DNA from: Vulcanisaeta moutnovskia 768-28
GTDB lineage: Archaea > Thermoproteota > Thermoprotei > Thermoproteales > Thermocladiaceae
Length of the DNA stretch: 64,000 nt
Direction of reading: 5' to 3'
Assembly: GCF_000190315.1 (NCBI RefSeq)
Contig: NC_015151.1
Span: 2,148,509 to 2,212,508 of the forward strand
The notes below the pieces were generated by a model, which saw only the letters and a list, made by a program, of their open reading frames with translations, was not told where the DNA came from and did no database searches. A program made the translations under genes and the position numbers. Below, piece after piece: positions 1 through 64,000 of this stretch (positions are counted from its first letter, which is position 1; each line of letters begins with the position of its first letter).

Positions 1-211
1 TGCCTTCTCTGGGAACGTAAATCCTAACCGGTATCTTAGCTTCTGTACCTGGTATCGTTATATCATATACCTTGTAGATGGATCTTCTTGATTGCGATGC
101 GAAGAATGCCCTAAACATTTTCCTGAACTCACTAAGGGGTATTTTCGTCATTTGTGGCATTACCTTGTTCAGCTCCTCAAGGACTCTCCCAACCGCGGGA
201 TCCAAAGGCAC
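1..211 (-). CDS. HSL-family alpha/beta-hydrolase (esterase/lipase), N-terminal part only
   Basis: The gene runs off the left edge; only the first 70 codons are present. From a GTG at 211 the protein begins V-PLDP and continues to a segment PGTEAKIPVRIYVPREG. This matches the N-terminal cap and first strands of archaeal hormone-sensitive-lipase-type carboxylesterases, which usually begin M-PLDP and carry a P-x-R-x-Y-x-P strand. The catalytic Ser, Asp and His would lie outside the window. The frame is open for 12 more codons upstream to a TAG, but GTG is the only start that gives the usual family N-terminus. The family call rests on the short N-terminal match, so it is good but not certain. Confidence 0.7.
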   Translation of the reverse strand, partial: MPLDPAVGRVLEELNKVMPQMTKIPLSEFRKMFRAFFASQSRRSIYKVYDITIPGTEAKIPVRIYVPREG

Positions 212-271
212 ATTATCAATGTGTGCTGAAGCTCTAAAGTATTTGTTCTATATAGGTATTAAATTAACGTA

Positions 272-553
272 TTAATGCTTCCATCCCCACCTCCACCTAT
301 GTCTATGCCTAACTCCTTGTGGTGCCATTATTATAGACACCAGAGTGTTCGATGCGGCATCTGAATCAAGAACTATTACTGATCCATCTTCCCTCTGGAT
401 GAGCGCTGGACCACATGGTGTGCTTATCAGCACCCTTACGATGGACCCATCACTCAGCCCTAAATCCCTGAGCCTCTCACTACTCACCTTAACAATCTTA
501 ACTATTGAATTGTTAGGTACGCTATTTATTGATAAATAATCATTACTACTCAT
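272..553 (-). CDS. feoA: FeoA-domain protein with His/Arg/Trp-rich tail
   Basis: 93 residues. The core (about 8-75) has the SH3-like FeoA pattern: LRDLGLSDGSIVRVL, then PCGPALI and a final beta strand. FeoA proteins are small cytoplasmic partners of the ferrous-iron transporter FeoB. Its ATG overlaps the stop of feoB by 4 nt (ATGA, 550-553), so the two are translationally coupled with feoB first. The last 12 residues, RHRHRWRWGWKH, are unusual for FeoA: an alternating His/Arg and Trp/Arg tail that could bind metal or membrane (inference). Expression probably follows feoB, whose promoter region carries a twin palindrome. Confidence 0.85.
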   Translation of the reverse strand: MSSNDYLSINSVPNNSIVKIVKVSSERLRDLGLSDGSIVRVLISTPCGPALIQREDGSVIVLDSDAASNTLVSIIMAPQGVRHRHRWRWGWKH

Positions 554-2538
554 AATGCAATCACCATGAATAGTGCCAGGTAATATGCGATGTATGCCAA
601 TGTCAACGCTAGTATGAATTGTAAAATGGTATTTATTATGGTGAGCTTTACACCAACAATTCTACTTTCGGTAATGAAAGTTGCGATGCATGGCGAATAG
701 AAAGTTACGAATACGATTAAGGCTACGGCAGACGGCAAGGTAATAAATGACTTAATGGCATAGGCAAGCCCTCCTTCCTCAACACCGTACAATAAAGCCA
801 ATGTGCTCAGCACAACCTCCTTGAATATATATCCATAAACAAGCGATGCGGAGACCTGCCAAGGTATACCAATGGGGCTTAACAATGGCGACATTGCACT
901 ACCTACTATTCCAAGCCAGGTCCGTTTAAGTAATACTGGATTCTTCAGGGCTGATGGACCTATTATACCACTTGGTCCAGTTATTGATAGGAGCCACATT
1001 ACTATTATGAACACTATTATTAAAACACCAGCCCTCAGTATGAATTCATACGTATAGTACCAAACCTTCTTAATGAAGGATTTATACAACGGTATTGTTA
1101 ATGGAGGCAATTCATAGGCATACGGTACACCTTTACCTATGAACCTGAGGCGTATTTTTGCGGTATTTGATATCATAATTACACCAATTAATGCTACAGC
1201 GTAGGGTAACACAACAATTAGGCCCATTAAATGTGGTATTACGGCAGCTGCTATTAAAGATATTATCACGAATCTAGCGGTACACGGTATGTACGGTATC
1301 ATGAGCGCTGTAAGTACCCTATCCCTAGTGCTTGGCATGGCCCTTGTAGCCGTTATAGCAGGTATGTTACAACCGGAACCAGCGATTAGGTATATTAAAC
1401 CCCTCGAAGGAATGCCAATCCTTCTCAACCACCTCTCTATTGGGAAGGAAATTCTTGTAATCAAGCCTGAATCCTCAATAAATGCTATAAGAAACGCTAC
1501 TCCAAAAACGTAAGGTATGAAGTCAATTAAGGTCGCAAGACCATTCCATACCCCATCTAGAAGTAGTGATCTTAAAATATCATTACCTACGTAATACTCA
1601 ACGAGACTACTGACAGGTAACGAGCCAAGGGCTGTTGATAGTAAATCTACAAGTGGTTCGAGGGCTAGGAATATGGTTTCGGCAATGGCAAATAGAATTA
1701 ATAACGACAGTAATGGTCCATATTTCGGATTTAGGAATAGCTCATCATACTTACTTATGGCTACCTTAGCACTTTTTATAACAAATTTATTAACAAGTAA
1801 TTTAACGGTTTTCCAACGCATCTCTGTCACATAATTATCTATATTAGGTATTTCCTTGCGCGCATTCTCGATTATCTGCCTTATGCCATCATTTATGAGA
1901 TCTCTCGTTATCGGATTACCACTCAGGATCTCTACGGCAAGCCCTCGTGATATCTTAAAGTTGTTAACCAAGGCATCTATGTACTTCTCAAGTCTATCGT
2001 AATTAACTAACTTTGCATTACCCAGCTCTATCTCATGGGCCTTCAGGACCATGTTTTTAATATCCCTTAATCCATAACCCTTAACAGCCACTGTAGGTAT
2101 TACGTGTATTCCCAGTACTTTCTCTAGACCATCAATATCATAGCGAATACCTTTCTTCATTGCTAAGTCCATCATATTAAGGGCTAAGATTGTCGGTTTA
2201 CTAAGTTCTAATACCTGGATCAATAGATAAAGTGTTTGTTCAGGGCTTAAGGCCGACCCGACGACGATAATGGCATCATAATCACCAAGAAGTAACTCCT
2301 TAGCCGCTACGGCTTCGTCGATCATGTCAGCCTTGAGACTATAAGTACCTGGTAGGTCTTTCATTATCACTCTTGTTCCTTTGACGCTATAGCTAACTTC
2401 GTTAATTGAGACGGTAGTGCCTGGGTAATTAGCCGTTCTAATGAAGGCTCCGCTGAGCCCACCAACTAGGGTGGACTTACCACTATTTGGGACTCCAGCA
2501 ACAATTACCTTAATGGTTTTATTCCGTAATGAGTACAT
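550..2538 (-). CDS. feoB: Ferrous iron transport protein B
   Basis: 662 residues. An N-terminal G domain carries G1 GVPNSGKS (15-22), G3 DLPG (61-64) and G4 NMMD (121-124). A helical linker follows, then the polytopic FeoB core from about residue 265 with the two Gate-type halves, including a GSGCNIPA motif in the membrane region. FeoB takes up Fe(II) across the cytoplasmic membrane, with GTP binding needed for transport. Length fits archaeal FeoB without a long C-terminal extension. feoA overlaps its stop. It is divergent from the transporter gene at 2650, and the 111-bp spacer holds two copies of a palindrome resembling DtxR-family metal boxes, so iron or manganese control is likely. Confidence 0.95.
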   Translation of the reverse strand: MYSLRNKTIKVIVAGVPNSGKSTLVGGLSGAFIRTANYPGTTVSINEVSYSVKGTRVIMKDLPGTYSLKADMIDEAVAAKELLLGDYDAIIVVGSALSPEQTLYLLIQVLELSKPTILALNMMDLAMKKGIRYDIDGLEKVLGIHVIPTVAVKGYGLRDIKNMVLKAHEIELGNAKLVNYDRLEKYIDALVNNFKISRGLAVEILSGNPITRDLINDGIRQIIENARKEIPNIDNYVTEMRWKTVKLLVNKFVIKSAKVAISKYDELFLNPKYGPLLSLLILFAIAETIFLALEPLVDLLSTALGSLPVSSLVEYYVGNDILRSLLLDGVWNGLATLIDFIPYVFGVAFLIAFIEDSGLITRISFPIERWLRRIGIPSRGLIYLIAGSGCNIPAITATRAMPSTRDRVLTALMIPYIPCTARFVIISLIAAAVIPHLMGLIVVLPYAVALIGVIMISNTAKIRLRFIGKGVPYAYELPPLTIPLYKSFIKKVWYYTYEFILRAGVLIIVFIIVMWLLSITGPSGIIGPSALKNPVLLKRTWLGIVGSAMSPLLSPIGIPWQVSASLVYGYIFKEVVLSTLALLYGVEEGGLAYAIKSFITLPSAVALIVFVTFYSPCIATFITESRIVGVKLTIINTILQFILALTLAYIAYYLALFMVIAL

Positions 2539-2594
2539 CTACAGCATTATCGTATAACTTTATACTATGTTAAAAATATTTCGCGTAACCTTAA

Positions 2595-2645
2595 TTAGGG
2601 TTACCCTAACAGTAAGGTTTATAAATTCTATTAGGGCTACCCTAA
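2595..2645. promoter_or_regulatory. Twin palindromic operator flanking a TATA box
   Basis: Two near-identical palindromes, TTAGGGTTACCCTAA (2595-2609) and TTAGGGCTACCCTAA (2631-2645), are centred 36 bp apart. A TATA box (TTTATAAATT, 2618-2627) lies between them and the transporter ATG is at 2650, so the second copy sits at the expected transcription start. The arms TTAGG/CCTAA resemble DtxR/IdeR/MDR1-type metal-regulator half-sites (established for those families). Binding by such a regulator is inferred; none is encoded in this window. Confidence 0.75.
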
Positions 2646-2649
2646 TGAT

Positions 2650-3411
2650 ATGCAAACACAAAAGCAAAGAACAAGCACTAAAGTATGGCTGTTAGCTGGT
2701 ATTATATCGACAGCCATAGTTATAGCAATATTATCAATGCCCGAGATACTTGAGCCGCTTGCTAAATATATCGTTAGATCAATGGGTCCTTATTGGTTAT
2801 TGGCGGTTTTAATTGTCGGTGTGATACATGGCTTGAAGCCTGATGAGCACACTTGGCCGATCACAGTATCCTACGGTCTAATGCAGAGAAGCATAAAAGG
2901 TGTTGTCGCCGCCGTTTCCGTGTTTGCTGGTGCCTTGACACTGGTGTGGACCTTAATGAGTGCTTTGGTTGGTGAGTTGATGGGTTTACTTAATACCTCG
3001 ATTCTTGATCCGTATGTCGACATAATTGTTGGATTAACAATGATAGGGGTCGCCGCATATTTGGTGTTTGGGAGGCATGGGAATAATCATAACATTAAGA
3101 CTGCGGATTACAAGTTGATATGGATACATGGCTTGGCAGCGGCATTTGGTGGTGATTTCTTCATTGTTTTGATATTAACTATTGCTATTGCTCCCATGAT
3201 TACGACCAGGTTATCATTCCTTGTCGGCTTCATGTTCGGGTTCGGTTCTTGGGTTGCTCAGACTATCATAGTGCTGGCCATTTATAAGGGCATTGTTAAG
3301 AGCGTTGGTGATTGGAGTGTCGTTGCTGATGCAGGTAGGATTGCCCTTGGGATGCTGGGCTTATTCATGATTGGTCTTGGTATTTACTCATTCTTTATTC
3401 CCAGTGACTAG
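2650..3411 (+). CDS. NicO/UreH-like metal transporter family membrane protein
   Basis: 253 residues with about six or seven hydrophobic segments. After the first membrane pair comes VIHGLKPDEH (about 57-66), which resembles the H-x-L-x-P-D-H signature of NicO/RcnA/UreH-type nickel-cobalt transporters, and a second histidine segment WIHGLAAAFGGD. A cytoplasmic loop has HGNNHN. The protein probably moves a divalent metal, but direction and metal cannot be read from sequence. The ATG at 2650 has no leader: the TATA box is at 2618-2627. It is divergent from feoAB and bracketed by the twin palindrome, which ties it to metal homeostasis. A distant rhomboid-like or other carrier is the alternative. 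Confidence 0.6.
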   Translation: MQTQKQRTSTKVWLLAGIISTAIVIAILSMPEILEPLAKYIVRSMGPYWLLAVLIVGVIHGLKPDEHTWPITVSYGLMQRSIKGVVAAVSVFAGALTLVWTLMSALVGELMGLLNTSILDPYVDIIVGLTMIGVAAYLVFGRHGNNHNIKTADYKLIWIHGLAAAFGGDFFIVLILTIAIAPMITTRLSFLVGFMFGFGSWVAQTIIVLAIYKGIVKSVGDWSVVADAGRIALGMLGLFMIGLGIYSFFIPSD

Positions 3412-3453
3412 GGGAAGCACTGTTTTTAAACAGGTGCTTGGCGCATCAATGCT

Positions 3454-4506
3454 GTGGTTACTACTGAAAGTATTAGGTTGAGGAGTTACTTGTTTAATTA
3501 TCCCGTCAATAGGCCTAGGAGGCTTAGGTCGAATGTCCTCATTAGGAATATGGTCGCTGAAACGATGCTTAGGCCCGATGACTTTGTAATGCCAATATTC
3601 GTTAGGGAGGATATTAACGAGCCGGAACCCATTAAGTCATTACCTGGGCAGTATAGGTGGCCGCTCAATGATAAAATACTTAATTTTGTCGATCAATTGA
3701 TTAATTCTGGCATTAAGTCAGTTATTTTGTTTGGCATACCTGAGCATAAGGATGAGTGGGGTAGTTCGGCATATGATGAGCATGGTATAATACAGAGGAC
3801 AATTAGGTTCTTGAAGGACTCCTTTGAGGATAAACTCATTGTAATGGCTGATGTATGTCTTTGTGAGTATACAGACCATGGTCATTGTGGCATTGTTAAG
3901 AGATTGTCCGATGGCAAGTATGTTGTGGATAATGATTCAACAATAGAGCTCTATGCAAAAACGGCCGTAACGTATGCGGAGTCTGGTGTTGATGTTGTTG
4001 CGCCGTCGGGTATGATGGATGGGCAGGTCAAGGCGATTAGGGAGGCCCTTGATAGGGCAGGTTTTAGTGATGTCATTATAATGGCCTATAGCGCCAAGTA
4101 CGCAAGTTCATTCTATGGTCCATTTAGGGAGGCCGCGGCTAGTGCCCCTAAGTTTGGCGATAGGCGTAGTTACCAGATGGACCCAAGGAACGCCCATGAG
4201 GCCCTTAAGGAGGTTGTCATGGACATTAACGAGGGCGCCGACATAGTCATGGTCAAACCGGCAATGCTCTTTCTCGACGTTATTAGGCTTGTTAAACAGA
4301 ATTTCCCAGAGATACCGCTGGCTGCTTATCAGGTAAGTGGTGAGTATGCAATGCTCAAGGCAGCCATAATGAATGGTTGGCTTGATGAGAAGAAGGCTAT
4401 TCTCGAGTCCTTAATTGCCATTAGGAGGGCTGGAGCAGATTTAATAATTACGTATTTTGCAAAGGATGTTGTTGCTTACCTTGATGAAATTGAGCGACTC
4501 TTTTAA
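3454..4506 (+). CDS. hemB: Delta-aminolevulinic acid dehydratase (porphobilinogen synthase)
   Basis: 350 residues. It condenses two 5-aminolevulinates to porphobilinogen in heme and siroheme synthesis. The two Schiff-base lysines are visible in [16 protein letters not shown] and in [10 protein letters not shown], and the zinc cysteines in [15 protein letters not shown]. Length is slightly above the usual 320-340 because of a short N-terminal extension. The start is GTG at 3454: TTTTTAAAC at 3422-3430 sits about 27 nt upstream, so a leaderless GTG start is preferred. It follows the metal transporter by 42 bp, with its own TATA box. Iron uptake genes and a heme synthesis gene side by side make sense functionally. 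Confidence 0.95.
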
Positions 4507-4606
4507 TCATTATTATTGTCTAAAAATAAATATTTATTCAATATACTTATTTTTATTCTAGAGAAAACAATATAAATTCCTCTTAATCACAACATGACGA
4601 CTGGCT

Positions 4607-5818
4607 ATGGACCTCAATCAATTCTTGTCGGATAGGTCAAAACTAATGAAAGCTTCTGAAATCAGGGAATTATTGAAGTGGGTTACTGAAAACGTGATAT
4701 CCTTTGGAGGTGGGATGCCTGATCCATCATCTTTCCCTGTTAAGGAAATAATAGAAATAACGAGAGATGTGCTATCCACAAAAGCTGAGAGGGCTCTTCA
4801 ATATGGAACAACAGGTGGCATTTTAGAATTGAGGGAGGAATTGATAAGGTTCATGAATAAGGAGGGGATTAAGATCGATAAACCTGAGAATATAATAATT
4901 ACAGTTGGTAGTCAGGAGGCACTTGATATAATTGGCAGGTTATTCATTAATCCAGGGGATTACATAATAACCGAGAGCCCCACGTACTTAGCTGCCTTAC
5001 AGGCTTTTAGGATTTATGGACCTAGGATAATCGGTATACCCATGGATAATGAGGGCATCAAAATAGATGCTCTCGAGGATACTATTAGGAAGATAATTGA
5101 TAATGGTACTAAGCCGAAGTTTATATACGTAGTGCCTACTGGGCAGAATCCAACGGGCATTACAATGAGTATGGAAAGGAGGAAGGCATTACTTAATATA
5201 GCCAGTAGGTATGACCTACTGATAATTGAAGATGACCCATATGGCTATATCTACTTTGGTGATGACCACCCACCAGCAAGGCTTAAGGCAATGGATAGTG
5301 AGGACAGGGTGATTTACTTATCTACATTTAGTAAGATAGCCGCACCTGGACTTAGGCTTGGTTGGGTCGCGGCAAGCAGTGAGGTAATTAGGTGGTTTGA
5401 ACTTGCTAAGCAGTCCATTGACCTGCACACATCAACACTTAATCAGTACATTGCTGTTGAATTATTAAGGAGAGGTATTATTGAGAGGAATATACCGAGA
5501 ATAAAGGAGATCTATAGGTCGAAGAGAGACCTAATGCTTCAAGCATTGAGTGAGTACATGCCTGATGGTGTCACTTGGACCAGGCCATCGGCTGGCATGT
5601 TCATTTGGTTAACAACACCTGAGAAGATTGATACTGGTGAAATGCTTGGCGTGGCTGTTAAGAAGTATGGCGTGGCTTACGTACCTGGTAAGTCATTTTA
5701 CCCAAGTGAGGATAGGCATAATGATATGAGACTCAACTTCACATACCCAACACCACAGCAGATCTTTGAGGGTATAAAGAGACTAGCATTAACCATTAGG
5801 GAGTACTTGTCTCAGTAG
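4607..5818 (+). CDS. PLP-dependent aminotransferase, class I/II (2-aminoadipate aminotransferase type)
   Basis: 403 residues, fold type I. Features seen: PSSFPVKE near the N-terminus, the YGTTGG segment, NPTG at about 181-184, IIEDDPYGYI (about 207-216) with the PLP-stacking Asp/Tyr, and the Schiff-base lysine K243 in STFSKIAAPGLRLGW. The N-terminal GGGMPDPSSFP is typical of the LysN/Kat2/AlaR-like subgroup that transaminates 2-aminoadipate, aromatic or branched substrates; the exact substrate cannot be told. It is monocistronic, with an AT-rich 100-bp region upstream. Confidence 0.9.
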   Translation: MDLNQFLSDRSKLMKASEIRELLKWVTENVISFGGGMPDPSSFPVKEIIEITRDVLSTKAERALQYGTTGGILELREELIRFMNKEGIKIDKPENIIITVGSQEALDIIGRLFINPGDYIITESPTYLAALQAFRIYGPRIIGIPMDNEGIKIDALEDTIRKIIDNGTKPKFIYVVPTGQNPTGITMSMERRKALLNIASRYDLLIIEDDPYGYIYFGDDHPPARLKAMDSEDRVIYLSTFSKIAAPGLRLGWVAASSEVIRWFELAKQSIDLHTSTLNQYIAVELLRRGIIERNIPRIKEIYRSKRDLMLQALSEYMPDGVTWTRPSAGMFIWLTTPEKIDTGEMLGVAVKKYGVAYVPGKSFYPSEDRHNDMRLNFTYPTPQQIFEGIKRLALTIREYLSQ

Positions 5819-5869
5819 TTTCAGTATTTTCTATGGGTTTTCATTTTGTTTCACGTGGAGTTCATCGTA

Positions 5870-5885
5870 ATTACCGCGAGGTAAT
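5870..5885. promoter_or_regulatory. Inverted repeat upstream of the HerA-like gene promoter
   Basis: ATTACC-GCGA-GGTAAT forms a perfect 6-bp inverted repeat with a 4-nt spacer. It ends about 14 bp before the TATA box CTTATAAGC (about 5898-5906), which itself is 26 nt before the ATG at 5928. The position fits an activator or regulator site, but it could be a chance hairpin. Confidence 0.3.
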
Positions 5886-5927
5886 ACTTCACGAATCCTT
5901 ATAAGCTACTTTATAACTCCTATCTTA

Positions 5928-7487
5928 ATGCAGAGAGGTGATTCTGAGGATAGCGCCATTGATAGGTTGGGCATTAATAAATTGGGCGATATATTAGGAA
6001 CTGTTGAGAGAAGCATTAATGAAAATAGTAGATTGATATTAACGATAAGTTCAAGACTTGGTCATAATGAACTGATTAGTAAGCTCTTCATTGGATCGTA
6101 CATAGTCGTTCTTGATTTCTCAACAAACAATGAGGTCTTGCTTAGAGTTAGTAAAGTCGAGAGTACTATCAACCCACCACTTTCAATAAGGGGTACAAAC
6201 TCAACATATATTAAGGTTATTAGTGACTTCGTTATTTCACGAATTAAGAATAACGGATCCTACAGATACACAACATTGCTTATAATACCTGTTAACGGCA
6301 GTTTAGTTATTTACCCAAGTGGTGATGTTATTAGGGAATTTATTGGACTAGTAGGTAATTTAATGTTCGGTAAGACAATGATTAATGGCTATGATATACC
6401 AATAATGCTTAATGAAAGTGTATTGAGTAAGGGATTATTAATAACGGGCCAGCCAGGTTGCGGTAAGTCATTCTTCATTAAAAAATTGATTAAGGGATTA
6501 CATTCAATAGGTGATTATGAAAACATAATAATACTTGATAGGACTGGTGAGTATCCAAAGGGCCTTATTGAGGATGGCATAGATGTCTCAGCATTAGTAC
6601 CACTGGATCTTATGAAGTTGAATAGGCCAATAGATATTGATGAGTTGAAGAAGTACATTGTTGATAAGTTACGTATTTTAGGCTTTCGGAGTAAGAGGGC
6701 TAGAATTACAATGAGCATGTCCAAGAATGATGGTATTGAATTTAACGTTGATTTCCAGAGGAAGGATTTTGGGAAGTTGAGTATTATGCCATTATCGATT
6801 AGGTTTAGGTGGTTCATTGAGAGAGCTATTAATTATTTAGATCCTGAGATTAAGTATGTCATTACTACGTTGATGATGGAAAATGAGAAGGCCCTTAATA
6901 CGGCTCAGAGTTTCATTAGCGTCATCAAGGATCCCGAACTACTTAATACTATCGGTCGATCACCAATAAATAAGGCCATTGATCTTGCGTATTCATTAAA
7001 GGATACTGGTTACTTTGATGCATTGGTAAATGTAGGCGGCGATAACATTGACATTTCTATCTTTAGTCCAATAAGGATATTGAAGAATAGGATTGCTGTA
7101 ATTGATCTTCATGAATTACCTGACTCATTAATGAATATATATGAGACCATACTCATTGAAGACATTACCAAGTGGTTCATGGGATCTAAGGATAATAGGG
7201 TTATTATGATTGTTGATAATGCTGAGGGTCTCATGAGCAATAAGGATCTATTGAATTCATTAATTAATAGCATGAGGATTGGCAGAACCCATGGTGTATT
7301 CTTCATAATTGCTACAAGGCTATTCTCACGGAAACTGTATAGGGAATTTGGAAACCTGGTTATTATGAGGATGAATAGTTCACTAAAGCTTAGTAATTGC
7401 CCTGAGGGTATGAACCTACTTAATAATGAGTTCATTCTCCTATCTCCGTGGTTAAACATTAACTGTATAAAGGGTTCAATAGCGTAA
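5928..7487 (+). CDS. HerA-like ATPase (DUF87/FtsK-HerA superfamily)
   Basis: 519 residues. The N-terminal ~150 residues look like a HerA-type beta-barrel region. The Walker A motif is GQPGCGKS (174-181). A helical insertion follows, then hydrophobic strand plus VDNAEG (about 427-432) in the Walker B place and an arginine-containing GRTHG (about 451-455) like the HerA trans-acting arginine. In HerA proteins the Walker B aspartate is followed by Glu; here it is Asn, so hydrolysis may be altered. HerA hexamers pump DNA for the NurA nuclease in end resection; the nurA gene of this window lies 55 kb away. This may be a HerA paralog rather than the canonical helicase. The MTHFR-like gene follows after 32 bp. 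Confidence 0.65.
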   Translation: MQRGDSEDSAIDRLGINKLGDILGTVERSINENSRLILTISSRLGHNELISKLFIGSYIVVLDFSTNNEVLLRVSKVESTINPPLSIRGTNSTYIKVISDFVISRIKNNGSYRYTTLLIIPVNGSLVIYPSGDVIREFIGLVGNLMFGKTMINGYDIPIMLNESVLSKGLLITGQPGCGKSFFIKKLIKGLHSIGDYENIIILDRTGEYPKGLIEDGIDVSALVPLDLMKLNRPIDIDELKKYIVDKLRILGFRSKRARITMSMSKNDGIEFNVDFQRKDFGKLSIMPLSIRFRWFIERAINYLDPEIKYVITTLMMENEKALNTAQSFISVIKDPELLNTIGRSPINKAIDLAYSLKDTGYFDALVNVGGDNIDISIFSPIRILKNRIAVIDLHELPDSLMNIYETILIEDITKWFMGSKDNRVIMIVDNAEGLMSNKDLLNSLINSMRIGRTHGVFFIIATRLFSRKLYREFGNLVIMRMNSSLKLSNCPEGMNLLNNEFILLSPWLNINCIKGSIA

Positions 7488-7519
7488 TTCTTAATTATAG
7501 TTATAATCACCACCTAGTA

Positions 7520-8260
7520 ATGGTAATAATAGCTGAATTACCGCCGTTAAGAAGGATTGATAACATAAATAATTACTTAGATATGGTGGGTAATATTGTT
7601 GATTATGTAACGCACGTAGACATACCTGACTCCACATTTGCAAATCCATCAGCCAATGCAGTACTTGTTGGGGCGTTAATTAAACGCAGGTATGGTAATG
7701 TTGAAGTTATGGCAAATGTCAGGGTGGCTGATCATAATAAGGTTGGGCTCGTGTCATTAATAATGGGTGGTCTAGCAAATGGTATTAAGGATTATTTATT
7801 AATGAGGGGGGATTTAGGACCTGGTGTTACTGCGGTTACTGATTTAACACCAATAAGTGCCATTGATTATTTAAGAGGCGTTGAACAAATAGATGATGCA
7901 AGGCTTGGAATCTCCATATCGAACTTTGATGAGGGTTACATAAAGGAGAGACTAAGTGCTAAACCTAACTTTGCTATGCTTCAATATACCTTATCAATGG
8001 ATGATTTAATAAGGGTTATTACGGTAAATAGGGAATTCAATGTTGATGTTTATCCTCCCTTATTAATAATTACTAATAAATCATCAAGGATAATAAGCAG
8101 AATACTTAATGCTGAAGTTCCAGTAAAGCAGGACCCAATAGATGATGCTGTTAAGAGAGCTCGTGAATTATTACAGTACTTCCCCGGTATTTACCTGTCA
8201 GCGCCTGGGGATTTTGACGCAGTAATAGAGACCGCTAAGGCATTGAGGAGGTACTTATGA
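7520..8260 (+). CDS. Methylenetetrahydrofolate reductase-like protein
   Basis: 246 residues, predicted cytoplasmic TIM barrel. It has the MTHFR-family pattern: an N-terminal E-x-P-P (AELPPLRR), a DIPDST segment on an early strand, MGGLANGIKDYLLMRGDLGPG with the usual glycine-rich GDxP-like loop, and a C-terminal helix. MTHFRs reduce a methylene-pterin to the methyl form using flavin. At 246 residues it is shorter than bacterial MetF (about 290), as often seen in archaea, which use modified pterins. Its 3' end overlaps the convergent Mrp gene by 6 bp. Confidence 0.7.
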   Translation: MVIIAELPPLRRIDNINNYLDMVGNIVDYVTHVDIPDSTFANPSANAVLVGALIKRRYGNVEVMANVRVADHNKVGLVSLIMGGLANGIKDYLLMRGDLGPGVTAVTDLTPISAIDYLRGVEQIDDARLGISISNFDEGYIKERLSAKPNFAMLQYTLSMDDLIRVITVNREFNVDVYPPLLIITNKSSRIISRILNAEVPVKQDPIDDAVKRARELLQYFPGIYLSAPGDFDAVIETAKALRRYL

Positions 8261-9208
8261 CTCTCCCTCGCCTTCCTCCTCGCCTGGCAATTTAAGCAAT
8301 GACTTTATTTGTTTCTTAGTTGGTGTCTCAGTCTTAGCTTCAAGCTTATCTTTATACATTGCTATTACTGTATCAACAATGCTAAATATAGCCCTAGCAG
8401 TATCTGAGGTGGAGTACTTCATTAGGAAGGGTTCACCTAAGTCATTTGATTCACCGATCCTTGGGTCAAGTGGTACCATGCCAAGGTACGGCACGCCATA
8501 CTTATCAGCCATTTCCTTACCAATTAATCTACCAAACACATAGTAAGTCTTACCAGATTCAGGACAATAGAAACAACACATGTTCTCAATTATGCCAACT
8601 ATCGGTATTTTCACCTTCCTTGAGAAATCAATAGCCTTCTGCACAATCCTCTTTGAGACATCACTTGGCGCAGTGACTATTATGCTACCTGTCATTTCAT
8701 TAGCAAGGGTTTGAGCTATTGTTAATGGAGCATCACCTGTGCCCGGCGGTAAATCTATGAATAACGCGTCTAAATCGCCCCAAAGAACACTACCCAGGAA
8801 GTCCTTAATGGCTCTATCAACTAATGGGCCCCTCCAAATTACGGCAGTATCTTCGGTTGGTAATAGGAAGTCCATGGAAACTACCTTTATGCCAAATGGG
8901 CCTTCGGCAGGTATTATCTTCTCATCCTCACTAAGGTAAAGGTTAGCACCAACTAGGCCGAGTAACTTTGGTACTGTTGGACCGTAAACATCAGCATCAA
9001 GCACACCAATCCTATAACCCCTCATTGCAAAACCCAGCGCTAGACTCGCAGTAACGAAGCTCTTACCAACACCACCCTTACCACTCATTATTGCAAATTT
9101 TGTTTTAATGGTCTTCATGGTTTGCGCAATTTCTCCAGTGTCTAATGGACCTGCCTTCTGCACGGATACCTTTATCTTACCCCCGCCTTGACTACCTTGT
9201 GATGACAT
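8255..9208 (-). CDS. Mrp/NBP35 family P-loop ATPase (Fe-S cluster carrier)
   Basis: 317 residues. The deviant Walker A GKGGVGKS (43-50) is followed by a switch region DADVYGPTVPK and DLPPGTGD, all diagnostic of Mrp/ApbC/NBP35 ATPases. Paired cysteines ENMCCFYCPES supply the bridging Fe-S cluster site used by these homodimeric carriers. They transfer Fe-S clusters to apoproteins in the cytoplasm. The C-terminal KLPGEEEGEGES tail is acidic. It is convergent with the MTHFR-like gene and lies 55 bp downstream of EF-2 on the same strand. Confidence 0.9.
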   Translation of the reverse strand: MSSQGSQGGGKIKVSVQKAGPLDTGEIAQTMKTIKTKFAIMSGKGGVGKSFVTASLALGFAMRGYRIGVLDADVYGPTVPKLLGLVGANLYLSEDEKIIPAEGPFGIKVVSMDFLLPTEDTAVIWRGPLVDRAIKDFLGSVLWGDLDALFIDLPPGTGDAPLTIAQTLANEMTGSIIVTAPSDVSKRIVQKAIDFSRKVKIPIVGIIENMCCFYCPESGKTYYVFGRLIGKEMADKYGVPYLGMVPLDPRIGESNDLGEPFLMKYSTSDTARAIFSIVDTVIAMYKDKLEAKTETPTKKQIKSLLKLPGEEEGEGES

Positions 9209-9263
9209 GTGTATTACAACTACACTTGATGTATTTAAAAATCAAACTCCTTAAGTTATTATT

Positions 9264-11483
9264 TTAGTACTGCGATATGAAGTCCTCAACCTTCGGAATC
9301 TCCTTAGGCAACCCCTTCCTCTCCCTAATCTTCATTACTATATCAACAAGCATGTTCTCAGGAACTGGCGACCACCTTGAGAACTGAAGGCTCCAGAACA
9401 CTCTACCTGCGGTGGCACTTCTCAACTCGTCGCTTAGGGTAAATGATTCAATGACGGGTATCTCACCCTTAATCGTAACCATGTACTCAGACTGCACCAT
9501 ATCAATAACCTTACCCCTATGCCTATTCAACACGCCAATTACTGAGCCAATGTTTTCCTGGGTCGTCTTAGCCTCTATGGAAAGCACAGGTTCAAGCAGT
9601 GTTGGTCTTGCTGCGAGTATTCCAGCCATTATGGCGTTCTTCGTTGCTGGCATTATCTGGGCTGGACCTCTATGTGCTGGATCCTCGTGAACGACAGCAT
9701 CATGGAGTATTACCTTTATTCCTCTAACTGGTTCCTGAGCTAATGGGCCTGTTTGTATTGACCACCTAAAGCCCTGCACTATGTAGTCCCGAATCTCCCT
9801 AAGGTACTGAATACCTGTTGTTTTATCAACAAGGACATTAATGTACTGCTCGTCAACGGTCCAAATGCCCCTAGCCTCATCAGTATCCCAACCAGCCTTC
9901 TCCCTAAGTATCTTGGCTCTCTCCCTTGGATCCTGGTCATCAGTAACCTCACCGTATTGAATTAACCTAATGGTCTCCTCATCAAGCGGCTCAACACTTA
10001 TGTATAGCCTATTGTGCTTATTTGGTGACTTGCCCTCGAAGGTAGGCGATGTAGTCCTAACGGCCTCCCTAAACCTGACCAATGGTTGTGATACTGCGAA
10101 ATCAAGCTTAGTCCTCTCCTTAAGCAACCACGTGGCAATTTCGAGATGAAGTGTACCAACGCCACTAAGTAATATCTGTCCAGTCTCCTCATCAATCTTT
10201 AAGCTAAGTGTTGGATCTTCAATAGTTAACTCCTTAAGACCTTCAACAAGCTTTGCAAGGTCATTTGGATTCTTGGGTTCTATTGCGACTGTGACTACGG
10301 GCTCGCTTATATACTTCATTCTCTCAAATGGTGCAGCCACGTCCTTAATTGATGAAGCTACAATGGTCTCACCAGCCCTCGCATCATCAACACCCAATAA
10401 AGCAACTATGTTGCCAGCAGGTACCTCAGGTATCACTATTCTATTTGGACCCATGTATAGGTATGTCTGTAAGACCCTCTTGGAAGTCTTGGCATTTATT
10501 AGGTAGACCTCGTCACCCTCCCTAATAGTGCCACTAAACACCCTGCCAGTAGCTATCAAACCTGCATGTGGGTCCTTATTCATCTTACTAACAGCTATTA
10601 CGGTTGGTCCATCTGGGTCAGCCTCAAGCAATGCCTTACCAAGTGGTGAGTTTATGTCACCTCTCCAAATCTTTGGTATTCTATATCTCTGAGCAACGTT
10701 TGGTGGTGGTACATGCTCAACAATCATGTTTAGGATAGCCCTATACAGTGGAAATTCCTGGGCTAATTCATCAACGTAATTCTTCTCATAGGCATCAACA
10801 ATATTACTGAATTTAAGACCTGCCTTTGCGGCTTGCGGTATCGTTACTCCCCACTTATTCAGTGCCGAACCCAGCGCTACCTGACCTTTTGATGGATCAA
10901 CCTTCCACTTATCCTTGAAATTCGGATCAGCATACATATCTATTAAATTATTGAAGTCCTTAACTATCTCAATAATCCTTTCCTGGATCTCATTTGGATT
11001 AAGCCTAAGCTCCTTGATTAATCTATCAATCTTATTAATAAAGAGCACAGGCCTAACCATCTCCTCCATTGCCTGCCTAACCACAGTCTCTGTCTGTGTC
11101 ATGACACCCTCAACGGCGTCAACAACGACGAGTGCGCCATCCATAACCCTGAGAGACCTCGTAACATGACCCGTGAAGTCAACATGCCCTGGCGTATCAA
11201 CAAAGTTGATTATATATGGCTTACCCTCATACTCAAAGTATAGACTTATATTAGCAGACTTAACAGTCATTTGTCGTAATTGCTCTATCTCAACATAATC
11301 CATAGCAAGGGCCTTACCAGCAACCTTAGGGCTTAGTAAACCAGCACCCATTAGTAATGAGTCTGTTGTGGTTGTCTTACCATGATCAACATGCGCCAGG
11401 GTACCTGCATTTCTAACCTGGGCAGGATTTCGCATCATTGATAGTATATCCTCGATTTTCTTCTCGATAATCCTAACTGCCAT
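9264..11483 (-). CDS. fusA: Translation elongation factor 2 (aEF-2)
   Basis: 739 residues, all five EF-2/EF-G domains. G1 AHVDHGKT (30-37), DTPGHVDF (G3) and NKIDR (G4) are present. The domain IV tip has HEDPAHRGPAQI, where His604 is the expected diphthamide site; this separates it from bacterial EF-G. It drives GTP-dependent translocation on the ribosome. The start at 11483 gives the standard archaeal N-terminus. It appears monocistronic or co-transcribed with the Mrp gene behind it. Confidence 0.98.
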   Translation of the reverse strand: MAVRIIEKKIEDILSMMRNPAQVRNAGTLAHVDHGKTTTTDSLLMGAGLLSPKVAGKALAMDYVEIEQLRQMTVKSANISLYFEYEGKPYIINFVDTPGHVDFTGHVTRSLRVMDGALVVVDAVEGVMTQTETVVRQAMEEMVRPVLFINKIDRLIKELRLNPNEIQERIIEIVKDFNNLIDMYADPNFKDKWKVDPSKGQVALGSALNKWGVTIPQAAKAGLKFSNIVDAYEKNYVDELAQEFPLYRAILNMIVEHVPPPNVAQRYRIPKIWRGDINSPLGKALLEADPDGPTVIAVSKMNKDPHAGLIATGRVFSGTIREGDEVYLINAKTSKRVLQTYLYMGPNRIVIPEVPAGNIVALLGVDDARAGETIVASSIKDVAAPFERMKYISEPVVTVAIEPKNPNDLAKLVEGLKELTIEDPTLSLKIDEETGQILLSGVGTLHLEIATWLLKERTKLDFAVSQPLVRFREAVRTTSPTFEGKSPNKHNRLYISVEPLDEETIRLIQYGEVTDDQDPRERAKILREKAGWDTDEARGIWTVDEQYINVLVDKTTGIQYLREIRDYIVQGFRWSIQTGPLAQEPVRGIKVILHDAVVHEDPAHRGPAQIMPATKNAIMAGILAARPTLLEPVLSIEAKTTQENIGSVIGVLNRHRGKVIDMVQSEYMVTIKGEIPVIESFTLSDELRSATAGRVFWSLQFSRWSPVPENMLVDIVMKIRERKGLPKEIPKVEDFISQY

Positions 11484-11557
11484 CGATAATCAAAACCCAG
11501 CGTTAAGTAGTCCTAATAAACCTTTCTAATAACGATACGAGAAGTGACTAATACAAT

Positions 11558-12217
11558 TCATGAAAAGTCGTCCCTGCTCTCCTTCATGTGCTTACTGCAC
11601 GTGTTCATTAATGATAATAAACGATCTGAACAATTAATGTAATACCCTGGATTAATCGAATAATCACCAACTAACCTATCTAGTTCACCAATAACGAGTC
11701 TCCTTGAAACTGAGGAATAACCTCTCTTACAATCGCCCAATGAGTAGTCAATTAGTAGGTAATAAGTTGATGGGATGGCGATTTCCGTAGGTAATGATCC
11801 CAGTAACAATTCCTTAGCAACATTGAGGTGAACATTCCCATGCCTGAGGTAATGTCCACCACCAATACCCACCAAATGAGCAAATTCATGGGCAAGCACC
11901 TGCCAGCCCCAATAATTAGCACAGTTACCAAAGTCATACCTAATACGATTAACCCCAATATGAACACTAACGGATTTATATCTCCTAATGTACATTACAT
12001 AACCATAGACACGTCTATAACTGACATTACCATGAATATAAACACTACGTATATCCTCAGGAACCCCAAAGGAATGGGCATTATTAAACATGGTAATTAT
12101 AAAATTAATAATACTATTATTCTTAAAATCCTTGGTACTAAGCAGGTTAATAATGGAATGACTAATGCTATACCTAACTCCATTATTCAATACCTTGACC
12201 CACAGACCCAAAAACAT
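11558..12217 (-). CDS. Putative zinc metallopeptidase (HExxH), unrecognised family
   Basis: 219 residues, no signal peptide seen. HEFAH (110-114) is a zincin HExxH motif, followed by GIGGGHYLRHGNVH with three more histidines (122, 126, 130) that could supply a third zinc ligand. Cysteines at about 99, 161, 200 and 209 are spread through the chain. The spacing does not fit metzincins (HExxHxxGxxH) or archaemetzincin. Start uncertain: the TATA box TTATAAATTA lies only about 8-18 bp before the ATG at 12217, so initiation may be at a downstream TTG (12211 or 12190). A 134-codon frame on the opposite strand is not supported. Confidence 0.6.
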   Translation of the reverse strand: MFLGLWVKVLNNGVRYSISHSIINLLSTKDFKNNSIINFIITMFNNAHSFGVPEDIRSVYIHGNVSYRRVYGYVMYIRRYKSVSVHIGVNRIRYDFGNCANYWGWQVLAHEFAHLVGIGGGHYLRHGNVHLNVAKELLLGSLPTEIAIPSTYYLLIDYSLGDCKRGYSSVSRRLVIGELDRLVGDYSINPGYYINCSDRLLSLMNTCSKHMKESRDDFS

Positions 12218-12239
12218 GCCATTAATTTATAAGCAAAAT

Positions 12240-12302
12240 CCTCCAGGGAGATTCAGTTCCAGGCTAATCTCCTCATTAATCGGTGGAGGTGCATATCATC
12301 AC
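12240..12302 (-). ncRNA. Candidate C/D box sRNA in a structured intergenic region
   Basis: Minus strand 12302-12253 (50 nt): C box GTGATGA (12296-12302), 12-nt guide TATGCACCTCCA, degenerate D' CCGA, poor C' TTAATGA, then CTGA (12253-12256) as D box. A TATA-like run (12321-12337) lies about 26 nt upstream. The guide is complementary to GGAGGTGCAT, which I recall from crenarchaeal 16S rRNA near E. coli position 1045. The same stretch also folds as nested stems: CCTCCA/TGGAGG (12240-12245/12284-12289) and GGAGATT/AATCTCC (12247-12253/12266-12272), so a different structured RNA or operator is possible. Confidence 0.35.
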
Positions 12303-12360
12303 TGGGACTAAAATATTACACTATACTTATACTTATAAAGTATTATATTAAGTAACAATC

Positions 12361-13050
12361 ATGGTAAAGTGGATTAAGTTAACTGTAATTAATGATAATA
12401 AGCCAAACTCATCACTACTGAATGATTGGGGATGGAGCATACTCATTGAGACAGATAAATGGGTGCTTCTTTATGATGCTGATACGGAACCGAGGATTAT
12501 GGAGAATAACATTAAGGCCTTGGGCATAGACCTCAATAGAATCGATGCAGCCTTTCTTAGTCATTATCACGCAGATCACTACGGCGGATTTAAATATATT
12601 AGTGAAATTAGGAGAGGATTGATTGTCTATGTTCCTGATGTGGATGACGTACTGCGTAGGTGGGGCCTCAACCCAGTTACAGTTAGGGATTCGAAGGAGG
12701 TACTTGAGGATGCCGTTACGACGGGTGTCATGAGTGGTATGGGTGTTTATGAACATTCATTAATTATTAAATTGAGCGGTTATGGTTCTGTTGTTGTGGT
12801 TGGTTGTTCCCACCCTGGCATTGACAATATCGTGAAGAGAAGCCATGAGTTGCTCGGTGATGTTTACCTGATAATTGGTGGTTTCCACGGCCCATCTAGG
12901 CAACAACTTGATGTTGTCGCTAAGTACTCAAGGTATGTATGCCCAGCGCATTGCTCTGGCGATGAGGCTAGACACTACGTGAGCGTGGCTTATAGGGATA
13001 AGTATTGCGATGTTAAGACCGGTACTGTAATTATCCTACCAATGAGTTGA
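12361..13050 (+). CDS. Metallo-beta-lactamase fold hydrolase (MptE/RFAP-type subfamily)
   Basis: 229 residues. The first metal motif is SHYHADH (67-73, HxHxDH), followed by GCSHPG for the third ligand and a C-terminal GGFHG and CPAHCSG. This layout, with IIGGFHG and the terminal histidine loop, matches the group often annotated as dihydropterin-ribofuranosylaminobenzene phosphate synthase-like hydrolases; the real substrate is unknown. ACTTATAAAG at 12331-12340 precedes the ATG by about 25 nt, so the transcript is leaderless. Confidence 0.8.
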   Translation: MVKWIKLTVINDNKPNSSLLNDWGWSILIETDKWVLLYDADTEPRIMENNIKALGIDLNRIDAAFLSHYHADHYGGFKYISEIRRGLIVYVPDVDDVLRRWGLNPVTVRDSKEVLEDAVTTGVMSGMGVYEHSLIIKLSGYGSVVVVGCSHPGIDNIVKRSHELLGDVYLIIGGFHGPSRQQLDVVAKYSRYVCPAHCSGDEARHYVSVAYRDKYCDVKTGTVIILPMS

Positions 13051-13099
13051 TTCAACTAGAATGGTTCTTAAATTAGTGGGGTAATATCGTTGATTAATA

Positions 13100-13381
13100 A
13101 TGGTTAGTAAGGACGTGATCTTCGATGAGGTTAGGAGGGTTGGTAGAGAGTGGGTGATTAGGGGTAGAGTTAGGAGTAGGTCTAGACCAAATACCTGGCA
13201 TAGTGTTGAGGTTAGGATTAGGAGGTTGAGGAATGGTGAGGTTGCCATGGTTGGTAGGTGTGATTGTGAGGCGTTTACTAAGGGCCACATGGTTTGCTGG
13301 CACATGCTCCACCTGACCAATGCCTTTATTAAGAATAGGCATAGGTTGGTTAGTGGCCTTGGGTTTTCTGTTAATTATTGA
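13100..13381 (+). CDS. Small SWIM zinc-finger protein
   Basis: 93 residues, strongly basic N-terminal half. C54-x-C56 and C66-x-H68 in GRCDCEAFTKGHMVCWHML form the SWIM CxC(n)CxH zinc site, here with nine residues between pairs. SWIM domains bind DNA or proteins. Archaeal SWIM proteins of this size are uncharacterised; some link to recombination factors. The gene follows the MBL gene by 49 bp on the same strand, with TTCTTAAATTAG at 13065-13075 as a possible promoter. Confidence 0.75.
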   Translation: MVSKDVIFDEVRRVGREWVIRGRVRSRSRPNTWHSVEVRIRRLRNGEVAMVGRCDCEAFTKGHMVCWHMLHLTNAFIKNRHRLVSGLGFSVNY

Positions 13382-13421
13382 TTGAAAGAAAGATTTTTAA
13401 CACAGCACTAGGTCAATAGTT

Positions 13422-13997
13422 GTGCTTGACCTACTATCAATAATGGTATTCATATACCTAGCAGGAAATAACTCATTGGTAACCATAAACGCAACGTTAT
13501 ATACACCAGCACTGCTAATGAACATAACACTTCCTGTGCAGCCCCTGGGCCCCGTAACTGTGGTAAATAGTACAGGACAATCAATACCCTACTACATATC
13601 GAATAACGAGGTATACCTATCTATGGTTAATCCAGGAAATGTAACAATAATATATACGCCATACATAAACGTCCTTAACAATGGAACACTACAAATAAGG
13701 ATAAGCACTGACTACGAAACTCAAGTCTACATGGCAAGTAATGTATTGCCAACAACAATACCAAGTAATATACAGGGCTTTCAGGAAACGAGCAATGGAA
13801 TTGTACTGGCACTAGCGCCAGGTAATTACGTGATAAACTTCATAACAACAGGACCTGTAATAACCACAACCACACAACATGCAATGAAGACGAACATGGC
13901 GCAGTCCGCTCTTTACTCATCATTAGGCTACATAATAGTAATAATTATGATCGCGCTGATACTATCGGTATTACTCATCATGAGACACCGGAAGTGA
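13422..13997 (+). CDS. Surface-anchored protein with C-terminal membrane helix, function unknown
   Basis: 191 residues. A short hydrophobic N-terminus (MLDLLSIMVFIYLAG) suggests secretion. A Thr/Asn/Ile/Val-rich beta domain (20-160) follows, then one strong transmembrane helix (about 165-187) and a basic end RHRK. This is a typical archaeal membrane-anchored extracellular protein with many N-glycosylation sequons (for example NIT, NST, NGT). I do not recognise a family. It starts with GTG 26-30 nt after AGATTTTTAACA (13389-13400). Confidence 0.65.
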   Translation: MLDLLSIMVFIYLAGNNSLVTINATLYTPALLMNITLPVQPLGPVTVVNSTGQSIPYYISNNEVYLSMVNPGNVTIIYTPYINVLNNGTLQIRISTDYETQVYMASNVLPTTIPSNIQGFQETSNGIVLALAPGNYVINFITTGPVITTTTQHAMKTNMAQSALYSSLGYIIVIIMIALILSVLLIMRHRK

Positions 13998-14045
13998 TTA
14001 GTAAAACCCGGGTAAACGTTAATAATTGAATCACTAATTAAGGTT

Positions 14046-14522
14046 GTGAGCCTAAAATTACCACCATACACATTTGACGACTTCCAGATAGGCATGAAAA
14101 TGAGGTCACAGGGATTAACAGTCACTGAGACCCATATCATCCAGTTTTCTGGATTAACGGGAGATTACAACCCATTACACGTTGATGATGTGTTTGCAAA
14201 AGAGACCATATTTGAGGGTAGGGTCGCCCATGGACTACTGATCCAAGCCCTCGCCGTTGGTCTATTCGCACCGTTAGTTGCTGGGACAACGATAGCATTA
14301 ATTGAGGTTAGCTCGAAATTTTTAAGGCCAGTTAAGATTGGTGACACGATATACGTCGAGTCCGAGGTCGTTGATAAGAAACCAAGCGAGAAGTACAATG
14401 GTGGTATAATAACATTCAGGCATGAAGTTAAGAATCAAAGAGGAGAGACAGTAGCTACAATAGAGACGAAGCTCCTAATAGCAAGGGGATTAGCAATAAG
14501 GAAGAATGCATTAAAGGCGTAA
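14046..14522 (+). CDS. MaoC-like (R)-specific hydratase
   Basis: 158 residues, single hot-dog domain. The hydratase 2 motif is present: FSGLTGDYNPLHVDDVFA with catalytic Asp and His, followed by GRVAHGLL. Such proteins hydrate 2-enoyl-CoAs or act as acyl dehydratases in the cytoplasm. The start is a GTG at 14046. It lies after the anchored surface protein and 55 bp before tRNA-Gln. No other fatty acid gene is adjacent, so the pathway is open. Confidence 0.88.
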   Translation: MSLKLPPYTFDDFQIGMKMRSQGLTVTETHIIQFSGLTGDYNPLHVDDVFAKETIFEGRVAHGLLIQALAVGLFAPLVAGTTIALIEVSSKFLRPVKIGDTIYVESEVVDKKPSEKYNGGIITFRHEVKNQRGETVATIETKLLIARGLAIRKNALKA

Positions 14523-14545
14523 AGCCGTAGATCACGACGAGTAGC

Positions 14546-14555
14546 GCTTTTAAAC
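14546..14555 (+). promoter_or_regulatory. TATA box of the tRNA-Gln gene
   Basis: GCTTTTAAAC lies about 27 nt before the tRNA 5' end at 14578, the standard archaeal TATA spacing. Confidence 0.6.
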
Positions 14556-14577
14556 TGGGTCCTTTATTATCATTACT

Positions 14578-14653
14578 AGCCGGGTCGTCTAGCGGCCAAG
14601 GATGGCGGGCTTTGGACCCGTTGACCCCGGTTCGAATCCGGGCCCGGCTACCA
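14578..14653 (+). tRNA. tRNA-Gln (anticodon TTG), CCA encoded
   Basis: The acceptor stem AGCCGGG/CCCGGCT pairs perfectly. The anticodon arm is GCGGG-CTTTGGA-CCCGT with anticodon TTG, and the T arm is CCCGG-TTCGAAT-CCGGG. The discriminator is A and CCA is encoded (14651-14653). A 5' adenosine is usual for archaeal tRNA-Gln, which is normally charged by way of Glu-tRNA(Gln). No intron. Confidence 0.95.
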
Positions 14654-14830
14654 GTTGGAGCATTCGTTTTTGTTCATTCTGCCTGGTGTCCTCCTTAACC
14701 TGTACTTACTCACCGTCTTTTCATGTATCTTTTTCAATACCTCATAGACCTTGTGAGCTTTAGATTCTCTTAATTCCATCATAGTTATGTATGCGTCAAA
14801 AGCTGTTATTGCGGCCTTACTTCCTCGCAT
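14648..14830 (-). CDS. Small hypothetical protein next to tRNA-Gln
   Basis: 60 residues, charged and helical, with a basic C-terminal half (KKIHEKTVSKYRLRRTPGR). Amino-acid make-up looks like a real protein and the ATG at 14830 has an AT-rich promoter-like stretch (CAAAATAA) about 20 nt upstream. Its stop codon overlaps the tRNA 3' end on the other strand. A TTTGCGCT element lies upstream at 14847-14854, like the repeats before the RHH regulator gene at 45119. No recognised family. Confidence 0.45.
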   Translation of the reverse strand: MRGSKAAITAFDAYITMMELRESKAHKVYEVLKKIHEKTVSKYRLRRTPGRMNKNECSNW

Positions 14831-14916
14831 GTTGCAAATGAGTTATTTTGCGCTACTGTGTTAATTAGGTGATTAAGGGAATAGATATAGAGCTAAGCAA
14901 TCATATCGCCCTGTGA

Positions 14917-15672
14917 TTAAAGTCTCGGATATAGTACAACCACTCTACTGGATCTTCCGATTTTTTCATGGGTCATTACCCTGACATACCTACCTACCCT
15001 ACTCATTGCATCATTTAATTCCTCCTGAGTTGGTCTTCTCCAGGGTGTGCCTGGTATTGGTATTAATGGATCAATTATTAGAGTTGGGTCCTTTGCAATA
15101 CCTGCTAGGTATTTCGCTATTTCCTCAATGTCATTAATATCGTTTAGCCCAGGTATTAACACGGTCTCAAAAATAACCTTAATACCACTCTCCAGTAATC
15201 GCCCCGTATTCCTTAGTACAGGTTCAAGGGGTTTGCCCGTATACTTGATGTGCTTTTTTGGATCAAGGGTCTTGATCCCAATGATGACTTCACAATCACC
15301 GCACAATTTTAACTCATTGAGTAATTCATTGTTTATTTCGTAGGCGTTGGTTAGTAATCTTATTCTTAGTTTCCTATTACTCAACTCCTTAATTATCATA
15401 GGTAAAGCTGGATCAATTGTTGGTTCTTCGCCACCGAGAACAGCCTCCTCTAGGCCATATTTAGCTATTGCATCATTGATTATTCCCAGGAATTCATCCG
15501 TGCTTAACAATCCCTGAAACCTCAGTCTAGTCAATTCGTTATTACTTAGATGATGATCCCATGGCGTTAGTTTCCTTATGCACCATGGACAGTGGAAATT
15601 ACAACCCATGTATTGTACATAGGCTGATTTTATATCGATGTAATACGTTATGTGACTTATCCTTGTTATCAC
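14917..15672 (-). CDS. Radical SAM protein
   Basis: 251 residues. C24-x3-C28-x2-C31 (MGCNFHCPWC) binds the 4Fe-4S/SAM cluster. GGEEPT is the glycine-rich SAM motif and the rest is a partial TIM barrel ending near IPGTPWRRPT. It resembles the pyruvate formate-lyase-activating-enzyme-like branch found in many archaea, whose target is unknown. The gene starts at 15672, with a divergent gene 76 bp away. Confidence 0.85.
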   Translation of the reverse strand: MITRISHITYYIDIKSAYVQYMGCNFHCPWCIRKLTPWDHHLSNNELTRLRFQGLLSTDEFLGIINDAIAKYGLEEAVLGGEEPTIDPALPMIIKELSNRKLRIRLLTNAYEINNELLNELKLCGDCEVIIGIKTLDPKKHIKYTGKPLEPVLRNTGRLLESGIKVIFETVLIPGLNDINDIEEIAKYLAGIAKDPTLIIDPLIPIPGTPWRRPTQEELNDAMSRVGRYVRVMTHEKIGRSSRVVVLYPRL

Positions 15673-15748
15673 AAGATAGGATAAATAACCTACTTATAAA
15701 ACTGGTGTGACAAAAATTTAAAAACGGTTTAGACACTACGGTATTAAT

Positions 15749-16141
15749 ATGGGGATTTTTAGGAAGGAGTTTACGTATAATAAGCAGGTAAATCTCAATG
15801 ATGTTGTGCAGAAGTTCTCGAGTTATCTAGTTAATGATGGTTGGAGAGTGCAACAGAAGGTTGAGGGTAGTAGGGCTTTAGTGCAGGCCCAGAAGGGTGG
15901 TATATTGAGGGATCTAATTGCTGCTGATAGGGCCTTAACATTCACGTTTGAGCAATTTTCAGATAAGTTAAGGGTTACTGTTGGTGTTGGTAAGTGGTTA
16001 CAGAATCTTGCTGTAACGGCCCTTGAGACCCTCTTTCTTGGTGAATTATTCCTTGCCGTTGATGTTGCTGAGATGCTTTGGAATGAGCATGTGGAGAAAA
16101 CCCTAGTTAAGAAGCTTGAGGAGATCATTCAAACCTCATAG
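15749..16141 (+). CDS. Conserved hypothetical protein
   Basis: 130 residues, mixed alpha/beta. The N-terminal half looks like a small beta sheet protein (GWRVQQKVEGSRALVQAQKG), the C-terminal half is helical with a hydrophobic stretch VTALETLFLGELFLAVDVAEML. The sequence has good coding character and a TATA-like TTTAAAAACGG about 25 nt before the ATG. I do not recognise the family. It could associate with the membrane. Confidence 0.6.
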   Translation: MGIFRKEFTYNKQVNLNDVVQKFSSYLVNDGWRVQQKVEGSRALVQAQKGGILRDLIAADRALTFTFEQFSDKLRVTVGVGKWLQNLAVTALETLFLGELFLAVDVAEMLWNEHVEKTLVKKLEEIIQTS

Positions 16142-16242
16142 GCGCTCTTTAGCATTAAGGTTAAAATATGTCTTTATTAATGGTTTATTTGATGCTGATG
16201 ACTTGCCCATCTGATTATGTGATGTGGCTTTAGGGGCTGGGC

Positions 16243-17076
16243 TTAGACTGGTAATTCTACCCCTATGCTCTTTAGTACTGAAATCGCTATTTCCTTATCT
16301 TCCTGTGGTTTATTACCCGCAATGCCAATTGCAAATAATAATCCCTGTAATCTAAAGGGTACACCACCTGCTGATGTATTTAGTCTCTCGTTCCATTCGC
16401 TACCATGCTCAGTACCTGTATAGTTAGGAACTTCGTCAGATGGCAATTTAAAGGCTGCGGCGGTCCATGCTCTATCACGAGAAACCTCCAAATAACCGTA
16501 TGATGCACCATCCATTCTATATATTAATACTGGCCATCCCCATTCATCAACTATTGTTATGACTACTGGGTGTAACTTCTTCTCCATGACGTGATTGATC
16601 ACGGCGTCTGCTACCTTCCTTAATGACCTAAGTCTATCCTCGCCAATGAAGTCTATGTGATCCTCCCTATAAAATGCGCTCAACCCTGCCTGCGCTATTG
16701 CCTCATCCTCCTCAGCAGAACCACCACTATGCCCTATACCGCCAATAACCCTATTGCCTGAGATCACGGGCACTGAGCCGGGAATTATTGTGAGCCTACC
16801 ATTGTACTTAACATTGAGTCTCCAACCCTGCCCCCTCGTGATAACCTCAAGAACCCTAGCCGATGTCTTCATTGTTGCTGCTGTCCAAGCCTTGTCAATT
16901 GCAATATCAAAGGTTGCTGATAGCCCATTATCCCTACGTTCAGCTGCAATCACATGACCACCCTCATCTACCACAGCGAAACTACCTGGTAGCACCTTAT
17001 TATCCTGAGCATACCTAATCATTGCATCGATCATTTTTCTAGCAATATCAAGAGTTAAGAATCTCGGCGCACTCAT
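16243..17076 (-). CDS. Tandem GlcG/HbpS-domain protein
   Basis: 277 residues made of two GlcG/HbpS (DUF336) domains, roughly 5-135 and 140-277. Each half has the helix-sheet pattern with AVVDEGGH or TIVDEWGW, then a DKAWTAA or DRAWTAA helix and a GG-I/V-P loop. GlcG-like domains form oligomers and some bind heme or sit beside glycolate oxidase genes. Most family members are about 140 residues, so this is a fused dimer. Its start overlaps the stop of the FAD oxidase by 4 nt, so the two are translationally coupled and likely act together. Confidence 0.8.
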   Translation of the reverse strand: MSAPRFLTLDIARKMIDAMIRYAQDNKVLPGSFAVVDEGGHVIAAERRDNGLSATFDIAIDKAWTAATMKTSARVLEVITRGQGWRLNVKYNGRLTIIPGSVPVISGNRVIGGIGHSGGSAEEDEAIAQAGLSAFYREDHIDFIGEDRLRSLRKVADAVINHVMEKKLHPVVITIVDEWGWPVLIYRMDGASYGYLEVSRDRAWTAAAFKLPSDEVPNYTGTEHGSEWNERLNTSAGGVPFRLQGLLFAIGIAGNKPQEDKEIAISVLKSIGVELPV

Positions 17077-18287
17077 GATAATACACCCCTCCTAGCCCTT
17101 GGGTCGAAGTTCCTCTTAGGTTCAAGCCTAAGCCCTGACTGCATTAATAACTCAATGACCTTCTTACCAAGCATTGGTGATGCTGACACACCAGCAGGAC
17201 CAAGCACTATGTTGATCCAATTAGGCACATAATCAGGTATGTCAACTACAAAGTCATGCCAACCAGTATCCGCGTTAGTATACGCCATGAATCCCGTGAA
17301 TGACTTAACGACATGCCTTTCAAAGGGTATTTCTGGGAATAATTCCTTAGCAACCTTAATATTATGATTAACAGCCTCTTCATGAACAGCCTTATCACTC
17401 CTATACGTGAGTTCTAGGTAAATACCTGACCTGGCAAGCCCATAGATGTTAGGTAATACAGCCTTTACATGAGGTAAGTCCTCCATCCTAGGCAGTACAT
17501 GAACCTCATGACTTATTAATTTACCAACCTCTTCATCAAAGTCTGTTAATGTACCCTTCAATGGAACTATTGAGAAGTTTCTCGCACCAATCATCTCAGC
17601 AATTCTATCAACCCCAATGCCGGAGGCATTAATGACGAAGATCGACTTAACGATTAATCCCTGCTTTGTATAGATACTATACGTTATACCCTGCCTTTCA
17701 ATCTTAGTAACCTCCTGCTTAAGTAAGAACTCAACACCGTTAGCCTTAGCATTCTCAGCAAGAGCCTTAGCAACCTTAACTGGGTCTGTAATACATAGAT
17801 TTGGATCATGCAGTGCACCCAGGGCATTTGGCATAATGTACGGCTCCATATCCAGAAGCCGTTTTCTATCCACAAACTCGAGTGGTTGAAAGCTACCTTC
17901 AGGAATATAATAAGGCGCATTTGGCTCAAGTGAGGACTTAAAAGCCCTTGAGTAAAGTCTTAGGTACCTCTTGAAATCGGCCTTATCCCTAATTAGCCAA
18001 AGACCACCAATTCTCTTCAATGGAAAATTCAACTCTTCAGCGAGTTTCGGCCAAAGCGGTATGCTCTTAATATTCAATTCAGCATGGAGTGTACCTGGTC
18101 TGAATGACAAAGAATCACCACCCTGGCAGACCAAGTTATGGTTTGTTGATGTACTTTCTAGACCAATATCATCATGCATATCAATAACAACAACATTAAC
18201 ATTATATTGAGACAATTCACGAGCTATGGACACACCGGCAATACCACCACCAATAATGGCAATATCAAAATTAAGTGGTTCTGGCAT
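17073..18287 (-). CDS. FAD-dependent oxidoreductase, DAO/glycerol-3-phosphate dehydrogenase-like
   Basis: 404 residues. The N-terminal Rossmann motif IIGGGIAGVSIAREL (12-26) is followed by DMHDDIGLESTSTNH, and late motifs include VLGPAGVSASPMLG for FAD contact. The fold matches D-amino acid oxidase, glycerol-3-phosphate dehydrogenase and L-2-hydroxyglutarate oxidase, which oxidise a CH-OH or CH-NH group. The coupled double-GlcG gene favours a hydroxy acid substrate, by analogy with the glc locus (inference). It is the first gene of this two-gene operon. Confidence 0.85.
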   Translation of the reverse strand: MPEPLNFDIAIIGGGIAGVSIARELSQYNVNVVVIDMHDDIGLESTSTNHNLVCQGGDSLSFRPGTLHAELNIKSIPLWPKLAEELNFPLKRIGGLWLIRDKADFKRYLRLYSRAFKSSLEPNAPYYIPEGSFQPLEFVDRKRLLDMEPYIMPNALGALHDPNLCITDPVKVAKALAENAKANGVEFLLKQEVTKIERQGITYSIYTKQGLIVKSIFVINASGIGVDRIAEMIGARNFSIVPLKGTLTDFDEEVGKLISHEVHVLPRMEDLPHVKAVLPNIYGLARSGIYLELTYRSDKAVHEEAVNHNIKVAKELFPEIPFERHVVKSFTGFMAYTNADTGWHDFVVDIPDYVPNWINIVLGPAGVSASPMLGKKVIELLMQSGLRLEPKRNFDPRARRGVLS

Positions 18288-18351
18288 ATGTATTTGTGCT
18301 TATTATGGTTATTAAATAATGCGAATAAAGGAACTATATATTTAATGAAGC

Positions 18352-19284
18352 TCACACACCGGAATAAACTAAGTACTTAATGCCGTTAAACACAACCTCC
18401 TTTGTGGAGTTCCTTATTTCATCAAGAATCGACATATCCAGGTTATTCCTCTTAATAACATCCATTATCTGATCGATAGTCATTGGTTGAATCTTAAGAA
18501 TACTTAGCAAACTATTTACTGGATCATCCCTATCTATATGAAACTCCCCTCTCTCAATATAATCTATTATGAATATCCTACTACTATTCACATACCTCGA
18601 AAGCACCCTAGCGAGGTTCATTAATACATCGGATGTTGGTGGCTTAACCCAGGACTCAGCGGGTGGTCTTGTGGGCACCATCATGTAGACTCTATCCGGT
18701 CTGTACCTACTTAGGGCATCACCAATACGTTCTATTTCATCCTCATTATCATTCACTCCCTGCACAAGCATTATCTCAGTCCATATCTGCCCACTAAATA
18801 CCTCACGGAATCTCTCAATACCCTCTACGAACCTATCGAAGGTTATTTCCCTATGTGGTCTATTGATTAGCCTAAACGTTTTCTCGTTCCCTGCATCTGT
18901 ACTAACCTTAACCACGTCTAATTCACTTAACCAAGTCCTGATTCCTTCATCAATTAACTTAGCCCCATTAGTCAGTATTGCTAATGGCTTATCCTGATTA
19001 TTCCTAGCCCATTGTATTAGCTTTCCAAGTCCAGCATATAGTGTTGGTTCCCCATCACCAATAAATGTTAAATAATCATAATTCCTGGTCCTCGTAGCTA
19101 TCTCTAACTCCTTAATTATATCCTCTGGTGGATAAAACATTCTTAAGTTATTTATTACATGCCTTGTCCTACCGAGTTGGCAGTATATGCAGTTGAAATT
19201 GCAGTACTTAAGCGGGACAACGTTGACGCCCAATGATCTGCCCAATCTACGTGAAGGTACAGGCCCAAAGACATGATTAGCCAT
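18352..19284 (-). CDS. Radical SAM protein, COG0731-like
   Basis: 310 residues. FGPVPSRRLGRSLGVNVVP precedes the cluster motif C28-x3-C32-x2-C35 (YCNFNCIYCQLGRT), an N-terminus typical of COG0731 Fe-S oxidoreductases common in anaerobic bacteria and archaea. GDGEPTLYAG is the GGE-like SAM motif. The C-terminal region, about 245-310, has a helical winged-helix-like portion with PMTIDQIMDVI. The function of this subgroup is unknown; it is related to wybutosine enzyme TYW1 but lacks its flavodoxin part. Confidence 0.85.
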   Translation of the reverse strand: MANHVFGPVPSRRLGRSLGVNVVPLKYCNFNCIYCQLGRTRHVINNLRMFYPPEDIIKELEIATRTRNYDYLTFIGDGEPTLYAGLGKLIQWARNNQDKPLAILTNGAKLIDEGIRTWLSELDVVKVSTDAGNEKTFRLINRPHREITFDRFVEGIERFREVFSGQIWTEIMLVQGVNDNEDEIERIGDALSRYRPDRVYMMVPTRPPAESWVKPPTSDVLMNLARVLSRYVNSSRIFIIDYIERGEFHIDRDDPVNSLLSILKIQPMTIDQIMDVIKRNNLDMSILDEIRNSTKEVVFNGIKYLVYSGV

Positions 19285-19559
19285 ATTAACATCCAGGGTA
19301 CTAGTGTTGTATTTATTAAAAATACTTTATTAAATGTTGTATTTCTATTTCTAATAAATTAGTAATTGAATATAAAAATAAAAATTAATTAATAAAACCT
19401 CTTTCTATACCTGTATACATAGTAAAATATCACATATTGGAGAGAATAATGGTATTATATGTATAATATTCAGTTATTAGAAAGGGGATTCACTGATTAA
19501 TGATTATTGCTTAAAGAGTTTTCGTAAGTTTTTAGGATAGTTCTCTATATTAAAATTCC
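19285..19559. other. AT-rich intergenic stretch
   Basis: About 275 bp, very AT-rich, between the start of the radical SAM gene (minus) and a small candidate ORF (plus). It contains TATA-like runs for the divergent transcripts, but no tRNA, sRNA boxes, long ORF or strong repeat was seen. Confidence 0.5.
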
Positions 19560-19706
19560 GTGATTAGTCAAAAAGTTGAGTACTCAAGGAGGATCTATCA
19601 AGAGGCAATGATACAGTGCCTAAAGCCATGGTATACCGATGATTGTCATAAATGCAGATCGGAATTTAACAGATGCATGTTAATCTATCTATCATCATTA
19701 AATTAA
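19560..19706 (+). CDS. Candidate Cys-rich microprotein (48 aa)
   Basis: From GTG at 19560 the frame encodes 48 residues with C20, C29, C32 and C39: IQCLKPWYTDDCHKCRSEF then NRCM. The C-x8-C-x2-C-x6-C pattern plus H30 suggests a metal or Fe-S knuckle. The sequence is coding-like (many charged residues, no repeats). The start is uncertain: no well-placed TATA box, and ATG at 19608 is an alternative. It lies 36 bp before the SCP2-like gene. Confidence 0.35.
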   Translation: MISQKVEYSRRIYQEAMIQCLKPWYTDDCHKCRSEFNRCMLIYLSSLN

Positions 19707-19742
19707 GGGAATACTTAAAACATTATTATTAAAAACCATCAC

Positions 19743-20198
19743 GTGTCATACATATTTCCAAGCAGGGAATGGTGTGATGCGCTATGCTCAAGTCTTAATA
19801 ATAATGAGGATTTCCTCAATGCAATTAATGGTTGGAAAATAGATGTATTACTTATTGGCAAGAACCTTAGTAATAATGTAATAACGTACCTACAAAAAAC
19901 CTATGGAATTAATGATATTAAGTACATAGGTATACTACTTAAATTCAATAATTCGTGCAATGAAGCATCCTTTCTAATAAATCCCAACATCGATTTGTAT
20001 CAATATGTCGTTATGGCAAACTATGATGTATGGCTTAAAGTACTTGAAAACCTGGGTGATCCTATAACGACAATGCTCAGTATATTTAGGAAACTGGAGG
20101 TTAAGGGCAATATGGCAACACTTGTAAGGCTTGCCGCAAACATTGTTTCACCAATGGCAAGAGTTATCATGAAGATACCGACAGAAATAATAAAATAA
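19743..20198 (+). CDS. SCP2-like (sterol carrier protein domain) protein
   Basis: 151 residues. It begins SYIFPSREWCDALCSSLN, like archaeal SCP2-domain proteins that open with F-P-S-x-E-W, and ends with LRK LEVKGNMATLVRLA-like ordering (KLEVKGNMATLVRLAANIV), the typical SCP2 C-terminal signature. Such proteins bind lipids or acyl-CoA in the cytoplasm. The GTG at 19743 follows a TATA-like TTATTATTAAAAA by only a short distance, so the start is not fixed. It is convergent with the winged-helix gene. Confidence 0.65.
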   Translation: MSYIFPSREWCDALCSSLNNNEDFLNAINGWKIDVLLIGKNLSNNVITYLQKTYGINDIKYIGILLKFNNSCNEASFLINPNIDLYQYVVMANYDVWLKVLENLGDPITTMLSIFRKLEVKGNMATLVRLAANIVSPMARVIMKIPTEIIK

Positions 20199-20227
20199 TT
20201 TTATTTTTAATGAACTGCATTATTGTG

Positions 20228-20602
20228 TTACCACCACCAATGCCACCAGCGTCTTCCACCATGCCATCCTCCGTAGAACCAACCCCAACCTGGGCCCCAT
20301 GGAGCAGCGGGTGGTGAGTATGGATAGCTTGTGTACCAGCTCTTGAAGCTCTTACCTAGATCTGTCAATTCCACGTACTCCTCACCACCCTCCTTGATAA
20401 CTCTTATTAAACCGGCCATTTGCAGCGCACTTATTGCATAGTCAAAGGCAGCGCCATAGAGAGGTACTTTACTTCTTAATTCACTTATTTTAATCCTGTC
20501 CGTTATTTGATTCAGTATTAACCATGTACCCCATCTTGTCATACCAAACATTTTCTCACCAATATCACTTTTGATATCGAATTTAAAAACCTTACCCAAC
20601 AA
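20228..20602 (-). CDS. Winged-helix protein with Trp/Gly/His-rich tail
   Basis: 124 residues. Residues about 20-90 form a winged-helix domain: WGTWLILNQITDRIKISELRSK, then a recognition helix FDYAISALQMAGLI and a wing ending EYVELTDLGKSF. This resembles PadR/MarR-like DNA-binding domains. The last 30 residues are extraordinarily rich in aromatic residues: PWGPGWGWFYGGW followed by HGGRRWWHWWW. Such a tail may bind metal, membrane or a partner (inference). It lies 49 bp downstream of the ABC permease gene on the same strand, but its own promoter-like region is present. Confidence 0.6.
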   Translation of the reverse strand: MLGKVFKFDIKSDIGEKMFGMTRWGTWLILNQITDRIKISELRSKVPLYGAAFDYAISALQMAGLIRVIKEGGEEYVELTDLGKSFKSWYTSYPYSPPAAPWGPGWGWFYGGWHGGRRWWHWWW

Positions 20603-20651
20603 TTATTTTCATCGGTACATAATACATATGCATACATTTAAATTAAGATGA

Positions 20652-22343
20652 TTATCCCTTCAACCCACCAATATTGAATCCCTCAAGTAATCTACCCATT
20701 ATTATATAACTGAGTATCATGACGGGTAATGCAACAACAAGTGCTGATGAGGCTAATAAGCCCCAATCAACGGCCCTACTCCTTATCGCCTCTATTGCGA
20801 ATATAGTAACTGTCTGTGCACCCGTTGGTGGGAAGTTGAATTGCCATGGAGTCTCCGTGAGTATTAACGGGTAAAATAGTAATTGCCAACTTATTATGAA
20901 TGAGAGTATCATAGCCATGAACCAACTACTCCTGGTTATTGGCGCTATTATCCTAAACAGAATATAGGTCGAAGACGCACCCTCAATCTCGGCCAACTCC
21001 TGATACTCATTTGGCAGGTCCCTATATATATTGAAGAGGAGCCAGGCGGATAGCGTTACCGTGAATATCGGCTCAGCAAGAATTAATGCCCACCATGTAT
21101 TTAAAAACCCTGAATTCATGAATAATATGTATATTGGGAATATGAAGCTCGTTGATGGTAATGAGTATAGGTATATTGTAATGAGCAATAACCAATAAAT
21201 GTTCTGCTTAGACATTATGTATGAGGCCGTACCAGCCAGCACTGCTGAGATCAATGCCACGAATGCACCAACTATAAGGTTTGTGGATATGTACGGCACA
21301 GAACTCGAAAGAGCGCTCACAAAATACTTAACAGTGGGGGCTATTGGGTAAAGTATCGGTGGTGTTATGAAGTCATATATATTAGGCCTAAAGGCAAGTA
21401 TAACCATCCAATAAACTGGAAATAATAAGAAAAGGAGTATTATTATTGTCGATAGCCATAGTAATGAATCATAAACCTTATCCGGAATTTTAACAACAGG
21501 AAGCCTGACATAAAACCCACTACTACGCATAACATATAGTAATGCAGCAGCTGGTAAGGTAGCCATTGCAGCAAGCAATGCAGCTGCGGCTTCACCGCCA
21601 GAGAAATTTCCAATGAAATATAACAGGTCAAATATAAGTAGGGGTAGTGTGGTTGATGAATAGCCAGGTCCCCCTTCAGTCAATACGTATGGTATATCGA
21701 AATTACCTAATTGGAGCACGAAAATGACCAAAAATGCTGTAAGCAGTATTTTGAATATGTAGGGTAATGCAACACCACTATAATACTGAGATATAGAGGC
21801 ACCATCCACTTGGGAAACCTCCTTAAGCTCCCTACTTATTGATTTAAGACCACCAATAATCACCAAGTACGCGAAAGACGTGCTACTCCATATTCCTACG
21901 ATTATTACTGCCCATATTGATAGGCCAGGTATCGTAGTCATGTTTAACATCGGTATATGAAATACCTTAAAGAGATAGTAAAATGGTCCATACATGGGGT
22001 CAAAGAGTGTGTACCATATCATTGATGATGAGATAAATGGTATTGTATATGGTATAAGTATTATTAATGACATCGGTACTTGCCACCTCATGGGCAAACT
22101 ATCAACCCTAATTGCCAATATCAATGCTAATAATGTTGATATTAAGGCCGTGACAGCCGCAAATAATAGGGTATTATTAAGCGCCAGGTTAAAGGTACCC
22201 GGTGGAAAATCAAGTATCAGGCCCTTTATTGATTCTGGGTTAAAGCCAACGAAGTAGAATGTTGTTATTAATGGAATTAGGCCAAAGGCTAGTATATAAA
22301 TCAGGTATGGAAATAACCATGATCTCCTCGTGATGATCACCAA
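20652..22343 (-). CDS. ABC transporter permease, MalF-MalG type fused in one chain
   Basis: 563 residues with about 12 membrane segments in two homologous halves. Each half carries an EAA loop: KEVSQVDGASISQYYSGVAL (about 174-193) and ELAEIEGASSTYILFRII (about 449-466). Carbohydrate importers of this family normally have two separate permeases; a single fused chain is seen in ferric iron or thiamine-like systems and in some archaea. It works with the binding protein encoded just upstream. No ABC ATPase gene lies nearby, so the ATPase must be shared or encoded elsewhere. Confidence 0.85.
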   Translation of the reverse strand: MVIITRRSWLFPYLIYILAFGLIPLITTFYFVGFNPESIKGLILDFPPGTFNLALNNTLLFAAVTALISTLLALILAIRVDSLPMRWQVPMSLIILIPYTIPFISSSMIWYTLFDPMYGPFYYLFKVFHIPMLNMTTIPGLSIWAVIIVGIWSSTSFAYLVIIGGLKSISRELKEVSQVDGASISQYYSGVALPYIFKILLTAFLVIFVLQLGNFDIPYVLTEGGPGYSSTTLPLLIFDLLYFIGNFSGGEAAAALLAAMATLPAAALLYVMRSSGFYVRLPVVKIPDKVYDSLLWLSTIIILLFLLFPVYWMVILAFRPNIYDFITPPILYPIAPTVKYFVSALSSSVPYISTNLIVGAFVALISAVLAGTASYIMSKQNIYWLLLITIYLYSLPSTSFIFPIYILFMNSGFLNTWWALILAEPIFTVTLSAWLLFNIYRDLPNEYQELAEIEGASSTYILFRIIAPITRSSWFMAMILSFIISWQLLFYPLILTETPWQFNFPPTGAQTVTIFAIEAIRSRAVDWGLLASSALVVALPVMILSYIIMGRLLEGFNIGGLKG

Positions 22344-22397
22344 CGATTTACTGCGAAAATTAATTTTTAATTTTTAACATTTTAGTATAACTACGTA

Positions 22398-23819
22398 TTA
22401 GCCTGAACAGGAGCCATACGTTTGGACCAGGGCATTTACCCAAGAGGCTGCTGCAGTGTTCATTGCCTCCTGTGCACCTATTTGACCAAGTAAGTATGAG
22501 TATACCTCCTGGTTAAAGCTTGGTATTAATTCCGTATATGTTGGCGGTATGTTTGGCGGATTTGCCCATGCATTCTGAGCAGCATTATAAACAGCATCTA
22601 GTAACTCCTTATCATGCGGACTAAGCGTGCTATTACTCAGTAACATTTGAAATGCTTCCTTTGATATGGGGAACTTATGGAAGTCTACGTACTCATGTAC
22701 CTGTACTTGTGGTGATACTAGGAATGCCAGGAATTCAAGGGCTAACTGCTTATGAGTCGAGTATTTACTAACGGCCAAGAAGTTTGTACCAGTCTCAGCA
22801 TAGCCACCAGGTAATGGCGCTAGGCATGTATCATTATATATATTGGATGGTAAATATGATAATTGACTAACGAATAACATAGCAGCAGGCGCATATTCGG
22901 AATATAACTCAGGTAAATTATCATAAGTTACTGGAGTAACATTTGGAGGTGGTTCGTATGACACAAGTTCTTTATAGACCTCAAGCGCCTCAATACCATC
23001 CGTCGTATTAAAGTCAGGTAATGGATACGGGCAACCAGGCGCTGGTGCTCCATAAAACAATATGTTAAAGTTCGGCAAGCCTCCTATCCTTCCCTTATTG
23101 AGATTTGGGTCATTCATATACCACCAACCAAATATTGCCGGATACGCATCTATTATACCATGAGATACGTGATCATCTACCAAAACACCGTACTTAGTAA
23201 TTCCATTACTCACAAGAAACTGATCAACATCAAGCACTGTTGTCCAGTTCTGCCACGTTAATGGATTAAACTCAACACCATACTCATTATAGAATTCCTG
23301 GGCCAGTGTCTGATTGTTAAATATTGAACATCTATACGCTAGCATGTAGGTTACTGTCTCATAGGCTATACCGATATACTCAATCTGACCGGTCGTTGTA
23401 TTATAGAATTCACCGCCAAAGGCCTCCTGAGGAGCCATTAAGTCACTTTCATTAAATAGCGTGTTCATGTATTGATTAAGTGGAAGTACATAAGGTACAA
23501 ATCTTAATGATGATGTTGATGTGAATTCAATAATATCATACTCAGTAGAATGAGCCTCGAGAGCCGTTAATTCATTCGTAACATACTGACTAAATGGATA
23601 TGTTATAACTTCAACATAAACATTTGGATGTTCCTCATGGAATAATTGACCTGCGAATTGTATGAAATTAGCCGTAGTTCCTGAGTAGGCAACAACAACT
23701 ATGGTTACAGGCTTAGGTGCGGTTACTGTCTTAACGTAATAATAAGCACCAACTGCAATTATTATCACAATTATGATACTAATTATCACCCAAACAGTGC
23801 GTGAGATACCCCTTCTCAC
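22398..23819 (-). CDS. ABC transporter substrate-binding protein (family 1, sugar/polyol type)
   Basis: 473 residues. An uncleaved or cleaved hydrophobic N-terminus (about 9-28) precedes a T/P linker, then the bilobed domain starting PVTIVVVAYSGTTANFIQF. Typical family 1 pieces are present, such as EFTSTSSLRFVPYVLPL and GGYAETGTNFLAVSKYSTH. It captures a solute outside the cell and hands it to the fused permease, whose gene follows by 54 bp. The substrate cannot be assigned; aromatic-rich lobes suit a sugar. Confidence 0.88.
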   Translation of the reverse strand: MRRGISRTVWVIISIIIVIIIAVGAYYYVKTVTAPKPVTIVVVAYSGTTANFIQFAGQLFHEEHPNVYVEVITYPFSQYVTNELTALEAHSTEYDIIEFTSTSSLRFVPYVLPLNQYMNTLFNESDLMAPQEAFGGEFYNTTTGQIEYIGIAYETVTYMLAYRCSIFNNQTLAQEFYNEYGVEFNPLTWQNWTTVLDVDQFLVSNGITKYGVLVDDHVSHGIIDAYPAIFGWWYMNDPNLNKGRIGGLPNFNILFYGAPAPGCPYPLPDFNTTDGIEALEVYKELVSYEPPPNVTPVTYDNLPELYSEYAPAAMLFVSQLSYLPSNIYNDTCLAPLPGGYAETGTNFLAVSKYSTHKQLALEFLAFLVSPQVQVHEYVDFHKFPISKEAFQMLLSNSTLSPHDKELLDAVYNAAQNAWANPPNIPPTYTELIPSFNQEVYSYLLGQIGAQEAMNTAAASWVNALVQTYGSCSG

Positions 23820-23899
23820 ATTGATTTAATCACTACCTTAATTATTAAGCATTTCCTTGAATCAATAAAGTTGCTATATATTAGTATAATATTAATGCA

Positions 23900-24649
23900 T
23901 CACTTCAGTTTCTGTATATCAATTGGTGTGCACGGTACAGGTATTACTATGTTAATACCCTGGGTACCACTTAATATAGGGGATTCCACGTAATAATGCA
24001 CTGGCATTAAGTACTTAACACCAGCCTCCCTAGCCACTTGAATGGCTTCACTTGTTGTTGAATGACCATGCAAATGAGACGCCTCTTCAGTACCTGGATT
24101 TCCCGAGACCTCATGTATAAGTAATGTACAATCCCTAGATAAATTCACAATACTTTTAGACGGCCTTGTATCACCACTATACGCTATACATGAACCATCA
24201 GAATCCTCAATTCTATACGCAAGTGCTGGTACTGTGTGATCAGCAGAGACAGCAGTTACTCTATAATCACGTCCTATTACCACCGTTGAAGGCTCTGGAC
24301 TTGGGTCTATTGAATGAAAATCTACTGCAGATAGATACTGCGGTATACCCAACGCATTAAAGAGTCCTTGTAAATCTACATCCCTGGGACCATAAACCCT
24401 AAGTGTTATGCCCATGGATCTTGCAAACAATGCGAGTGTTGAAAGTCCCATTATATGATCCCCATGCCTATGCGTTATGAGTATTAAATCCACCTTGTTT
24501 ACATCAAAACCGCAGGTCCTTAATGCCCTGTAAGTTCCCTCACCAGTATCTATCAAAATCCTTGAGTTATTAATCTCCACGAGCAGTGATACATTGCCGA
24601 GTAATGGATTTGATACCCAACCACCAATTCCGAGTGGTATAACCCTCAC
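23900..24649 (-). CDS. Metallo-beta-lactamase fold hydrolase, RNase Z-like
   Basis: 249 residues. THRHGDH (59-65, HxHxDH) binds two metals; later YSGDTRP, LIHEVSG and HLHGHST supply further ligands in an arrangement like RNase Z/ElaC proteins. RNase Z trims tRNA 3' ends, but many tRNAs here encode CCA and the protein lacks a clear exosite arm, so it may be a phosphodiesterase paralog. It lies 80 bp upstream of the binding-protein gene on the same strand. Confidence 0.8.
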   Translation of the reverse strand: MRVIPLGIGGWVSNPLLGNVSLLVEINNSRILIDTGEGTYRALRTCGFDVNKVDLILITHRHGDHIMGLSTLALFARSMGITLRVYGPRDVDLQGLFNALGIPQYLSAVDFHSIDPSPEPSTVVIGRDYRVTAVSADHTVPALAYRIEDSDGSCIAYSGDTRPSKSIVNLSRDCTLLIHEVSGNPGTEEASHLHGHSTTSEAIQVAREAGVKYLMPVHYYVESPILSGTQGINIVIPVPCTPIDIQKLK

Positions 24650-24697
24650 AGTATGCCCTAGGTATTACAATTATTAAGGAATACTTCAATATTAATT

Positions 24698-25021
24698 TTA
24701 CACTAAAAATGCCAATTCAAGAATCGCAAATACAGCACCTATTATTGTCCACCAAGTGAATACTAGATTTAGGGCTGCAACAACGATCCCCAATGTCCTG
24801 GTCTCTGAATCGCTTGGTCGTGATAATAACAACGCACCAGCACCTATGTTCATCATAGCAAGTGCAATTATTATTAGTGTTAATGCCCACATAATTGTCG
24901 CTGTTATGTTGGGTATTGGTACAAGCATTATCGAGACAATGCCAAAAAGAAGAGCTGGTACTAGTAGGAATGCTCCTGTGATTAGCATTAATATGCCAGC
25001 AACCCTGGGCTCGCTCATCAA
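24698..25021 (-). CDS. Small integral membrane protein, four helices
   Basis: 107 residues, nearly all hydrophobic, with four predicted helices (about 8-30, 38-58, 60-70 and 80-105). A polar segment LLSRPSDSETRTLGI separates the pairs. No family recognised. It lies between the MBL gene and the epimerase gene, on the same strand and 27 bp after the latter, so it may be in one transcript with it. Confidence 0.6.
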   Translation of the reverse strand: MMSEPRVAGILMLITGAFLLVPALLFGIVSIMLVPIPNITATIMWALTLIIIALAMMNIGAGALLLSRPSDSETRTLGIVVAALNLVFTWWTIIGAVFAILELAFLV

Positions 25022-25048
25022 GACAGGTAATGCTAATAATTTAAATAC

Positions 25049-26005
25049 TTAATACCCATAAATCCTCTTAATCCAATCAACAATTTCCTTAACGCCAATA
25101 TCAATTGCAGGCTTAATACTTCCTAAAACTTTTCTTGTACTCTCACAATCATACTGCACATTAACATACTTAAGCAATGACCTAGCACCACTGGGTAAAA
25201 ATAGACCAACAAGGCCTGGCGTTAATGGTATCCTAATCCCACTGGTACCTATATACCTAGCCATTAATTCCGCAAAGTCTCCGAGACTATACATTGTGCA
25301 TTCAGTTGCATAAAGGAACGTGTTCTTATACTCCTCACTAACCGCAACCTTCTCAAGTAATTGTACTAAGTAACCCACATAAATCGCACTCACCAAACCT
25401 CTAATCTGTGGTATTAATCCAATCTTTGCCAACCTATATAAGCTTAGAAACTCGTTATGATCATTATAATAACCATAAACTAATGTCGGTCTAATAATAA
25501 CATAATTAAGCCCTTCATTGCTAATTTCCTTAATCGTTCTCTCACCATCACATTTGGACCTTTCATAGTCACTCCTTGGATTCACGTATGAATAATCACA
25601 ATGATTAGGCTCCTCTCTTATGAATTTACCGATCTTCCCCGAGGCGGCTGATGCACTTATGTGTATTAATTTTATTGACTTATTAATGCTCAATATTGCC
25701 TTTGCGATATTACGGGGAATCTCTACATGGGCATTCCATAATTCATTCCATGAACCACCTAGTAGACCAACGGTGTTAAATATGTAGTTGGGTTTCACAT
25801 CATTAATGAGCTTCAATAGGTTTTCGTAATTACTTGGATCAAGTCTATATGGCTTTATATTTAGTTTAAGCAGGTCCTTCATCATCATGGCTTTACTTCC
25901 ATGAACAGATCTATATGTTATATATACATCAAAACCCTTTTCAATTAAGTACTTAGCTAAGTTCGTTGATATGAAGCCTAGTCCAATAACTAGGGCCTTT
26001 TCCAC
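25049..26005 (-). CDS. NAD-dependent epimerase/dehydratase family protein (extended SDR)
   Basis: 318 residues. The N-terminal nucleotide-binding motif is GLGFISTNLAKYL (8-20), which differs slightly from the usual TGxxGxxG. The catalytic Tyr-Lys pair appears in SDYERSKCDGERTI, with a Ser triad residue in HISASAASGK. Such enzymes modify nucleotide sugars or other carbonyl substrates; the sequence does not identify which. It is divergent from the DHA2-type MFS gene with a 113-bp shared promoter region. Confidence 0.85.
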   Translation of the reverse strand: MEKALVIGLGFISTNLAKYLIEKGFDVYITYRSVHGSKAMMMKDLLKLNIKPYRLDPSNYENLLKLINDVKPNYIFNTVGLLGGSWNELWNAHVEIPRNIAKAILSINKSIKLIHISASAASGKIGKFIREEPNHCDYSYVNPRSDYERSKCDGERTIKEISNEGLNYVIIRPTLVYGYYNDHNEFLSLYRLAKIGLIPQIRGLVSAIYVGYLVQLLEKVAVSEEYKNTFLYATECTMYSLGDFAELMARYIGTSGIRIPLTPGLVGLFLPSGARSLLKYVNVQYDCESTRKVLGSIKPAIDIGVKEIVDWIKRIYGY

Positions 26006-26118
26006 AATGTCCTATTTATGACAGTTGGTAATTAAGTCTTTCCCTAAATAGAGAAAATATCCGGTATCACTAACAAAGAAGGTTTTATAAATACTAGGTA
26101 TCCGCATGTCATAATCGT

Positions 26119-28188
26119 ATGCAGAAAGAATTGTGGGCTTCAATAAGTGAGGGTCAGAGAAGGTCTGTATTAATAAATGCGTTCCTTGGAGCGCTGCTGG
26201 GATCAATAAATGTTTCATCAGTTGTAATTGCGCTACCCGCGATACTCAGGGGTATTGGACTCAGTATTAATACGTCAATAGGCTTCATGATAATGGCATG
26301 GATAATGTTCGCATATCCATTGGTTATGGCTATAACAGTAGCTCTCATTGGTAGATTATCAGACATGTATGGTAGAGGTAGAGTATTTACAATAGGCGAT
26401 GTAGTGTTTACAGTCTCATCATTGCTCCTGGGCTTAACGCCAGGCTATGGAACAATTGCAGGATTTCAGTTAGTTGCCTATAGGTTTATCCAGGGTTTGG
26501 GTGGCGCAATGATGTTCGGCAATAGCGCCGCATTAATAACTGATGTCTTTCCACCAGAACGCAGAGGTGTGGCTCAGGGCATAGTTGGTATTTCATTTAG
26601 TGCAGGTAGTGTGTTGGGTTTAGTGATTGGTGGTTTATTAGCCACAATAAATTGGAGGTGGGTATTCCTATTCAATGCGCCGATAGGCATTGTAAGCATT
26701 ATATGGGCATATAAAAGTGTGTACAAGTTACCCGCAGGCTTCACTAGGACTAAGATTGACTGGATCGGTGCATCATTACTAACACTGTCATTAGTATTAC
26801 TGCTTATGGGATTAATGCTGTCAATGACGCCTTATGAAAATTCATCACTTGGATGGGGTAATCCAATGGTCTGGACATTACTAGGCACTGGTGGTGCCTT
26901 ATTCATAGTATTATTCATCATTGAAGCCAGGATTACTGAGCCAATGCTTAGGGTTAAATTATTCAGGATTAGGCAGTTCACATACGGCGTAGTGAGCAGT
27001 TTATTCCTATTCCTAGCTCAGGGAGCCAACGTATTCGTACTATCACTACTCTTGCAGGCAATTTACCTACCACTCCATGGAATACCCTATGCAGATACAC
27101 CATTGTGGGCTGGCATATACCTAATACCCAGTAGTGTAGCTAATGCAATCTTTGCCCCAATAGGTGGTAAATTATTGAATAAATTTGGTGCTAGGGTCGT
27201 ATCTACACTGGGTGCGGTAATCCTCGCTGTCAGCTTTGAATTACTAACACTACTGCCAATAACGAACTTCAGCTATGTCTGGTTCGCAGTGATACTATTC
27301 ATAATGGGTACAGGTTCAGGTTTATTCCAATCACCAAACCTAGTATCAATACTGAGCGCCGTGCCACCAACAGAGAGGTCAGCTGCGTCAGGTCTAAGGT
27401 CAGCAATGCAGAACATAGGTCTACTAATGAGCTTCGCAATATTCCTAACCCTAGTATTAACTGGTGCATCATCAACATTAGTTAGGTCAATATATAATGC
27501 ATTAGTGAGTGCTGGCGTACCAGTAAGTGACGCAGTTAGGCTCACATCAATACCACCAGTTTATGCCCTATTCGCTGCATTTCTGGGTTATGACCCAATA
27601 AGGACCATGATAACACAGGCCAGTATTTCACTACCAGCCAATGTACTCAGTAGCATAGATCAATTATCGTTCTTTCCAAGTGCCATAGCACCAGCAATGG
27701 CTGTAGGATTCTATTACGCATACCATGCAGCGGCAATATTGGCTGTTATAGCGGCAGTATTCTCATACCTAAGAGGTAGGGAGGTATTTCACCATAATAC
27801 TGTGGAGACTACACAAGTAGCAGCTATAACTAATGTGCCTGAGGGTATTAATGATCCTGATCCCAACTACAACAACAATGGTAATCCAAACATTGACATA
27901 AAGTCTGACCCAGTACTACGTAAGGCCTATGCAGCATACCTACTAATGAACACTGAACTGGGCGAGACAGTACTAAGTAACATAACTAGTAAGGATTTAA
28001 TCTATGCAATAGCCATTACATCAAAGTTACCGAATTGGTTCATCGAATTCATAAACAATATCAATGAATACAACATAAATATGTCAGTGATAGAGTCATT
28101 AACGAAATACGTAAATGTACCGAATTGGTTAATGGAAGTTATTAATGGTTGGTTAAAAATTAATTCATTAAATTCAAACAATAAATAA
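26119..28188 (+). CDS. MFS transporter, DHA2 (14-helix) drug:H+ antiporter type, with C-terminal extension
   Basis: 689 residues. About 14 membrane helices span residues 15-560, with motif A GRLSDMYGRGRVF between helices 2 and 3 and the antiporter motif C-like GISFSAGSVLGLVIGG. DHA2 members export drugs or metabolites using protons. A soluble tail (about 570-689) is unusual: it contains two similar segments, LPNWFIEFINNINEY and VPNWLMEVINGWLKI, after a Pro/Asn-rich linker. TTTATAAATA (26084-26093) is the likely TATA box. The neighbouring epimerase is divergent. Confidence 0.88.
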   Translation: MQKELWASISEGQRRSVLINAFLGALLGSINVSSVVIALPAILRGIGLSINTSIGFMIMAWIMFAYPLVMAITVALIGRLSDMYGRGRVFTIGDVVFTVSSLLLGLTPGYGTIAGFQLVAYRFIQGLGGAMMFGNSAALITDVFPPERRGVAQGIVGISFSAGSVLGLVIGGLLATINWRWVFLFNAPIGIVSIIWAYKSVYKLPAGFTRTKIDWIGASLLTLSLVLLLMGLMLSMTPYENSSLGWGNPMVWTLLGTGGALFIVLFIIEARITEPMLRVKLFRIRQFTYGVVSSLFLFLAQGANVFVLSLLLQAIYLPLHGIPYADTPLWAGIYLIPSSVANAIFAPIGGKLLNKFGARVVSTLGAVILAVSFELLTLLPITNFSYVWFAVILFIMGTGSGLFQSPNLVSILSAVPPTERSAASGLRSAMQNIGLLMSFAIFLTLVLTGASSTLVRSIYNALVSAGVPVSDAVRLTSIPPVYALFAAFLGYDPIRTMITQASISLPANVLSSIDQLSFFPSAIAPAMAVGFYYAYHAAAILAVIAAVFSYLRGREVFHHNTVETTQVAAITNVPEGINDPDPNYNNNGNPNIDIKSDPVLRKAYAAYLLMNTELGETVLSNITSKDLIYAIAITSKLPNWFIEFINNINEYNINMSVIESLTKYVNVPNWLMEVINGWLKINSLNSNNK

Positions 28189-28246
28189 AATTTTTACTCA
28201 TTTTCAATTTTAACGTTTTAAATACATCATTTAACTAAAAAAGAAT

Positions 28247-28390
28247 TCATAGGCGCAATGTATATGCTTTATTACCGCTCCAAACTATCGCTTTACCATC
28301 CCTTAGATACTCAATTACCGTATATCCCTTATAGATTCTCTTCTCATTATTTACTTGCTTATTTTGCGATCTTTCTTTAACCATGAACAT
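28247..28390 (-). CDS. Small basic hypothetical protein (47 aa)
   Basis: 47 residues: a charged N-terminal half (MFMVKERSQNKQVNN) and a compact C-terminal half YTVIEYLRDGKAIVWSGNKA that looks like two beta strands. Coding character is good. The start could be the first or third codon; TATATAAATTT-like sequence (about 28430-28440) lies about 45 nt upstream. It sits alone in the 357-bp space between the MFS and fni genes; the rest of that space holds only AT-rich promoter sequence. Confidence 0.45.
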   Translation of the reverse strand: MFMVKERSQNKQVNNEKRIYKGYTVIEYLRDGKAIVWSGNKAYTLRL

Positions 28391-28545
28391 TTTCTTATCA
28401 CCGAATCAATCAATGCCTCTTCTGTTAATAAATTTATATAGTGAACTGAGTTTAATCAATATATTAGCTCTTAATTACTATATAATCTATATAGTATTTA
28501 AAGAGCTAGGATAAGTTTTTATTCCGTTATTTAACACATGCTTGA

Positions 28546-29622
28546 ATGATTGAGAATAGGAAGGATGATCACATTAGGATTGCCTCAGAGCAAAATGTGG
28601 AGGAGGGTAACAACCTATTTAATGAAGTGCATTTTATTCATATTGCGTTACCTGAGATTGACTTTGACGAGGTTAATACTTCAATTACTATATTCAACAA
28701 GAAATTATCCTTTCCCTTCATTATTGGTGCAATGACTGGCGGTACAGAAACTGCTGAAAAAATAAACACCACACTTGCCAAGTGTGCTGAGGAGTTTAAT
28801 ATTGGCATGTATGTCGGTTCCCAAAGAATTGCTATTGTTAAGCCAGAAACCGCTAGGAGCTTTAGGATTGTTGCTGAAAATGCACCAACTGCCCTTAAAA
28901 TAGCAAATCTAGGAGCTCCACAGGTCTCTAGGCTTGATGAGAAGATACTCGTTGATTGGGTTTCCCAGGCCATAGACATGATTAATGCCGACGCAATAGC
29001 CATCCACCTAAACCCAGCACAGGAGGTTTTTCAGCCTGAGGGTGAGCCTTGGTTTAGGGGTGTTATTGATAAGCTTAGATTCATTAAGAAGATAGCCAAT
29101 AGACCATTGATAGTTAAGGAGGTTGGTAATGGAATATCCATGGAGGTTGCTAGAATCCTTGCCTCAAGGGTTAATCCAGATGCCATTGACGTGGCGGGTA
29201 TTGGCGGTACATCATTCATAAGGATAGAGAGCATAAGAGCCGGGGCGATTGATGAGGCCAATGTATTCAGTGGTTGGGGTATACCAACGGCAATAGCCAT
29301 ATGCGAGGTTAGGAACGTTTATGATGGGGTAATAATAGCGTCTGGTGGTATTAGGAGTGGCCTTGATGGAGCTAAGGCAATGGCTATTGGTGCAAATGCA
29401 TTCTCAATGTCGAGACCACTCCTATTAGCTGCACTTAAGGGATTTGATGAAACAAAGAAGTTCATAGGTAAATTACTCAGGGAGTTTAAGATAGCAATGT
29501 TTCTCACAGGATCGAGAAATGTCAATGAACTTAACAATGCGCCTGTGGTTTTTGGTCAAACAATAATTTCCTGGCTAGGTCAGAGAAATGTTTCATGTAA
29601 GCACGTAAGTGCTAGTAAGTAA
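28546..29622 (+). CDS. fni: Isopentenyl-diphosphate delta-isomerase, type 2 (FMN, NAD(P)H)
   Basis: 358 residues. The N-terminal RKDDHIRIA is the type 2 IDI signature, followed by IGAMTGGT (phosphate/FMN loop), VGSQR, HLNPAQE with the catalytic Gln-Glu region, KEVGNGIS and GIRSG for FMN phosphate. It interconverts IPP and DMAPP for archaeal isoprenoid lipids. It connects functionally to the GGPP synthase and geranylgeranyl reductase genes at 45-47 kb. The ATG at 28546 lies about 26 nt after TAAGTTTTTATTC. Confidence 0.95.
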   Translation: MIENRKDDHIRIASEQNVEEGNNLFNEVHFIHIALPEIDFDEVNTSITIFNKKLSFPFIIGAMTGGTETAEKINTTLAKCAEEFNIGMYVGSQRIAIVKPETARSFRIVAENAPTALKIANLGAPQVSRLDEKILVDWVSQAIDMINADAIAIHLNPAQEVFQPEGEPWFRGVIDKLRFIKKIANRPLIVKEVGNGISMEVARILASRVNPDAIDVAGIGGTSFIRIESIRAGAIDEANVFSGWGIPTAIAICEVRNVYDGVIIASGGIRSGLDGAKAMAIGANAFSMSRPLLLAALKGFDETKKFIGKLLREFKIAMFLTGSRNVNELNNAPVVFGQTIISWLGQRNVSCKHVSASK

Positions 29623-29692
29623 TATAATCAACATGGCGATTAAGAATTAACATAAGCATTTTATAGCCGTGAATTAATTATATAATGGGATT

Positions 29693-30115
29693 ATGGCGCT
29701 TCAGGGAGTTTCATGTCCAAAATGCGGTTCAAGGAGAATAACAATTGTTGTTTCAGATATACTGACATTTAAATGCATTGATTGTGGTTATACCTGGTCA
29801 CCAAACCTACCAGCTCAGGGCTTAGTACATACTAAGGTGGGTGATATTCATTGGACTGAGATTAAGAAGATTATGGAGGATGCCATGAACTACGTCATTA
29901 AGATACTTAGCGAGAATGTTATTAGTTGTAATGACATTATTAATAAGGTGCAGGAGAAGTATGGGAATTACCTAACTTCACGCGAGATCCTTAGGACCAT
30001 AATAAATGGCATTAAGAGATACCTCGAGGAGATCAGGTACAAGGACCAAAATAAGTACTCAACCCTTAGCGCAGAGCTTAATAGGTGCAGAGAATTAATT
30101 AGTACGAAGGATTAA
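29693..30115 (+). CDS. Zinc-ribbon protein, function unknown
   Basis: 140 residues. An N-terminal zinc ribbon C8-x2-C11 ... C28-x2-C31 (CPKCG and CIDCG) resembles TFIIB/TFS-type ribbons. The rest is helical (60-140), including ILSENVISCNDIINKVQEKYG, which could be a winged-helix-like portion. It is likely a nucleic acid-related protein but no named family is recognised. It starts 70 bp after fni and is convergent with the uL2 gene, whose stop is 2 bp away. Confidence 0.65.
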   Translation: MALQGVSCPKCGSRRITIVVSDILTFKCIDCGYTWSPNLPAQGLVHTKVGDIHWTEIKKIMEDAMNYVIKILSENVISCNDIINKVQEKYGNYLTSREILRTIINGIKRYLEEIRYKDQNKYSTLSAELNRCRELISTKD

Positions 30116-30116
30116 T

Positions 30117-30932
30117 TTACTCAGATGGCATTGCGCTTGACCTCTTATTCTTAAGTCTGGTCTTCTTTGAGTACCCTGAGGCCCAAACTCTCCTACTCCT
30201 TGGAACTATCTGTGGACATCTCCTACCCGTACATCTTGGTGCTATGAAACCAATCTTCTGACCAGGTGGTGCAGTCCTTGAAACAGGTGTCCCACCCTTC
30301 TGATGGCTACCACCGCCATGCGGATGCGCATATGGATTCATAGCCTTACCTCTAACTAATGGATACTTCCAAGACTTGGCAAGGGCCTTATAGTACTTGA
30401 CGCCGGCCTTAAGCATGGGTTTCTCAATCCTACCGCCACCAGCCACAATACCGACGGTAGCCCTAGCCCTTGAATCAATCTCCATAACCTTACCACTGGG
30501 TAACTGAACGACTGTCGTTTCACCCTTATGTATCAGAACGACTGCATAGGTCCCGCTGGATCTAACGAATTTACCACCATCATTAGGCCTTTTCTCAATG
30601 TTATATATCATGGAACCCTCAGGAATCCTACTAAGTGGTAATATATTACCTGGCATTGGCCTTGCTGATGCGCCAATCTCAATTATTTGACCGATATACA
30701 TGCCCTCAGCCGCGTAGTTCAAGAACTCCCTACCATCTTCAAGCGCTATCCTAGCCACAGGTGCATTAAGACCCGGCACATGCATCAACTCCTTAACAAC
30801 ACCCCTAACAACGCCATTAAGCTCAGTCTCACCCATTGACAGGTACTTAACGGGACCCTCCCTAATCCAGCTAGGGCTTCTGAACTGCGAACCACCTCTC
30901 CCTCGTCTCTGCACTAGTATTTTCTTGCCCAC
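30117..30932 (-). CDS. rpl2: 50S ribosomal protein uL2 (L2)
   Basis: 271 residues. The N-terminal GKKILVQRRGRGGSQFRSP and the C-terminal PHGGGSHQKGGTPVSRTAPPG (split here by function: His-rich PTC loop) are the archaeal uL2 hallmarks; the loop His reaches the peptidyl transferase region. It is slightly longer than most archaeal L2 (about 240), mostly by a basic C-terminal tail. The start is GTG at 30932. Notably it stands alone, outside a ribosomal protein cluster, and shares a promoter region with the divergent endonuclease gene. Confidence 0.97.
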   Translation of the reverse strand: MGKKILVQRRGRGGSQFRSPSWIREGPVKYLSMGETELNGVVRGVVKELMHVPGLNAPVARIALEDGREFLNYAAEGMYIGQIIEIGASARPMPGNILPLSRIPEGSMIYNIEKRPNDGGKFVRSSGTYAVVLIHKGETTVVQLPSGKVMEIDSRARATVGIVAGGGRIEKPMLKAGVKYYKALAKSWKYPLVRGKAMNPYAHPHGGGSHQKGGTPVSRTAPPGQKIGFIAPRCTGRRCPQIVPRSRRVWASGYSKKTRLKNKRSSAMPSE

Positions 30933-30964
30933 GATTAATCCCGTTAATGGTGATGGATAGTGGG

Positions 30965-30978
30965 TTTTTAAATATTTA
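30965..30978. promoter_or_regulatory. Shared bidirectional TATA element for rpl2 and the endonuclease gene
   Basis: TTTTTAAATATTTA is nearly symmetric. Its centre (30971) is about 26 nt before the GTG at 30998 on the plus strand and about 39 nt before the uL2 start at 30932 on the minus strand, so it can serve both genes. This favours the shorter start for the plus-strand gene. Confidence 0.5.
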
Positions 30979-30997
30979 CATTGATGGGTTATGCATA

Positions 30998-31540
30998 GTG
31001 AAGGAAATGAAGAATCAGGAAAAGGTAGTAATCGTTAAGAGGATAGGGTCTGATGAGTACAGCCTTGTTAAGATTGATAATGGAGATTTACATGAACTCG
31101 AGGATAGAGGTATTGGTGAGGTAAAAAATGATACCTTCGTTCTAAAGCCTATAGAGCTCATATACCTATCCATAATTGGGTACAGGGTGATGATTAATGA
31201 CAATGAGGTGGGTGTGGATGAGTTAATAAGGGAGGCGAAGAATCCGCATGCCTTAACGGTGTACCTGGATATGAGGAAGAGGGGTTACTTCATAAAACCC
31301 GTGGTTAATGGACCGGTGGATTTCCTGGTATGGGATAAGGGTAAGAGCCCGGTGAGTTCGAGTCCCAGGTACATGATTAAGATAGTCACTGAGGGGTTGG
31401 GTATACAGGTAATGGAATTACTAAATGTGCTAAAGTACAGTGAGAGTATGGGTGCGCAGTTAGTCCTTGCACTCGTGAGCTCCGAGGGGGTTATCACTTA
31501 TTATAAGGCATTCACATTTAAGCCTGTTAAGGGTGGTTAA
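30998..31540 (+). CDS. tRNA-splicing endonuclease subunit, structural (non-catalytic) type
   Basis: The protein has the endonuclease fold order: small N-terminal domain, LKPIELIYLSIIGY, then YLDMRKRGYFIKPVV, FLVWDKG and a final strand pair. Catalytic EndA subunits have His in an S-H-S segment and a Lys near the end; here these positions read SSPRYMIK and QLVLALVSSEG, so the catalytic His and Lys are missing. Crenarchaeal enzymes are heterotetramers of a catalytic and a structural subunit; this looks like the structural one. The frame is open from 30947 (197 codons) but the TATA element at 30965-30978 supports GTG at 30998. Confidence 0.75.
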   Translation: MKEMKNQEKVVIVKRIGSDEYSLVKIDNGDLHELEDRGIGEVKNDTFVLKPIELIYLSIIGYRVMINDNEVGVDELIREAKNPHALTVYLDMRKRGYFIKPVVNGPVDFLVWDKGKSPVSSSPRYMIKIVTEGLGIQVMELLNVLKYSESMGAQLVLALVSSEGVITYYKAFTFKPVKGG

Positions 31541-31543
31541 TTC

Positions 31544-31843
31544 ATGGTCACGATTAAGGACATAGAGCAGGTATTAACTATGGTTAGAAACAAGGGACTC
31601 AGGGTCATCATTAGGCTGAGAAAGTCGAGGAACATGATCGCCCTTGAGAGGGAGATTAGGGCCTTGAGCCCCGAGGGTAATTACGTGGCCTGGGCCTCGG
31701 CATTTCCAGCACCGCCTCATCAAATAATTGATGCGTATGGGATAGCCTCAATAGAGATTTACTGCAGGAATGAATTAATTAAGCAGTTAAGTGATTGGAG
31801 AGAACTTGTCAAGGAGCTCCAGATACTAAACGAGTGCCATTAA
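31544..31843 (+). CDS. Hypothetical protein downstream of the endonuclease subunit
   Basis: 99 residues, alpha/beta: VTIKDIEQVLTMVRNKGLR, then a strand, EREIRALSPEGNY, AWASAFPAPPHQIIDAY and a C-terminal helix. No family recognised. It begins 4 bp after the endonuclease stop, so it is in the same operon and may be linked to tRNA processing. Its stop overlaps the convergent radical SAM gene by 4 bp. Confidence 0.6.
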   Translation: MVTIKDIEQVLTMVRNKGLRVIIRLRKSRNMIALEREIRALSPEGNYVAWASAFPAPPHQIIDAYGIASIEIYCRNELIKQLSDWRELVKELQILNECH

Positions 31844-32748
31844 CCACTCTCTACGTCGTACTCCCTATTGCCTATTCTCAACTTAATGACAACACCACCC
31901 TCGCCCCTGCTCTCTACCGTACCGTCATCAAGCACTACCTCATCTCCGCCACTAACCCTCATATTAATCCTAAACAGCCTAGCGCCAATTTGTGCAAGGT
32001 CCTTATAGCGGGATGTGCATACGTTGACGCTTATCCAGGGCCACCTCCTCCTAATCTCAGTGGCTATTTTAATGCCGGCATCAATACTGCCTATGACACT
32101 ACCGTCGGGCCCCGGTTTATAGCCCATGCTTATTAAATTATTTATGTTTGCGGGGCTTACGTCAAGTTCATTTATGTTCACAAAGCTTATCAAGCCATTA
32201 TTAATGAGTAATTCGGCAACCTTAACAATATCATTCTCGAACCGGGGCAGGGCAGGCACCTCAAGACCAAGCTCAATGCCCGCGTCCTTTAACATCTTGA
32301 GTAAACCAAGCTTACCGCTTAACTGAGCTGGGTTTACTGCGTGTATTCTAACCTCATCAATACCGCTGCCAGCCAATTTCTTAATGGCATCCTCATTAAT
32401 ATTGAGGACGTGGGTATACATGTGTATATGGAAGTCCCGTCCATACGTATCCTTGAGTAGTCTCACCAGTTCAACGACCCTATCAACAACCATTATTGGG
32501 TCACCACCAGTGATGGCGAGACCATTAGACCCAGCCCTATCCAGCTCATCAATTATGTCGTCCGGGAACTTGCTGACCGGCCTATCATTGATGAACATCA
32601 CGTCCTTACCAAACCTATCCCTACTGACCGGGCAATAGAAGCAGTTCAGTGGGCATATTCCCGTTATGAAGAGCACACTCTTAATACCCAGTTGGCACTG
32701 CCTACATCCCCTTGCAAACTCTCCAAACACTATATTGAGTCGTTTCAT
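31840..32748 (-). CDS. Radical SAM protein, COG2108-like
   Basis: 302 residues. C32-x3-C36-x2-C39 (ICPLNCFYCP) is the SAM cluster motif; an extra C15-x2-C18 pair (GCRQCQLG) precedes it, as in archaeal COG2108 proteins related to pyruvate formate-lyase activating enzyme. AITGGDP is the SAM-contact motif. After the barrel (about to 225) there is a small beta C-terminal domain ending RIGNREYDVES. Function is unknown; a role in RNA modification has often been considered for such proteins. Confidence 0.85.
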   Translation of the reverse strand: MKRLNIVFGEFARGCRQCQLGIKSVLFITGICPLNCFYCPVSRDRFGKDVMFINDRPVSKFPDDIIDELDRAGSNGLAITGGDPIMVVDRVVELVRLLKDTYGRDFHIHMYTHVLNINEDAIKKLAGSGIDEVRIHAVNPAQLSGKLGLLKMLKDAGIELGLEVPALPRFENDIVKVAELLINNGLISFVNINELDVSPANINNLISMGYKPGPDGSVIGSIDAGIKIATEIRRRWPWISVNVCTSRYKDLAQIGARLFRINMRVSGGDEVVLDDGTVESRGEGGVVIKLRIGNREYDVESG

Positions 32749-32828
32749 CGCTCAGGAGGCTATAGTGTACCCCCTTATAAATGCATGTGCGTTAAGCATT
32801 TTAATGAATTTAAAGACGCAGCAATACG

Positions 32829-33401
32829 ATGTATAGGTTTAGAAATACATTAATAGTGTTTTTAATATCCACGGCATTCACAATACCCATATTCATAGCC
32901 ATGGACATAAACCAAACCGCCTATGAAGCAATAGTTGCATTATTGGGCAGCACATGGCCTCCAATAACGCCCTGGGGCTTTGTAACCGCAATTTTCGCTC
33001 ACCCTACGGTTGAGGATTACGTATTCGACATGCTAACCCTATGGATGATAGGTCCATACTTCGAAACCATGTTTGGAACGAGAAACTTCTGGCTCACCTT
33101 CATGCTTAGCGGTATAGCTTCCGCGCTCTCGCCAATACTCTACTACACAATGGGAACTCCAGTCCTCGTTGGCGGCTCATCGGGCGCGTTATTCGGGATA
33201 ATCGGCTTCATAATAGCTACGCCGCACAGGGGCGTAATACTGGCGAATCCAATAAACATAATAGCAATAATATTCCTACTATCACCACTGGCCTTCGCCT
33301 TCGGCATAGCCTACCTAGGTCACCTACTCGGCTTTATTGTGGGAATCATAATTGGATATCTGGATATAAAAAGACGAAAAATGCAGTACTTTACTTTTTA
33401 A
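32829..33401 (+). CDS. Rhomboid family intramembrane serine protease
   Basis: 190 residues, six predicted membrane helices. The catalytic serine is S118 in GGSSGALFG (GxSG) and the histidine H165 in AYLGHLLGF, the rhomboid dyad. WMIGPYFETMFG matches the loop between helices 1 and 2. It cleaves substrates within the membrane; the substrate is unknown. It is a minimal six-helix form. TTTAATGAATTTAAAG just upstream contains the probable TATA box. Confidence 0.88.
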   Translation: MYRFRNTLIVFLISTAFTIPIFIAMDINQTAYEAIVALLGSTWPPITPWGFVTAIFAHPTVEDYVFDMLTLWMIGPYFETMFGTRNFWLTFMLSGIASALSPILYYTMGTPVLVGGSSGALFGIIGFIIATPHRGVILANPINIIAIIFLLSPLAFAFGIAYLGHLLGFIVGIIIGYLDIKRRKMQYFTF

Positions 33402-33496
33402 TAATTTTATTTAATAAAAAGTAAATTAATGAGAAACGCAAACGATATCATAAGTACTTTATTAATTAAACAGTAGAGATTACTTAGGAGATTATT

Positions 33497-33721
33497 ATGG
33501 CATCTGAAGTTTCAAATGCAATAATGATTTATTACGGCAGATGTAAATCGGGTAAGAAATGCATACCCATTAAACCTGTGACCGATTTTGAGAAAAGACA
33601 GAAAGTTATTGAATTACTAAATGAAGCTATTAATCGGATCGAAGAGTGGAATATTTGGAGTACTCGATGGATAGATGAAATGTATGCAAAAATCGCGGAA
33701 AAAAATAATGGAAACATTTAA
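33497..33721 (+). CDS. Hypothetical protein preceding the PaREP2b-like gene
   Basis: 74 residues. The N-terminal half has GRCKSGKKCIPIKPVTDFEKRQK, then helices ending EMYAKIAEKNNGNI. It overlaps the next gene by 14 nt, so both may be translated together. No family recognised; small partners beside PaREP genes are common in Thermoproteales (general knowledge). The ATG follows GGAG with good spacing (ACTTAGGAGATTATT), a rare visible Shine-Dalgarno in this window. Confidence 0.55.
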   Translation: MASEVSNAIMIYYGRCKSGKKCIPIKPVTDFEKRQKVIELLNEAINRIEEWNIWSTRWIDEMYAKIAEKNNGNI

Positions 33722-35033
33722 ACGATTTGAGGATAATGATGAATATTCTAAGAAAATTATTGATGTTATTAACGAGATATCTAGATTTTTGTTAAATTAC
33801 TTAGGGGATAAATTTAAAGAGTATTGGTTTAGTAGCGTAAGTAATGAAATTAAGGAATTGATCGATAGTTTAACAAATAATAAATCAAAGATATTGATAA
33901 ACGAGACAGGGAAGTCCTTAATGGTACATGTATATGGGAATAGGATCGGGCTCAACGTTAATAAGATCTTTCCAAGTGGTAGTATAGTTGTTCAATTAAT
34001 GATAAAGGGTTTAAGCGGTTTTTATATCGATATTCCTGATGTATTCAGGAAATTAATGGGCAAGAAGGAGTATAGAAAATTCGTAGAGAAAGTCCTTATT
34101 CCAATGAGACTTGGCTGGGCGGCCACTGATGAAAGTAAGCGTGAGGATAATAAACCAGCGATAGCTACAACACAGCTGTGGCAGGTATTACTATGGCTTT
34201 TGCTATATCCAGGTAGGGTTTATGTAATTACGCCTATCATTAATGTAAATAAAAGTAACATAACAATGGTATGGCAGTTAAGAGCTCATGATCACAAGTC
34301 GCTCAAACTTACTGCCTTAAATAATGCTATTAGGCTTGATAATGTAGCATTTTTAATTTTTATACTAGCCGTAATTCTTGGCGATGGTGATGTTACCATT
34401 GAACCTCTTAATAATAGTGTTAAACCAATGATAAGACTTGCCATTAGCTCTATCAGGTTTGAGAATTGGAGATTGATTCTTGATAGACTTAAAACCATGA
34501 GTATCGAATGGAGTAAGATTGAGAGCAGTGGTAAGATTGATGTCGTAATTAGTACTAATTATGCCATTGATTTAGCTAAGCTAATAATTGGTGCTTTACC
34601 GCTATTAATGAGAGCTTTTCTCGATATTTTAGAGAATTTGGGGCTTGAGAAATGGAGCAACTTAAAGCTAATTGCTAATATGAAATTAAATCGTCGAAAG
34701 GGTAATGCGCAAATTGAGATTGCTGGTATAAAATTTACAGTACGTGTTACGAGATCCGCAGTTGAACTGCAGGTTTTAAGAAAGAATGAAACTGAAGCAG
34801 ATGAAATTATTAAACAAGTAAAGAACGTGTATGGTAAGGACTTCGATATTAGAAAAAGAAAATACGATAACAAAATAAAAATTATAATTCCATGGGTTGA
34901 AATATTAAAGCATGATGATATCAAGGCTAAGGTCGTGGCTAAACTTTATGAAATGTTAAATCGAATTAAAGACGATAAAGGAAGAAAATGGATAATTAAG
35001 AACATACGAAAACTCACTATGAATAAATCATGA
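33708..35033 (+). CDS. PaREP2b-like protein (crenarchaeal repeat-family protein)
   Basis: About 441 residues from the ATG at 33708 (frame opens at 33675). The central part has LGWAATDESKREDN, AIATTQLWQVLLWLL, YVITPIINVNKSNITMVW and RAHDHKSLK, which correspond to the PaREP2b family found in multiple copies in Pyrobaculum and relatives. AFLIFILAVILGDGDV resembles the LAGLIDADG-type L-x-G-D-G motif, so an ancient homing endonuclease origin is conceivable. The function of PaREP2b is unknown. It is slightly AT-richer and Lys-richer than neighbours, fitting a mobile or lineage-specific gene. Confidence 0.65.
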   Translation: METFKRFEDNDEYSKKIIDVINEISRFLLNYLGDKFKEYWFSSVSNEIKELIDSLTNNKSKILINETGKSLMVHVYGNRIGLNVNKIFPSGSIVVQLMIKGLSGFYIDIPDVFRKLMGKKEYRKFVEKVLIPMRLGWAATDESKREDNKPAIATTQLWQVLLWLLLYPGRVYVITPIINVNKSNITMVWQLRAHDHKSLKLTALNNAIRLDNVAFLIFILAVILGDGDVTIEPLNNSVKPMIRLAISSIRFENWRLILDRLKTMSIEWSKIESSGKIDVVISTNYAIDLAKLIIGALPLLMRAFLDILENLGLEKWSNLKLIANMKLNRRKGNAQIEIAGIKFTVRVTRSAVELQVLRKNETEADEIIKQVKNVYGKDFDIRKRKYDNKIKIIIPWVEILKHDDIKAKVVAKLYEMLNRIKDDKGRKWIIKNIRKLTMNKS

Positions 35034-35118
35034 CATAGATAGATAGTAAGTAAAACTCTATGCATTCACCTAACGGAAAGCATTACGGCATTGTCTTACT
35101 TGCATCAAATCTTAATTC

Positions 35119-35559
35119 ATGAATATCATTTATAAATTATCAATCGTGTTTAATGTAACGGCATACATAACGCCACTGGCACCACCAACCTCATACCCAT
35201 ACCCAGCCGCGTATATTCAGTACGCCACGGTGAACCTAGGAATGAACGCTCATGAGCACTATTCATTGCCAGGAATGGACTATAAGACTGACGTACTCGA
35301 GTCCCTCAATTCCTACGGATTCATGAACCTAACACTAGAAATCATTAATCCATACGGTGGTGCCGTAGTCACTGGAATATCCGGCAATTACGCGAGAACT
35401 AGTAAAGACTTGACGGCAGTACATACCTACTCGTACCCAACAGGAATACCTGGCTACCTGGAGAAGTTCGGTGCATTGGCAATATCGCCAAACGCCACAG
35501 GCCTAATTGGCTATTACCAATACGTAATGCTGAGACTGATGAGAATAGGCAGTGGCTAA
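35119..35559 (+). CDS. Hypothetical protein, possibly a gene remnant
   Basis: 146 residues, Tyr/Pro/Asn-rich: PLAPPTSYPYPAAYIQ, MNAHEHYSLPGMDYK and AISPNATGLIGYYQYV. It lacks a clear signal peptide although the composition resembles secreted archaeal proteins. The HEH and acidic residues could bind metal. The start at 35119 follows TCTTAATTC. It may be a fragment of a larger surface protein. No family recognised. Confidence 0.4.
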   Translation: MNIIYKLSIVFNVTAYITPLAPPTSYPYPAAYIQYATVNLGMNAHEHYSLPGMDYKTDVLESLNSYGFMNLTLEIINPYGGAVVTGISGNYARTSKDLTAVHTYSYPTGIPGYLEKFGALAISPNATGLIGYYQYVMLRLMRIGSG

Positions 35560-35671
35560 TGAATTAGTTAGGGCTCTCGAATCTCAAAATCACCAGGGAA
35601 TAAAATAATTCCAATTTGAAACCTGGTTAATTAACATATATAAAGACATTGTTGTATGAGTATGATGGAGT

Positions 35672-36367
35672 ATGAATAGGACATTGGCCATTATGATCAT
35701 GTTAGTTGCGATATTGACAGTAATACTGATTATGCTCATGCTCATTTATGGTATACCCGTAAAAACACTAAAATTGCTCTTTATTGCCTTATTACCAGAA
35801 ATAGAACGAATATACATACCTACCACATGTCCCTATTACAATGGTTATTGGTTCACAAACAATTATAACATTGCCATGATATTGAGACTAGGAAACAACT
35901 CAATAACTGTTGGTAAGAACTCGATTATATACATAGGTATTGATTACTCCTCTAAAGATACGTACATTTTCATAATAAATAAGCCAAGAGGGATATTAAT
36001 ATTCACGTACTTCCCAGGAATACCCTCACCAATCATAATGCCCAATGCCAGTGGCACTATAAAAATTATGATCACAAACTCAACCCTATACCTAACAGTA
36101 AATTCAAGCAAACCATTGAAACTCAACTCCTACCCGCCATACTCATTGGGTAATTACGCAAATATACACATAGACTCTCTAGCATGCGTACCGGCGCATA
36201 ATGTGTATGATAGGTATGTATATGTCTACGTATTCTTCATAGAACAACCACTAGGTTGGAACCCAACATTAGGTATATACCTTATGTCGAACTGCACACT
36301 TTACGAACTAAGCAATTGCAACTATCACAGCGAGACTGTCTACATATACTTCAGTAGGAGTAGTTAA
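35672..36367 (+). CDS. Membrane-anchored extracellular protein, function unknown
   Basis: 231 residues. One strong N-terminal membrane helix (about 5-28) is followed by an extracellular beta-rich domain with cysteines at about 52, 171, 210 and 216, and several N-glycosylation sequons (NNS, NAS, NSS). The ATG at 35672 follows a TATA-like CATATATAAAGAC by about 30 nt. No family recognised. It is part of the low-conservation stretch between the rhomboid and DUF72 genes. Confidence 0.55.
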   Translation: MNRTLAIMIMLVAILTVILIMLMLIYGIPVKTLKLLFIALLPEIERIYIPTTCPYYNGYWFTNNYNIAMILRLGNNSITVGKNSIIYIGIDYSSKDTYIFIINKPRGILIFTYFPGIPSPIIMPNASGTIKIMITNSTLYLTVNSSKPLKLNSYPPYSLGNYANIHIDSLACVPAHNVYDRYVYVYVFFIEQPLGWNPTLGIYLMSNCTLYELSNCNYHSETVYIYFSRSS

Positions 36368-36494
36368 GGTCATTCGTGACCCCATCATCACCAGCTCAGT
36401 GGCGGCACAACCTAATCATCCTTATAATATAATAAGTATTATGATGAGTACTTAACCCTTACCAATGATTAGTTCTCAATGTTATTTAATCAAT

Positions 36495-36546
36495 TCAGCC
36501 CTCCAGGTGATCATCACCGATCTGGTGTCCCGACAGCCATCATCAT
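36495..36546 (-). ncRNA. Candidate C/D box sRNA
   Basis: Minus strand, 52 nt: C box ATGATGA (36540-36546), 15-nt guide TGGCTGTCGGGACAC, degenerate D' CAGA (36521-36524), 3-nt spacer, perfect C' GTGATGA (36511-36517), 12-nt guide TCACCTGGAGGG and D box CTGA (36495-36498). The 12-nt spacing of C' to D and the 3-nt D'-C' spacing match archaeal sRNPs. GGTTTAAAGG (about 36569-36580) is a TATA box about 28 nt upstream. It fills most of the 226-bp space with no ORF. Targets were not identified. Confidence 0.5.
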
Positions 36547-36593
36547 ACGAGATTACTTGGGCAATCAACCTTTAAACCTTTAATTACGTCACT

Positions 36594-37211
36594 TCAACTC
36601 TGTTGGTTCTGCGAGATTGCTCTTAACTTAATGCTTCTTACCTCCCTCATTAATGTTATAAACAGGAATATGATTATAGTCATGAAAAACAGCATTATTG
36701 CAAATAACGACGCAAAAATATGTACATTACTTAAACCTGCCAAACCTAGGAATAGAGTTAAAATATCGATTATGAAGAATAAAATGAATATTAATCTTAG
36801 TGTAACTAACCTCTCGATTTGTTCAACCTGGGTCGAAATTGACCAGTGAAGTATGACGAACATAAGCATCAAAGTCACTATTACGCCAGAAGATACCTGT
36901 GCGTACATTCTCTCGGCTATGATACCAACACCGATGAAAAATCCAGTAATAGCTGATTGTATGAGCAGCGGTACCAGGAAGTAATTTCCGAATAATTTCG
37001 TAAGGGTCTTATCATCACCTTTAATAACCGAGCTCCTAATGGCTATGATCCACAGTAGTATACTGATGAAGATGAGAATTAACGAGAGGGCTTGAACATA
37101 CGTAAATGATGAAGTTACGTACAGAACTGCGAAAAGGACAAACTGTATTATCGTGATTAAGTATATGGTATAGAACATGGGAGCCGCCGTATTAAGATCC
37201 TCCTTAGACAT
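36594..37211 (-). CDS. Multipass membrane protein, function unknown
   Basis: 205 residues with about six helices spaced evenly (about 12-32, 35-55, 75-100, 102-122, 135-160 and 165-188), and short charged loops such as SSVIKGDDKTLTK. No family signature found. The basic end RSIKLRAISQ is cytoplasmic. It is divergent from the DUF72 gene with a 45-bp shared promoter space. Confidence 0.6.
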   Translation of the reverse strand: MSKEDLNTAAPMFYTIYLITIIQFVLFAVLYVTSSFTYVQALSLILIFISILLWIIAIRSSVIKGDDKTLTKLFGNYFLVPLLIQSAITGFFIGVGIIAERMYAQVSSGVIVTLMLMFVILHWSISTQVEQIERLVTLRLIFILFFIIDILTLFLGLAGLSNVHIFASLFAIMLFFMTIIIFLFITLMREVRSIKLRAISQNQQS

Positions 37212-37256
37212 TAAATCTCTGTAAGTCTTTATTAGGTCGGTATATTTTAACTTATT

Positions 37257-37958
37257 GTGGGTGTTTTCGTTGGTACAAGCGGCTGGCTGTATGATTGGAA
37301 CCCTGAGTCGTCCTTTGATTGGTACGTTCGTAATTCAGGGTTGAATGCCGTTGAGCTTAACGCTTCCTTCTATAGATTCCCATTTAGGAATCAGGTGGTT
37401 TCCTGGGCTAAGAAGGGCTCTGGGCTTAGGTGGGCTGTTAAGGTTCATAGATACATAACCCACGTTAAGAGGCTCAGGGAGGACGCATTAGATACTTGGC
37501 GTAGATTTAGGGACCTATTTACGCCGCTTGATCCATACATTGATTTTTACTTATTTCAAATGCCACCCAGTTTTGCTTTTAAGGACGAGAATATTGATAG
37601 GATTAGAATTTTCGCTAAGGAGAGCGGTCTTGGCAAAAAATTTGCAATTGAATTTAGACATCCATCGTGGTTTAATGAGGGTGTTCTTGACGTATTTAGG
37701 GGTTTAGGAATTACCATTGTTTCTGTCGATGAACCTGGCGTAACATGGATAGTGAGTAGTAATGACACTGTCTATTTGAGACTTCATGGTAGGACTGATT
37801 GGTATTGGTATGACTATAGTGAGGAGGAGCTAAGGGATCTTGCCGGTAAGGTCTTGATTCTAAACCCTGTGGATATCTACGTATTCTTTAACAATGACCA
37901 TTGGATGCTTGAGAACGCGAGGAGAATGCTCGCAATTTTGGGGGAATTAACTATGTAG
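37257..37958 (+). CDS. DUF72 family protein (TIM-barrel)
   Basis: 233 residues. The N-terminal GTSGWLYDWNPESSFDWYV, then VELNASFYRFP and AVKVHRYITH, are diagnostic for DUF72 (YecE-like) proteins. Later motifs FAIEFRHPSW and VYLRLHGRTDWYWYDYS complete the barrel, and YVFFNNDH closes the family pattern. The reaction is unknown. The start is a GTG at 37257 placed 26 nt after TATTTTAACTT. It is convergent with the MFS gene, with stops 8 bp apart. Confidence 0.92.
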   Translation: MGVFVGTSGWLYDWNPESSFDWYVRNSGLNAVELNASFYRFPFRNQVVSWAKKGSGLRWAVKVHRYITHVKRLREDALDTWRRFRDLFTPLDPYIDFYLFQMPPSFAFKDENIDRIRIFAKESGLGKKFAIEFRHPSWFNEGVLDVFRGLGITIVSVDEPGVTWIVSSNDTVYLRLHGRTDWYWYDYSEEELRDLAGKVLILNPVDIYVFFNNDHWMLENARRMLAILGELTM

Positions 37959-37965
37959 ATTGAGA

Positions 37966-39165
37966 TTATTTCCTGGAGAGCATTAATAGTCCGGTGATCG
38001 TTAAGGCCACGCCGACAGCCATCATAATCACCATGCCCAAGCCCATGGGGCTTATAAAACCAACGATCATCGGCGCCCAACCACCAATCAACAAGCCCCA
38101 GTTATAGGAGACGCCCAATCCACTCGCCCTGTATTGAACGTCGAATTTATCGATTAGTACATATGGTACGAGTCCCATTGCGAAGTTCTCGATAAACGCT
38201 AATATCACCAGGTTTGTAAAGCTTGGATATATCATTAAGGTGATTGGTGCGTAAGCAAGCGATATAATTAATGTGCCTATTATGAGCCACCTATAATTAA
38301 TTGCCAGGGCCAACGGACCAGCGAGGAGCACCGCTATGACCGCTGCTATTGTTGAAATAAGCATTACACTGGGTATTATGCTAGCCTCACCAATTACCTT
38401 TAGGAAGTCTGAGTATATTAGGTATGTGGAGTAGTAAATAGTCAATAACCCACCCGTAAACAATACGCCAAGCCCAAGCCAAGCACCACTATACCTAAAC
38501 AATAGCGTTAATGGGTTTGCCTTCGGCTTCGACCATAGTGGCGACTCTATTAACCTGCTCCTTATTATGAAGGCTAGTACTGCCACTATGGCTCCAGTGC
38601 CCATGTAAATCCTCCACCCATAGGCATTGAATGAGATTGGACCCATGTATGTTAGGAATAATACGTTAACAATAGTGGCTATGACAACACCTATTGGGTA
38701 ACCACTCTGCACAAATGCCGAGGTTACCTCTTTCCTCCACCTACTCCACTCCATAATCATTGCAGTTCCTGGACCCCACTCACCGCCCAGGAATATTCCC
38801 TGGAGAAACCTGAAAGTTAGTAATGCTAATGGCGCTAATGCACCAATTGTGGCGTAGATTGGCAGTAGGGCTATAATGAGAGCTGATAGACTATAACCAA
38901 GCACTGTTGTTAGTAAACCAATCCTCCTACCAAACCTATCACCTACGTAACCCATCGCCACAGAACCCAGGGGCCTACCAACAAGTGTAGCCACAAGCGT
39001 TGATAAACCACCAAGTAATGAGAATGGACCTGGGAAGAATAACTCACCAAGTAATGGCATTATTGGCGTAACGAGAAGCGCATCATAACCATCCATTATC
39101 CAACCCAAGTATGCGCTAAACATTGCCCTAGCCCTCATTTTCTCTAGAATGTTTGTAGGATCCAC
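37966..39165 (-). CDS. MFS transporter, metabolite:H+ symporter type
   Basis: 399 residues, 12 helices. Motif A is GDRFGRRIGLL between helices 2 and 3, with WMDGYDALLV in helix 1 and FLQGIFLGGEWGPG in helix 4, typical of sialate/shikimate/organic acid symporters of the MHS group. The solute is probably an organic acid or aromatic compound. It lies downstream of the UbiA gene by 44 bp on the same strand, so it may be co-transcribed. Confidence 0.88.
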   Translation of the reverse strand: MDPTNILEKMRARAMFSAYLGWIMDGYDALLVTPIMPLLGELFFPGPFSLLGGLSTLVATLVGRPLGSVAMGYVGDRFGRRIGLLTTVLGYSLSALIIALLPIYATIGALAPLALLTFRFLQGIFLGGEWGPGTAMIMEWSRWRKEVTSAFVQSGYPIGVVIATIVNVLFLTYMGPISFNAYGWRIYMGTGAIVAVLAFIIRSRLIESPLWSKPKANPLTLLFRYSGAWLGLGVLFTGGLLTIYYSTYLIYSDFLKVIGEASIIPSVMLISTIAAVIAVLLAGPLALAINYRWLIIGTLIISLAYAPITLMIYPSFTNLVILAFIENFAMGLVPYVLIDKFDVQYRASGLGVSYNWGLLIGGWAPMIVGFISPMGLGMVIMMAVGVALTITGLLMLSRK

Positions 39166-39209
39166 GAAATACTCGTATTATTACCAACCCTATTAAGTTA
39201 TACCCTGGA

Positions 39210-40148
39210 TTAAATCGATAGTGGTGGGTATATTCGTGCAATGATCATTGAGACTATGAATATTATGAGAATCAACAATCTCACACTGAATGGTCCAGCC
39301 CATAAATTCCTAAGTTCCCTCCACCTACTCCTAACAACGGCCTCATCACCGCTGAGTAATGGACCTGCCAACCTCAATGTGCGTGGAATAAGCAGCAGAG
39401 CCACTAGGGATGTGTAGGGTAGGTAGTGCAGTATTGCCGAGACTATGATTGCCAGGTACATTAGTACTATCGATGTGTAGACGACATACTTCGTATTCTT
39501 AACACCCACAAGTAATACCAGGGTTATTTTACCAACAGCCTTACATGCATCAATCTCCAGCGCGCCCGAGCCGAGGAGTATCAACAATGTAAATAGCCCA
39601 TTCGGTATGCCAACAATCAACGGTACCGGATTCATGTAAATACCCGTCTGGACAATATATGAACCCCAGACAACGAGCGGACCCATTGCCGTCGCGGCGA
39701 GTATTTCGCCGTAGCCCCTATAGTGGAATTTCAGCGGTGGTATGCTATAGCCAATCCCAATTATTAGGCCGGCAATTGCCAGTATTAATACGGGCCAACC
39801 AACAAGAATTACCAGGTAAATACCTGCCGCAAAGGCTATTGCGAGAAATACGTAACCAACAGTAATGACGTCCTTAGGTCTCAACTTAAGGTCTATTATT
39901 GGGTGCGGCCTATGCGAGAAGCCACTAGTCCTATACAGTATGTCTACACCGCTTAAGTAGTCGTAGTAGTCATGGACAAGGTTAACACCTGCCTGGGCCA
40001 GTAGAAGAGCTATTAGGGTTATTACGTAGATTACCAGGTTGAATTTATTGTTTAGGTACCAAGCCAATGCAGTTCCTAGAGTCACGGATGAGAAGGCGCT
40101 CGTAAGCGTCGTTGGACTGAATGAAATTAACCAAGTCCTAATGCTCAT
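39210..40148 (-). CDS. UbiA-type prenyltransferase (MenA-like)
   Basis: 312 residues, about nine helices. The first Asp-rich motif is NLVHDYYDYLSGVD (NxxxDxxD), the second region ALEIDACKAVGKITL. The N-terminal WLISFSPTTL resembles MenA (1,4-dihydroxy-2-naphthoate prenyltransferase), so a role in quinone synthesis is likely; a lipid-type UbiA is less likely. It is divergent from a UbiD gene, 79 bp away, which strengthens a quinone-pathway reading. Confidence 0.88.
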   Translation of the reverse strand: MSIRTWLISFSPTTLTSAFSSVTLGTALAWYLNNKFNLVIYVITLIALLLAQAGVNLVHDYYDYLSGVDILYRTSGFSHRPHPIIDLKLRPKDVITVGYVFLAIAFAAGIYLVILVGWPVLILAIAGLIIGIGYSIPPLKFHYRGYGEILAATAMGPLVVWGSYIVQTGIYMNPVPLIVGIPNGLFTLLILLGSGALEIDACKAVGKITLVLLVGVKNTKYVVYTSIVLMYLAIIVSAILHYLPYTSLVALLLIPRTLRLAGPLLSGDEAVVRSRWRELRNLWAGPFSVRLLILIIFIVSMIIARIYPPLSI

Positions 40149-40227
40149 TGATCATGAGCATCACTAGGGCATTTTAAGAATTTCCGTAGGAGGAAACCGT
40201 TATTTGTCTAGTAATTACTGAGGTTTT

Positions 40228-41655
40228 GTGGCAATTAAGGATCTTAGGTCCTTCATTAAGGTGTTGGAGGATAGAAATGAATTAATCAGGATCAGTGAAT
40301 TGCTCAGTGTTGATCTTGAGGTCGCCGCATTACTTAGGGAACTCATGTATAGGGGTGGGCCCGCCGTAATCATTGAGAGGACCAGAGAGAACACACTACC
40401 AATAATTGGTAACCTCTTCGGTAAGTGGGACAGGGTAATGCTTGCCATGGAGGGTAATGATCCGGAGATTGCCGTCTCGAAGCTAGTAGATTTATTAAAT
40501 TTGAGGATCCCCCAGGGCCTTATTGATTCCCTAAAATCACTTAATGAATTGAGGAAGTTCTCCCAATACTTCCCGAGGAATATTAGTGACGGACCAGTTA
40601 GGGAGCTGGAGTGGAAATCCATTGATTTGACGAGGATACCAGCCATTAGGCAGTGGGTTCATGAACCCGGCAGATTCATTACCTTCGGAATAACGTTCAT
40701 TAAGTACGGTAATTACAGGAACTTCGGTTACTATAGGTTGCAGGTGATTGGTAGGGATAGGTTCGTGATGCATTGGCAGCCCTGGCGTAGGAGCGCCATG
40801 TATGGGGAGCTCAGTGAGAAGCCTGAGGTTGCAATTATCTTTGGTCCTGACCCCATAACCATGCTAATGGCCGGCGTCTCAATACCACATCCACTGGATA
40901 AGTTGTTGGTTACTGGGGTACTTAGGGGTGATGGCGTTGAACTTGTTAAGGGCTCCACAGTCGATGTTGAGTACCCGGCAAATGCTGAGTTGGTTATTGA
41001 GGGTGAGTTGACCGGTGAGTACGTTAGGGAAGGGCCATTTGGTGACCACGTCGGCGTTTATTCAATAGCTAAGGAGTACCCTGTGGTTAGGGTTAAGGCC
41101 ATTTACTCAAGGAGAGAACCTATGATACCAGTCACAGTAACTGGTAAGCCTGTGCTTGAGGATGGGAATATAATAAGGTTTGGGACTAAGGTAGTAAAGT
41201 CGCCGCTTAAGTTATTACTGCCAGAGCTTGTAGACCTGGAAATACCTCCAGAGGGTTTAGGGTTTGTAATCATAGCATCCATTAAGAAGAGGTATCCAGG
41301 GCATGCCAGAAGGATAATGACAGCACTATGGGGCCTAGTACCCGTCCTGAGTAAGGTAGTAATAATCGTGGATCATGACATAGACGTCAGGGATTGGGGC
41401 CAGGTAATGTATGCAGTGGCTGCCCACGTTAATCCATCCAGAGATATACTCATAATCGATAACTACCCGGTGGAGGAGCTTGACCCATCAACACCAATAC
41501 CAAACCTGGGCAGTAAGGTTGGTATTGACGCAACTAGGAAGCTTCCCGAGGAATATGGCGGTAAGGAGTATCCGATGGACGTTACAATACCAAGCGATGT
41601 TGCAGATAGGGTTAGGAGGATCATGGACTCTATAATGGGTAAGTCAGAAAATTGA
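40228..41655 (+). CDS. UbiD family decarboxylase
   Basis: 475 residues. EGPFGDHVGVYS contains the catalytic glutamates of the prenyl-FMN-dependent E-R-E active site, preceded by VIEGELTGEYVRE; the N-terminal domain has GGPAVI and PIIGNLFGKW, usual for UbiD. It decarboxylates an aromatic or enoic acid using prenyl-FMN, which needs UbiX; no ubiX is in the window. The start is GTG at 40228. Next to UbiA it may act on a prenylated benzoate or naphthoate. Confidence 0.93.
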   Translation: MAIKDLRSFIKVLEDRNELIRISELLSVDLEVAALLRELMYRGGPAVIIERTRENTLPIIGNLFGKWDRVMLAMEGNDPEIAVSKLVDLLNLRIPQGLIDSLKSLNELRKFSQYFPRNISDGPVRELEWKSIDLTRIPAIRQWVHEPGRFITFGITFIKYGNYRNFGYYRLQVIGRDRFVMHWQPWRRSAMYGELSEKPEVAIIFGPDPITMLMAGVSIPHPLDKLLVTGVLRGDGVELVKGSTVDVEYPANAELVIEGELTGEYVREGPFGDHVGVYSIAKEYPVVRVKAIYSRREPMIPVTVTGKPVLEDGNIIRFGTKVVKSPLKLLLPELVDLEIPPEGLGFVIIASIKKRYPGHARRIMTALWGLVPVLSKVVIIVDHDIDVRDWGQVMYAVAAHVNPSRDILIIDNYPVEELDPSTPIPNLGSKVGIDATRKLPEEYGGKEYPMDVTIPSDVADRVRRIMDSIMGKSEN

Positions 41656-41695
41656 CGAGAATGCATATTTATGGTTTAACTCGCTAATTAGGGCA

Positions 41696-42526
41696 ATGAG
41701 AGCATGTATAGTTGGCCTGGGTAGGATGGGTAGGGGAATGGCAATTAACCTCGTTAACAAAGGCAACGTGGTCTACGGCTACGACGTCAATAAATCCATA
41801 TACTCTACATTGAGCAGTGCTGGTGTAAAGACCGTAGATAGCTTAAGTCAATGCAGCGATACAGATTATGTATTACTTGCGCTACCCACAGGTAGGGAGT
41901 CATCCCAGGTAATCAATGAATTAAACACCAATACTGTCATTATTGACACTACGACCATGAACTTAACTGAAATCGGTCAAGTGCTTTCCGTGGTACGCAA
42001 TAAGAAATTGAAATATATAACCGCAAGGCTTGAAGGAGGACCAAAACATGCCGAGAGCGGGTCCCTCGTGCTATTCATTGGCGGTGATGAACAGTTATAT
42101 AGGCAGAATGAGGAGTTCCTAAGGCAGTTAGGTACGCCAATCTACATAGGCACACATGAACAGGCCACATTACTCAAACTCATCAGTACATCAATAATAA
42201 TAGCCAACACTATGATACTCGCTGAACTGGCACCATTAATAAAGGACCTCGGACTAGACACAAACACCCTAATCAAGGCACTGAGCATGAGCGGGGCAGA
42301 CTCAGCACAACTAAGGACTAGACTACCCTGGATACTAAACGGCAACTACCCAGAATCCTTCTCAATAGACCTGGCTAAGTATGTGATTGACGAGACAATA
42401 AAATACGCCTCAAATAGAAATGAAACTCTACCAATACTAACAACCATAGATAAGATACTGAGCATAGCCCAGGGAATAGGCTATGGAAAGAAGGACTTCT
42501 CAGAAGCGGCACAAATACTCAAATAA
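41696..42526 (+). CDS. Beta-hydroxyacid dehydrogenase-like NAD(P)-dependent oxidoreductase (HIBADH family)
   Basis: 276 residues. The Rossmann motif is VGLGRMGRGMAINL (7-20); the substrate-binding signature appears as ARLEGGPKHAESGSL, and the catalytic lysine as TLLKLISTSI. The family reduces or oxidises 3-hydroxyisobutyrate, tartronate semialdehyde, glyoxylate or imines; which one is unknown. It follows the UbiD gene by 40 bp. Confidence 0.88.
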   Translation: MRACIVGLGRMGRGMAINLVNKGNVVYGYDVNKSIYSTLSSAGVKTVDSLSQCSDTDYVLLALPTGRESSQVINELNTNTVIIDTTTMNLTEIGQVLSVVRNKKLKYITARLEGGPKHAESGSLVLFIGGDEQLYRQNEEFLRQLGTPIYIGTHEQATLLKLISTSIIIANTMILAELAPLIKDLGLDTNTLIKALSMSGADSAQLRTRLPWILNGNYPESFSIDLAKYVIDETIKYASNRNETLPILTTIDKILSIAQGIGYGKKDFSEAAQILK

Positions 42527-42569
42527 CACAATAACATTTAAAATAGAAACTCGCAACATTAATTTAATA

Positions 42570-44324
42570 TCAACCTTGACAACTATAAACACCCAAGTAA
42601 TAATTAGTCTCGTTTATTATAATACCCATTGGATAAAGCGTCTGCGAACCCTGACCGTTAGAGACCTGCTGCGTACCTAAGAATGTAACGTAGAATGGTC
42701 CGGTATATGCTATGGTCACAGAAGCTTGGAACGCGAACTGATTGCTATTAAACAAATTAGTAGGTATAAACATACCTATGATTGTGAGAGCCGAACCAGC
42801 AGTAATCGAAAGCCATGCGGGCGCCCCTACAAGGAAAATACCAGCCACCAAAGAGCCAGCTAAGTAAGCCCACCCAATGGGATTTGGCGAATAAGTATTC
42901 GTTATGGAGGTCAAGGTATAAGTTATCTGGTTGGAGTCGGCTTGTGCCGCCGATGGTGCATTACTGCATTGCTTATTCGTTGGGTATGAGTATCCGTCCA
43001 ATAGGCTTATTGGTAATTGACCGTAATCATAATAACTGTAAAGTATTGCTGTGAACATCCCCGTGATGGGGCCATTACCAGTGTCGAGGCCTGGGTATAT
43101 AAAGAGATCATTGCCCGAGATCTCGCTTGGGGAAATTGATAGTGGTAATGTACCATTAGCCCACTCATACATTGGCTGCCCGAGCTGATACTCCTCATAG
43201 GAAACGTAGGAAATATTACCGTATAGACCAAGATATACAAATCCCTGACCAGGGACTGTGTACGTCAAGACCGTCCCCGACAACGTTGAGCTTGTTGATG
43301 AACCATACTTAACATAAATATCGTATACGTTCCCTTCGTTATTTACATACCCTCCAACGAAGGATCCATAATAAACATACATATTATAATTATTGTTAAA
43401 TGTTATTGTTGGGCCAACAAGGTATACACTGTATAGTTGTGGTGATAAGAGATCCGTTGCATTAACAACGCCGTAAAGTCCAGAGCCCTTCTGGGCGGTA
43501 CCAGCGAAGTCGCCGATACTTATGTACGATATGCTATTTTGTATTGCATCTTGACTCCAGCCAATAAACATTATTGGTATTGGCCCCTCAAGCTCATCGC
43601 ATTGCACAGGCACCCAATATGCCAAGGCCGCATCAGTAGGTATTTGATTAGCTACGTTATTAACCTCACTATTACCTAGGCAACTACCAACGTATAAGTA
43701 ACCGAAATAGCTCTGCCCACCGCCACCGGTGATCACTGTGGGCTCTATTCCAGAACCACTATTCGTAACATTACTGCCTGCATGCATTATTGGTCTCAGT
43801 ATTGCTGGTTTAACCTTATCAAGGTGCGTCGTGATTGAGATATAGATTGGTCTCCTTGAGGTTATCCAGGATGGGTCGTAGGGTATTGCCGTGATTACTG
43901 TCCATGATTTATTACCCACGGTATAAGTCACGAAGGCTATGAGCGAGGGCCATAATAAATCGCCATACCTACCGAGCCACTTATTGGCTATGTGCATGAC
44001 CAAGCTACCGGTGAGGTTTACCGTAACTACCCCATTACTACCGTAGTAATAACCAACAACGTAGATTTTACCTGGCGTGAAGGCGAAGAGACTCACGGTT
44101 ATTGGTACCGGCGAGCCATCATACATGCCCCTAAACACTAATGTTGGTTCGCCAGTTGATAATTCGTAATAATCTATTTGGTAATCGGTTCTATTTATCA
44201 CAATCATCGGCTTCGGGCTTACCTTCAATTGTTGTCCAGACACTATGAGCATAGTTAATAATACTGCAGCAATCGAGAACACTAGGACCATTATTAATAA
44301 CAATCTAGGGTAGTGCATATACAT
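42570..44324 (-). CDS. Large exported protein with membrane helices, function unknown
   Basis: About 584 residues from the ATG at 44324; the frame is open to 44402, but ATAAAAAAAG (about 44344-44356) is 26 nt before 44324. A signal-type helix YPRLLLIMVLVFSIAAVLLT is followed by a long Ser/Gly/Tyr/Asn-rich beta domain, then hydrophobic segments (PIGWAYLAGSLVAGIFLVG and LTIIGMFIPT). Cysteines are few and mostly paired. It looks like a cell-surface or S-layer-associated protein. No family recognised; it is convergent with the HIBADH-like gene. Confidence 0.6.
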   Translation of the reverse strand: MYMHYPRLLLIMVLVFSIAAVLLTMLIVSGQQLKVSPKPMIVINRTDYQIDYYELSTGEPTLVFRGMYDGSPVPITVSLFAFTPGKIYVVGYYYGSNGVVTVNLTGSLVMHIANKWLGRYGDLLWPSLIAFVTYTVGNKSWTVITAIPYDPSWITSRRPIYISITTHLDKVKPAILRPIMHAGSNVTNSGSGIEPTVITGGGGQSYFGYLYVGSCLGNSEVNNVANQIPTDAALAYWVPVQCDELEGPIPIMFIGWSQDAIQNSISYISIGDFAGTAQKGSGLYGVVNATDLLSPQLYSVYLVGPTITFNNNYNMYVYYGSFVGGYVNNEGNVYDIYVKYGSSTSSTLSGTVLTYTVPGQGFVYLGLYGNISYVSYEEYQLGQPMYEWANGTLPLSISPSEISGNDLFIYPGLDTGNGPITGMFTAILYSYYDYGQLPISLLDGYSYPTNKQCSNAPSAAQADSNQITYTLTSITNTYSPNPIGWAYLAGSLVAGIFLVGAPAWLSITAGSALTIIGMFIPTNLFNSNQFAFQASVTIAYTGPFYVTFLGTQQVSNGQGSQTLYPMGIIINETNYYLGVYSCQG

Positions 44325-44446
44325 CGGCCTTACTAACTCACAAGCTTTTTTTATTTCGGGTATTCTTAAAAAGTGGACCGAGTAGAATTGAAGGCCGCAC
44401 AATAACGAATTAAAAAGGCTAAAATACAGAAGAAAAATGCGATGGA

Positions 44447-44554
44447 TGGTGCCGGGGCCGGGATTTGAACCCGGGCCCCCTTGCGGGGACGGACTTTAAG
44501 GTTCCCTGCGGAATCTCCAGGCCCGCGCCTTGGACCTAGCTCGGCCACCCCGGC
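44447..44554 (-). tRNA. Intron-containing class II tRNA, best read as tRNA-Ser(GGA) (Leu not excluded)
   Basis: Acceptor GCCGGGG/CCCCGGC pairs perfectly; position 26 is G and the anticodon stem CGGGC/GTCCG pairs once a 19-nt intron (44496-44514) is removed after position 37. The mature loop CTGGAGA then shows anticodon GGA (Ser). The variable arm CCCC-GCAA-GGGG and T arm CCGGG-TTCAAAT-CCCGG are well formed, and CCA is encoded (44447-44449). Against Ser: the discriminator is A and the D loop AGCTAGGTCCAAGGC is Leu-like. The intron bulge-helix-bulge is weak, but the inner hairpin TTCC-GCAG-GGAA is clear. Confidence 0.85.
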
Positions 44555-44591
44555 AGGTCAATAAGCCATTAACTGCGATTTAAAGCTTTTC

Positions 44592-45119
44592 TTATTCCTC
44601 ATCGAGTAGTGTTGTTAATGTCATTTGTATTGTCTTTAGTTTTTCGTACTCATCCTCCATGCCGTATTTCAGAGCCTTGATCATGTATTTAACGGTCTTA
44701 TTCCTTAGCCTTCTGATGTACTCATTACCCTTTGGATTTATTACGCCTTTCTTCACCTTATTGATTACATCCATTGATTCCTTTATCATCTCGTCGATCT
44801 CCATTTTCAACCCTATCTGAGCCGTGTCCGTATGCTCCTCAATCGTCTTTTTACTAATATTAACATTTAGGAATATGGGTTGCGGTATTACTCTTGGTTC
44901 AGGCTTAATTAGCTTGTACTTACCCATTATGTAACCCGCCACTAGGTACCTGAGTAGTTCTGAAACTCCATCAAGTCCCTCCTTCTCCGCAAGTTTTGTA
45001 AGGAGTTCCTTCACAGATTTATGTACCCTAACTGATACGACAGCTCCATCCTTCTCGGGCGCCCTAAACAAGTCCTCATACTTCACCGGTATATCATCTA
45101 TTATGAAGACCTCACTCAT
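44592..45119 (-). CDS. Ribbon-helix-helix-type DNA-binding protein with coiled-coil C-terminus
   Basis: 175 residues. Residues 26-62 (VVSVRVHKSVKELLTKLAEK and following) form an RHH/CopG-like strand-helix-helix. A long charged helical region (about 95-175) follows and may dimerise. Crenarchaeal proteins of this layout are uncharacterised regulators. The ATG at 45119 is leaderless: the TATA box TTAAATTTA (45141-45149) lies 26 nt upstream and is flanked by two direct repeats of TTTGCGAT, which suggests autoregulation. Confidence 0.7.
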   Translation of the reverse strand: MSEVFIIDDIPVKYEDLFRAPEKDGAVVSVRVHKSVKELLTKLAEKEGLDGVSELLRYLVAGYIMGKYKLIKPEPRVIPQPIFLNVNISKKTIEEHTDTAQIGLKMEIDEMIKESMDVINKVKKGVINPKGNEYIRRLRNKTVKYMIKALKYGMEDEYEKLKTIQMTLTTLLDEE

Positions 45120-45132
45120 TAACTGCTTGTAA

Positions 45133-45169
45133 TTTGCGATTTAAATTTAGGGATGACTTATTTTGCGAT
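45133..45169. promoter_or_regulatory. Direct-repeat operator flanking the RHH gene TATA box
   Basis: TTTGCGAT occurs at 45133-45140 and 45162-45169, 29 bp apart, with the TATA box (45141-45149) directly after the first copy. A related TTTGCGCT lies before a small ORF at 14847-14854. The placement would block TBP/TFB binding, as expected for an autorepressor operator (inference). Confidence 0.5.
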
Positions 45170-45211
45170 GTAATATATGGCTTATTACCGCGTTTCTTAA
45201 CTAATCAATTC

Positions 45212-46102
45212 TTAAATCCTCAGTAGGTTTATGTAATTAATAAGGATCTCATTATCCATTGTTTTCCTAATCGCGTCTATGGCATTATCCAGCATATCAT
45301 TTAGTAGGTTTCTCGCCTTACTAATCGCATCCTCAATATTTCCATTATCCCTACTCATTATCCTCACAATATTAATCTCATCATAATTAACACCTGGGTT
45401 CTTACTATCCATGTTTAGGTAATCAATAACGTCATCCCTAACCTGAAACGCAATGCCCACAAACCTACCAATATCCCTAATCCTACTTATCACCTCATTA
45501 TCCTTAACATTAACGGAGTATGCACCAACAATCATTGATGACTCAATAAGTGACGCAGTCTTATAATAAATTAACTTTAGGTAATCATCAATCGTCGTAT
45601 TATCCCTACCACTAAGTTCAGACTCCAGGCTCTGACCAACGGCTAATTTAATGGATGAGTTTAGGAGCTCAAACACAATGTCATTATCACCACTCCTTAT
45701 TGCAAATTCCACGGCCTTAGCAATTATTAAGTCACTGGCAAGCATTGCTGTGTGAGAACCGTAAATACTATACGGAGTCTCCACACCCCTCCTAATCCTC
45801 TGTTGGTCCATTATATCATCCTGAAGCAGTGACGCAGTATGTATTAATTCTACAGATGCAGCTGGTAAAATAGCCCTTTCAATACCAGTACCATTACCTA
45901 ATGCATATGCCATAAGAAGAACTAATGTGGGTCTAATTAACTTACCCCTATTCCTAATGTAATGATAGGTGGCTTTCAGAAGTCTATCAGGCATCCAAAG
46001 ACCAATGAACGACTCCTCAAGTACATGAATAACCTTAGTAAGTGCGAACTTAACATCCATTGGCAATAACTCCATGTACTTACCTGGGTTCAGTACGGCC
46101 AT
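45212..46102 (-). CDS. Geranylgeranyl diphosphate synthase (polyprenyl synthetase)
   Basis: 296 residues. First aspartate-rich motif DDIMD (95-99) after SLLQ and second DDVID (223-227) are both complete, so the enzyme is probably active. RGKLIRP binds IPP. Residues before the first motif (HTASLL) are small at the chain-length position, consistent with C20 or longer products. It makes the prenyl chain of archaeal lipids; the geranylgeranyl reductase gene lies 50 bp upstream on the same strand, forming an apparent operon. Confidence 0.93.
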   Translation of the reverse strand: MAVLNPGKYMELLPMDVKFALTKVIHVLEESFIGLWMPDRLLKATYHYIRNRGKLIRPTLVLLMAYALGNGTGIERAILPAASVELIHTASLLQDDIMDQQRIRRGVETPYSIYGSHTAMLASDLIIAKAVEFAIRSGDNDIVFELLNSSIKLAVGQSLESELSGRDNTTIDDYLKLIYYKTASLIESSMIVGAYSVNVKDNEVISRIRDIGRFVGIAFQVRDDVIDYLNMDSKNPGVNYDEINIVRIMSRDNGNIEDAISKARNLLNDMLDNAIDAIRKTMDNEILINYINLLRI

Positions 46103-46152
46103 TTAATTCATTACCTCCTTAAACTTATGCCTTAATAAATACTACACGCACG

Positions 46153-47355
46153 CTAAGCAAAGCTGGAGATTAACCTAATCAATAAATTACCAATTAGGAA
46201 CTTAACGAATGTGCTAACCCTCATTGATGATAATGTGGCCTCGTAAATTGAACTAGCCATAAGACCACTTGAAACCCTCAACGCGGTCTCCATGGCATTC
46301 CTACTCATTAGTAATGGGTCACCAGCCCTCCTAAACATAACCATTCTATTCATCAAGGGCCTAAGCAACCTATCCATAAGCGCTGGGTAATTGCTACCAT
46401 GCATTAATGACTCACCAAGTAAGTGGGCAGTTATCATGGCTGGGTTAATGCCAGCGCCGTTTGTTGGTATTACCGAACCAACCGCATCACCGATTAAGTA
46501 CGCATTATTAACGCCATACTTATTCAGTAGGCCGCCGATTGGTAGAGTCTTCATGAGCACGGATCTTTGGATACCCTCAAGGCCGTATCTATTGATAAAG
46601 AGCATATGGTAATTAAGTGGATTATCCCCTCTCCATGCAATGTTATTCCTAACACCAACGCCGATGTTATGCGTACCATCACCCCTCGGGAATACCCAGG
46701 CAAAGCCACCAGGCGCTATTCCTGGATCCATGATAATAACGGCCTCATTATCCACGTACTTACCCCTAGCCCTTGAACTAGTCGCTATTATTAAGTCCTC
46801 AGCACTGAAGCCATTAGTTATGCCGAGACTAAGATCGACAATTGATGGATATGCATCAGCACCGACTAGGGCCTTAGTGTTAATCACGTACTCGCCACCA
46901 TCCTTATCATGAACAAGACACTCATAACCATCATCTTTCACCATGCACTTAATGGCAGTAACCCCAAAATGAACCTTGGCACCCCCATTAATAGCGTCCT
47001 CAAGGACGCCCCTAATTAACGCCGCCTTATCAATGACGTAAGTCCTAAAGGGCATTCTAGCGATATCACGGTCATTAATCACGAGCCTTAACCACTTAAT
47101 CTCATTAACAATGAATTCCCTACGCAGTGTCTCCCTAAGTGTCGTTAACAATACCTCGTATAAATCCCTATTAATCCAGGGCTTAAGTAAGTCCTCACTG
47201 GGTAGTAATTCACCGCATATTATTGGTGCATAAATCACGGACTTCTTATCAATGAGCATTACATCACCGTTGAAGCCATTCTTGACTAGATAACGGGCTA
47301 GGTAGGAACCAGCGGGTCCACCGCCAATTATTAATACATCAGTCTTAACAACCAC
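46153..47355 (-). CDS. Geranylgeranyl reductase family flavoprotein
   Basis: 400 residues. GGGPAGSYLARYL (11-23) binds FAD; a conserved GGFAWVFPRGDGTHNIGVG and GDAVGSVIPTNGAGINPAM complete the digeranylgeranylglycerophospholipid reductase pattern. The family saturates the isoprenoid chains of archaeal membrane lipids. It lies directly upstream of the GGPP synthase gene, so synthesis and saturation of the C20 chains are encoded together. Shares a 74-bp promoter space with the L38e-like gene. Confidence 0.9.
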   Translation of the reverse strand: MVVKTDVLIIGGGPAGSYLARYLVKNGFNGDVMLIDKKSVIYAPIICGELLPSEDLLKPWINRDLYEVLLTTLRETLRREFIVNEIKWLRLVINDRDIARMPFRTYVIDKAALIRGVLEDAINGGAKVHFGVTAIKCMVKDDGYECLVHDKDGGEYVINTKALVGADAYPSIVDLSLGITNGFSAEDLIIATSSRARGKYVDNEAVIIMDPGIAPGGFAWVFPRGDGTHNIGVGVRNNIAWRGDNPLNYHMLFINRYGLEGIQRSVLMKTLPIGGLLNKYGVNNAYLIGDAVGSVIPTNGAGINPAMITAHLLGESLMHGSNYPALMDRLLRPLMNRMVMFRRAGDPLLMSRNAMETALRVSSGLMASSIYEATLSSMRVSTFVKFLIGNLLIRLISSFA

Positions 47356-47429
47356 GCTAAATCAAGTAATTGGGGATTAATTACCTCTTCTGTAGAAATC
47401 CTTAAAAAATCCCCTATATCGGCAATGCC

Positions 47430-47633
47430 GTGCCTAGGGAAGTATTCCTTGTGGAGTTGTGGCGTAGGTATGCAGATGCCGCAGTTGAGATTAGGGTTAA
47501 GAGGTATTCTGATTATGTGAAGTTGAAGGCTAGGTTAAGGCATCAATTATACACGATTAGGGTTCCACCTGACGTGGCTGATCAATTGATTAGGGAGTAT
47601 AAGTCGAAGAATAAGACCGTTAATGAGTACTGA
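47430..47633 (+). CDS. rpl38e: Ribosomal protein L38e-like
   Basis: 67 residues, basic. The start PREVFLVELW, then VEIRVKRYSDYVKLKARLRHQLYTIRVPP, matches crenarchaeal and eukaryotic L38e, which open with P-x-E-V and carry a K-V-K-x-R strand and an LYT strand. It is an accessory protein of the 50S subunit. A GTG start at 47430 lies after TCCTTAAAAAATC (about 26 nt). Sequence is short, so the call is moderate. Confidence 0.65.
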   Translation: MPREVFLVELWRRYADAAVEIRVKRYSDYVKLKARLRHQLYTIRVPPDVADQLIREYKSKNKTVNEY

Positions 47634-47637
47634 TTAT

Positions 47638-47687
47638 TCGGCCCACCAATCATCATTTTATTCAGGGCTCCAGACCGTAATCATCAA
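47638..47687 (-). ncRNA. Candidate C/D box sRNA
   Basis: Minus strand, 50 nt: C-like TTGATGA (47681-47687), 15-nt guide TTACGGTCTGGAGCC, perfect D' CTGA (47662-47665), 5-nt spacer, C' ATGATGA (47650-47656), 8-nt region and D-like CCGA (47638-47641). Box spacing is close to archaeal sRNAs, but the second guide is short and the promoter is unclear. It lies in the space after the L38e-like gene. Target not identified. Confidence 0.35.
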
Positions 47688-47756
47688 TTCATATCAACCA
47701 AACAAGGGCATTATCAACTAATAAACCTTATTAAGGGTTTAGGTTTCGTTGTTTCG

Positions 47757-47999
47757 ATGTTAACTGAGGAATTAATAAATAAGGCCAGGGAAATAGTGAT
47801 TAAGCTAAGGACTGCTGAGGAGTTGATAAGGAGCGGGAAATTGGATGATGGTGTTAAACTATTTAGGGAGGCTACGAAGGAGGCTAAGGAGACTAAGCTC
47901 TTCGATAATTACATAGCCATTATTAGGAAGGTCAGGAGACTAATCAATGAGACAAGGGCTAGGCAAGCGAGGAAGTCGGCTCAGGAGAAAAAGGCTTGA
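47757..47999 (+). CDS. Small helical (TPR-like) hypothetical protein
   Basis: 80 residues, all-helical, charged: LTEELINKAREIV, TAEELIRSGKLDDGVKLF, then ETKLFDNYIAIIRKVRRLI. The pattern resembles one or two TPR-type helical hairpins with a basic C-terminal tail (ARKSAQEKKA). No family recognised. A similar small gene follows at 48060. It has its own AT-rich promoter region. Confidence 0.55.
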   Translation: MLTEELINKAREIVIKLRTAEELIRSGKLDDGVKLFREATKEAKETKLFDNYIAIIRKVRRLINETRARQARKSAQEKKA

Positions 48000-48059
48000 G
48001 AAAGGTAAGGCATAATTTTTAAATTAACCTGCAACCACATACTGCGGTTTGGTGATAGC

Positions 48060-48362
48060 ATGGCAGTGACCTGCTCAAGGTGGGAGAGATTGATTGAGAA
48101 GGCCGAGAGGGAGGGTAATAAGGAGAAGGCGCTGGAGTTTAGAGAGAAGCTTGTGGAATGCGTTGTGTATATGGCTCAGGGGTTAATAGCCAGGGGTAGG
48201 TCGAGGGATTTAGACGAGGCGGAGGAGTTGCTTAAGTATGGCGATGAGGTCGGTAATAAATTGGGCATTAACGAACTCCTATTCCACGTAAACCTGCTCA
48301 GGAAGAAGATTGAAGAAAAGCGCGAGAGGAGGAGGCCGAAGGAGGCCGAAGCCAAGCAGTAA
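48060..48362 (+). CDS. Small helical hypothetical protein
   Basis: 100 residues, strongly charged and helical: ERLIEKAEREGNKEKALEFREK, then AEELLKYGDEVGNKLGINE and KKIEEKRERRRPKEAEAKQ. It looks like a TPR-like hairpin plus a coiled tail and may be a distant relative of its neighbour (both end in a basic helix after a leucine-rich segment). The ATG follows TTTTTAAATTAACC (48016-48029) by about 35 nt. Convergent with the HAD gene, stops 1 bp apart. Confidence 0.6.
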   Translation: MAVTCSRWERLIEKAEREGNKEKALEFREKLVECVVYMAQGLIARGRSRDLDEAEELLKYGDEVGNKLGINELLFHVNLLRKKIEEKRERRRPKEAEAKQ

Positions 48363-49151
48363 TTATTTCAATAGGTCAATCAATGTATTAACCACGAATG
48401 TAGGCCTATACCTACTATTGACTAGGTCCTCGATCTTGGTCTCGCCTGTCAGGACAAGTATTGAGGTTACACCGTTCTCGTTGGCCATGGCTATGTCCGT
48501 GTATAGCCTATCACCTATTATCACGGCATCACTAGGCCTAACACTCAGCTTCCTCAGCATGTAATTAAGGAATAAGCTACTCGGCTTACCTGTCACAGCC
48601 ATTGGATCCTTACCCGTGGCCGTCCTAATTAATGCCCATATCGAACCAGTATCCGGGATGTAACCCCTATCCGTAGGGCACAGTATGTCTGGGTTAACCA
48701 CGATGTAAGGAGTGCCAGCCATTATGTGGCGTACAGCCCTAACTAGCTTACCATAGGTTAGTGTCTTATCGAAGGCAATAACCACAATCTCTGGTCTTTC
48801 TGGGTCGTGATGAATACCTGAACTTACGAGGTCATGAATGAACTCAGGCGTACCAAGTGCGTAAACCCTCCTTACGCCAGTATCGTATAAGTACTCTATG
48901 GCAGCTTCCGTTGATATGAAAACCTCATCATAAGAGAAAAACCTTCCCAATATTCGTCTTAGTCTCTTGATATGGTGCTCCTTACTGAAGGATGAGTTAT
49001 TCGTCATTATCACGTATCGCTTGCCATGCTCATCAAGGAACCTTATGAATTCCCTGGCACCAGGTAATGGTCTTGAACCAATATAGAGTGTGCCATCACC
49101 ATCAAGAACCACTAAATCCTTACCTAATAAAATCCTTAGTGCATTATTCAT
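48363..49151 (-). CDS. HAD-superfamily phosphatase, NagD/4-nitrophenylphosphatase type
   Basis: 262 residues. DGDGTLY (17-23) is HAD motif I with the nucleophile Asp and general acid Asp; MTNNSS is motif II; KPSSLF is the motif III lysine; GDRLYTDIAM is motif IV. A C2-type cap (about 75-190) follows motif II, which places it with NagD/AraL-like phosphatases. Such enzymes dephosphorylate small phosphates, such as 2-phosphoglycolate or p-nitrophenyl phosphate. Convergent with the helical protein gene. Confidence 0.92.
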   Translation of the reverse strand: MNNALRILLGKDLVVLDGDGTLYIGSRPLPGAREFIRFLDEHGKRYVIMTNNSSFSKEHHIKRLRRILGRFFSYDEVFISTEAAIEYLYDTGVRRVYALGTPEFIHDLVSSGIHHDPERPEIVVIAFDKTLTYGKLVRAVRHIMAGTPYIVVNPDILCPTDRGYIPDTGSIWALIRTATGKDPMAVTGKPSSLFLNYMLRKLSVRPSDAVIIGDRLYTDIAMANENGVTSILVLTGETKIEDLVNSRYRPTFVVNTLIDLLK

Positions 49152-49269
49152 AGTATTAAATTAAGATGACCAGCATATACCAAGTATTAATATACTTTAT
49201 CACCTGGTCATTAATTACCTAGATTACTTGAGGATAATACTTATTAAAAATGATCAGTTTCTGCAATTA

Positions 49270-50694
49270 ATGCCCAATGGTGATCAGACTGGAATTAAGG
49301 TGGTAAAAACAGACTTACTCGCTAGGTTGGATCGCCTACCATTCTCGCCATTCCACCGGAAGGTTATCCTGGTATTAACAGCTGCGTATTTCCTAGATGG
49401 CCTCGAGAGCACCCTTTATGGCGGTGTATTAGCCATTGTTGCTAAGGTATTTAAAATAACGTCATTGGAGTCGACGTTGGGCCTTGTCCTGTTCCTAATA
49501 GGCGCGGCAGTTGGCGCTGAATTATTTGGTGTTTTGGCTGATGTCCTTGGCAGGAAGAGGTTATTCATGACTACGATATTGATTTACGGCTTATTTACGG
49601 CCTTATCAGCAGCCTCATTTAATTTTATAAGCCTTACAGTATTCCGATTCCTGACTGGCGTTGGCATTGGTGGTGAGTATGGTGCCGTGAATAGTGCGAT
49701 TCAGGAATTCGTACCACCAAGGGAAAGAGGTAAGTGGTTGGGTTTCGTAATAGGCGCTGGTTGGGATGTTGGCACAGTCATAGCATCATTAACCTCCTAC
49801 TTCGCAATATCCAGGTTACCAATAAACATTGGTTGGAGGATTGCCTTCCTAATCGGTGCAGTACTCGCAGTGTTTGTGTGGGCTATTAGGAGGTCAATAC
49901 CTGAATCACCGAGGTGGTTACTATCGAAGGGTAAGTACAATGAGGCTGAGGGCATTGTTAAGCAGATTGAGGATCTCGTTAGGAATCAGCTAGGGATTAA
50001 GGAATTACCACCAGTTCAGCCTGTTGATGTTGTTATTGCTAGTCCAAGGGGTTGGACAGTGGCTAAGAAGGTATTCACACTATACCCAAGGAGAGCCATA
50101 AGCGCCGTCTTACTTAATTTCACAGAGACTTGGCCATACTATACAGCATTCACGTTAATACCCGTATTCCTATCCTCACTGGGTGTGTCATCAAAGGTAA
50201 TACCACTATACCTAGTCCCAGTTACGGCATTTGGCGCAGTGGGTGCCTTTGTAATTCCGTACCTAGCCGATAAGGTTGGCAGGAGACCAATGGCCGTTGT
50301 ATCCTACTCAGTTGGTGGATTGCTCGGTCTTCTAATGGCCTACCTGTTCTATATCAAGGCGATAGGGTTGGCAGGACTGATAGGGTTACTGGCCTTAACG
50401 TATTTCTTTGTGTATGCTGCTGCCGATATACTCTACGTAATGATACCCGAGGCATTCCCAACGCAGTTAAGGGCTGCGGCTGTCGGTACGGCTGTATCAA
50501 TAGGTAGATTAGGTGGTATTATCGGAGCATTCGTCATGCCATACATACTAGTTACCTTTAAGCCACTACCATATGCAGCATTAATTGCATTTACGTTAAT
50601 GGCTGCGATAATGATAATTGGCGCAATAGCCGGTGTATTAATTGGTGTTGAGGGGAAGGGAAGGAGCCTTGAGGAGTTATCGACATATAGGTAA
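49270..50694 (+). CDS. MFS transporter, sugar/organic acid symporter type
   Basis: 474 residues from the ATG at 49270. The frame is open from a TTG at 49228, but TTATTAAAAA (49241-49250) lies about 25 nt before 49270. Motif A ADVLGRKRLF and GVGIGGEYGAVNS, plus PESPRWLLSKGK after helix 6 (sugar transporter signature), indicate an SP/AAHS-type 12-helix carrier. It likely imports a sugar or aromatic acid with protons. No partner gene is adjacent on the same strand. Confidence 0.88.
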   Translation: MPNGDQTGIKVVKTDLLARLDRLPFSPFHRKVILVLTAAYFLDGLESTLYGGVLAIVAKVFKITSLESTLGLVLFLIGAAVGAELFGVLADVLGRKRLFMTTILIYGLFTALSAASFNFISLTVFRFLTGVGIGGEYGAVNSAIQEFVPPRERGKWLGFVIGAGWDVGTVIASLTSYFAISRLPINIGWRIAFLIGAVLAVFVWAIRRSIPESPRWLLSKGKYNEAEGIVKQIEDLVRNQLGIKELPPVQPVDVVIASPRGWTVAKKVFTLYPRRAISAVLLNFTETWPYYTAFTLIPVFLSSLGVSSKVIPLYLVPVTAFGAVGAFVIPYLADKVGRRPMAVVSYSVGGLLGLLMAYLFYIKAIGLAGLIGLLALTYFFVYAAADILYVMIPEAFPTQLRAAAVGTAVSIGRLGGIIGAFVMPYILVTFKPLPYAALIAFTLMAAIMIIGAIAGVLIGVEGKGRSLEELSTYR

Positions 50695-50772
50695 CTGAAA
50701 TTCAGCAGTTCCCTCAAAATAACTAAAGATAAATATTCTTTATTTCACTTATCAAACTTATGTTGAATCAGT

Positions 50773-51198
50773 ATGCCAATACTTAGTATTGAATTCACTG
50801 TGAGTAGGGAGGTAGATCCAAGGCGCCTTGATAGGGTTTGGCAGGTACTTAGTGACGTTGAGGCCATGCCTAGGTACTGGAGGGGTCATAGAGAGGTGGA
50901 AATAGTGAGTAGGGATGGTAATGCGTATCTCGTCAAAATCAAGTTCGCATTCTCAGGCCCAAATAACAGAGGCATTGCAAGGATTGAGATACATAATGCT
51001 GATAGGCTCGTGCTTATTAATTACCTGGAAGGACCAATAAGGGGTTATGTAAGGAACTACATAAATGGAAACTTACTAATTAGCCAATGGAGCATTAGGA
51101 TAAGCCCACTCTTTCTAATAATAAAGCCCTGGATAAGGAAGCACTTTATGAATGGGGCAGGCAATGCGTTGGTGCGAATATTGAACGAGGAAACTTGA
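50773..51198 (+). CDS. SRPBCC (START-like) family protein
   Basis: 141 residues, alpha/beta helix-grip fold: EFTVSREVDPRRLDRVWQVL then EAMPRYWRGHREVEIVS, and a C-terminal helix HFMNGAGNALVRILN. These proteins bind hydrophobic small molecules in a cavity. The YWRG segment resembles polyketide cyclase/dehydrase-like members. Start ATG at 50773 after a short leader. No more specific function can be given. Confidence 0.75.
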   Translation: MPILSIEFTVSREVDPRRLDRVWQVLSDVEAMPRYWRGHREVEIVSRDGNAYLVKIKFAFSGPNNRGIARIEIHNADRLVLINYLEGPIRGYVRNYINGNLLISQWSIRISPLFLIIKPWIRKHFMNGAGNALVRILNEET

Positions 51199-51393
51199 TA
51201 AGGTAGGTGATTGATTATTCTGAGAATATATCATTCATGATTTTAATTAATATCAGGGACGATTAATAGGGCTTTGTGATAATGATTATTGATAAAGCAC
51301 CTAATTTGCTCCTTATAAACCTTAATTAATAATGTATACACCAAGACATAATCAAGGACTAACTTAATAAATAATTTGTCAATAGGTGGATAG

Positions 51394-52494
51394 GTGGATA
51401 GGGGCTTCATTATTGCGTGGAGTGTAACCTTTCTACAGCTGGCTGTGAGGCTGGGTTGGGGAGTAGTTAGTGTGACTATGGCTGAGTTGTTGAGACTTAA
51501 CCCGGTGCAGATAGGGCTTGTTCTGACCCTGTTCTATATTGGTTATATGACTTCTTCAATACCCTGGGGGGCACTCATTGATAGGTTTGGGCCGAGTAAA
51601 GCAATACTCGTTTCCGGAACCTTATCCAGTGCCGTGATTTTAATGTTATTCCTGGCAAACACCTTCACGCAAATCTTACTGCTTTACCTAATGGCTGGTT
51701 TCCTAACTGCTGGTTTATTTCCATCAGCGATGAAGATAGCAAGTTACTCAACTCAGGAGAAGGTGCACAGTAGGGTTGCGATGCTGGAGAGTGCGGCACC
51801 GATAGTCCTAATTGCATTGAGTGCTGCATCTCCATTAATAATTACCCACTGGAGAACCTTTTATCTGGCAATATTCCTTGCACTACTCACGGCATCTCTA
51901 TCCTCAATAGGCCTCAAAGTAGTCAGTAGCAAATACGCCAGGCCTAAAAGCGTGTTAATGAATTTAAGAGTGGCGAAGGCTGTAGCGATAAGGGCAGGGG
52001 AATTATGGGGATCCTGGGGAACATCGAGTTGGCTCCTGCCATTCTTGGTCCTCTATGATGGGATCAAGGGAATACTACCCGTATTACTCTTCTTCATATA
52101 CTCCCTGGGGCAGTTGATCTCCATATTCTTGGCATCAGTACTACCTAAGTCAATAGGTGAGAGGAAAGTTATTGAGATCTCACTAACGGCCTTTATAGTC
52201 TGTGACTTCTTAGCGGCAATCCTTCTCAAGGACACACTATTACTCTTCCCGATCTTTCTTGCACTTGGAATTAGCTCGTTTTTGTATAGACCACCAACTG
52301 ATGTATTGATAATAAAGATTATGGGAAACGAATATGCAGGTACGTCAATGGGCTACGCAAATGCCGTATCCCAGTTGGGCTCTATGGTGGCTCCAATATT
52401 CGTAGGCTTCGCAATAAGCATAAGCCCAATACTTGGCGTTTTAAGCTTAGCACTAGGGCCCTTAATATCATTAATAATCCTCTACATGATTTAA
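51394..52494 (+). CDS. MFS transporter, 12 helices
   Basis: 366 residues, about 12 helices. Motif A-like GALIDRFGPSKAIL lies between helices 2 and 3. It resembles nitrate/oxalate-type or general MFS carriers and is short, lacking large loops. The GTG at 51394 is followed by a Trp-rich helix. No ligand can be read. It stands alone on the plus strand. Confidence 0.8.
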   Translation: MDRGFIIAWSVTFLQLAVRLGWGVVSVTMAELLRLNPVQIGLVLTLFYIGYMTSSIPWGALIDRFGPSKAILVSGTLSSAVILMLFLANTFTQILLLYLMAGFLTAGLFPSAMKIASYSTQEKVHSRVAMLESAAPIVLIALSAASPLIITHWRTFYLAIFLALLTASLSSIGLKVVSSKYARPKSVLMNLRVAKAVAIRAGELWGSWGTSSWLLPFLVLYDGIKGILPVLLFFIYSLGQLISIFLASVLPKSIGERKVIEISLTAFIVCDFLAAILLKDTLLLFPIFLALGISSFLYRPPTDVLIIKIMGNEYAGTSMGYANAVSQLGSMVAPIFVGFAISISPILGVLSLALGPLISLIILYMI

Positions 52495-52713
52495 TATACA
52501 ACATCAATAATGAATAATACCCTCGAGCCCCGTACCATCACTGAATTCTTCCATCTTATGAACCTAGCCTCATGGGATACAGTAAGAGATGAACCTTGAC
52601 CATGAAAACGCATCATACTCTAACGTCAGTACTAGGGTGGCTTTAATGCACGTAGTATCTATTGATTCGAATACAATATAATGAATAAATAATAGTTAAT
52701 ATAATGGTAATCA

Positions 52714-53097
52714 ATGTTTAAAGTTCAGTTAAGATATTCCGACACCGATCAGATGGGTGTTATTTATTTCGCTAGGTACTTCGTATACGCTGATGAGGCT
52801 ATCACGAGCTTCATGAAGGAACGAGACATTGATATTGTTAAGCTTGAGAAGGAGGGCATATATTTTGCCGTTGCCTCCGCACATTGTGACTATGAAAAGC
52901 CAATTAAGTATAGCGATAATTGCCTCGTTAAGGTACAAGTCTCAAGAATTGGAAATACCAGCGTAACATTCAACTTCGAAATAATGGCAAATAACGAAGT
53001 AGTTGCAAACGGATACATAGTGTACGTATTGATAGACAAGGAGGGCAAAAAGAAGCAATTACCGGGTGAAATAAGGAAGTCACTGGTTAAGAGTTAA
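52714..53097 (+). CDS. 4HBT-type acyl-CoA thioesterase
   Basis: 127 residues, hot-dog fold. YSDTDQMGVIYFARYFVYADEA carries the catalytic Asp of YbgC/4-hydroxybenzoyl-CoA thioesterases (D-x-x-G-x-x-Y-x-x-x-Y/F). It hydrolyses an acyl-CoA; aliphatic short-chain or aromatic substrates are possible. It fits the acyl-CoA-handling genes downstream. ATG at 52714 follows AATAATAGTTAATATAA. Confidence 0.85.
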   Translation: MFKVQLRYSDTDQMGVIYFARYFVYADEAITSFMKERDIDIVKLEKEGIYFAVASAHCDYEKPIKYSDNCLVKVQVSRIGNTSVTFNFEIMANNEVVANGYIVYVLIDKEGKKKQLPGEIRKSLVKS

Positions 53098-53208
53098 GCC
53101 GTGTATATTTCATAACCCACTAACCAACTAAGAGAAATCAAAATAGAAACAATGTCTAATACACAATACATAAATGAAACTGTTTAATAATTTTAACGAT
53201 AATGATGA

Positions 53209-55575
53209 TTAATATTTTCGCCTGACTACCGATGCTAATTCATAACCGAGCATGGCAGACACAGCACCATTAAATACATAAATTAGCACTGGTAATGCGG
53301 CAATTACTATCGCTGGAATACCCACCAAACTTGATAGGATACCTAGCAACTTTATTGATTTATTAAGGTGAAAACCTAGGTAAAATACGTACTCGGCGAT
53401 TATCATTAGGAACATTGCCGTGGAACCCATAATTAAGTTATTCCTCATTCTATACTTTCTAAGCGTCATTACTATAGAAAACACAAGCACTACTATAAAG
53501 GGTAACCACCAATTCACTAATTGAGTAAGTACTGAAATACCAGCTGCCAAGAATGAATATTGTAACGTTCTAAATCTCATCATATATGTTAGGAGAGAGC
53601 CTATGAATAAGGTAATCACTATGTAGAACATCCACGCTAGTGACTCGATTATTGTTAGTATGAGGGGCCCTGGTCTTAGTACCAAGGTTGGGTTTGAACA
53701 GTTTAATAGGAATATTAATGGTAAGTACTCGTGATGCTCGTATATTGGTACGTAGTTGTCATAATACGGACTTAACGGATCCTCACTCTCACCGCCTGGG
53801 AATACGCCGTAGGCTATTGGTGGAGATTGATTGAATATGGCTATCCAAGTGAATGACTGACCACCAGTCATGTTTAACCCGCTTGAATCCCACATCGTGT
53901 TTGCATCGCCGCCCTGCTGGAATGGACCCTCAGAGAATTGTGACAGTGATGTTAATGATTCGAGGTAATGACCGTGGAACCTACCCCACTCCCAATTACT
54001 TATGTTGTTGCCGGCAATACTCGTTAAGTAGTTGATTGTTTGATTTAGCGCCAGTACCATGACCATGTATGCATTCCTCCTTTCGCCAGTTAGTGGATTG
54101 TTGAACCAGGGTGAGTACGGATCATTAATTGTTAAGTTAGCCACAAACGCCACCAACTTACTACTCATACTCACTGGGAATGCTGACGTGTTTATTCCGT
54201 AGTACTCAAGCCATGGATAAACAACGTCCTTAACGTAATTATGAACAAAGAAGTAATAAATGGTTGCAGCCGAGGAGTTAGCGCTCATCCAACCATTCCA
54301 TGAAGATAGCAAGTAATAGACCTGCCTCATCGTCGTATTATTCCAACCATACATCCTAATTGCGATTAATAACGAAGGCACTAGGTACTTGGTTGAGTAG
54401 TCCAAGTCATTCCACTGAACATACATTAAGTAACCTGGAGTAACAGTATTCGTCTGATTAAGGAGATATGCCTGGGAATACGCCCTGAAACCCACCGAGA
54501 AGAAGTCCCAAGATGGGCCTATGTAGAATGGATATGCATAACCAATTGGTCTCTGGTTTGATGCAACTATGTAATGAGACGATGGGTTACAGGTCTGTGG
54601 TATTTCATAATAAGGTATGTAACCAATAATAAGTGACCCGTTGATGGCAGGTAATATCATGCCTGGATAACCCCTATTAAACAATGGGTATAGACCAGCA
54701 CTTATTGCGGCTATGTTCCCATAAACATCAGCATACACGAAATTCTGTGGTGGTGAGTACCATAGACTCAGTGCATTCCAGAAGTCTGTGAAATTCCTTG
54801 CCTGCATAATATGCAGTAAAACACCAATATCGTCTGATGGTAAATCACCCGTCCAGTTCATGATAACGTACGTATCTCCATAATGAATTTCTGGACCGAG
54901 TAATGTCCAGTTCACTATGAACCTCACAGAACTACCATTTGGTAGTGGTATGTAGTATATGTACTGTCTGTATGGATAGAAAGCACCGTTTAGGTAATAA
55001 CCATTGGCTGTGGCATTTATGAAGTAGAAATAAGTCATCTGCGCCTGTACATCAGTGAGGGTCCAACCAATGTACTTATTAAACCCTATTATGATGACCG
55101 GCGTACCCGGTATTGAAACTCCATAAACCGTGTAATTAGGATCTATTAACTGAACTTGGAACCAAATCGATGGAAGTGTCGTCGGTAGCACCGGGCCACC
55201 CATGAGGAGTGGGTATTCGGACTTTGTAGATTGAACAGCAATTGCATTACTATGTCCTGGATCACTAGGTAACACATTACTTACTAAGTACATGTATATT
55301 GCAAGTAGGTCCTTCCAATGCTCCTGGGAATACATGATTTGCTGAGGCAACGGACTCCAGTCCTCATTTACGGGGATGTAGGGAATGAATTCCGTACTTA
55401 GGCACTTGTCCTCGTATTCGAGTAATGTTAATAAGCTGCCATTGCCGGGGACATAAAACGTTTGATTAACAGGTGATACGTAGGGATATAATTGGTTAGC
55501 TAGTTCGTAACCCATTGCTCCCGCTAGTGCTGAGAACCTAAGTGGAGTGAATGTGAGTGATAGTCCCTCAACCAT
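53209..55575 (-). CDS. Penicillin acylase-like Ntn hydrolase, 5' end lost
   Basis: 788 residues from the first ATG, but coding similarity continues 54 codons upstream to 55737 (FEAYTEGINDYVSQV, then GYRPSYWIPLDSLY), typical internal penicillin acylase sequence. The N-terminal RDxxGVPHI region is missing because the frame meets a stop at 55738-55740. The Ntn nucleophile appears as Ser109 in GHSNAIAVQ. The C-terminal 130 residues are membrane helices, which is unusual. It hydrolyses amides or acyl-homoserine lactones in other organisms. The gene is probably non-functional as read, or mis-assembled. Confidence 0.8.
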   Translation of the reverse strand: MVEGLSLTFTPLRFSALAGAMGYELANQLYPYVSPVNQTFYVPGNGSLLTLLEYEDKCLSTEFIPYIPVNEDWSPLPQQIMYSQEHWKDLLAIYMYLVSNVLPSDPGHSNAIAVQSTKSEYPLLMGGPVLPTTLPSIWFQVQLIDPNYTVYGVSIPGTPVIIIGFNKYIGWTLTDVQAQMTYFYFINATANGYYLNGAFYPYRQYIYYIPLPNGSSVRFIVNWTLLGPEIHYGDTYVIMNWTGDLPSDDIGVLLHIMQARNFTDFWNALSLWYSPPQNFVYADVYGNIAAISAGLYPLFNRGYPGMILPAINGSLIIGYIPYYEIPQTCNPSSHYIVASNQRPIGYAYPFYIGPSWDFFSVGFRAYSQAYLLNQTNTVTPGYLMYVQWNDLDYSTKYLVPSLLIAIRMYGWNNTTMRQVYYLLSSWNGWMSANSSAATIYYFFVHNYVKDVVYPWLEYYGINTSAFPVSMSSKLVAFVANLTINDPYSPWFNNPLTGERRNAYMVMVLALNQTINYLTSIAGNNISNWEWGRFHGHYLESLTSLSQFSEGPFQQGGDANTMWDSSGLNMTGGQSFTWIAIFNQSPPIAYGVFPGGESEDPLSPYYDNYVPIYEHHEYLPLIFLLNCSNPTLVLRPGPLILTIIESLAWMFYIVITLFIGSLLTYMMRFRTLQYSFLAAGISVLTQLVNWWLPFIVVLVFSIVMTLRKYRMRNNLIMGSTAMFLMIIAEYVFYLGFHLNKSIKLLGILSSLVGIPAIVIAALPVLIYVFNGAVSAMLGYELASVVRRKY

Positions 55576-55740
55576 GTACTGTTGGACATACAGCGAATCA
55601 AGAGGAATCCAATAACTTGGCCTATAACCAATTAACTTGTAATATATTGAGTATTGATTCGTAGTTAATACCTGAGATACGTAATCATTAATTCCCTCCG
55701 TATACGCCTCAAATATGGAATATGCATACTTATCAATTTA

Positions 55741-57387
55741 CCCATTAAAGAATATACCTATAAAGATCTTTACAGTAGAGTTAATGCGCTTGGTTCGTTT
55801 CTTGATGAATTGAATGTTAAGCGTGCCGAGAAACCTCGTGAGTTTGGTGGTAAGATTGCCGTTATGGATTGGAATACCGTTAGATACTTGGAGCTTATGT
55901 TCGGTGTTCCTATGTATGGTGCGACATTATTTACAGTAAACATTAGGCTAGCGCCCGAGGAAATACTCTATACAATGGGTATCGTTAAGCCTGAGGCTCT
56001 TTTCATTCATATAGACTTCCTACCACTGCTTAAATCCATACTTACTAATATTAACAGTCTTAAGCATATTATAATTATGGATGATGCAAAGACAGTCGGT
56101 ACTGGTGAAACTCCTAGGATTAAGGTTGAGGTTCCAAGTAATGTTAGGGTTTATGAGTATGATGATGTTGTTGGTCGTGGTAAATCTTATTACGATTGGC
56201 CTGATGTTGAGGAGCATGTTATTGCAGAGATTTTCTTCACATCAGGGACTACGGGTAGGCCTAAGGCTGTGTATCACATGCATAGGCAAGTCGTCATAGG
56301 CACAATGCAGTTACTGATTGCTGAGGAGCAACCACCAATCCTAGTCAATAATAAGGACTACCAATTAATTACCACTCCTATGTTCCATATACTTGCATGG
56401 CTTCACCCATATGAATCGTTCCTCATTGGAGCTCCTATGGTATTACCTGGCAGGTATGACTGGCGTTACATAACCAGGCTGCTTGTTGATAAGCTAATTC
56501 CTGATGCAAGGAAGCTAAATGGTAGGGTTATTGCTAAGGGCGTACCATCAATGCTAATATCAATAATCGAGAGCACCAAGTCCATGGGTATTAGTAATTT
56601 ACACGGTTTCTCCTATGGTTACGGAGGTCAGGCATTACCTGTTGCGGTGTATGAGGAGGCTAAGAAGATGGGTATTGAAATATTGACAGGTTATGGCCCA
56701 TCCGAGACACTTACGGCAATAACCAGATCGTTCATGGTGCCTAGATATTACTTGAAGGAGGGTTATGACTTTGAGAAGTTTAGAGATCACCAGGTGGTTG
56801 GGAATTCCTTAGGTACTCCTGTACCATTGACGCTTGTTAAGGTGATTGATGAGAATGGTAGGGAGCTGCCCTGGGATAGTAAAACGATTGGTAGACTCGT
56901 ATTCTATTCACCAACTATAACCAGAGAGTATTTTGGTGATACTGAGAAGACTGAGAGGGCTTGGAGGTTTAGGTACTTCGATGTTGATGATATGGTCGTA
57001 ATCGATGAGCATGGATGTGTATTTTTTATTGATAGGGAGAAGGATGCAGTTAAGAGTGGTGGTGAGTGGATACCATCGTCAAGGTTGGAGATGTTTATAT
57101 CAACGCATCCAGCGGTTAGTGAGGTTGCTGTTATTGGAGTTCCCCATCCAAGATGGATTGAAAGGCCTATAGCCGTTGTCGCACTTAAGCCTGAGTATGT
57201 TGGTATGGTCTCTGAGGATGAACTGAGGAATTACTTACAGAGAGAGTTTGTTAATAAGGGGTTAATGCCAAAGTGGTGGATACCTGATAAGTTCGTATTT
57301 ATAAAAACCGAGGAGCTACCAAGAACTGGCACAGCAAAGATAGACAAGAAGGTATTAAGGGAGAGGTATAAGAACATGTTTATGTAG
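55741..57387 (+). CDS. AMP-dependent acyl-CoA ligase, 5' end lost
   Basis: Sequence similarity begins at 55741: PIKEYTYKDLYSRVNALGSF continues into AVMDWNTVRYLELMFGVPMYG. This normally follows about 40-50 N-terminal residues, which are absent; the first possible start is a TTG at 55810. The rest is intact: IFFTSGTTGRPK, GYGPSET, and RDKDAVKSGGEWIP-like (REKDAVKSGGEWIPSS) adenylation motifs, ending GTAKIDKKVL. It resembles medium- or long-chain fatty acid-CoA ligases. Truncated at the same junction as the divergent acylase. Confidence 0.8.
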   Translation, partial: PIKEYTYKDLYSRVNALGSFLDELNVKRAEKPREFGGKIAVMDWNTVRYLELMFGVPMYGATLFTVNIRLAPEEILYTMGIVKPEALFIHIDFLPLLKSILTNINSLKHIIIMDDAKTVGTGETPRIKVEVPSNVRVYEYDDVVGRGKSYYDWPDVEEHVIAEIFFTSGTTGRPKAVYHMHRQVVIGTMQLLIAEEQPPILVNNKDYQLITTPMFHILAWLHPYESFLIGAPMVLPGRYDWRYITRLLVDKLIPDARKLNGRVIAKGVPSMLISIIESTKSMGISNLHGFSYGYGGQALPVAVYEEAKKMGIEILTGYGPSETLTAITRSFMVPRYYLKEGYDFEKFRDHQVVGNSLGTPVPLTLVKVIDENGRELPWDSKTIGRLVFYSPTITREYFGDTEKTERAWRFRYFDVDDMVVIDEHGCVFFIDREKDAVKSGGEWIPSSRLEMFISTHPAVSEVAVIGVPHPRWIERPIAVVALKPEYVGMVSEDELRNYLQREFVNKGLMPKWWIPDKFVFIKTEELPRTGTAKIDKKVLRERYKNMFM

Positions 57388-57434
57388 TTTCCTTAAATTA
57401 AGAAAATTGAAAATAGATTTTACCCAATTTTTAA

Positions 57435-58913
57435 TTACCACCACTCCAGTAGCTTCTTTATGTCGTCGATTTTCGCCAGGTCTGCGTTATATAGTGCTGC
57501 TGTCCTGCTTATGTCATAGTTATACGACCTGTATAGTTCTATTACGCTTGCCTCTATTGACCCTTCCGCATGTATCATACCTACGGATAGTAATGCCCCG
57601 AGGGCTGATAGGAATTCGCGGGCTACTTGAAATAGTCGAATTCTTGTTCTTGCATCAGTACCTTTCTTACCGACTAAGTACTTAACCATGTACTTCTCCT
57701 CAGTTGGATTACTTAATTCGCTGGTTGATGGTATATCGGCGAGTAGGCCCCCTGCTACGTCAATCATGTCCTTAACAGCGTCTAGGTACTTGGCATTGGC
57801 CGTTAATTTACCCACGTTTGTGTATATCGGGTTTGGTATGCATATACCCGTGTTTGGATCCCTGATGCACTTCTCGGCCGAGGCTATGGCGCTGGATACC
57901 AAGTACTCCTTATACGTTATTATATCGACAATATCCCTCCTAATGTGGGATGCTGTCTCAACATCGTTATACTCAGCAAAGAGCTTTGCGTAACCAAGTA
58001 TTATATCGGCCAGGGCAGCCCTATAGGAAATTGCGGTGAATCTGTGATAAAGTGCAAAGGTTAGTCCGTAGGGTGCCGCGAACTCGTACTCACCTGCCAG
58101 GAACACCCTATCATTCGGAACCTTGACATTATCGAATATGGTCAGCGTCTCAACCTCCACATTAGTCTTACCCATTGGAAACTCATCACCAAGCATATTA
58201 ATCTCAACCTCCCTCAGTGGCCTAGGTATTAGAACCGTGCCCTTGGCATTGACCGGTAGCGCAAAGGCAACAGCATAATCAGCGTCCTCCTTAACCATAT
58301 TCCTATAGGGCAGGACAATAAGCTCATTAGCCGCGATGGACTGGGTCGTATGCACCTTAGCACCCCTGACAATGATGCCGTCAGAATCCCTACCAACAAT
58401 ATGAACATATAGGTCTGAGTCCTCCTGTTGATGAGGCCTAAGCATCCTGTCGCCCTTAACGTCCGTCTGGGCAACGGCTATTGTAACATCATCCTTAACA
58501 ACACGTTCATAATACCTCATAACCCTATCAAAGTAATTAGTACCCCTGATCCTATCGAGTTGCTTAGATGCAATCATAAGTCCAAACAACGCATCTGAAC
58601 CAATAGTCTTCATAATATTAAACATACCCCTACCAAGCAATGTCGTATTATAAATGAGCTTAAATCTCTCAATAAGATCCTCAGGACTCCTAGGTACTTT
58701 GTAAAACCTACTTATCGTACCATACTGCGGATCATCAAACGTCAAATACTTCTTAAGCTCAGGGTCCATCTGCCATCTGTAAAGCTCAGCTGCATGGTTA
58801 ATCGCAGCCCTTAAAATCTCGTGTGTCGTTACGTCACTCACAAGCTTACCTCTATAATAAATGACCCTACCATCACGCAGACTATTAACATAATCCTCAA
58901 AGGACCTAACCAT
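57435..58913 (-). CDS. HpaB-type flavin-dependent hydroxylase (4-hydroxyphenylacetate 3-monooxygenase family)
   Basis: 492 residues. The fold and motifs match HpaB/4-hydroxybutyryl-CoA dehydratase: AVAQTDVKGDRMLRP, GIIVRGAKVHTTQSIAANEL, and a C-terminal HAEGSIEASVIELYRSYN. The dehydratase's iron-sulfur cysteines in the N-terminal segment are absent here, so the monooxygenase side is favoured. It uses reduced FAD and O2 to hydroxylate a phenol; the reductase (HpaC) is not in the window. It sits between two CoA ligases. Confidence 0.85.
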   Translation of the reverse strand: MVRSFEDYVNSLRDGRVIYYRGKLVSDVTTHEILRAAINHAAELYRWQMDPELKKYLTFDDPQYGTISRFYKVPRSPEDLIERFKLIYNTTLLGRGMFNIMKTIGSDALFGLMIASKQLDRIRGTNYFDRVMRYYERVVKDDVTIAVAQTDVKGDRMLRPHQQEDSDLYVHIVGRDSDGIIVRGAKVHTTQSIAANELIVLPYRNMVKEDADYAVAFALPVNAKGTVLIPRPLREVEINMLGDEFPMGKTNVEVETLTIFDNVKVPNDRVFLAGEYEFAAPYGLTFALYHRFTAISYRAALADIILGYAKLFAEYNDVETASHIRRDIVDIITYKEYLVSSAIASAEKCIRDPNTGICIPNPIYTNVGKLTANAKYLDAVKDMIDVAGGLLADIPSTSELSNPTEEKYMVKYLVGKKGTDARTRIRLFQVAREFLSALGALLSVGMIHAEGSIEASVIELYRSYNYDISRTAALYNADLAKIDDIKKLLEWW

Positions 58914-59041
58914 ATTCTTAACATTTATGACTAATGATTAATTAGCTTATTTGTTATTAAATTTAAATAGATGCATTGTAATAAATACATATAATATATA
59001 GAGAAGATGTTTATTAATAGCTTTCATATATAAAATAGTTC

Positions 59042-60793
59042 ATGGAATTAATAACAAAACAGATAGGAGATACCGAAGTTCAGCTGGTTCCTGAGAGAGA
59101 TTATGTTTGCGAAATACCTAGTGACAGGGTATGGTATAGGTACTGGCCTCCGAGAATTCCAAGGAGAATGGATTATCCGAAAGTTCCTCTCTTTAATATG
59201 GTTGAGGTATCAGCGGCTAGGTATCCAGATAAGGATGTGATAATTTACTATGGCTTCAGAATAAAATATTCAGAGTTCTGGGACTCAATACTTAGATTTT
59301 CATCGTTTTTGTATAATTTGGGTATTGATAAGGGCGATAGGGTAGCCATTTATATGCCGAATACGCCTCATTGGTTAATATCATTTTTTGGTATACTAAG
59401 GGCTAATGCTATTGCCGTTCCAGTTAATCCATTAGCAGCACCTGACGTGCTTGAGTATATTTTGAGGGAAACTGGGGCTAAGGCTATTATTACGTTATCA
59501 CAATTATTAACTAGGCTACTTAGCATTAAGGATAGGGTTCCATCTCTGAGATATGTAATTGTTGGTAGATATAGGGATTACCTTCCAGAGAAGCTTGAGT
59601 TAAAATTACCGCAATTAATGTTAATGGACCCTGAAGTACCTCAAGGCGTGATTAATTGGAGAGATGCCGTTTCCTTTAATGGTAGTCCACCTCAGGTTAA
59701 GGTTACGTATGAGGACCTTGGCGCAATACCGTATACTTCAGGTACAACAGGAATTCCTAAGGGCGTTATGCATAGTCATGGTACAATGTGGGCATCCGCA
59801 CTAAACGCCGCGGTTTGGTATAATACAGCGCCAAGTGCTATTGTATTAACAGTATTGCCCATATTCCATGTGACGGGGCTCGTGCATTCCGTATTAGTGC
59901 CACTTTACGTTGGTGCAACAATGGTATTAATGACAACTTGGGATAGAGAAAACGCAATAGATGCAATTGAGAAGTATGGAATATCTCACTGGACTAGTAT
60001 ATCAACTATGATCGTTGATTTATTAGCAATGCCTGGCATTGAGAAAAGGAACCTTTCGTCATTGATACTGGCTGGTGGTGGCGGTGCTCCAATGCCTGAG
60101 GCTGTAGCTAAGAGATTTAAGGAGCTCACTGGCCTTGATTACTTAGCAGGTTACGGATTAACTGAAACATTCTCACAAACACACGTTAATCCACCGCATA
60201 GGGTTAAAATTGGCAGTGACTTAGGAATACCGCAGCCCTGCACCGACGCCTTAGTGATAGATCCAGATACGAAGGAAGTTTTACCACAGGGTAAGACGGG
60301 AGAGCTCATAATTAGGGGTCCTAATGTGTTTAAAGGCTATTGGAAGAAGCCGGAGGAGACTAAGGAGGCCTTTATAGAGGTTGATGGAAAGCTTTACTTT
60401 AGAACTGGGGATGTGACTTATATGGATGATGAGGGCTACTTCTTCTATGTTGATAGGATTAAGAGAATGATTAATAGGGCTGGGTATAAGGTTTGGCCAT
60501 ATAGAGTCGAGAATATTCTATACATGCATCCAGCCATTCTTGAGGTAGCGGTAGTAGCAATACCAGATTTAAGGGTTGGCGAAGAGGTTAAGGCATACGT
60601 TGTGCTCAAGCCAGAGTATAAGGGCAAAATTAAGCCTGAAGATATAATACAATGGGCAAAGGAGAGGATGTCGGCATATGAATATCCAAGGATTGTGGAG
60701 TTTGTTGATTCATTACCTAAGACAGCCACTGGTAAAATAGACTGGAAAATACTTCAGGAGCAAGAAAGGAAGAAGGTTGGTGGTAAGCAATGA
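59042..60793 (+). CDS. AMP-dependent acyl-CoA synthetase, complete
   Basis: 583 residues. Adenylation motifs: YTSGTTGIPKGVMHSHG (from about 231), GYGLTET (A4/A5 region) and YFRTGDVTYMDDEGYF (A7/A8), with the catalytic lysine in TATGKIDWKIL at the end. It activates a carboxylic acid to an acyl-CoA. Substrate class unknown; the N-terminal YWPPRIPRRMDYPKV segment is typical of medium- or long-chain fatty acid ligases. Its stop overlaps the lactonase start by 4 nt (ATGA), so the two are translationally coupled. Confidence 0.92.
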   Translation: MELITKQIGDTEVQLVPERDYVCEIPSDRVWYRYWPPRIPRRMDYPKVPLFNMVEVSAARYPDKDVIIYYGFRIKYSEFWDSILRFSSFLYNLGIDKGDRVAIYMPNTPHWLISFFGILRANAIAVPVNPLAAPDVLEYILRETGAKAIITLSQLLTRLLSIKDRVPSLRYVIVGRYRDYLPEKLELKLPQLMLMDPEVPQGVINWRDAVSFNGSPPQVKVTYEDLGAIPYTSGTTGIPKGVMHSHGTMWASALNAAVWYNTAPSAIVLTVLPIFHVTGLVHSVLVPLYVGATMVLMTTWDRENAIDAIEKYGISHWTSISTMIVDLLAMPGIEKRNLSSLILAGGGGAPMPEAVAKRFKELTGLDYLAGYGLTETFSQTHVNPPHRVKIGSDLGIPQPCTDALVIDPDTKEVLPQGKTGELIIRGPNVFKGYWKKPEETKEAFIEVDGKLYFRTGDVTYMDDEGYFFYVDRIKRMINRAGYKVWPYRVENILYMHPAILEVAVVAIPDLRVGEEVKAYVVLKPEYKGKIKPEDIIQWAKERMSAYEYPRIVEFVDSLPKTATGKIDWKILQEQERKKVGGKQ

Positions 60794-61749
60794 GTCGTGG
60801 TATGGTCAGGATATCGATTGCTGGAGGAAATGAAATAGACCCTGGTAGTATGGGTTTAACATTATTTCATGAGCATCTTAGACTAATTACTGAAGTTGTT
60901 CGTTGGAATTGGCCTCACCTTTATAATGAGGATGAGGAGCTTAAGCGTGCCATTGACGCTGTTAATGCAGCTAAGAAGTATGGTGTTAAGACTATTATCG
61001 ATCTTACAGTGGCTGGTATAGGATGTGATGTGAGGTTTAATGAGAAGGTTGCTAAGGCCACGGGTGTTAACATAATAATGGGTACCGGATTTTATACGTA
61101 TACGGAAATTCCATTTTACTTTAAGAATAGAGGCATTGATTCTTTAGTCGACGCCTTTGTTCATGACATAACAATAGGTATACAGGGAACAAATACAAGG
61201 GCAGCCTTTGTTAAGGCGGTTATTGACTCATCAGGGCTTACTAAGGATGTGGAAATGGCTATTAGGGCCGCAGCTAAGGCTCACATAAAGACTGATGTGC
61301 CAATAATAACTCATTCCTTTGTTGGCAATAAGTCGAGCCTTGATCTCATAAGGATATTCAAGGAAGAAGGTGTGGACTTGGCAAGGACTGTGATTGGACA
61401 TGTTGGTGATACTGATGATATTTCATTCATTGAGCAAATATTGAGGGAAGGTGCATTTATTGGCCTCGATAGGTTCGGTCTTGATATATACCTACCTCTC
61501 GATAAGAGGGTAAAGACCGCAATAGAGCTTATTAAGAGGGGATGGATTGATCAATTATTGTTATCGCATGATTATTGCCCAACTATTGATTGGTATCCAC
61601 CAGAGGTTGTGAGGAGTACGGTGCCTGATTGGACAATGACCTTAATATTTGAGAAGGTAATACCGAGAATGAGAAGTGAGGGTATAACTGAGGAACAAAT
61701 AAACAGAGTACTAATAGATAATCCAAGAAGGTTATTTACTGGTAGGTAG
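60790..61749 (+). CDS. Phosphotriesterase-like lactonase (PLL)
   Basis: 319 residues. All metal ligands are visible: H27-x-H29 (FHEHL), carboxylated K142 (VKAVIDSSG), H175 (THSF), H204 (IGHVGD) and D261 (SHDYC). GLDRFGLDIYLP is the PLL loop, separating it from bacterial phosphotriesterases. PLLs from Sulfolobus and Vulcanisaeta hydrolyse gamma/delta-lactones and acyl-homoserine lactones, with weak paraoxonase activity (established). Coupling to the upstream CoA ligase suggests that hydroxy acids released from lactones are activated directly. Confidence 0.93.
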   Translation: MSRGMVRISIAGGNEIDPGSMGLTLFHEHLRLITEVVRWNWPHLYNEDEELKRAIDAVNAAKKYGVKTIIDLTVAGIGCDVRFNEKVAKATGVNIIMGTGFYTYTEIPFYFKNRGIDSLVDAFVHDITIGIQGTNTRAAFVKAVIDSSGLTKDVEMAIRAAAKAHIKTDVPIITHSFVGNKSSLDLIRIFKEEGVDLARTVIGHVGDTDDISFIEQILREGAFIGLDRFGLDIYLPLDKRVKTAIELIKRGWIDQLLLSHDYCPTIDWYPPEVVRSTVPDWTMTLIFEKVIPRMRSEGITEEQINRVLIDNPRRLFTGR

Positions 61750-61958
61750 TAATTATTGATATTAAGATATGGAACTTACTAATCTTTTGAGTTTTATTAA
61801 TGAAATAAGGGAAACGGATTAAAGTCTCACTATTCGTCATCAACGAATACTTACCCATTCAATAAATGGTAAATAATTGGATTTAAATGCATCCATAATA
61901 GGCCATGGACTTATTAAGGCAATTACGCCGATTTGTACTGATTTTCAGGTTAATTGGA

Positions 61959-62231
61959 TTATTGATCGAGGTATAGCAATTCGATTTCATCCCTAATTAT
62001 TGGTAATATTAATACCCAACCAATTCCTGGTTCATAATTAATAACGACACCCTTAGCCTCATAATACTCCTTAGGGCCAGCCTTGATTATGACTGTCGAG
62101 AGCTTTAACGGATTATTGGGCTTTTTCGGGAGTAGGTAGTATCCGTGCACTCTGTTTGCACGTACTAATTTAAGTCTCATTGGGACCATGGGATTAAAAC
62201 AATTGATAAGTGCTTTTCCTTTGTAATACAC
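61959..62231 (-). CDS. Hypothetical protein beside nurA
   Basis: 90 residues, beta-rich: ALINCFNPMVPMRLKLVRAN, then KLSTVIIKAGPKEYYEAKGVVI and WVLILPIIRDEIELLYLD. No family recognised. It lies divergent from nurA with 48 bp between starts. The 209-bp stretch to its left has no gene; it contains AT-rich sequence only. Confidence 0.55.
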   Translation of the reverse strand: MYYKGKALINCFNPMVPMRLKLVRANRVHGYYLLPKKPNNPLKLSTVIIKAGPKEYYEAKGVVINYEPGIGWVLILPIIRDEIELLYLDQ

Positions 62232-62279
62232 AGAAATTACTCAATATTTGTTAAGAAGTTGCATGAAATACCTAATTAA

Positions 62280-63152
62280 ATGATCAATATTAATAATGTA
62301 ATTACTAAATTCCTGGACATTGCTGCAAATTCTAGAGGTGCATTACCTCCGTATAAGTATGGTACTACCTCAGAACCCGATAATGAACTCATAGTAACAT
62401 CATTGAGAAATACACAGATCAATCGATCAAGAATAAGTAAGTTAAATGTAAGTATTAATCATGATTTCTTGGTTATTGATGGATCAAGCAGAAGCTTTAG
62501 TACGCACAATTTTAAGCTCTTTATAACCGGTGTTGCGGCATACGGTGCTGGGAACCCAATAATTACGTATCCGGAGACCACGTTTGGTAAACCAATCAAT
62601 GTTGACTGGGGATTTGCAGGATTAAAAGCACCACCGGATGTCTTAAAGGCTATTGAGGAAAACAATGCGATCAGTGGTTATATTAGGACTAGAAGCCTTG
62701 AGGGTGATTACTTCATTGAGTATGATGACGGCGTTGTAGTTGATGAGGTCAGAATGGGTCTTGAGACAAGATTCATAGATTCCTTAATGAATAGTAAGCT
62801 CCTTAATAATAACCTCCTCGTTATTGATGGACCCATATACCTGGCAATGAAAGAGAGGAGGAGATTGGCTGACATGAGGATCAACGTGATGAATAGGCTT
62901 AGTAATTCCGGGATCCCAACTGTTGGTGTTGTTAAGAGAGTCGAAGGTTCTGGGAAGCTGTGTAGAAATTCCGTGCTCAATGCCGTAGAAAACAACGTCA
63001 AGGATTTTAATATTGACATTAATAATTGTAATGATGCTGCATTCATGTATCGACCGGGCCAGACCCTAGGTATTGGTGTTGGTGAAGCCTTGGTTTTAGG
63101 ACCATTGAAGATAGGTTCGGTGAAGCAGAGAGAGAGCATAATTAGGGGTTAA
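62280..63152 (+). CDS. nurA: NurA 5'-3' nuclease
   Basis: 290 residues. DGSSRSFSTHNF (the metal-binding Asp after the first strand) and VIDGPIYLAM (second Asp) are the NurA-type catalytic sites of the PIWI/RNase H-like fold; DRINV-like and EGSGKL loops are also seen. NurA resects DNA ends with HerA and Mre11-Rad50. No herA is adjacent here; a divergent HerA-like ATPase lies at 5928. The 66-codon gene follows 2 bp after the stop. Confidence 0.8.
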   Translation: MININNVITKFLDIAANSRGALPPYKYGTTSEPDNELIVTSLRNTQINRSRISKLNVSINHDFLVIDGSSRSFSTHNFKLFITGVAAYGAGNPIITYPETTFGKPINVDWGFAGLKAPPDVLKAIEENNAISGYIRTRSLEGDYFIEYDDGVVVDEVRMGLETRFIDSLMNSKLLNNNLLVIDGPIYLAMKERRRLADMRINVMNRLSNSGIPTVGVVKRVEGSGKLCRNSVLNAVENNVKDFNIDINNCNDAAFMYRPGQTLGIGVGEALVLGPLKIGSVKQRESIIRG

Positions 63153-63154
63153 AC

Positions 63155-63355
63155 ATGATAGGTGGAGTAGGTATAATGGATGTTAAGTGGAGAAGTGAAG
63201 AACAAATACTAGAGAAGGTAGGATTAAAGAAGCATGCCGGTGAAATAACCTATGCACAGGATGGGGTTGCCGTAATAAAGAGCTATGCATTAAGAACCCA
63301 TACAATCACAATAAAGGCACTACCACCACAAGTAAAACGTAGAAGCCATAAATAA
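63155..63355 (+). CDS. Small hypothetical protein coupled to nurA
   Basis: 66 residues (58 if it starts at the internal ATG at 63176). It is a compact alpha/beta: MDVKWRSEEQILEKVGLKKH, AQDGVAVIKSYALRTHTITI, and a basic end. It starts 2 bp after the nurA stop, so it is translationally coupled and may assist the NurA-HerA end-processing pathway (inference). No family recognised. Confidence 0.6.
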   Translation: MIGGVGIMDVKWRSEEQILEKVGLKKHAGEITYAQDGVAVIKSYALRTHTITIKALPPQVKRRSHK

Positions 63356-63462
63356 AATGTAGAATTAAGTATGATAAAACGCATCACAAAACATTAATTA
63401 TCATAATCCCACCTAAAATCCACGGGCAAAAACTTAAAAACCATGAACAAAAACACTCCAAT

Positions 63463-63540
63463 GGCCCCGTAGCTCAGCCAGGATAGAGCGGCGGCCTCCT
63501 AAGCCGTAGGTCGTGGGTTCGAATCCCACCGGGGCCGCCA
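63463..63540 (+). tRNA. tRNA-Arg (anticodon CCT), CCA encoded
   Basis: Acceptor GGCCCCG/CGGGGCC pairs perfectly. The anticodon arm GCGGC-CTCCTAA-GCCGT gives anticodon CCT, reading AGG. T arm GTGGG-TTCGAAT-CCCAC is complete; discriminator G; CCA at 63538-63540. AACTTAAAAACC (63431-63442) is the TATA box about 26-30 nt upstream. No intron. Confidence 0.95.
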
Positions 63541-63623
63541 GTTGATTTATTATATTAATAGGTTATTGTTAATATTGATGTAATAATATACTTTATTTAA
63601 TGAGAATATAATTAAGCTAAAGT

Positions 63624-64000
63624 ATGCATGCTTTTAATGGTATGGGTAAGTTGGATGGTAGAGTGTCGATGGTAACGGGGGCAGGGAGTGGTATTGGTAG
63701 GGCTATTGCGTTATTATTTGCTAGTGAAGGTTCTAAAGTAGTTGTTACTGATGTTAATGATAAGGGCGGTGAGGAGACTGCAAATATGATTAGGGGTAAT
63801 GGTGGCGATGCCTTATTCGTACATGCTGATGTTTCTAGGGCATCTGATTGCGAGAATGCCATTAGGGAAGCCGTAAAGCGTTATGGTCAGTTGGATATTC
63901 TCGTTAATAATGCAGGTATTGACTTACCGAGGGCAAGCCTTCGGCTGATTTTTCTGAGGATGAGTTCGATAAGGTCATTAGCGTAAATTTAAAGGGCGCT
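63624..64000 (+). pseudogene. Short-chain dehydrogenase (SDR), frameshifted and cut by the window edge
   Basis: The frame starts ATG at 63624 (26 nt after CTTTATTTAA) and shows TGAGSGIGRA, the NAD(P) motif, and ILVNNAGI (the NNAG motif). After residue ~103 the frame ends at a stop near 63986, but the next frame continues KPSADFSEDEFDKVISVNL, the expected SDR sequence, from 63935. One base is missing around 63930-63935. The Tyr-x3-Lys active site would be outside the window. Either the gene is inactivated, or this is a sequencing or assembly error. Confidence 0.8.

Follow-up and report, generated by a model that had tools for sequence, protein, structure and literature searches.

Known lactonases and lactone-degrading operons

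VmoLac, SsoPox, SisLac and SacPox are archaeal phosphotriesterase-like lactonases of the PLL-A group, and the lactonase encoded in the window (the whole 64,000-nucleotide stretch of Vulcanisaeta moutnovskia DNA analysed here) is VmoLac itself. According to the available part of the structure paper (PMC4323659), VmoLac has lactonase activity with a preference for long-chain gamma- and delta-lactones (kcat/KM values as high as about 10^6), it shares about 52% identity with SsoPox, and its biological role was called uncertain by the authors. In bacteria, the lactonase QsdA and the ligase QsdC/FadD of the Rhodococcus erythropolis qsd operon are used for gamma-lactones, and assimilation of gamma-caprolactone is reported to need this operon. 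The VmoLac gene overlaps an acyl-CoA ligase gene, and a two-gene unit for lactone catabolism is the best explanation of the pair and probably the right one.

The ligase and lactonase genes

The features of the locus are as follows (window positions):

53209–55575: acylase, scoring 32.4 bits against the 950-bit cut-off of the PvdQ NCBIfam equivalog
57435–58913, minus strand: flavoprotein-family gene of the HpaB / 4-hydroxybutyryl-CoA dehydratase superfamily, without Fe-S cysteines
58914–59041: presumed promoter region, the 128 bp between the divergent flavoprotein and ligase genes
59042–60793, plus strand: AMP-forming acyl-CoA ligase, long-chain fatty acid subfamily PRK08314, 583 aa
60779–60784, plus strand: GGTGGT, possible lactonase ribosome-binding site inside the 3' end of the ligase gene
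60790–60793, plus strand: ATGA stop/start overlap, the presumed site of translational coupling
60790–61749, plus strand: phosphotriesterase-like lactonase VmoLac, 319 aa

The 4-nt overlap described in the initial annotation is real, as the ATGA is common to both reading frames. When the ORFs of the window were called mechanically with a minimum length of 100 aa, 2 of the 31 same-strand neighbouring pairs overlapped by 1–12 nt. The ligase and lactonase genes overlap in all six Vulcanisaeta loci with a VmoLac-type lactonase, by 4 nt in the window, L028 and L031 and by 1 nt in L029, L030 and L032, and in each of them GGTG, the archaeal Shine–Dalgarno core, closely precedes the lactonase start. 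Because the two genes overlap and are co-directional, they are likely to share a single transcript. The ligase frame is broken in three of the six Vulcanisaeta genomes (G053, G055 and G056, drafts of 63–81% completeness) and in G056 the lactonase frame is broken too, near its start; these breaks are probably sequencing errors. As the residue numbering in the available part of PMC4323659 begins at Met5 of the window ORF, the true lactonase start may lie 12 nt downstream, leaving a gap of 8 nt. The overlapping ATG of the relatives L030 and L031 sits at this Met5 position.

The window lactonase is identical to PDB 4RDY across 316 residues, matches Pfam PF02126 and belongs to PLL-A by sequence family and bimetal ligands. 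The metal ligands (H, H, K, H, H, D) and several lactone-contact residues are kept in all nine aligned archaeal sequences. The ligase scored 769.6 bits against the NCBIfam model NF006181 of the long-chain fatty acid ligase subfamily (cut-off 705), matches PF00501 and PF13193, and carries YTSGTTGIPKG and a C-terminal GKI, which we take to be ligase motifs. The subfamily name does not settle the substrate, which counts against the lactone-catabolism reading.

Occurrence of the pair in other genomes

The ligase (E ≤ 1e-120) was found in all 15 genomes with a close relative of VmoLac and in none of 13 chosen genomes without the lactonase; matches of 24–45% identity, which represent other phosphotriesterase-family proteins or fragments, were excluded from the count of true lactonases. 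The initial annotation had called for a survey of archaeal neighbourhoods for adjacent CoA ligases, and its refuting condition, that lactonase genes of this kind never stand next to ligase genes elsewhere, does not hold: the pair is adjacent in 13 of the 15 genomes. It lies about 10.1 kb apart in the remaining two. The genes are divergent neighbours in all seven genomes of the SsoPox/SisLac genus (g80), while the separation of some 10 kb characterises both genomes of a further genus (g69). Two g80 lactonases, from G490 and G476, scored 706.8 bits to SisLac (4g2d) and 664 bits to SsoPox (2vc5), and the pairing therefore reaches close relatives of these enzymes.

In a phylum draw of 398 genomes, ligases of at least 53% identity occurred in the 10 lactonase genomes of the draw and in genome G321. 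A ligase match at E ≤ 1e-120 without the lactonase was obtained in 15 genomes of this draw, namely G321 and 14 with more distant ligases (39–41% identity), which counts against the lactone-catabolism reading; the 14 gave no lactonase match at E ≤ 0.001. Twelve of these 14 next-closest ligase loci were taken into a neighbourhood comparison (all but those of G191 and G211). Homologues of beta-oxidation genes lie near the ligase in 11 of the 12, and none of the 12 has a homologue of the lactonase, of the G321 partner protein described below or of the flavoprotein (blastp, 1e-6); lactonase adjacency is thus not a general trait of the ligase family. The ligase tree comprised 12 of the 16 lactonase-linked ligases (all but those of G139, G053, G055 and G056), and in it the G321 branch is long and its placement unsure. 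Among bacteria, a directly adjacent ligase was present at 3 of 12 distinct lactonase loci, which counts against the lactone-catabolism reading. Of 169 plasmid records with a match, 7 from the top of the ranking were inspected. A contig scan gave only 7 loci, its two patterns being narrow.

Linkage by shared ancestry or transfer, without a common pathway, would agree with the restriction of all 15 lactonase genomes to three genera, because of which independent pairing events are few. Chance adjacency to a ligase is also small but above zero, with 13 AMP-binding genes in the V. moutnovskia genome, and is estimated at about 1% per gene if some 2,300 genes are assumed. However, the arrangement varies by genus (overlapping, divergent or 10 kb apart) while co-occurrence is still complete, and in G321 a protein of another fold fills the lactonase slot; we regard this explanation as extremely unlikely. 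Judged from the genome comparison, chance alone does not account for the pairing.

The number of independent lineages with the pairing signal is small, an observation that counts against the lactone-catabolism reading.

Genomic context and predicted lactone catabolism

Genome G321 has no match to the lactonase, and its ligase gene overlaps by 4 nt the gene of a metallo-beta-lactamase-fold protein whose closest relatives are lactonases. This partner has the AiiA/AttM fold signature (PF00753 at 77.8 bits, zinc motif HLHFDH in the translation), and its six top-scoring models are all lactonases, although the best of them, AiiA, gave 82.3 bits against a named-lactonase equivalog cut-off of 375. The slot beside the ligase thus appears to be held by a putative lactonase of another fold. 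In G157, in a cluster annotated in detail, the pair sits with genes for 3-hydroxyacyl-CoA dehydrogenase/enoyl-CoA hydratase, acyl-CoA dehydrogenase, thiolase and a FadR-type repressor. The neighbours of the pair in the window did not include an identified beta-oxidation gene, which counts against the lactone-catabolism reading.

Because of the pairing, the overlap or linkage, the fatty acid context and the slot replacement in G321, the proposal of the initial annotation that lactonase and ligase form one pathway is well supported by comparison, whereas the acylase and thioesterase that it had included drop out as pathway parts. Both are present, as is the flavoprotein that it had named HpaB, but neither that name nor conservation of the acylase and thioesterase beside the pair held. 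No homologue of either was detected in five other Vulcanisaeta stretches (blastp, 1e-6), which are short: one is a 6.9 kb contig, and four reach 4.6–6.2 kb past the flavoprotein, where the thioesterase would come to lie just at their end. However, a conserved MFS gene follows the flavoprotein in L029 and L031, with no acylase, second ligase or thioesterase between. Moreover, the acylase ORF of the window looks cut at its 5' end.

Under the lactone-catabolism reading, hydrophobic gamma- or delta-lactones, which hydroxy acids may form where the habitat is hot and acidic, would enter the cell, and VmoLac would open the ring, yielding a fatty acid with a hydroxyl group at position 4 or 5. From this acid the coupled ligase would make the CoA thioester, thereby also trapping it, and beta-oxidation would then consume the hydroxyacyl-CoA. 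The high kcat/KM of VmoLac on long-chain lactones and the C14 fatty acid in its active site speak for this reading. The divergent flavoprotein may also take part in this route.

Alternatively, the lactonase could be a lipid esterase or lactone detoxifier, with the ligase merely activating ordinary fatty acids. The placement of the ligase within the long-chain fatty acid subfamily, the fatty acid cluster in G157 and the C14 fatty acid bound in the VmoLac active site (PMC4323659, available part) are consistent with this. However, the same part of that source gives VmoLac as inactive on pNP-decanoate and far better on lactones, and the G321 slot is filled by a protein closest to lactonases, which makes this alternative unlikely.

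Quorum quenching, in which acyl-homoserine lactones made by other microbes would be destroyed by the lactonase and their acyl chain recycled by the ligase, is in our view very unlikely. VmoLac does hydrolyse C8–C10 acyl-homoserine lactones, but less well than alkyl lactones, by a factor of about 15 to 500 (computed from values in the available part of PMC4323659). Likewise, the Rhodococcus qsd operon has been described as working in this way, but no chain-releasing acylase is conserved beside the pair.

The divergent flavoprotein-family gene

The flavoprotein-family gene adjoins the ligase gene in all six Vulcanisaeta. Its product scored 154.3 bits against the cut-off of 480.2 of the NCBIfam equivalog for HpaB 4-hydroxyphenylacetate 3-monooxygenase, and 213 bits to 6vjr and 200 bits to 1u8v against 127 bits to the best HpaB. 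By these scores, it is nearer to 4-hydroxybutyryl-CoA dehydratase, and the aromatic hydroxylase name denotes the wrong family. The dehydratase (PDB 1u8v) is, with 6vjr, the closest solved family. The three Cys and one His positions of the dehydratase are presumably its iron–sulphur ligands; the flavoprotein keeps the His position but lacks the Cys positions and the adjacent lysine, so a dehydratase of the Fe-S type is rejected for the window. This comparison used 14 of 17 aligned rows plus a separate reading of L071 and L074, with L091 dropped.

Ligase, lactonase and flavoprotein genes lie together in Vulcanisaeta and within 20 kb in g80, and in G321 the order is ligase, lactonase-like protein, flavoprotein. 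A dedicated archaeal gamma-hydroxyacyl-CoA route, made up of an exchangeable lactonase of either fold, the ligase and the Fe-S-free dehydratase relative, is conceivable though rather doubtful. In such a route the flavoprotein would remove or move the gamma-hydroxyl, so that 4-hydroxy fatty acids could enter beta-oxidation. The findings also hint that proteins which current family models return as aromatic hydroxylases act in acyl-CoA metabolism.

The dehydratase family also bears on a salvage reaction of the 4-hydroxybutyrate cycle, in which heat-formed gamma-butyrolactone would be reopened by the lactonase, the ligase would remake the CoA ester and 4-hydroxybutyryl-CoA dehydratase would continue. 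The cycle serves carbon fixation, and the lactone would come from cyclisation of 4-hydroxybutyrate or of the corresponding CoA ester. Both g69 genomes have, between lactonase and ligase, a dehydratase homologue that contains the Fe-S cysteines (the G151 copy scoring 416 bits to 1u8v, with a semialdehyde-dehydrogenase-family gene nearby), and a relative of this dehydratase adjoins the pair in Vulcanisaeta. This placement of the lactonase, 10 kb from the ligase and near a true-looking dehydratase but outside the FadR cluster, counts against the lactone-catabolism reading. Salvage is nevertheless improbable: in the available part of PMC4323659 short-chain lactones are not hydrolysed by VmoLac and gamma-butyrolactone is absent from its substrate list, V. 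moutnovskia has only two superfamily members at E ≤ 1e-10, both without the cysteines, and the G157 pair sits among fatty acid genes.

Comparison with known systems

The idea of a lactonase–ligase pathway is not new, as the Rhodococcus qsd operon is a bacterial precedent in which the genes of a phosphotriesterase-like lactonase and of a fatty acyl-CoA ligase belong to a single operon. The comparison, made without the QsdA or QsdC sequences, also revealed differences: the qsd operon is bacterial, its lactonase gene comes first and its divergently oriented regulator, QsdR, is of the TetR type. In the window, a scan of 10 neighbouring proteins gave no TetR, and the gene in the divergent position encodes the flavoprotein-family protein. 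The window pair appears to work like qsd, yet we do not name it a qsd operon because a TetR-type sensor gene is missing beside it. The FadR-controlled lipid cluster Saci_1103–Saci_1126 resembles the surroundings of the pair in G157, combining beta-oxidation genes with a FadR-type repressor; unlike in G157, the pair of G151 lies about 1 Mb from the resembling cluster.

In the portions of the archaeal PLL-A literature available to us, each lactonase is treated on its own, as an enzyme that quenches quorum sensing or hydrolyses organophosphates, and a partner ligase is not mentioned. The retention of the two genes together in some heat-loving archaea suggests that these much-studied lactonases may have a nutritional function and not one in disturbing bacterial signalling. 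With the fixed partner ligase, the fatty acid context and the differently folded lactonase-like protein, such a function can be put to a direct test, aided by the existing crystal structure and by the SsoPox and SisLac relatives in archaea for which genetics exists.

Ligase–lactonase pair in Vulcanisaeta

The genome holding the window is a single contig of 2,298,983 bases. The genes concerned are as follows:

57435–58913, − strand: flavoprotein-family gene, divergent to the ligase
59042–60793, + strand: AMP-forming acyl-CoA ligase (ORF call)
60790–61749, + strand: phosphotriesterase-like lactonase (PLL), VmoLac (ORF call); ATGA common to the ligase end and the lactonase start

The 4-nt overlap of ligase stop and lactonase start described in the initial annotation was borne out by this ATGA. 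Overlaps of 1–12 nt occur in 2 of the 31 same-strand neighbouring ORF pairs of the window (ORFs of at least 100 aa). Across 316 residues, the lactonase shows full identity to PDB 4RDY, VmoLac of Vulcanisaeta moutnovskia (PMC4323659). That paper gives the carboxylated lysine the number 238, probably in error for 138: the lysine conserved in the lactonase alignment is residue 142 of the window protein, which corresponds to 138 there.

Among 12 Vulcanisaeta members (the own genome and 11 others), six carry the lactonase at 79–100% identity, four of these loci being from Vulcanisaeta distributa JCM 11216 and Vulcanisaeta sp. JCM 14467, JCM 16159 and UBA163. In all six, the ligase directly precedes the lactonase on the same strand and overlaps it (by 4 nt in the window, L028 and L031 and by 1 nt in L029, L030 and L032), and the flavoprotein-family gene lies divergently on the ligase's other side. 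The lactonases of L030 and L031 lack four N-terminal residues and still start inside the overlap, which is thus retained though the start moves. The ligase frame is broken in the drafts G053, G055 and G056 (completeness 63–81%), as is the lactonase frame in G056. Neither gene was found in the other six members, two of which are 99% and four 54–87% complete; this co-occurrence (6/6 against 0/6) has a hypergeometric probability of 0.001, the genomes not being independent.

Two genes of window 50773–52494, for an SRPBCC-like protein and an MFS transporter, recur next to the pair in L029 and L031 (the transporter at about 86% identity, the SRPBCC-like one recognised by eye). The acylase and thioesterase that had been proposed as pathway members do not recur there. 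The acylase (−) and a second ligase (+) are divergent at 53209–57387, both without N-terminal parts: their Pfam matches start at positions 152 (profile of 675) and 13 to 46 (profile of 384), respectively, and family-like residues continue, by eye, upstream of the called starts. It looks as if a single event might have truncated both 5' ends near 55.7 kb.

Co-occurrence and control ligases

True lactonases (E below 1e-110 in a phylum draw; matches of 24–45% identity, fragments included, were excluded as other phosphotriesterase-family proteins) were present in 10 of 398 phylum genomes, six of Vulcanisaeta and four of family f32. In the order of f32 they were present in 9 of 197 genomes, belonging only to the genera g69 (2) and g80 (7). 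For the g80 members G490 and G476, the lactonase scores 706.8 bits against SisLac (4g2d) and 664 bits against SsoPox (2vc5), and g80 is therefore taken as the SisLac/SsoPox genus.

Among 28 chosen genomes, the ligase (E ≤ 1e-120) was found in all 15 that carry the lactonase and in none of the 13 that lack it. A search of a phylum draw of 398, of the same size and kind as the lactonase draw and taken as the same sample, gave the ligase in 25 genomes, 11 at ≥53% identity and 14 at 39–41%. The former are the ten lactonase genomes and G321; in G321 and the other 14, no lactonase match was present at E ≤ 0.001. The inclusion of all ten lactonase genomes within these 11 of 398 has a hypergeometric probability of about 4e-19, although the genomes are not independent and three genera carry the signal. 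Since the own genome holds 13 AMP-binding genes, chance adjacency to one of them is estimated at about 1%, on the assumption of some 2,300 genes in all.

As a control, 12 of the 14 ligases at 39–41% were examined with their surroundings (14 kb, in one case 9 kb). Beta-oxidation homologues were near 11 of them, while no homologue of the lactonase, the flavoprotein or a 264-aa protein of G321 (described below) was near any of the 12. In the ligase tree, these 12 control ligases are split from the lactonase-linked ligases with 100/100 support. The beta-oxidation context therefore belongs to the wider ligase family, and the lactonase linkage to one clade.

Arrangement in related archaea

ARRANGEMENTS. 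In g80, the ligase and lactonase are head to head in 7/7 genomes, with a gap of 75–85 bp (mechanical ORF starts) and ligases 62–64% identical to the window's; in both g69 genomes they are about 10.1 kb apart. The g80 locus L103 (genome G157) contains:

aquaglyceroporin-family gene, FGGY kinase, FAD oxidoreductase, CoxG protein, ligase, lactonase
FAA hydrolase, two metallo-beta-lactamase-fold genes, 3-hydroxyacyl-CoA dehydrogenase/enoyl-CoA hydratase fusion
acyl-CoA dehydrogenase, second ligase, ChsH2-like protein, thiolase, TetR regulator

This regulator, about 10.5 kb from the lactonase, matches PDB 6EL2 (FadRSa, 336.6 bits), a repressor reported to respond to acyl-CoA and to control a 30-kb cluster of lipid and beta-oxidation genes (PMC6449355). 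The three further g80 genomes in the comparison have homologues at 83–85% in their stretches; the homologue of G151 (74%) is in a region different from that of the G151 lactonase.

In G321 (family f25, within the order of the 197-genome draw), the ligase (53%) shares 4 nt (GTGA) with a gene for a 264-aa metallo-beta-lactamase-fold protein, after which comes the flavoprotein-family gene (59% identity). The best solved relatives of the 264-aa protein are 2r2d (AttM, listed as Zn-dependent hydrolases), AiiA, GcL and 4-pyridoxolactonase, at 37–60 bits over about half its length; the six top-ranked NCBIfam models all describe lactonases, with scores far from their cut-offs, and the protein contains HLHFDH. 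The presence of two unrelated folds in the same coupled slot points to lactone opening as their common function, the second fold being known there from one genome. The G321 flavoprotein-family frame (L101, 6117–7583) has a single in-frame TAG, either an assembly error or real.

The flavoprotein-family gene

The divergent gene, initially annotated as an HpaB hydroxylase, proved nearer to vinylacetyl-CoA isomerase (6vjr, 213 bits) and 4-hydroxybutyryl-CoA dehydratase (1u8v, 200 bits) than to HpaB (127 bits). Proteins of this family presumably bind flavin, and we take Cys99, Cys103, His292, Cys299 and Lys300 to be the residues with roles in 1u8v. The cysteine motifs are missing in 10 of 14 usable alignment rows; the four with them are the g69 gene between lactonase and ligase (both genomes; 416 bits to 1u8v for the G151 copy) and distant copies in G401 and G157. 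FQRC and GGCK were absent from all 19 loci at 49–95% identity to the window copy (the L072 frame being in pieces). In the g80 and g69 copies among them, a single cysteine precedes the first motif by a few residues but does not align with Cys99. This cysteine-poor form lies 11–19 kb from the lactonase in 7/7 g80 genomes. We infer an acyl-CoA substrate for the protein. Metallosphaera sedula is reported to have two candidate dehydratase genes, one of which does the job (PMC7078158), so paralogues are known.

The true-looking dehydratase of G151 (L097, 8871–10388) is accompanied by semialdehyde dehydrogenase and AMP-binding family genes. Elsewhere in the own genome (L108, 645000–664900), another cysteine-free flavoprotein-family gene occurs in a second set, together with a homologue of acyl-CoA dehydrogenase and a ligase at 41% to the second ligase of the window.

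Bacterial loci and comparison with the qsd operon

Twelve distinct bacterial loci with lactonases of 34–51% identity were compared: L047–L049, L060–L066 (7 of 169 plasmid records with a match), and L122 and L123, from three matches in 200 Bacilli-class genomes (the third, L121, repeats the Alicyclobacillus genome of L047 and was left out). An adjacent CoA ligase, as anticipated for other PLL neighbourhoods, occurs in all six Vulcanisaeta with the lactonase, all seven g80 and three of the 12 bacterial loci, being the next gene in Tsukamurella (no gap), Dietzia and L122 (on the same strand, 300 nt downstream). Rhodococcus USK10 has ligase homologues no more than about 4 kb from the lactonase, and Bacillus dakarensis and Roseomonas have beta-oxidation homologues at up to about 5 kb; neither kind was found near the lactonase in L047, L049, L060, L061, L062 and L123 (flanks of only about 1.5 kb in L123). 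In Bacillus dakarensis (L048, 8797–10945), two tandem lactonase genes follow hydroxyacyl-CoA dehydrogenase/enoyl-CoA hydratase homologues.

VmoLac is reported to prefer long-chain gamma- and delta-lactones (kcat/KM to ~10^6), to be weaker on acyl-homoserine lactones (~2x10^3) and to hold a C14 fatty acid, its biological role being called uncertain by its authors (PMC4323659). These substrates, the bound fatty acid and the gene linkage fit a route in which the lactonase would open the lactone ring, the ligase would activate the product with CoA and beta-oxidation would take the CoA ester.

Such a pathway has already been described in a bacterium: the qsd operon of Rhodococcus erythropolis, which combines a phosphotriesterase-like lactonase (QsdA) with a FadD-type ligase (QsdC), is reported as required to assimilate gamma-caprolactone (PMC6262395, PMC6476934, PMC3689677). 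Among the matches listed, titles and abstract openings on the PLL family, SsoPox and the Vulcanisaeta moutnovskia lactonase reported no archaeal lactonase–ligase pairing, though an earlier mention, e.g., by Kallnik et al., is possible. The archaeal pair, which is what appears new here, would be a variant on the qsd-type theme: it seems to work alike, as lactonase plus ligase, but differs in its reversed gene order, the lack of a TetR gene beside the pair, the conserved flavoprotein-family gene and the exchangeable lactonase.
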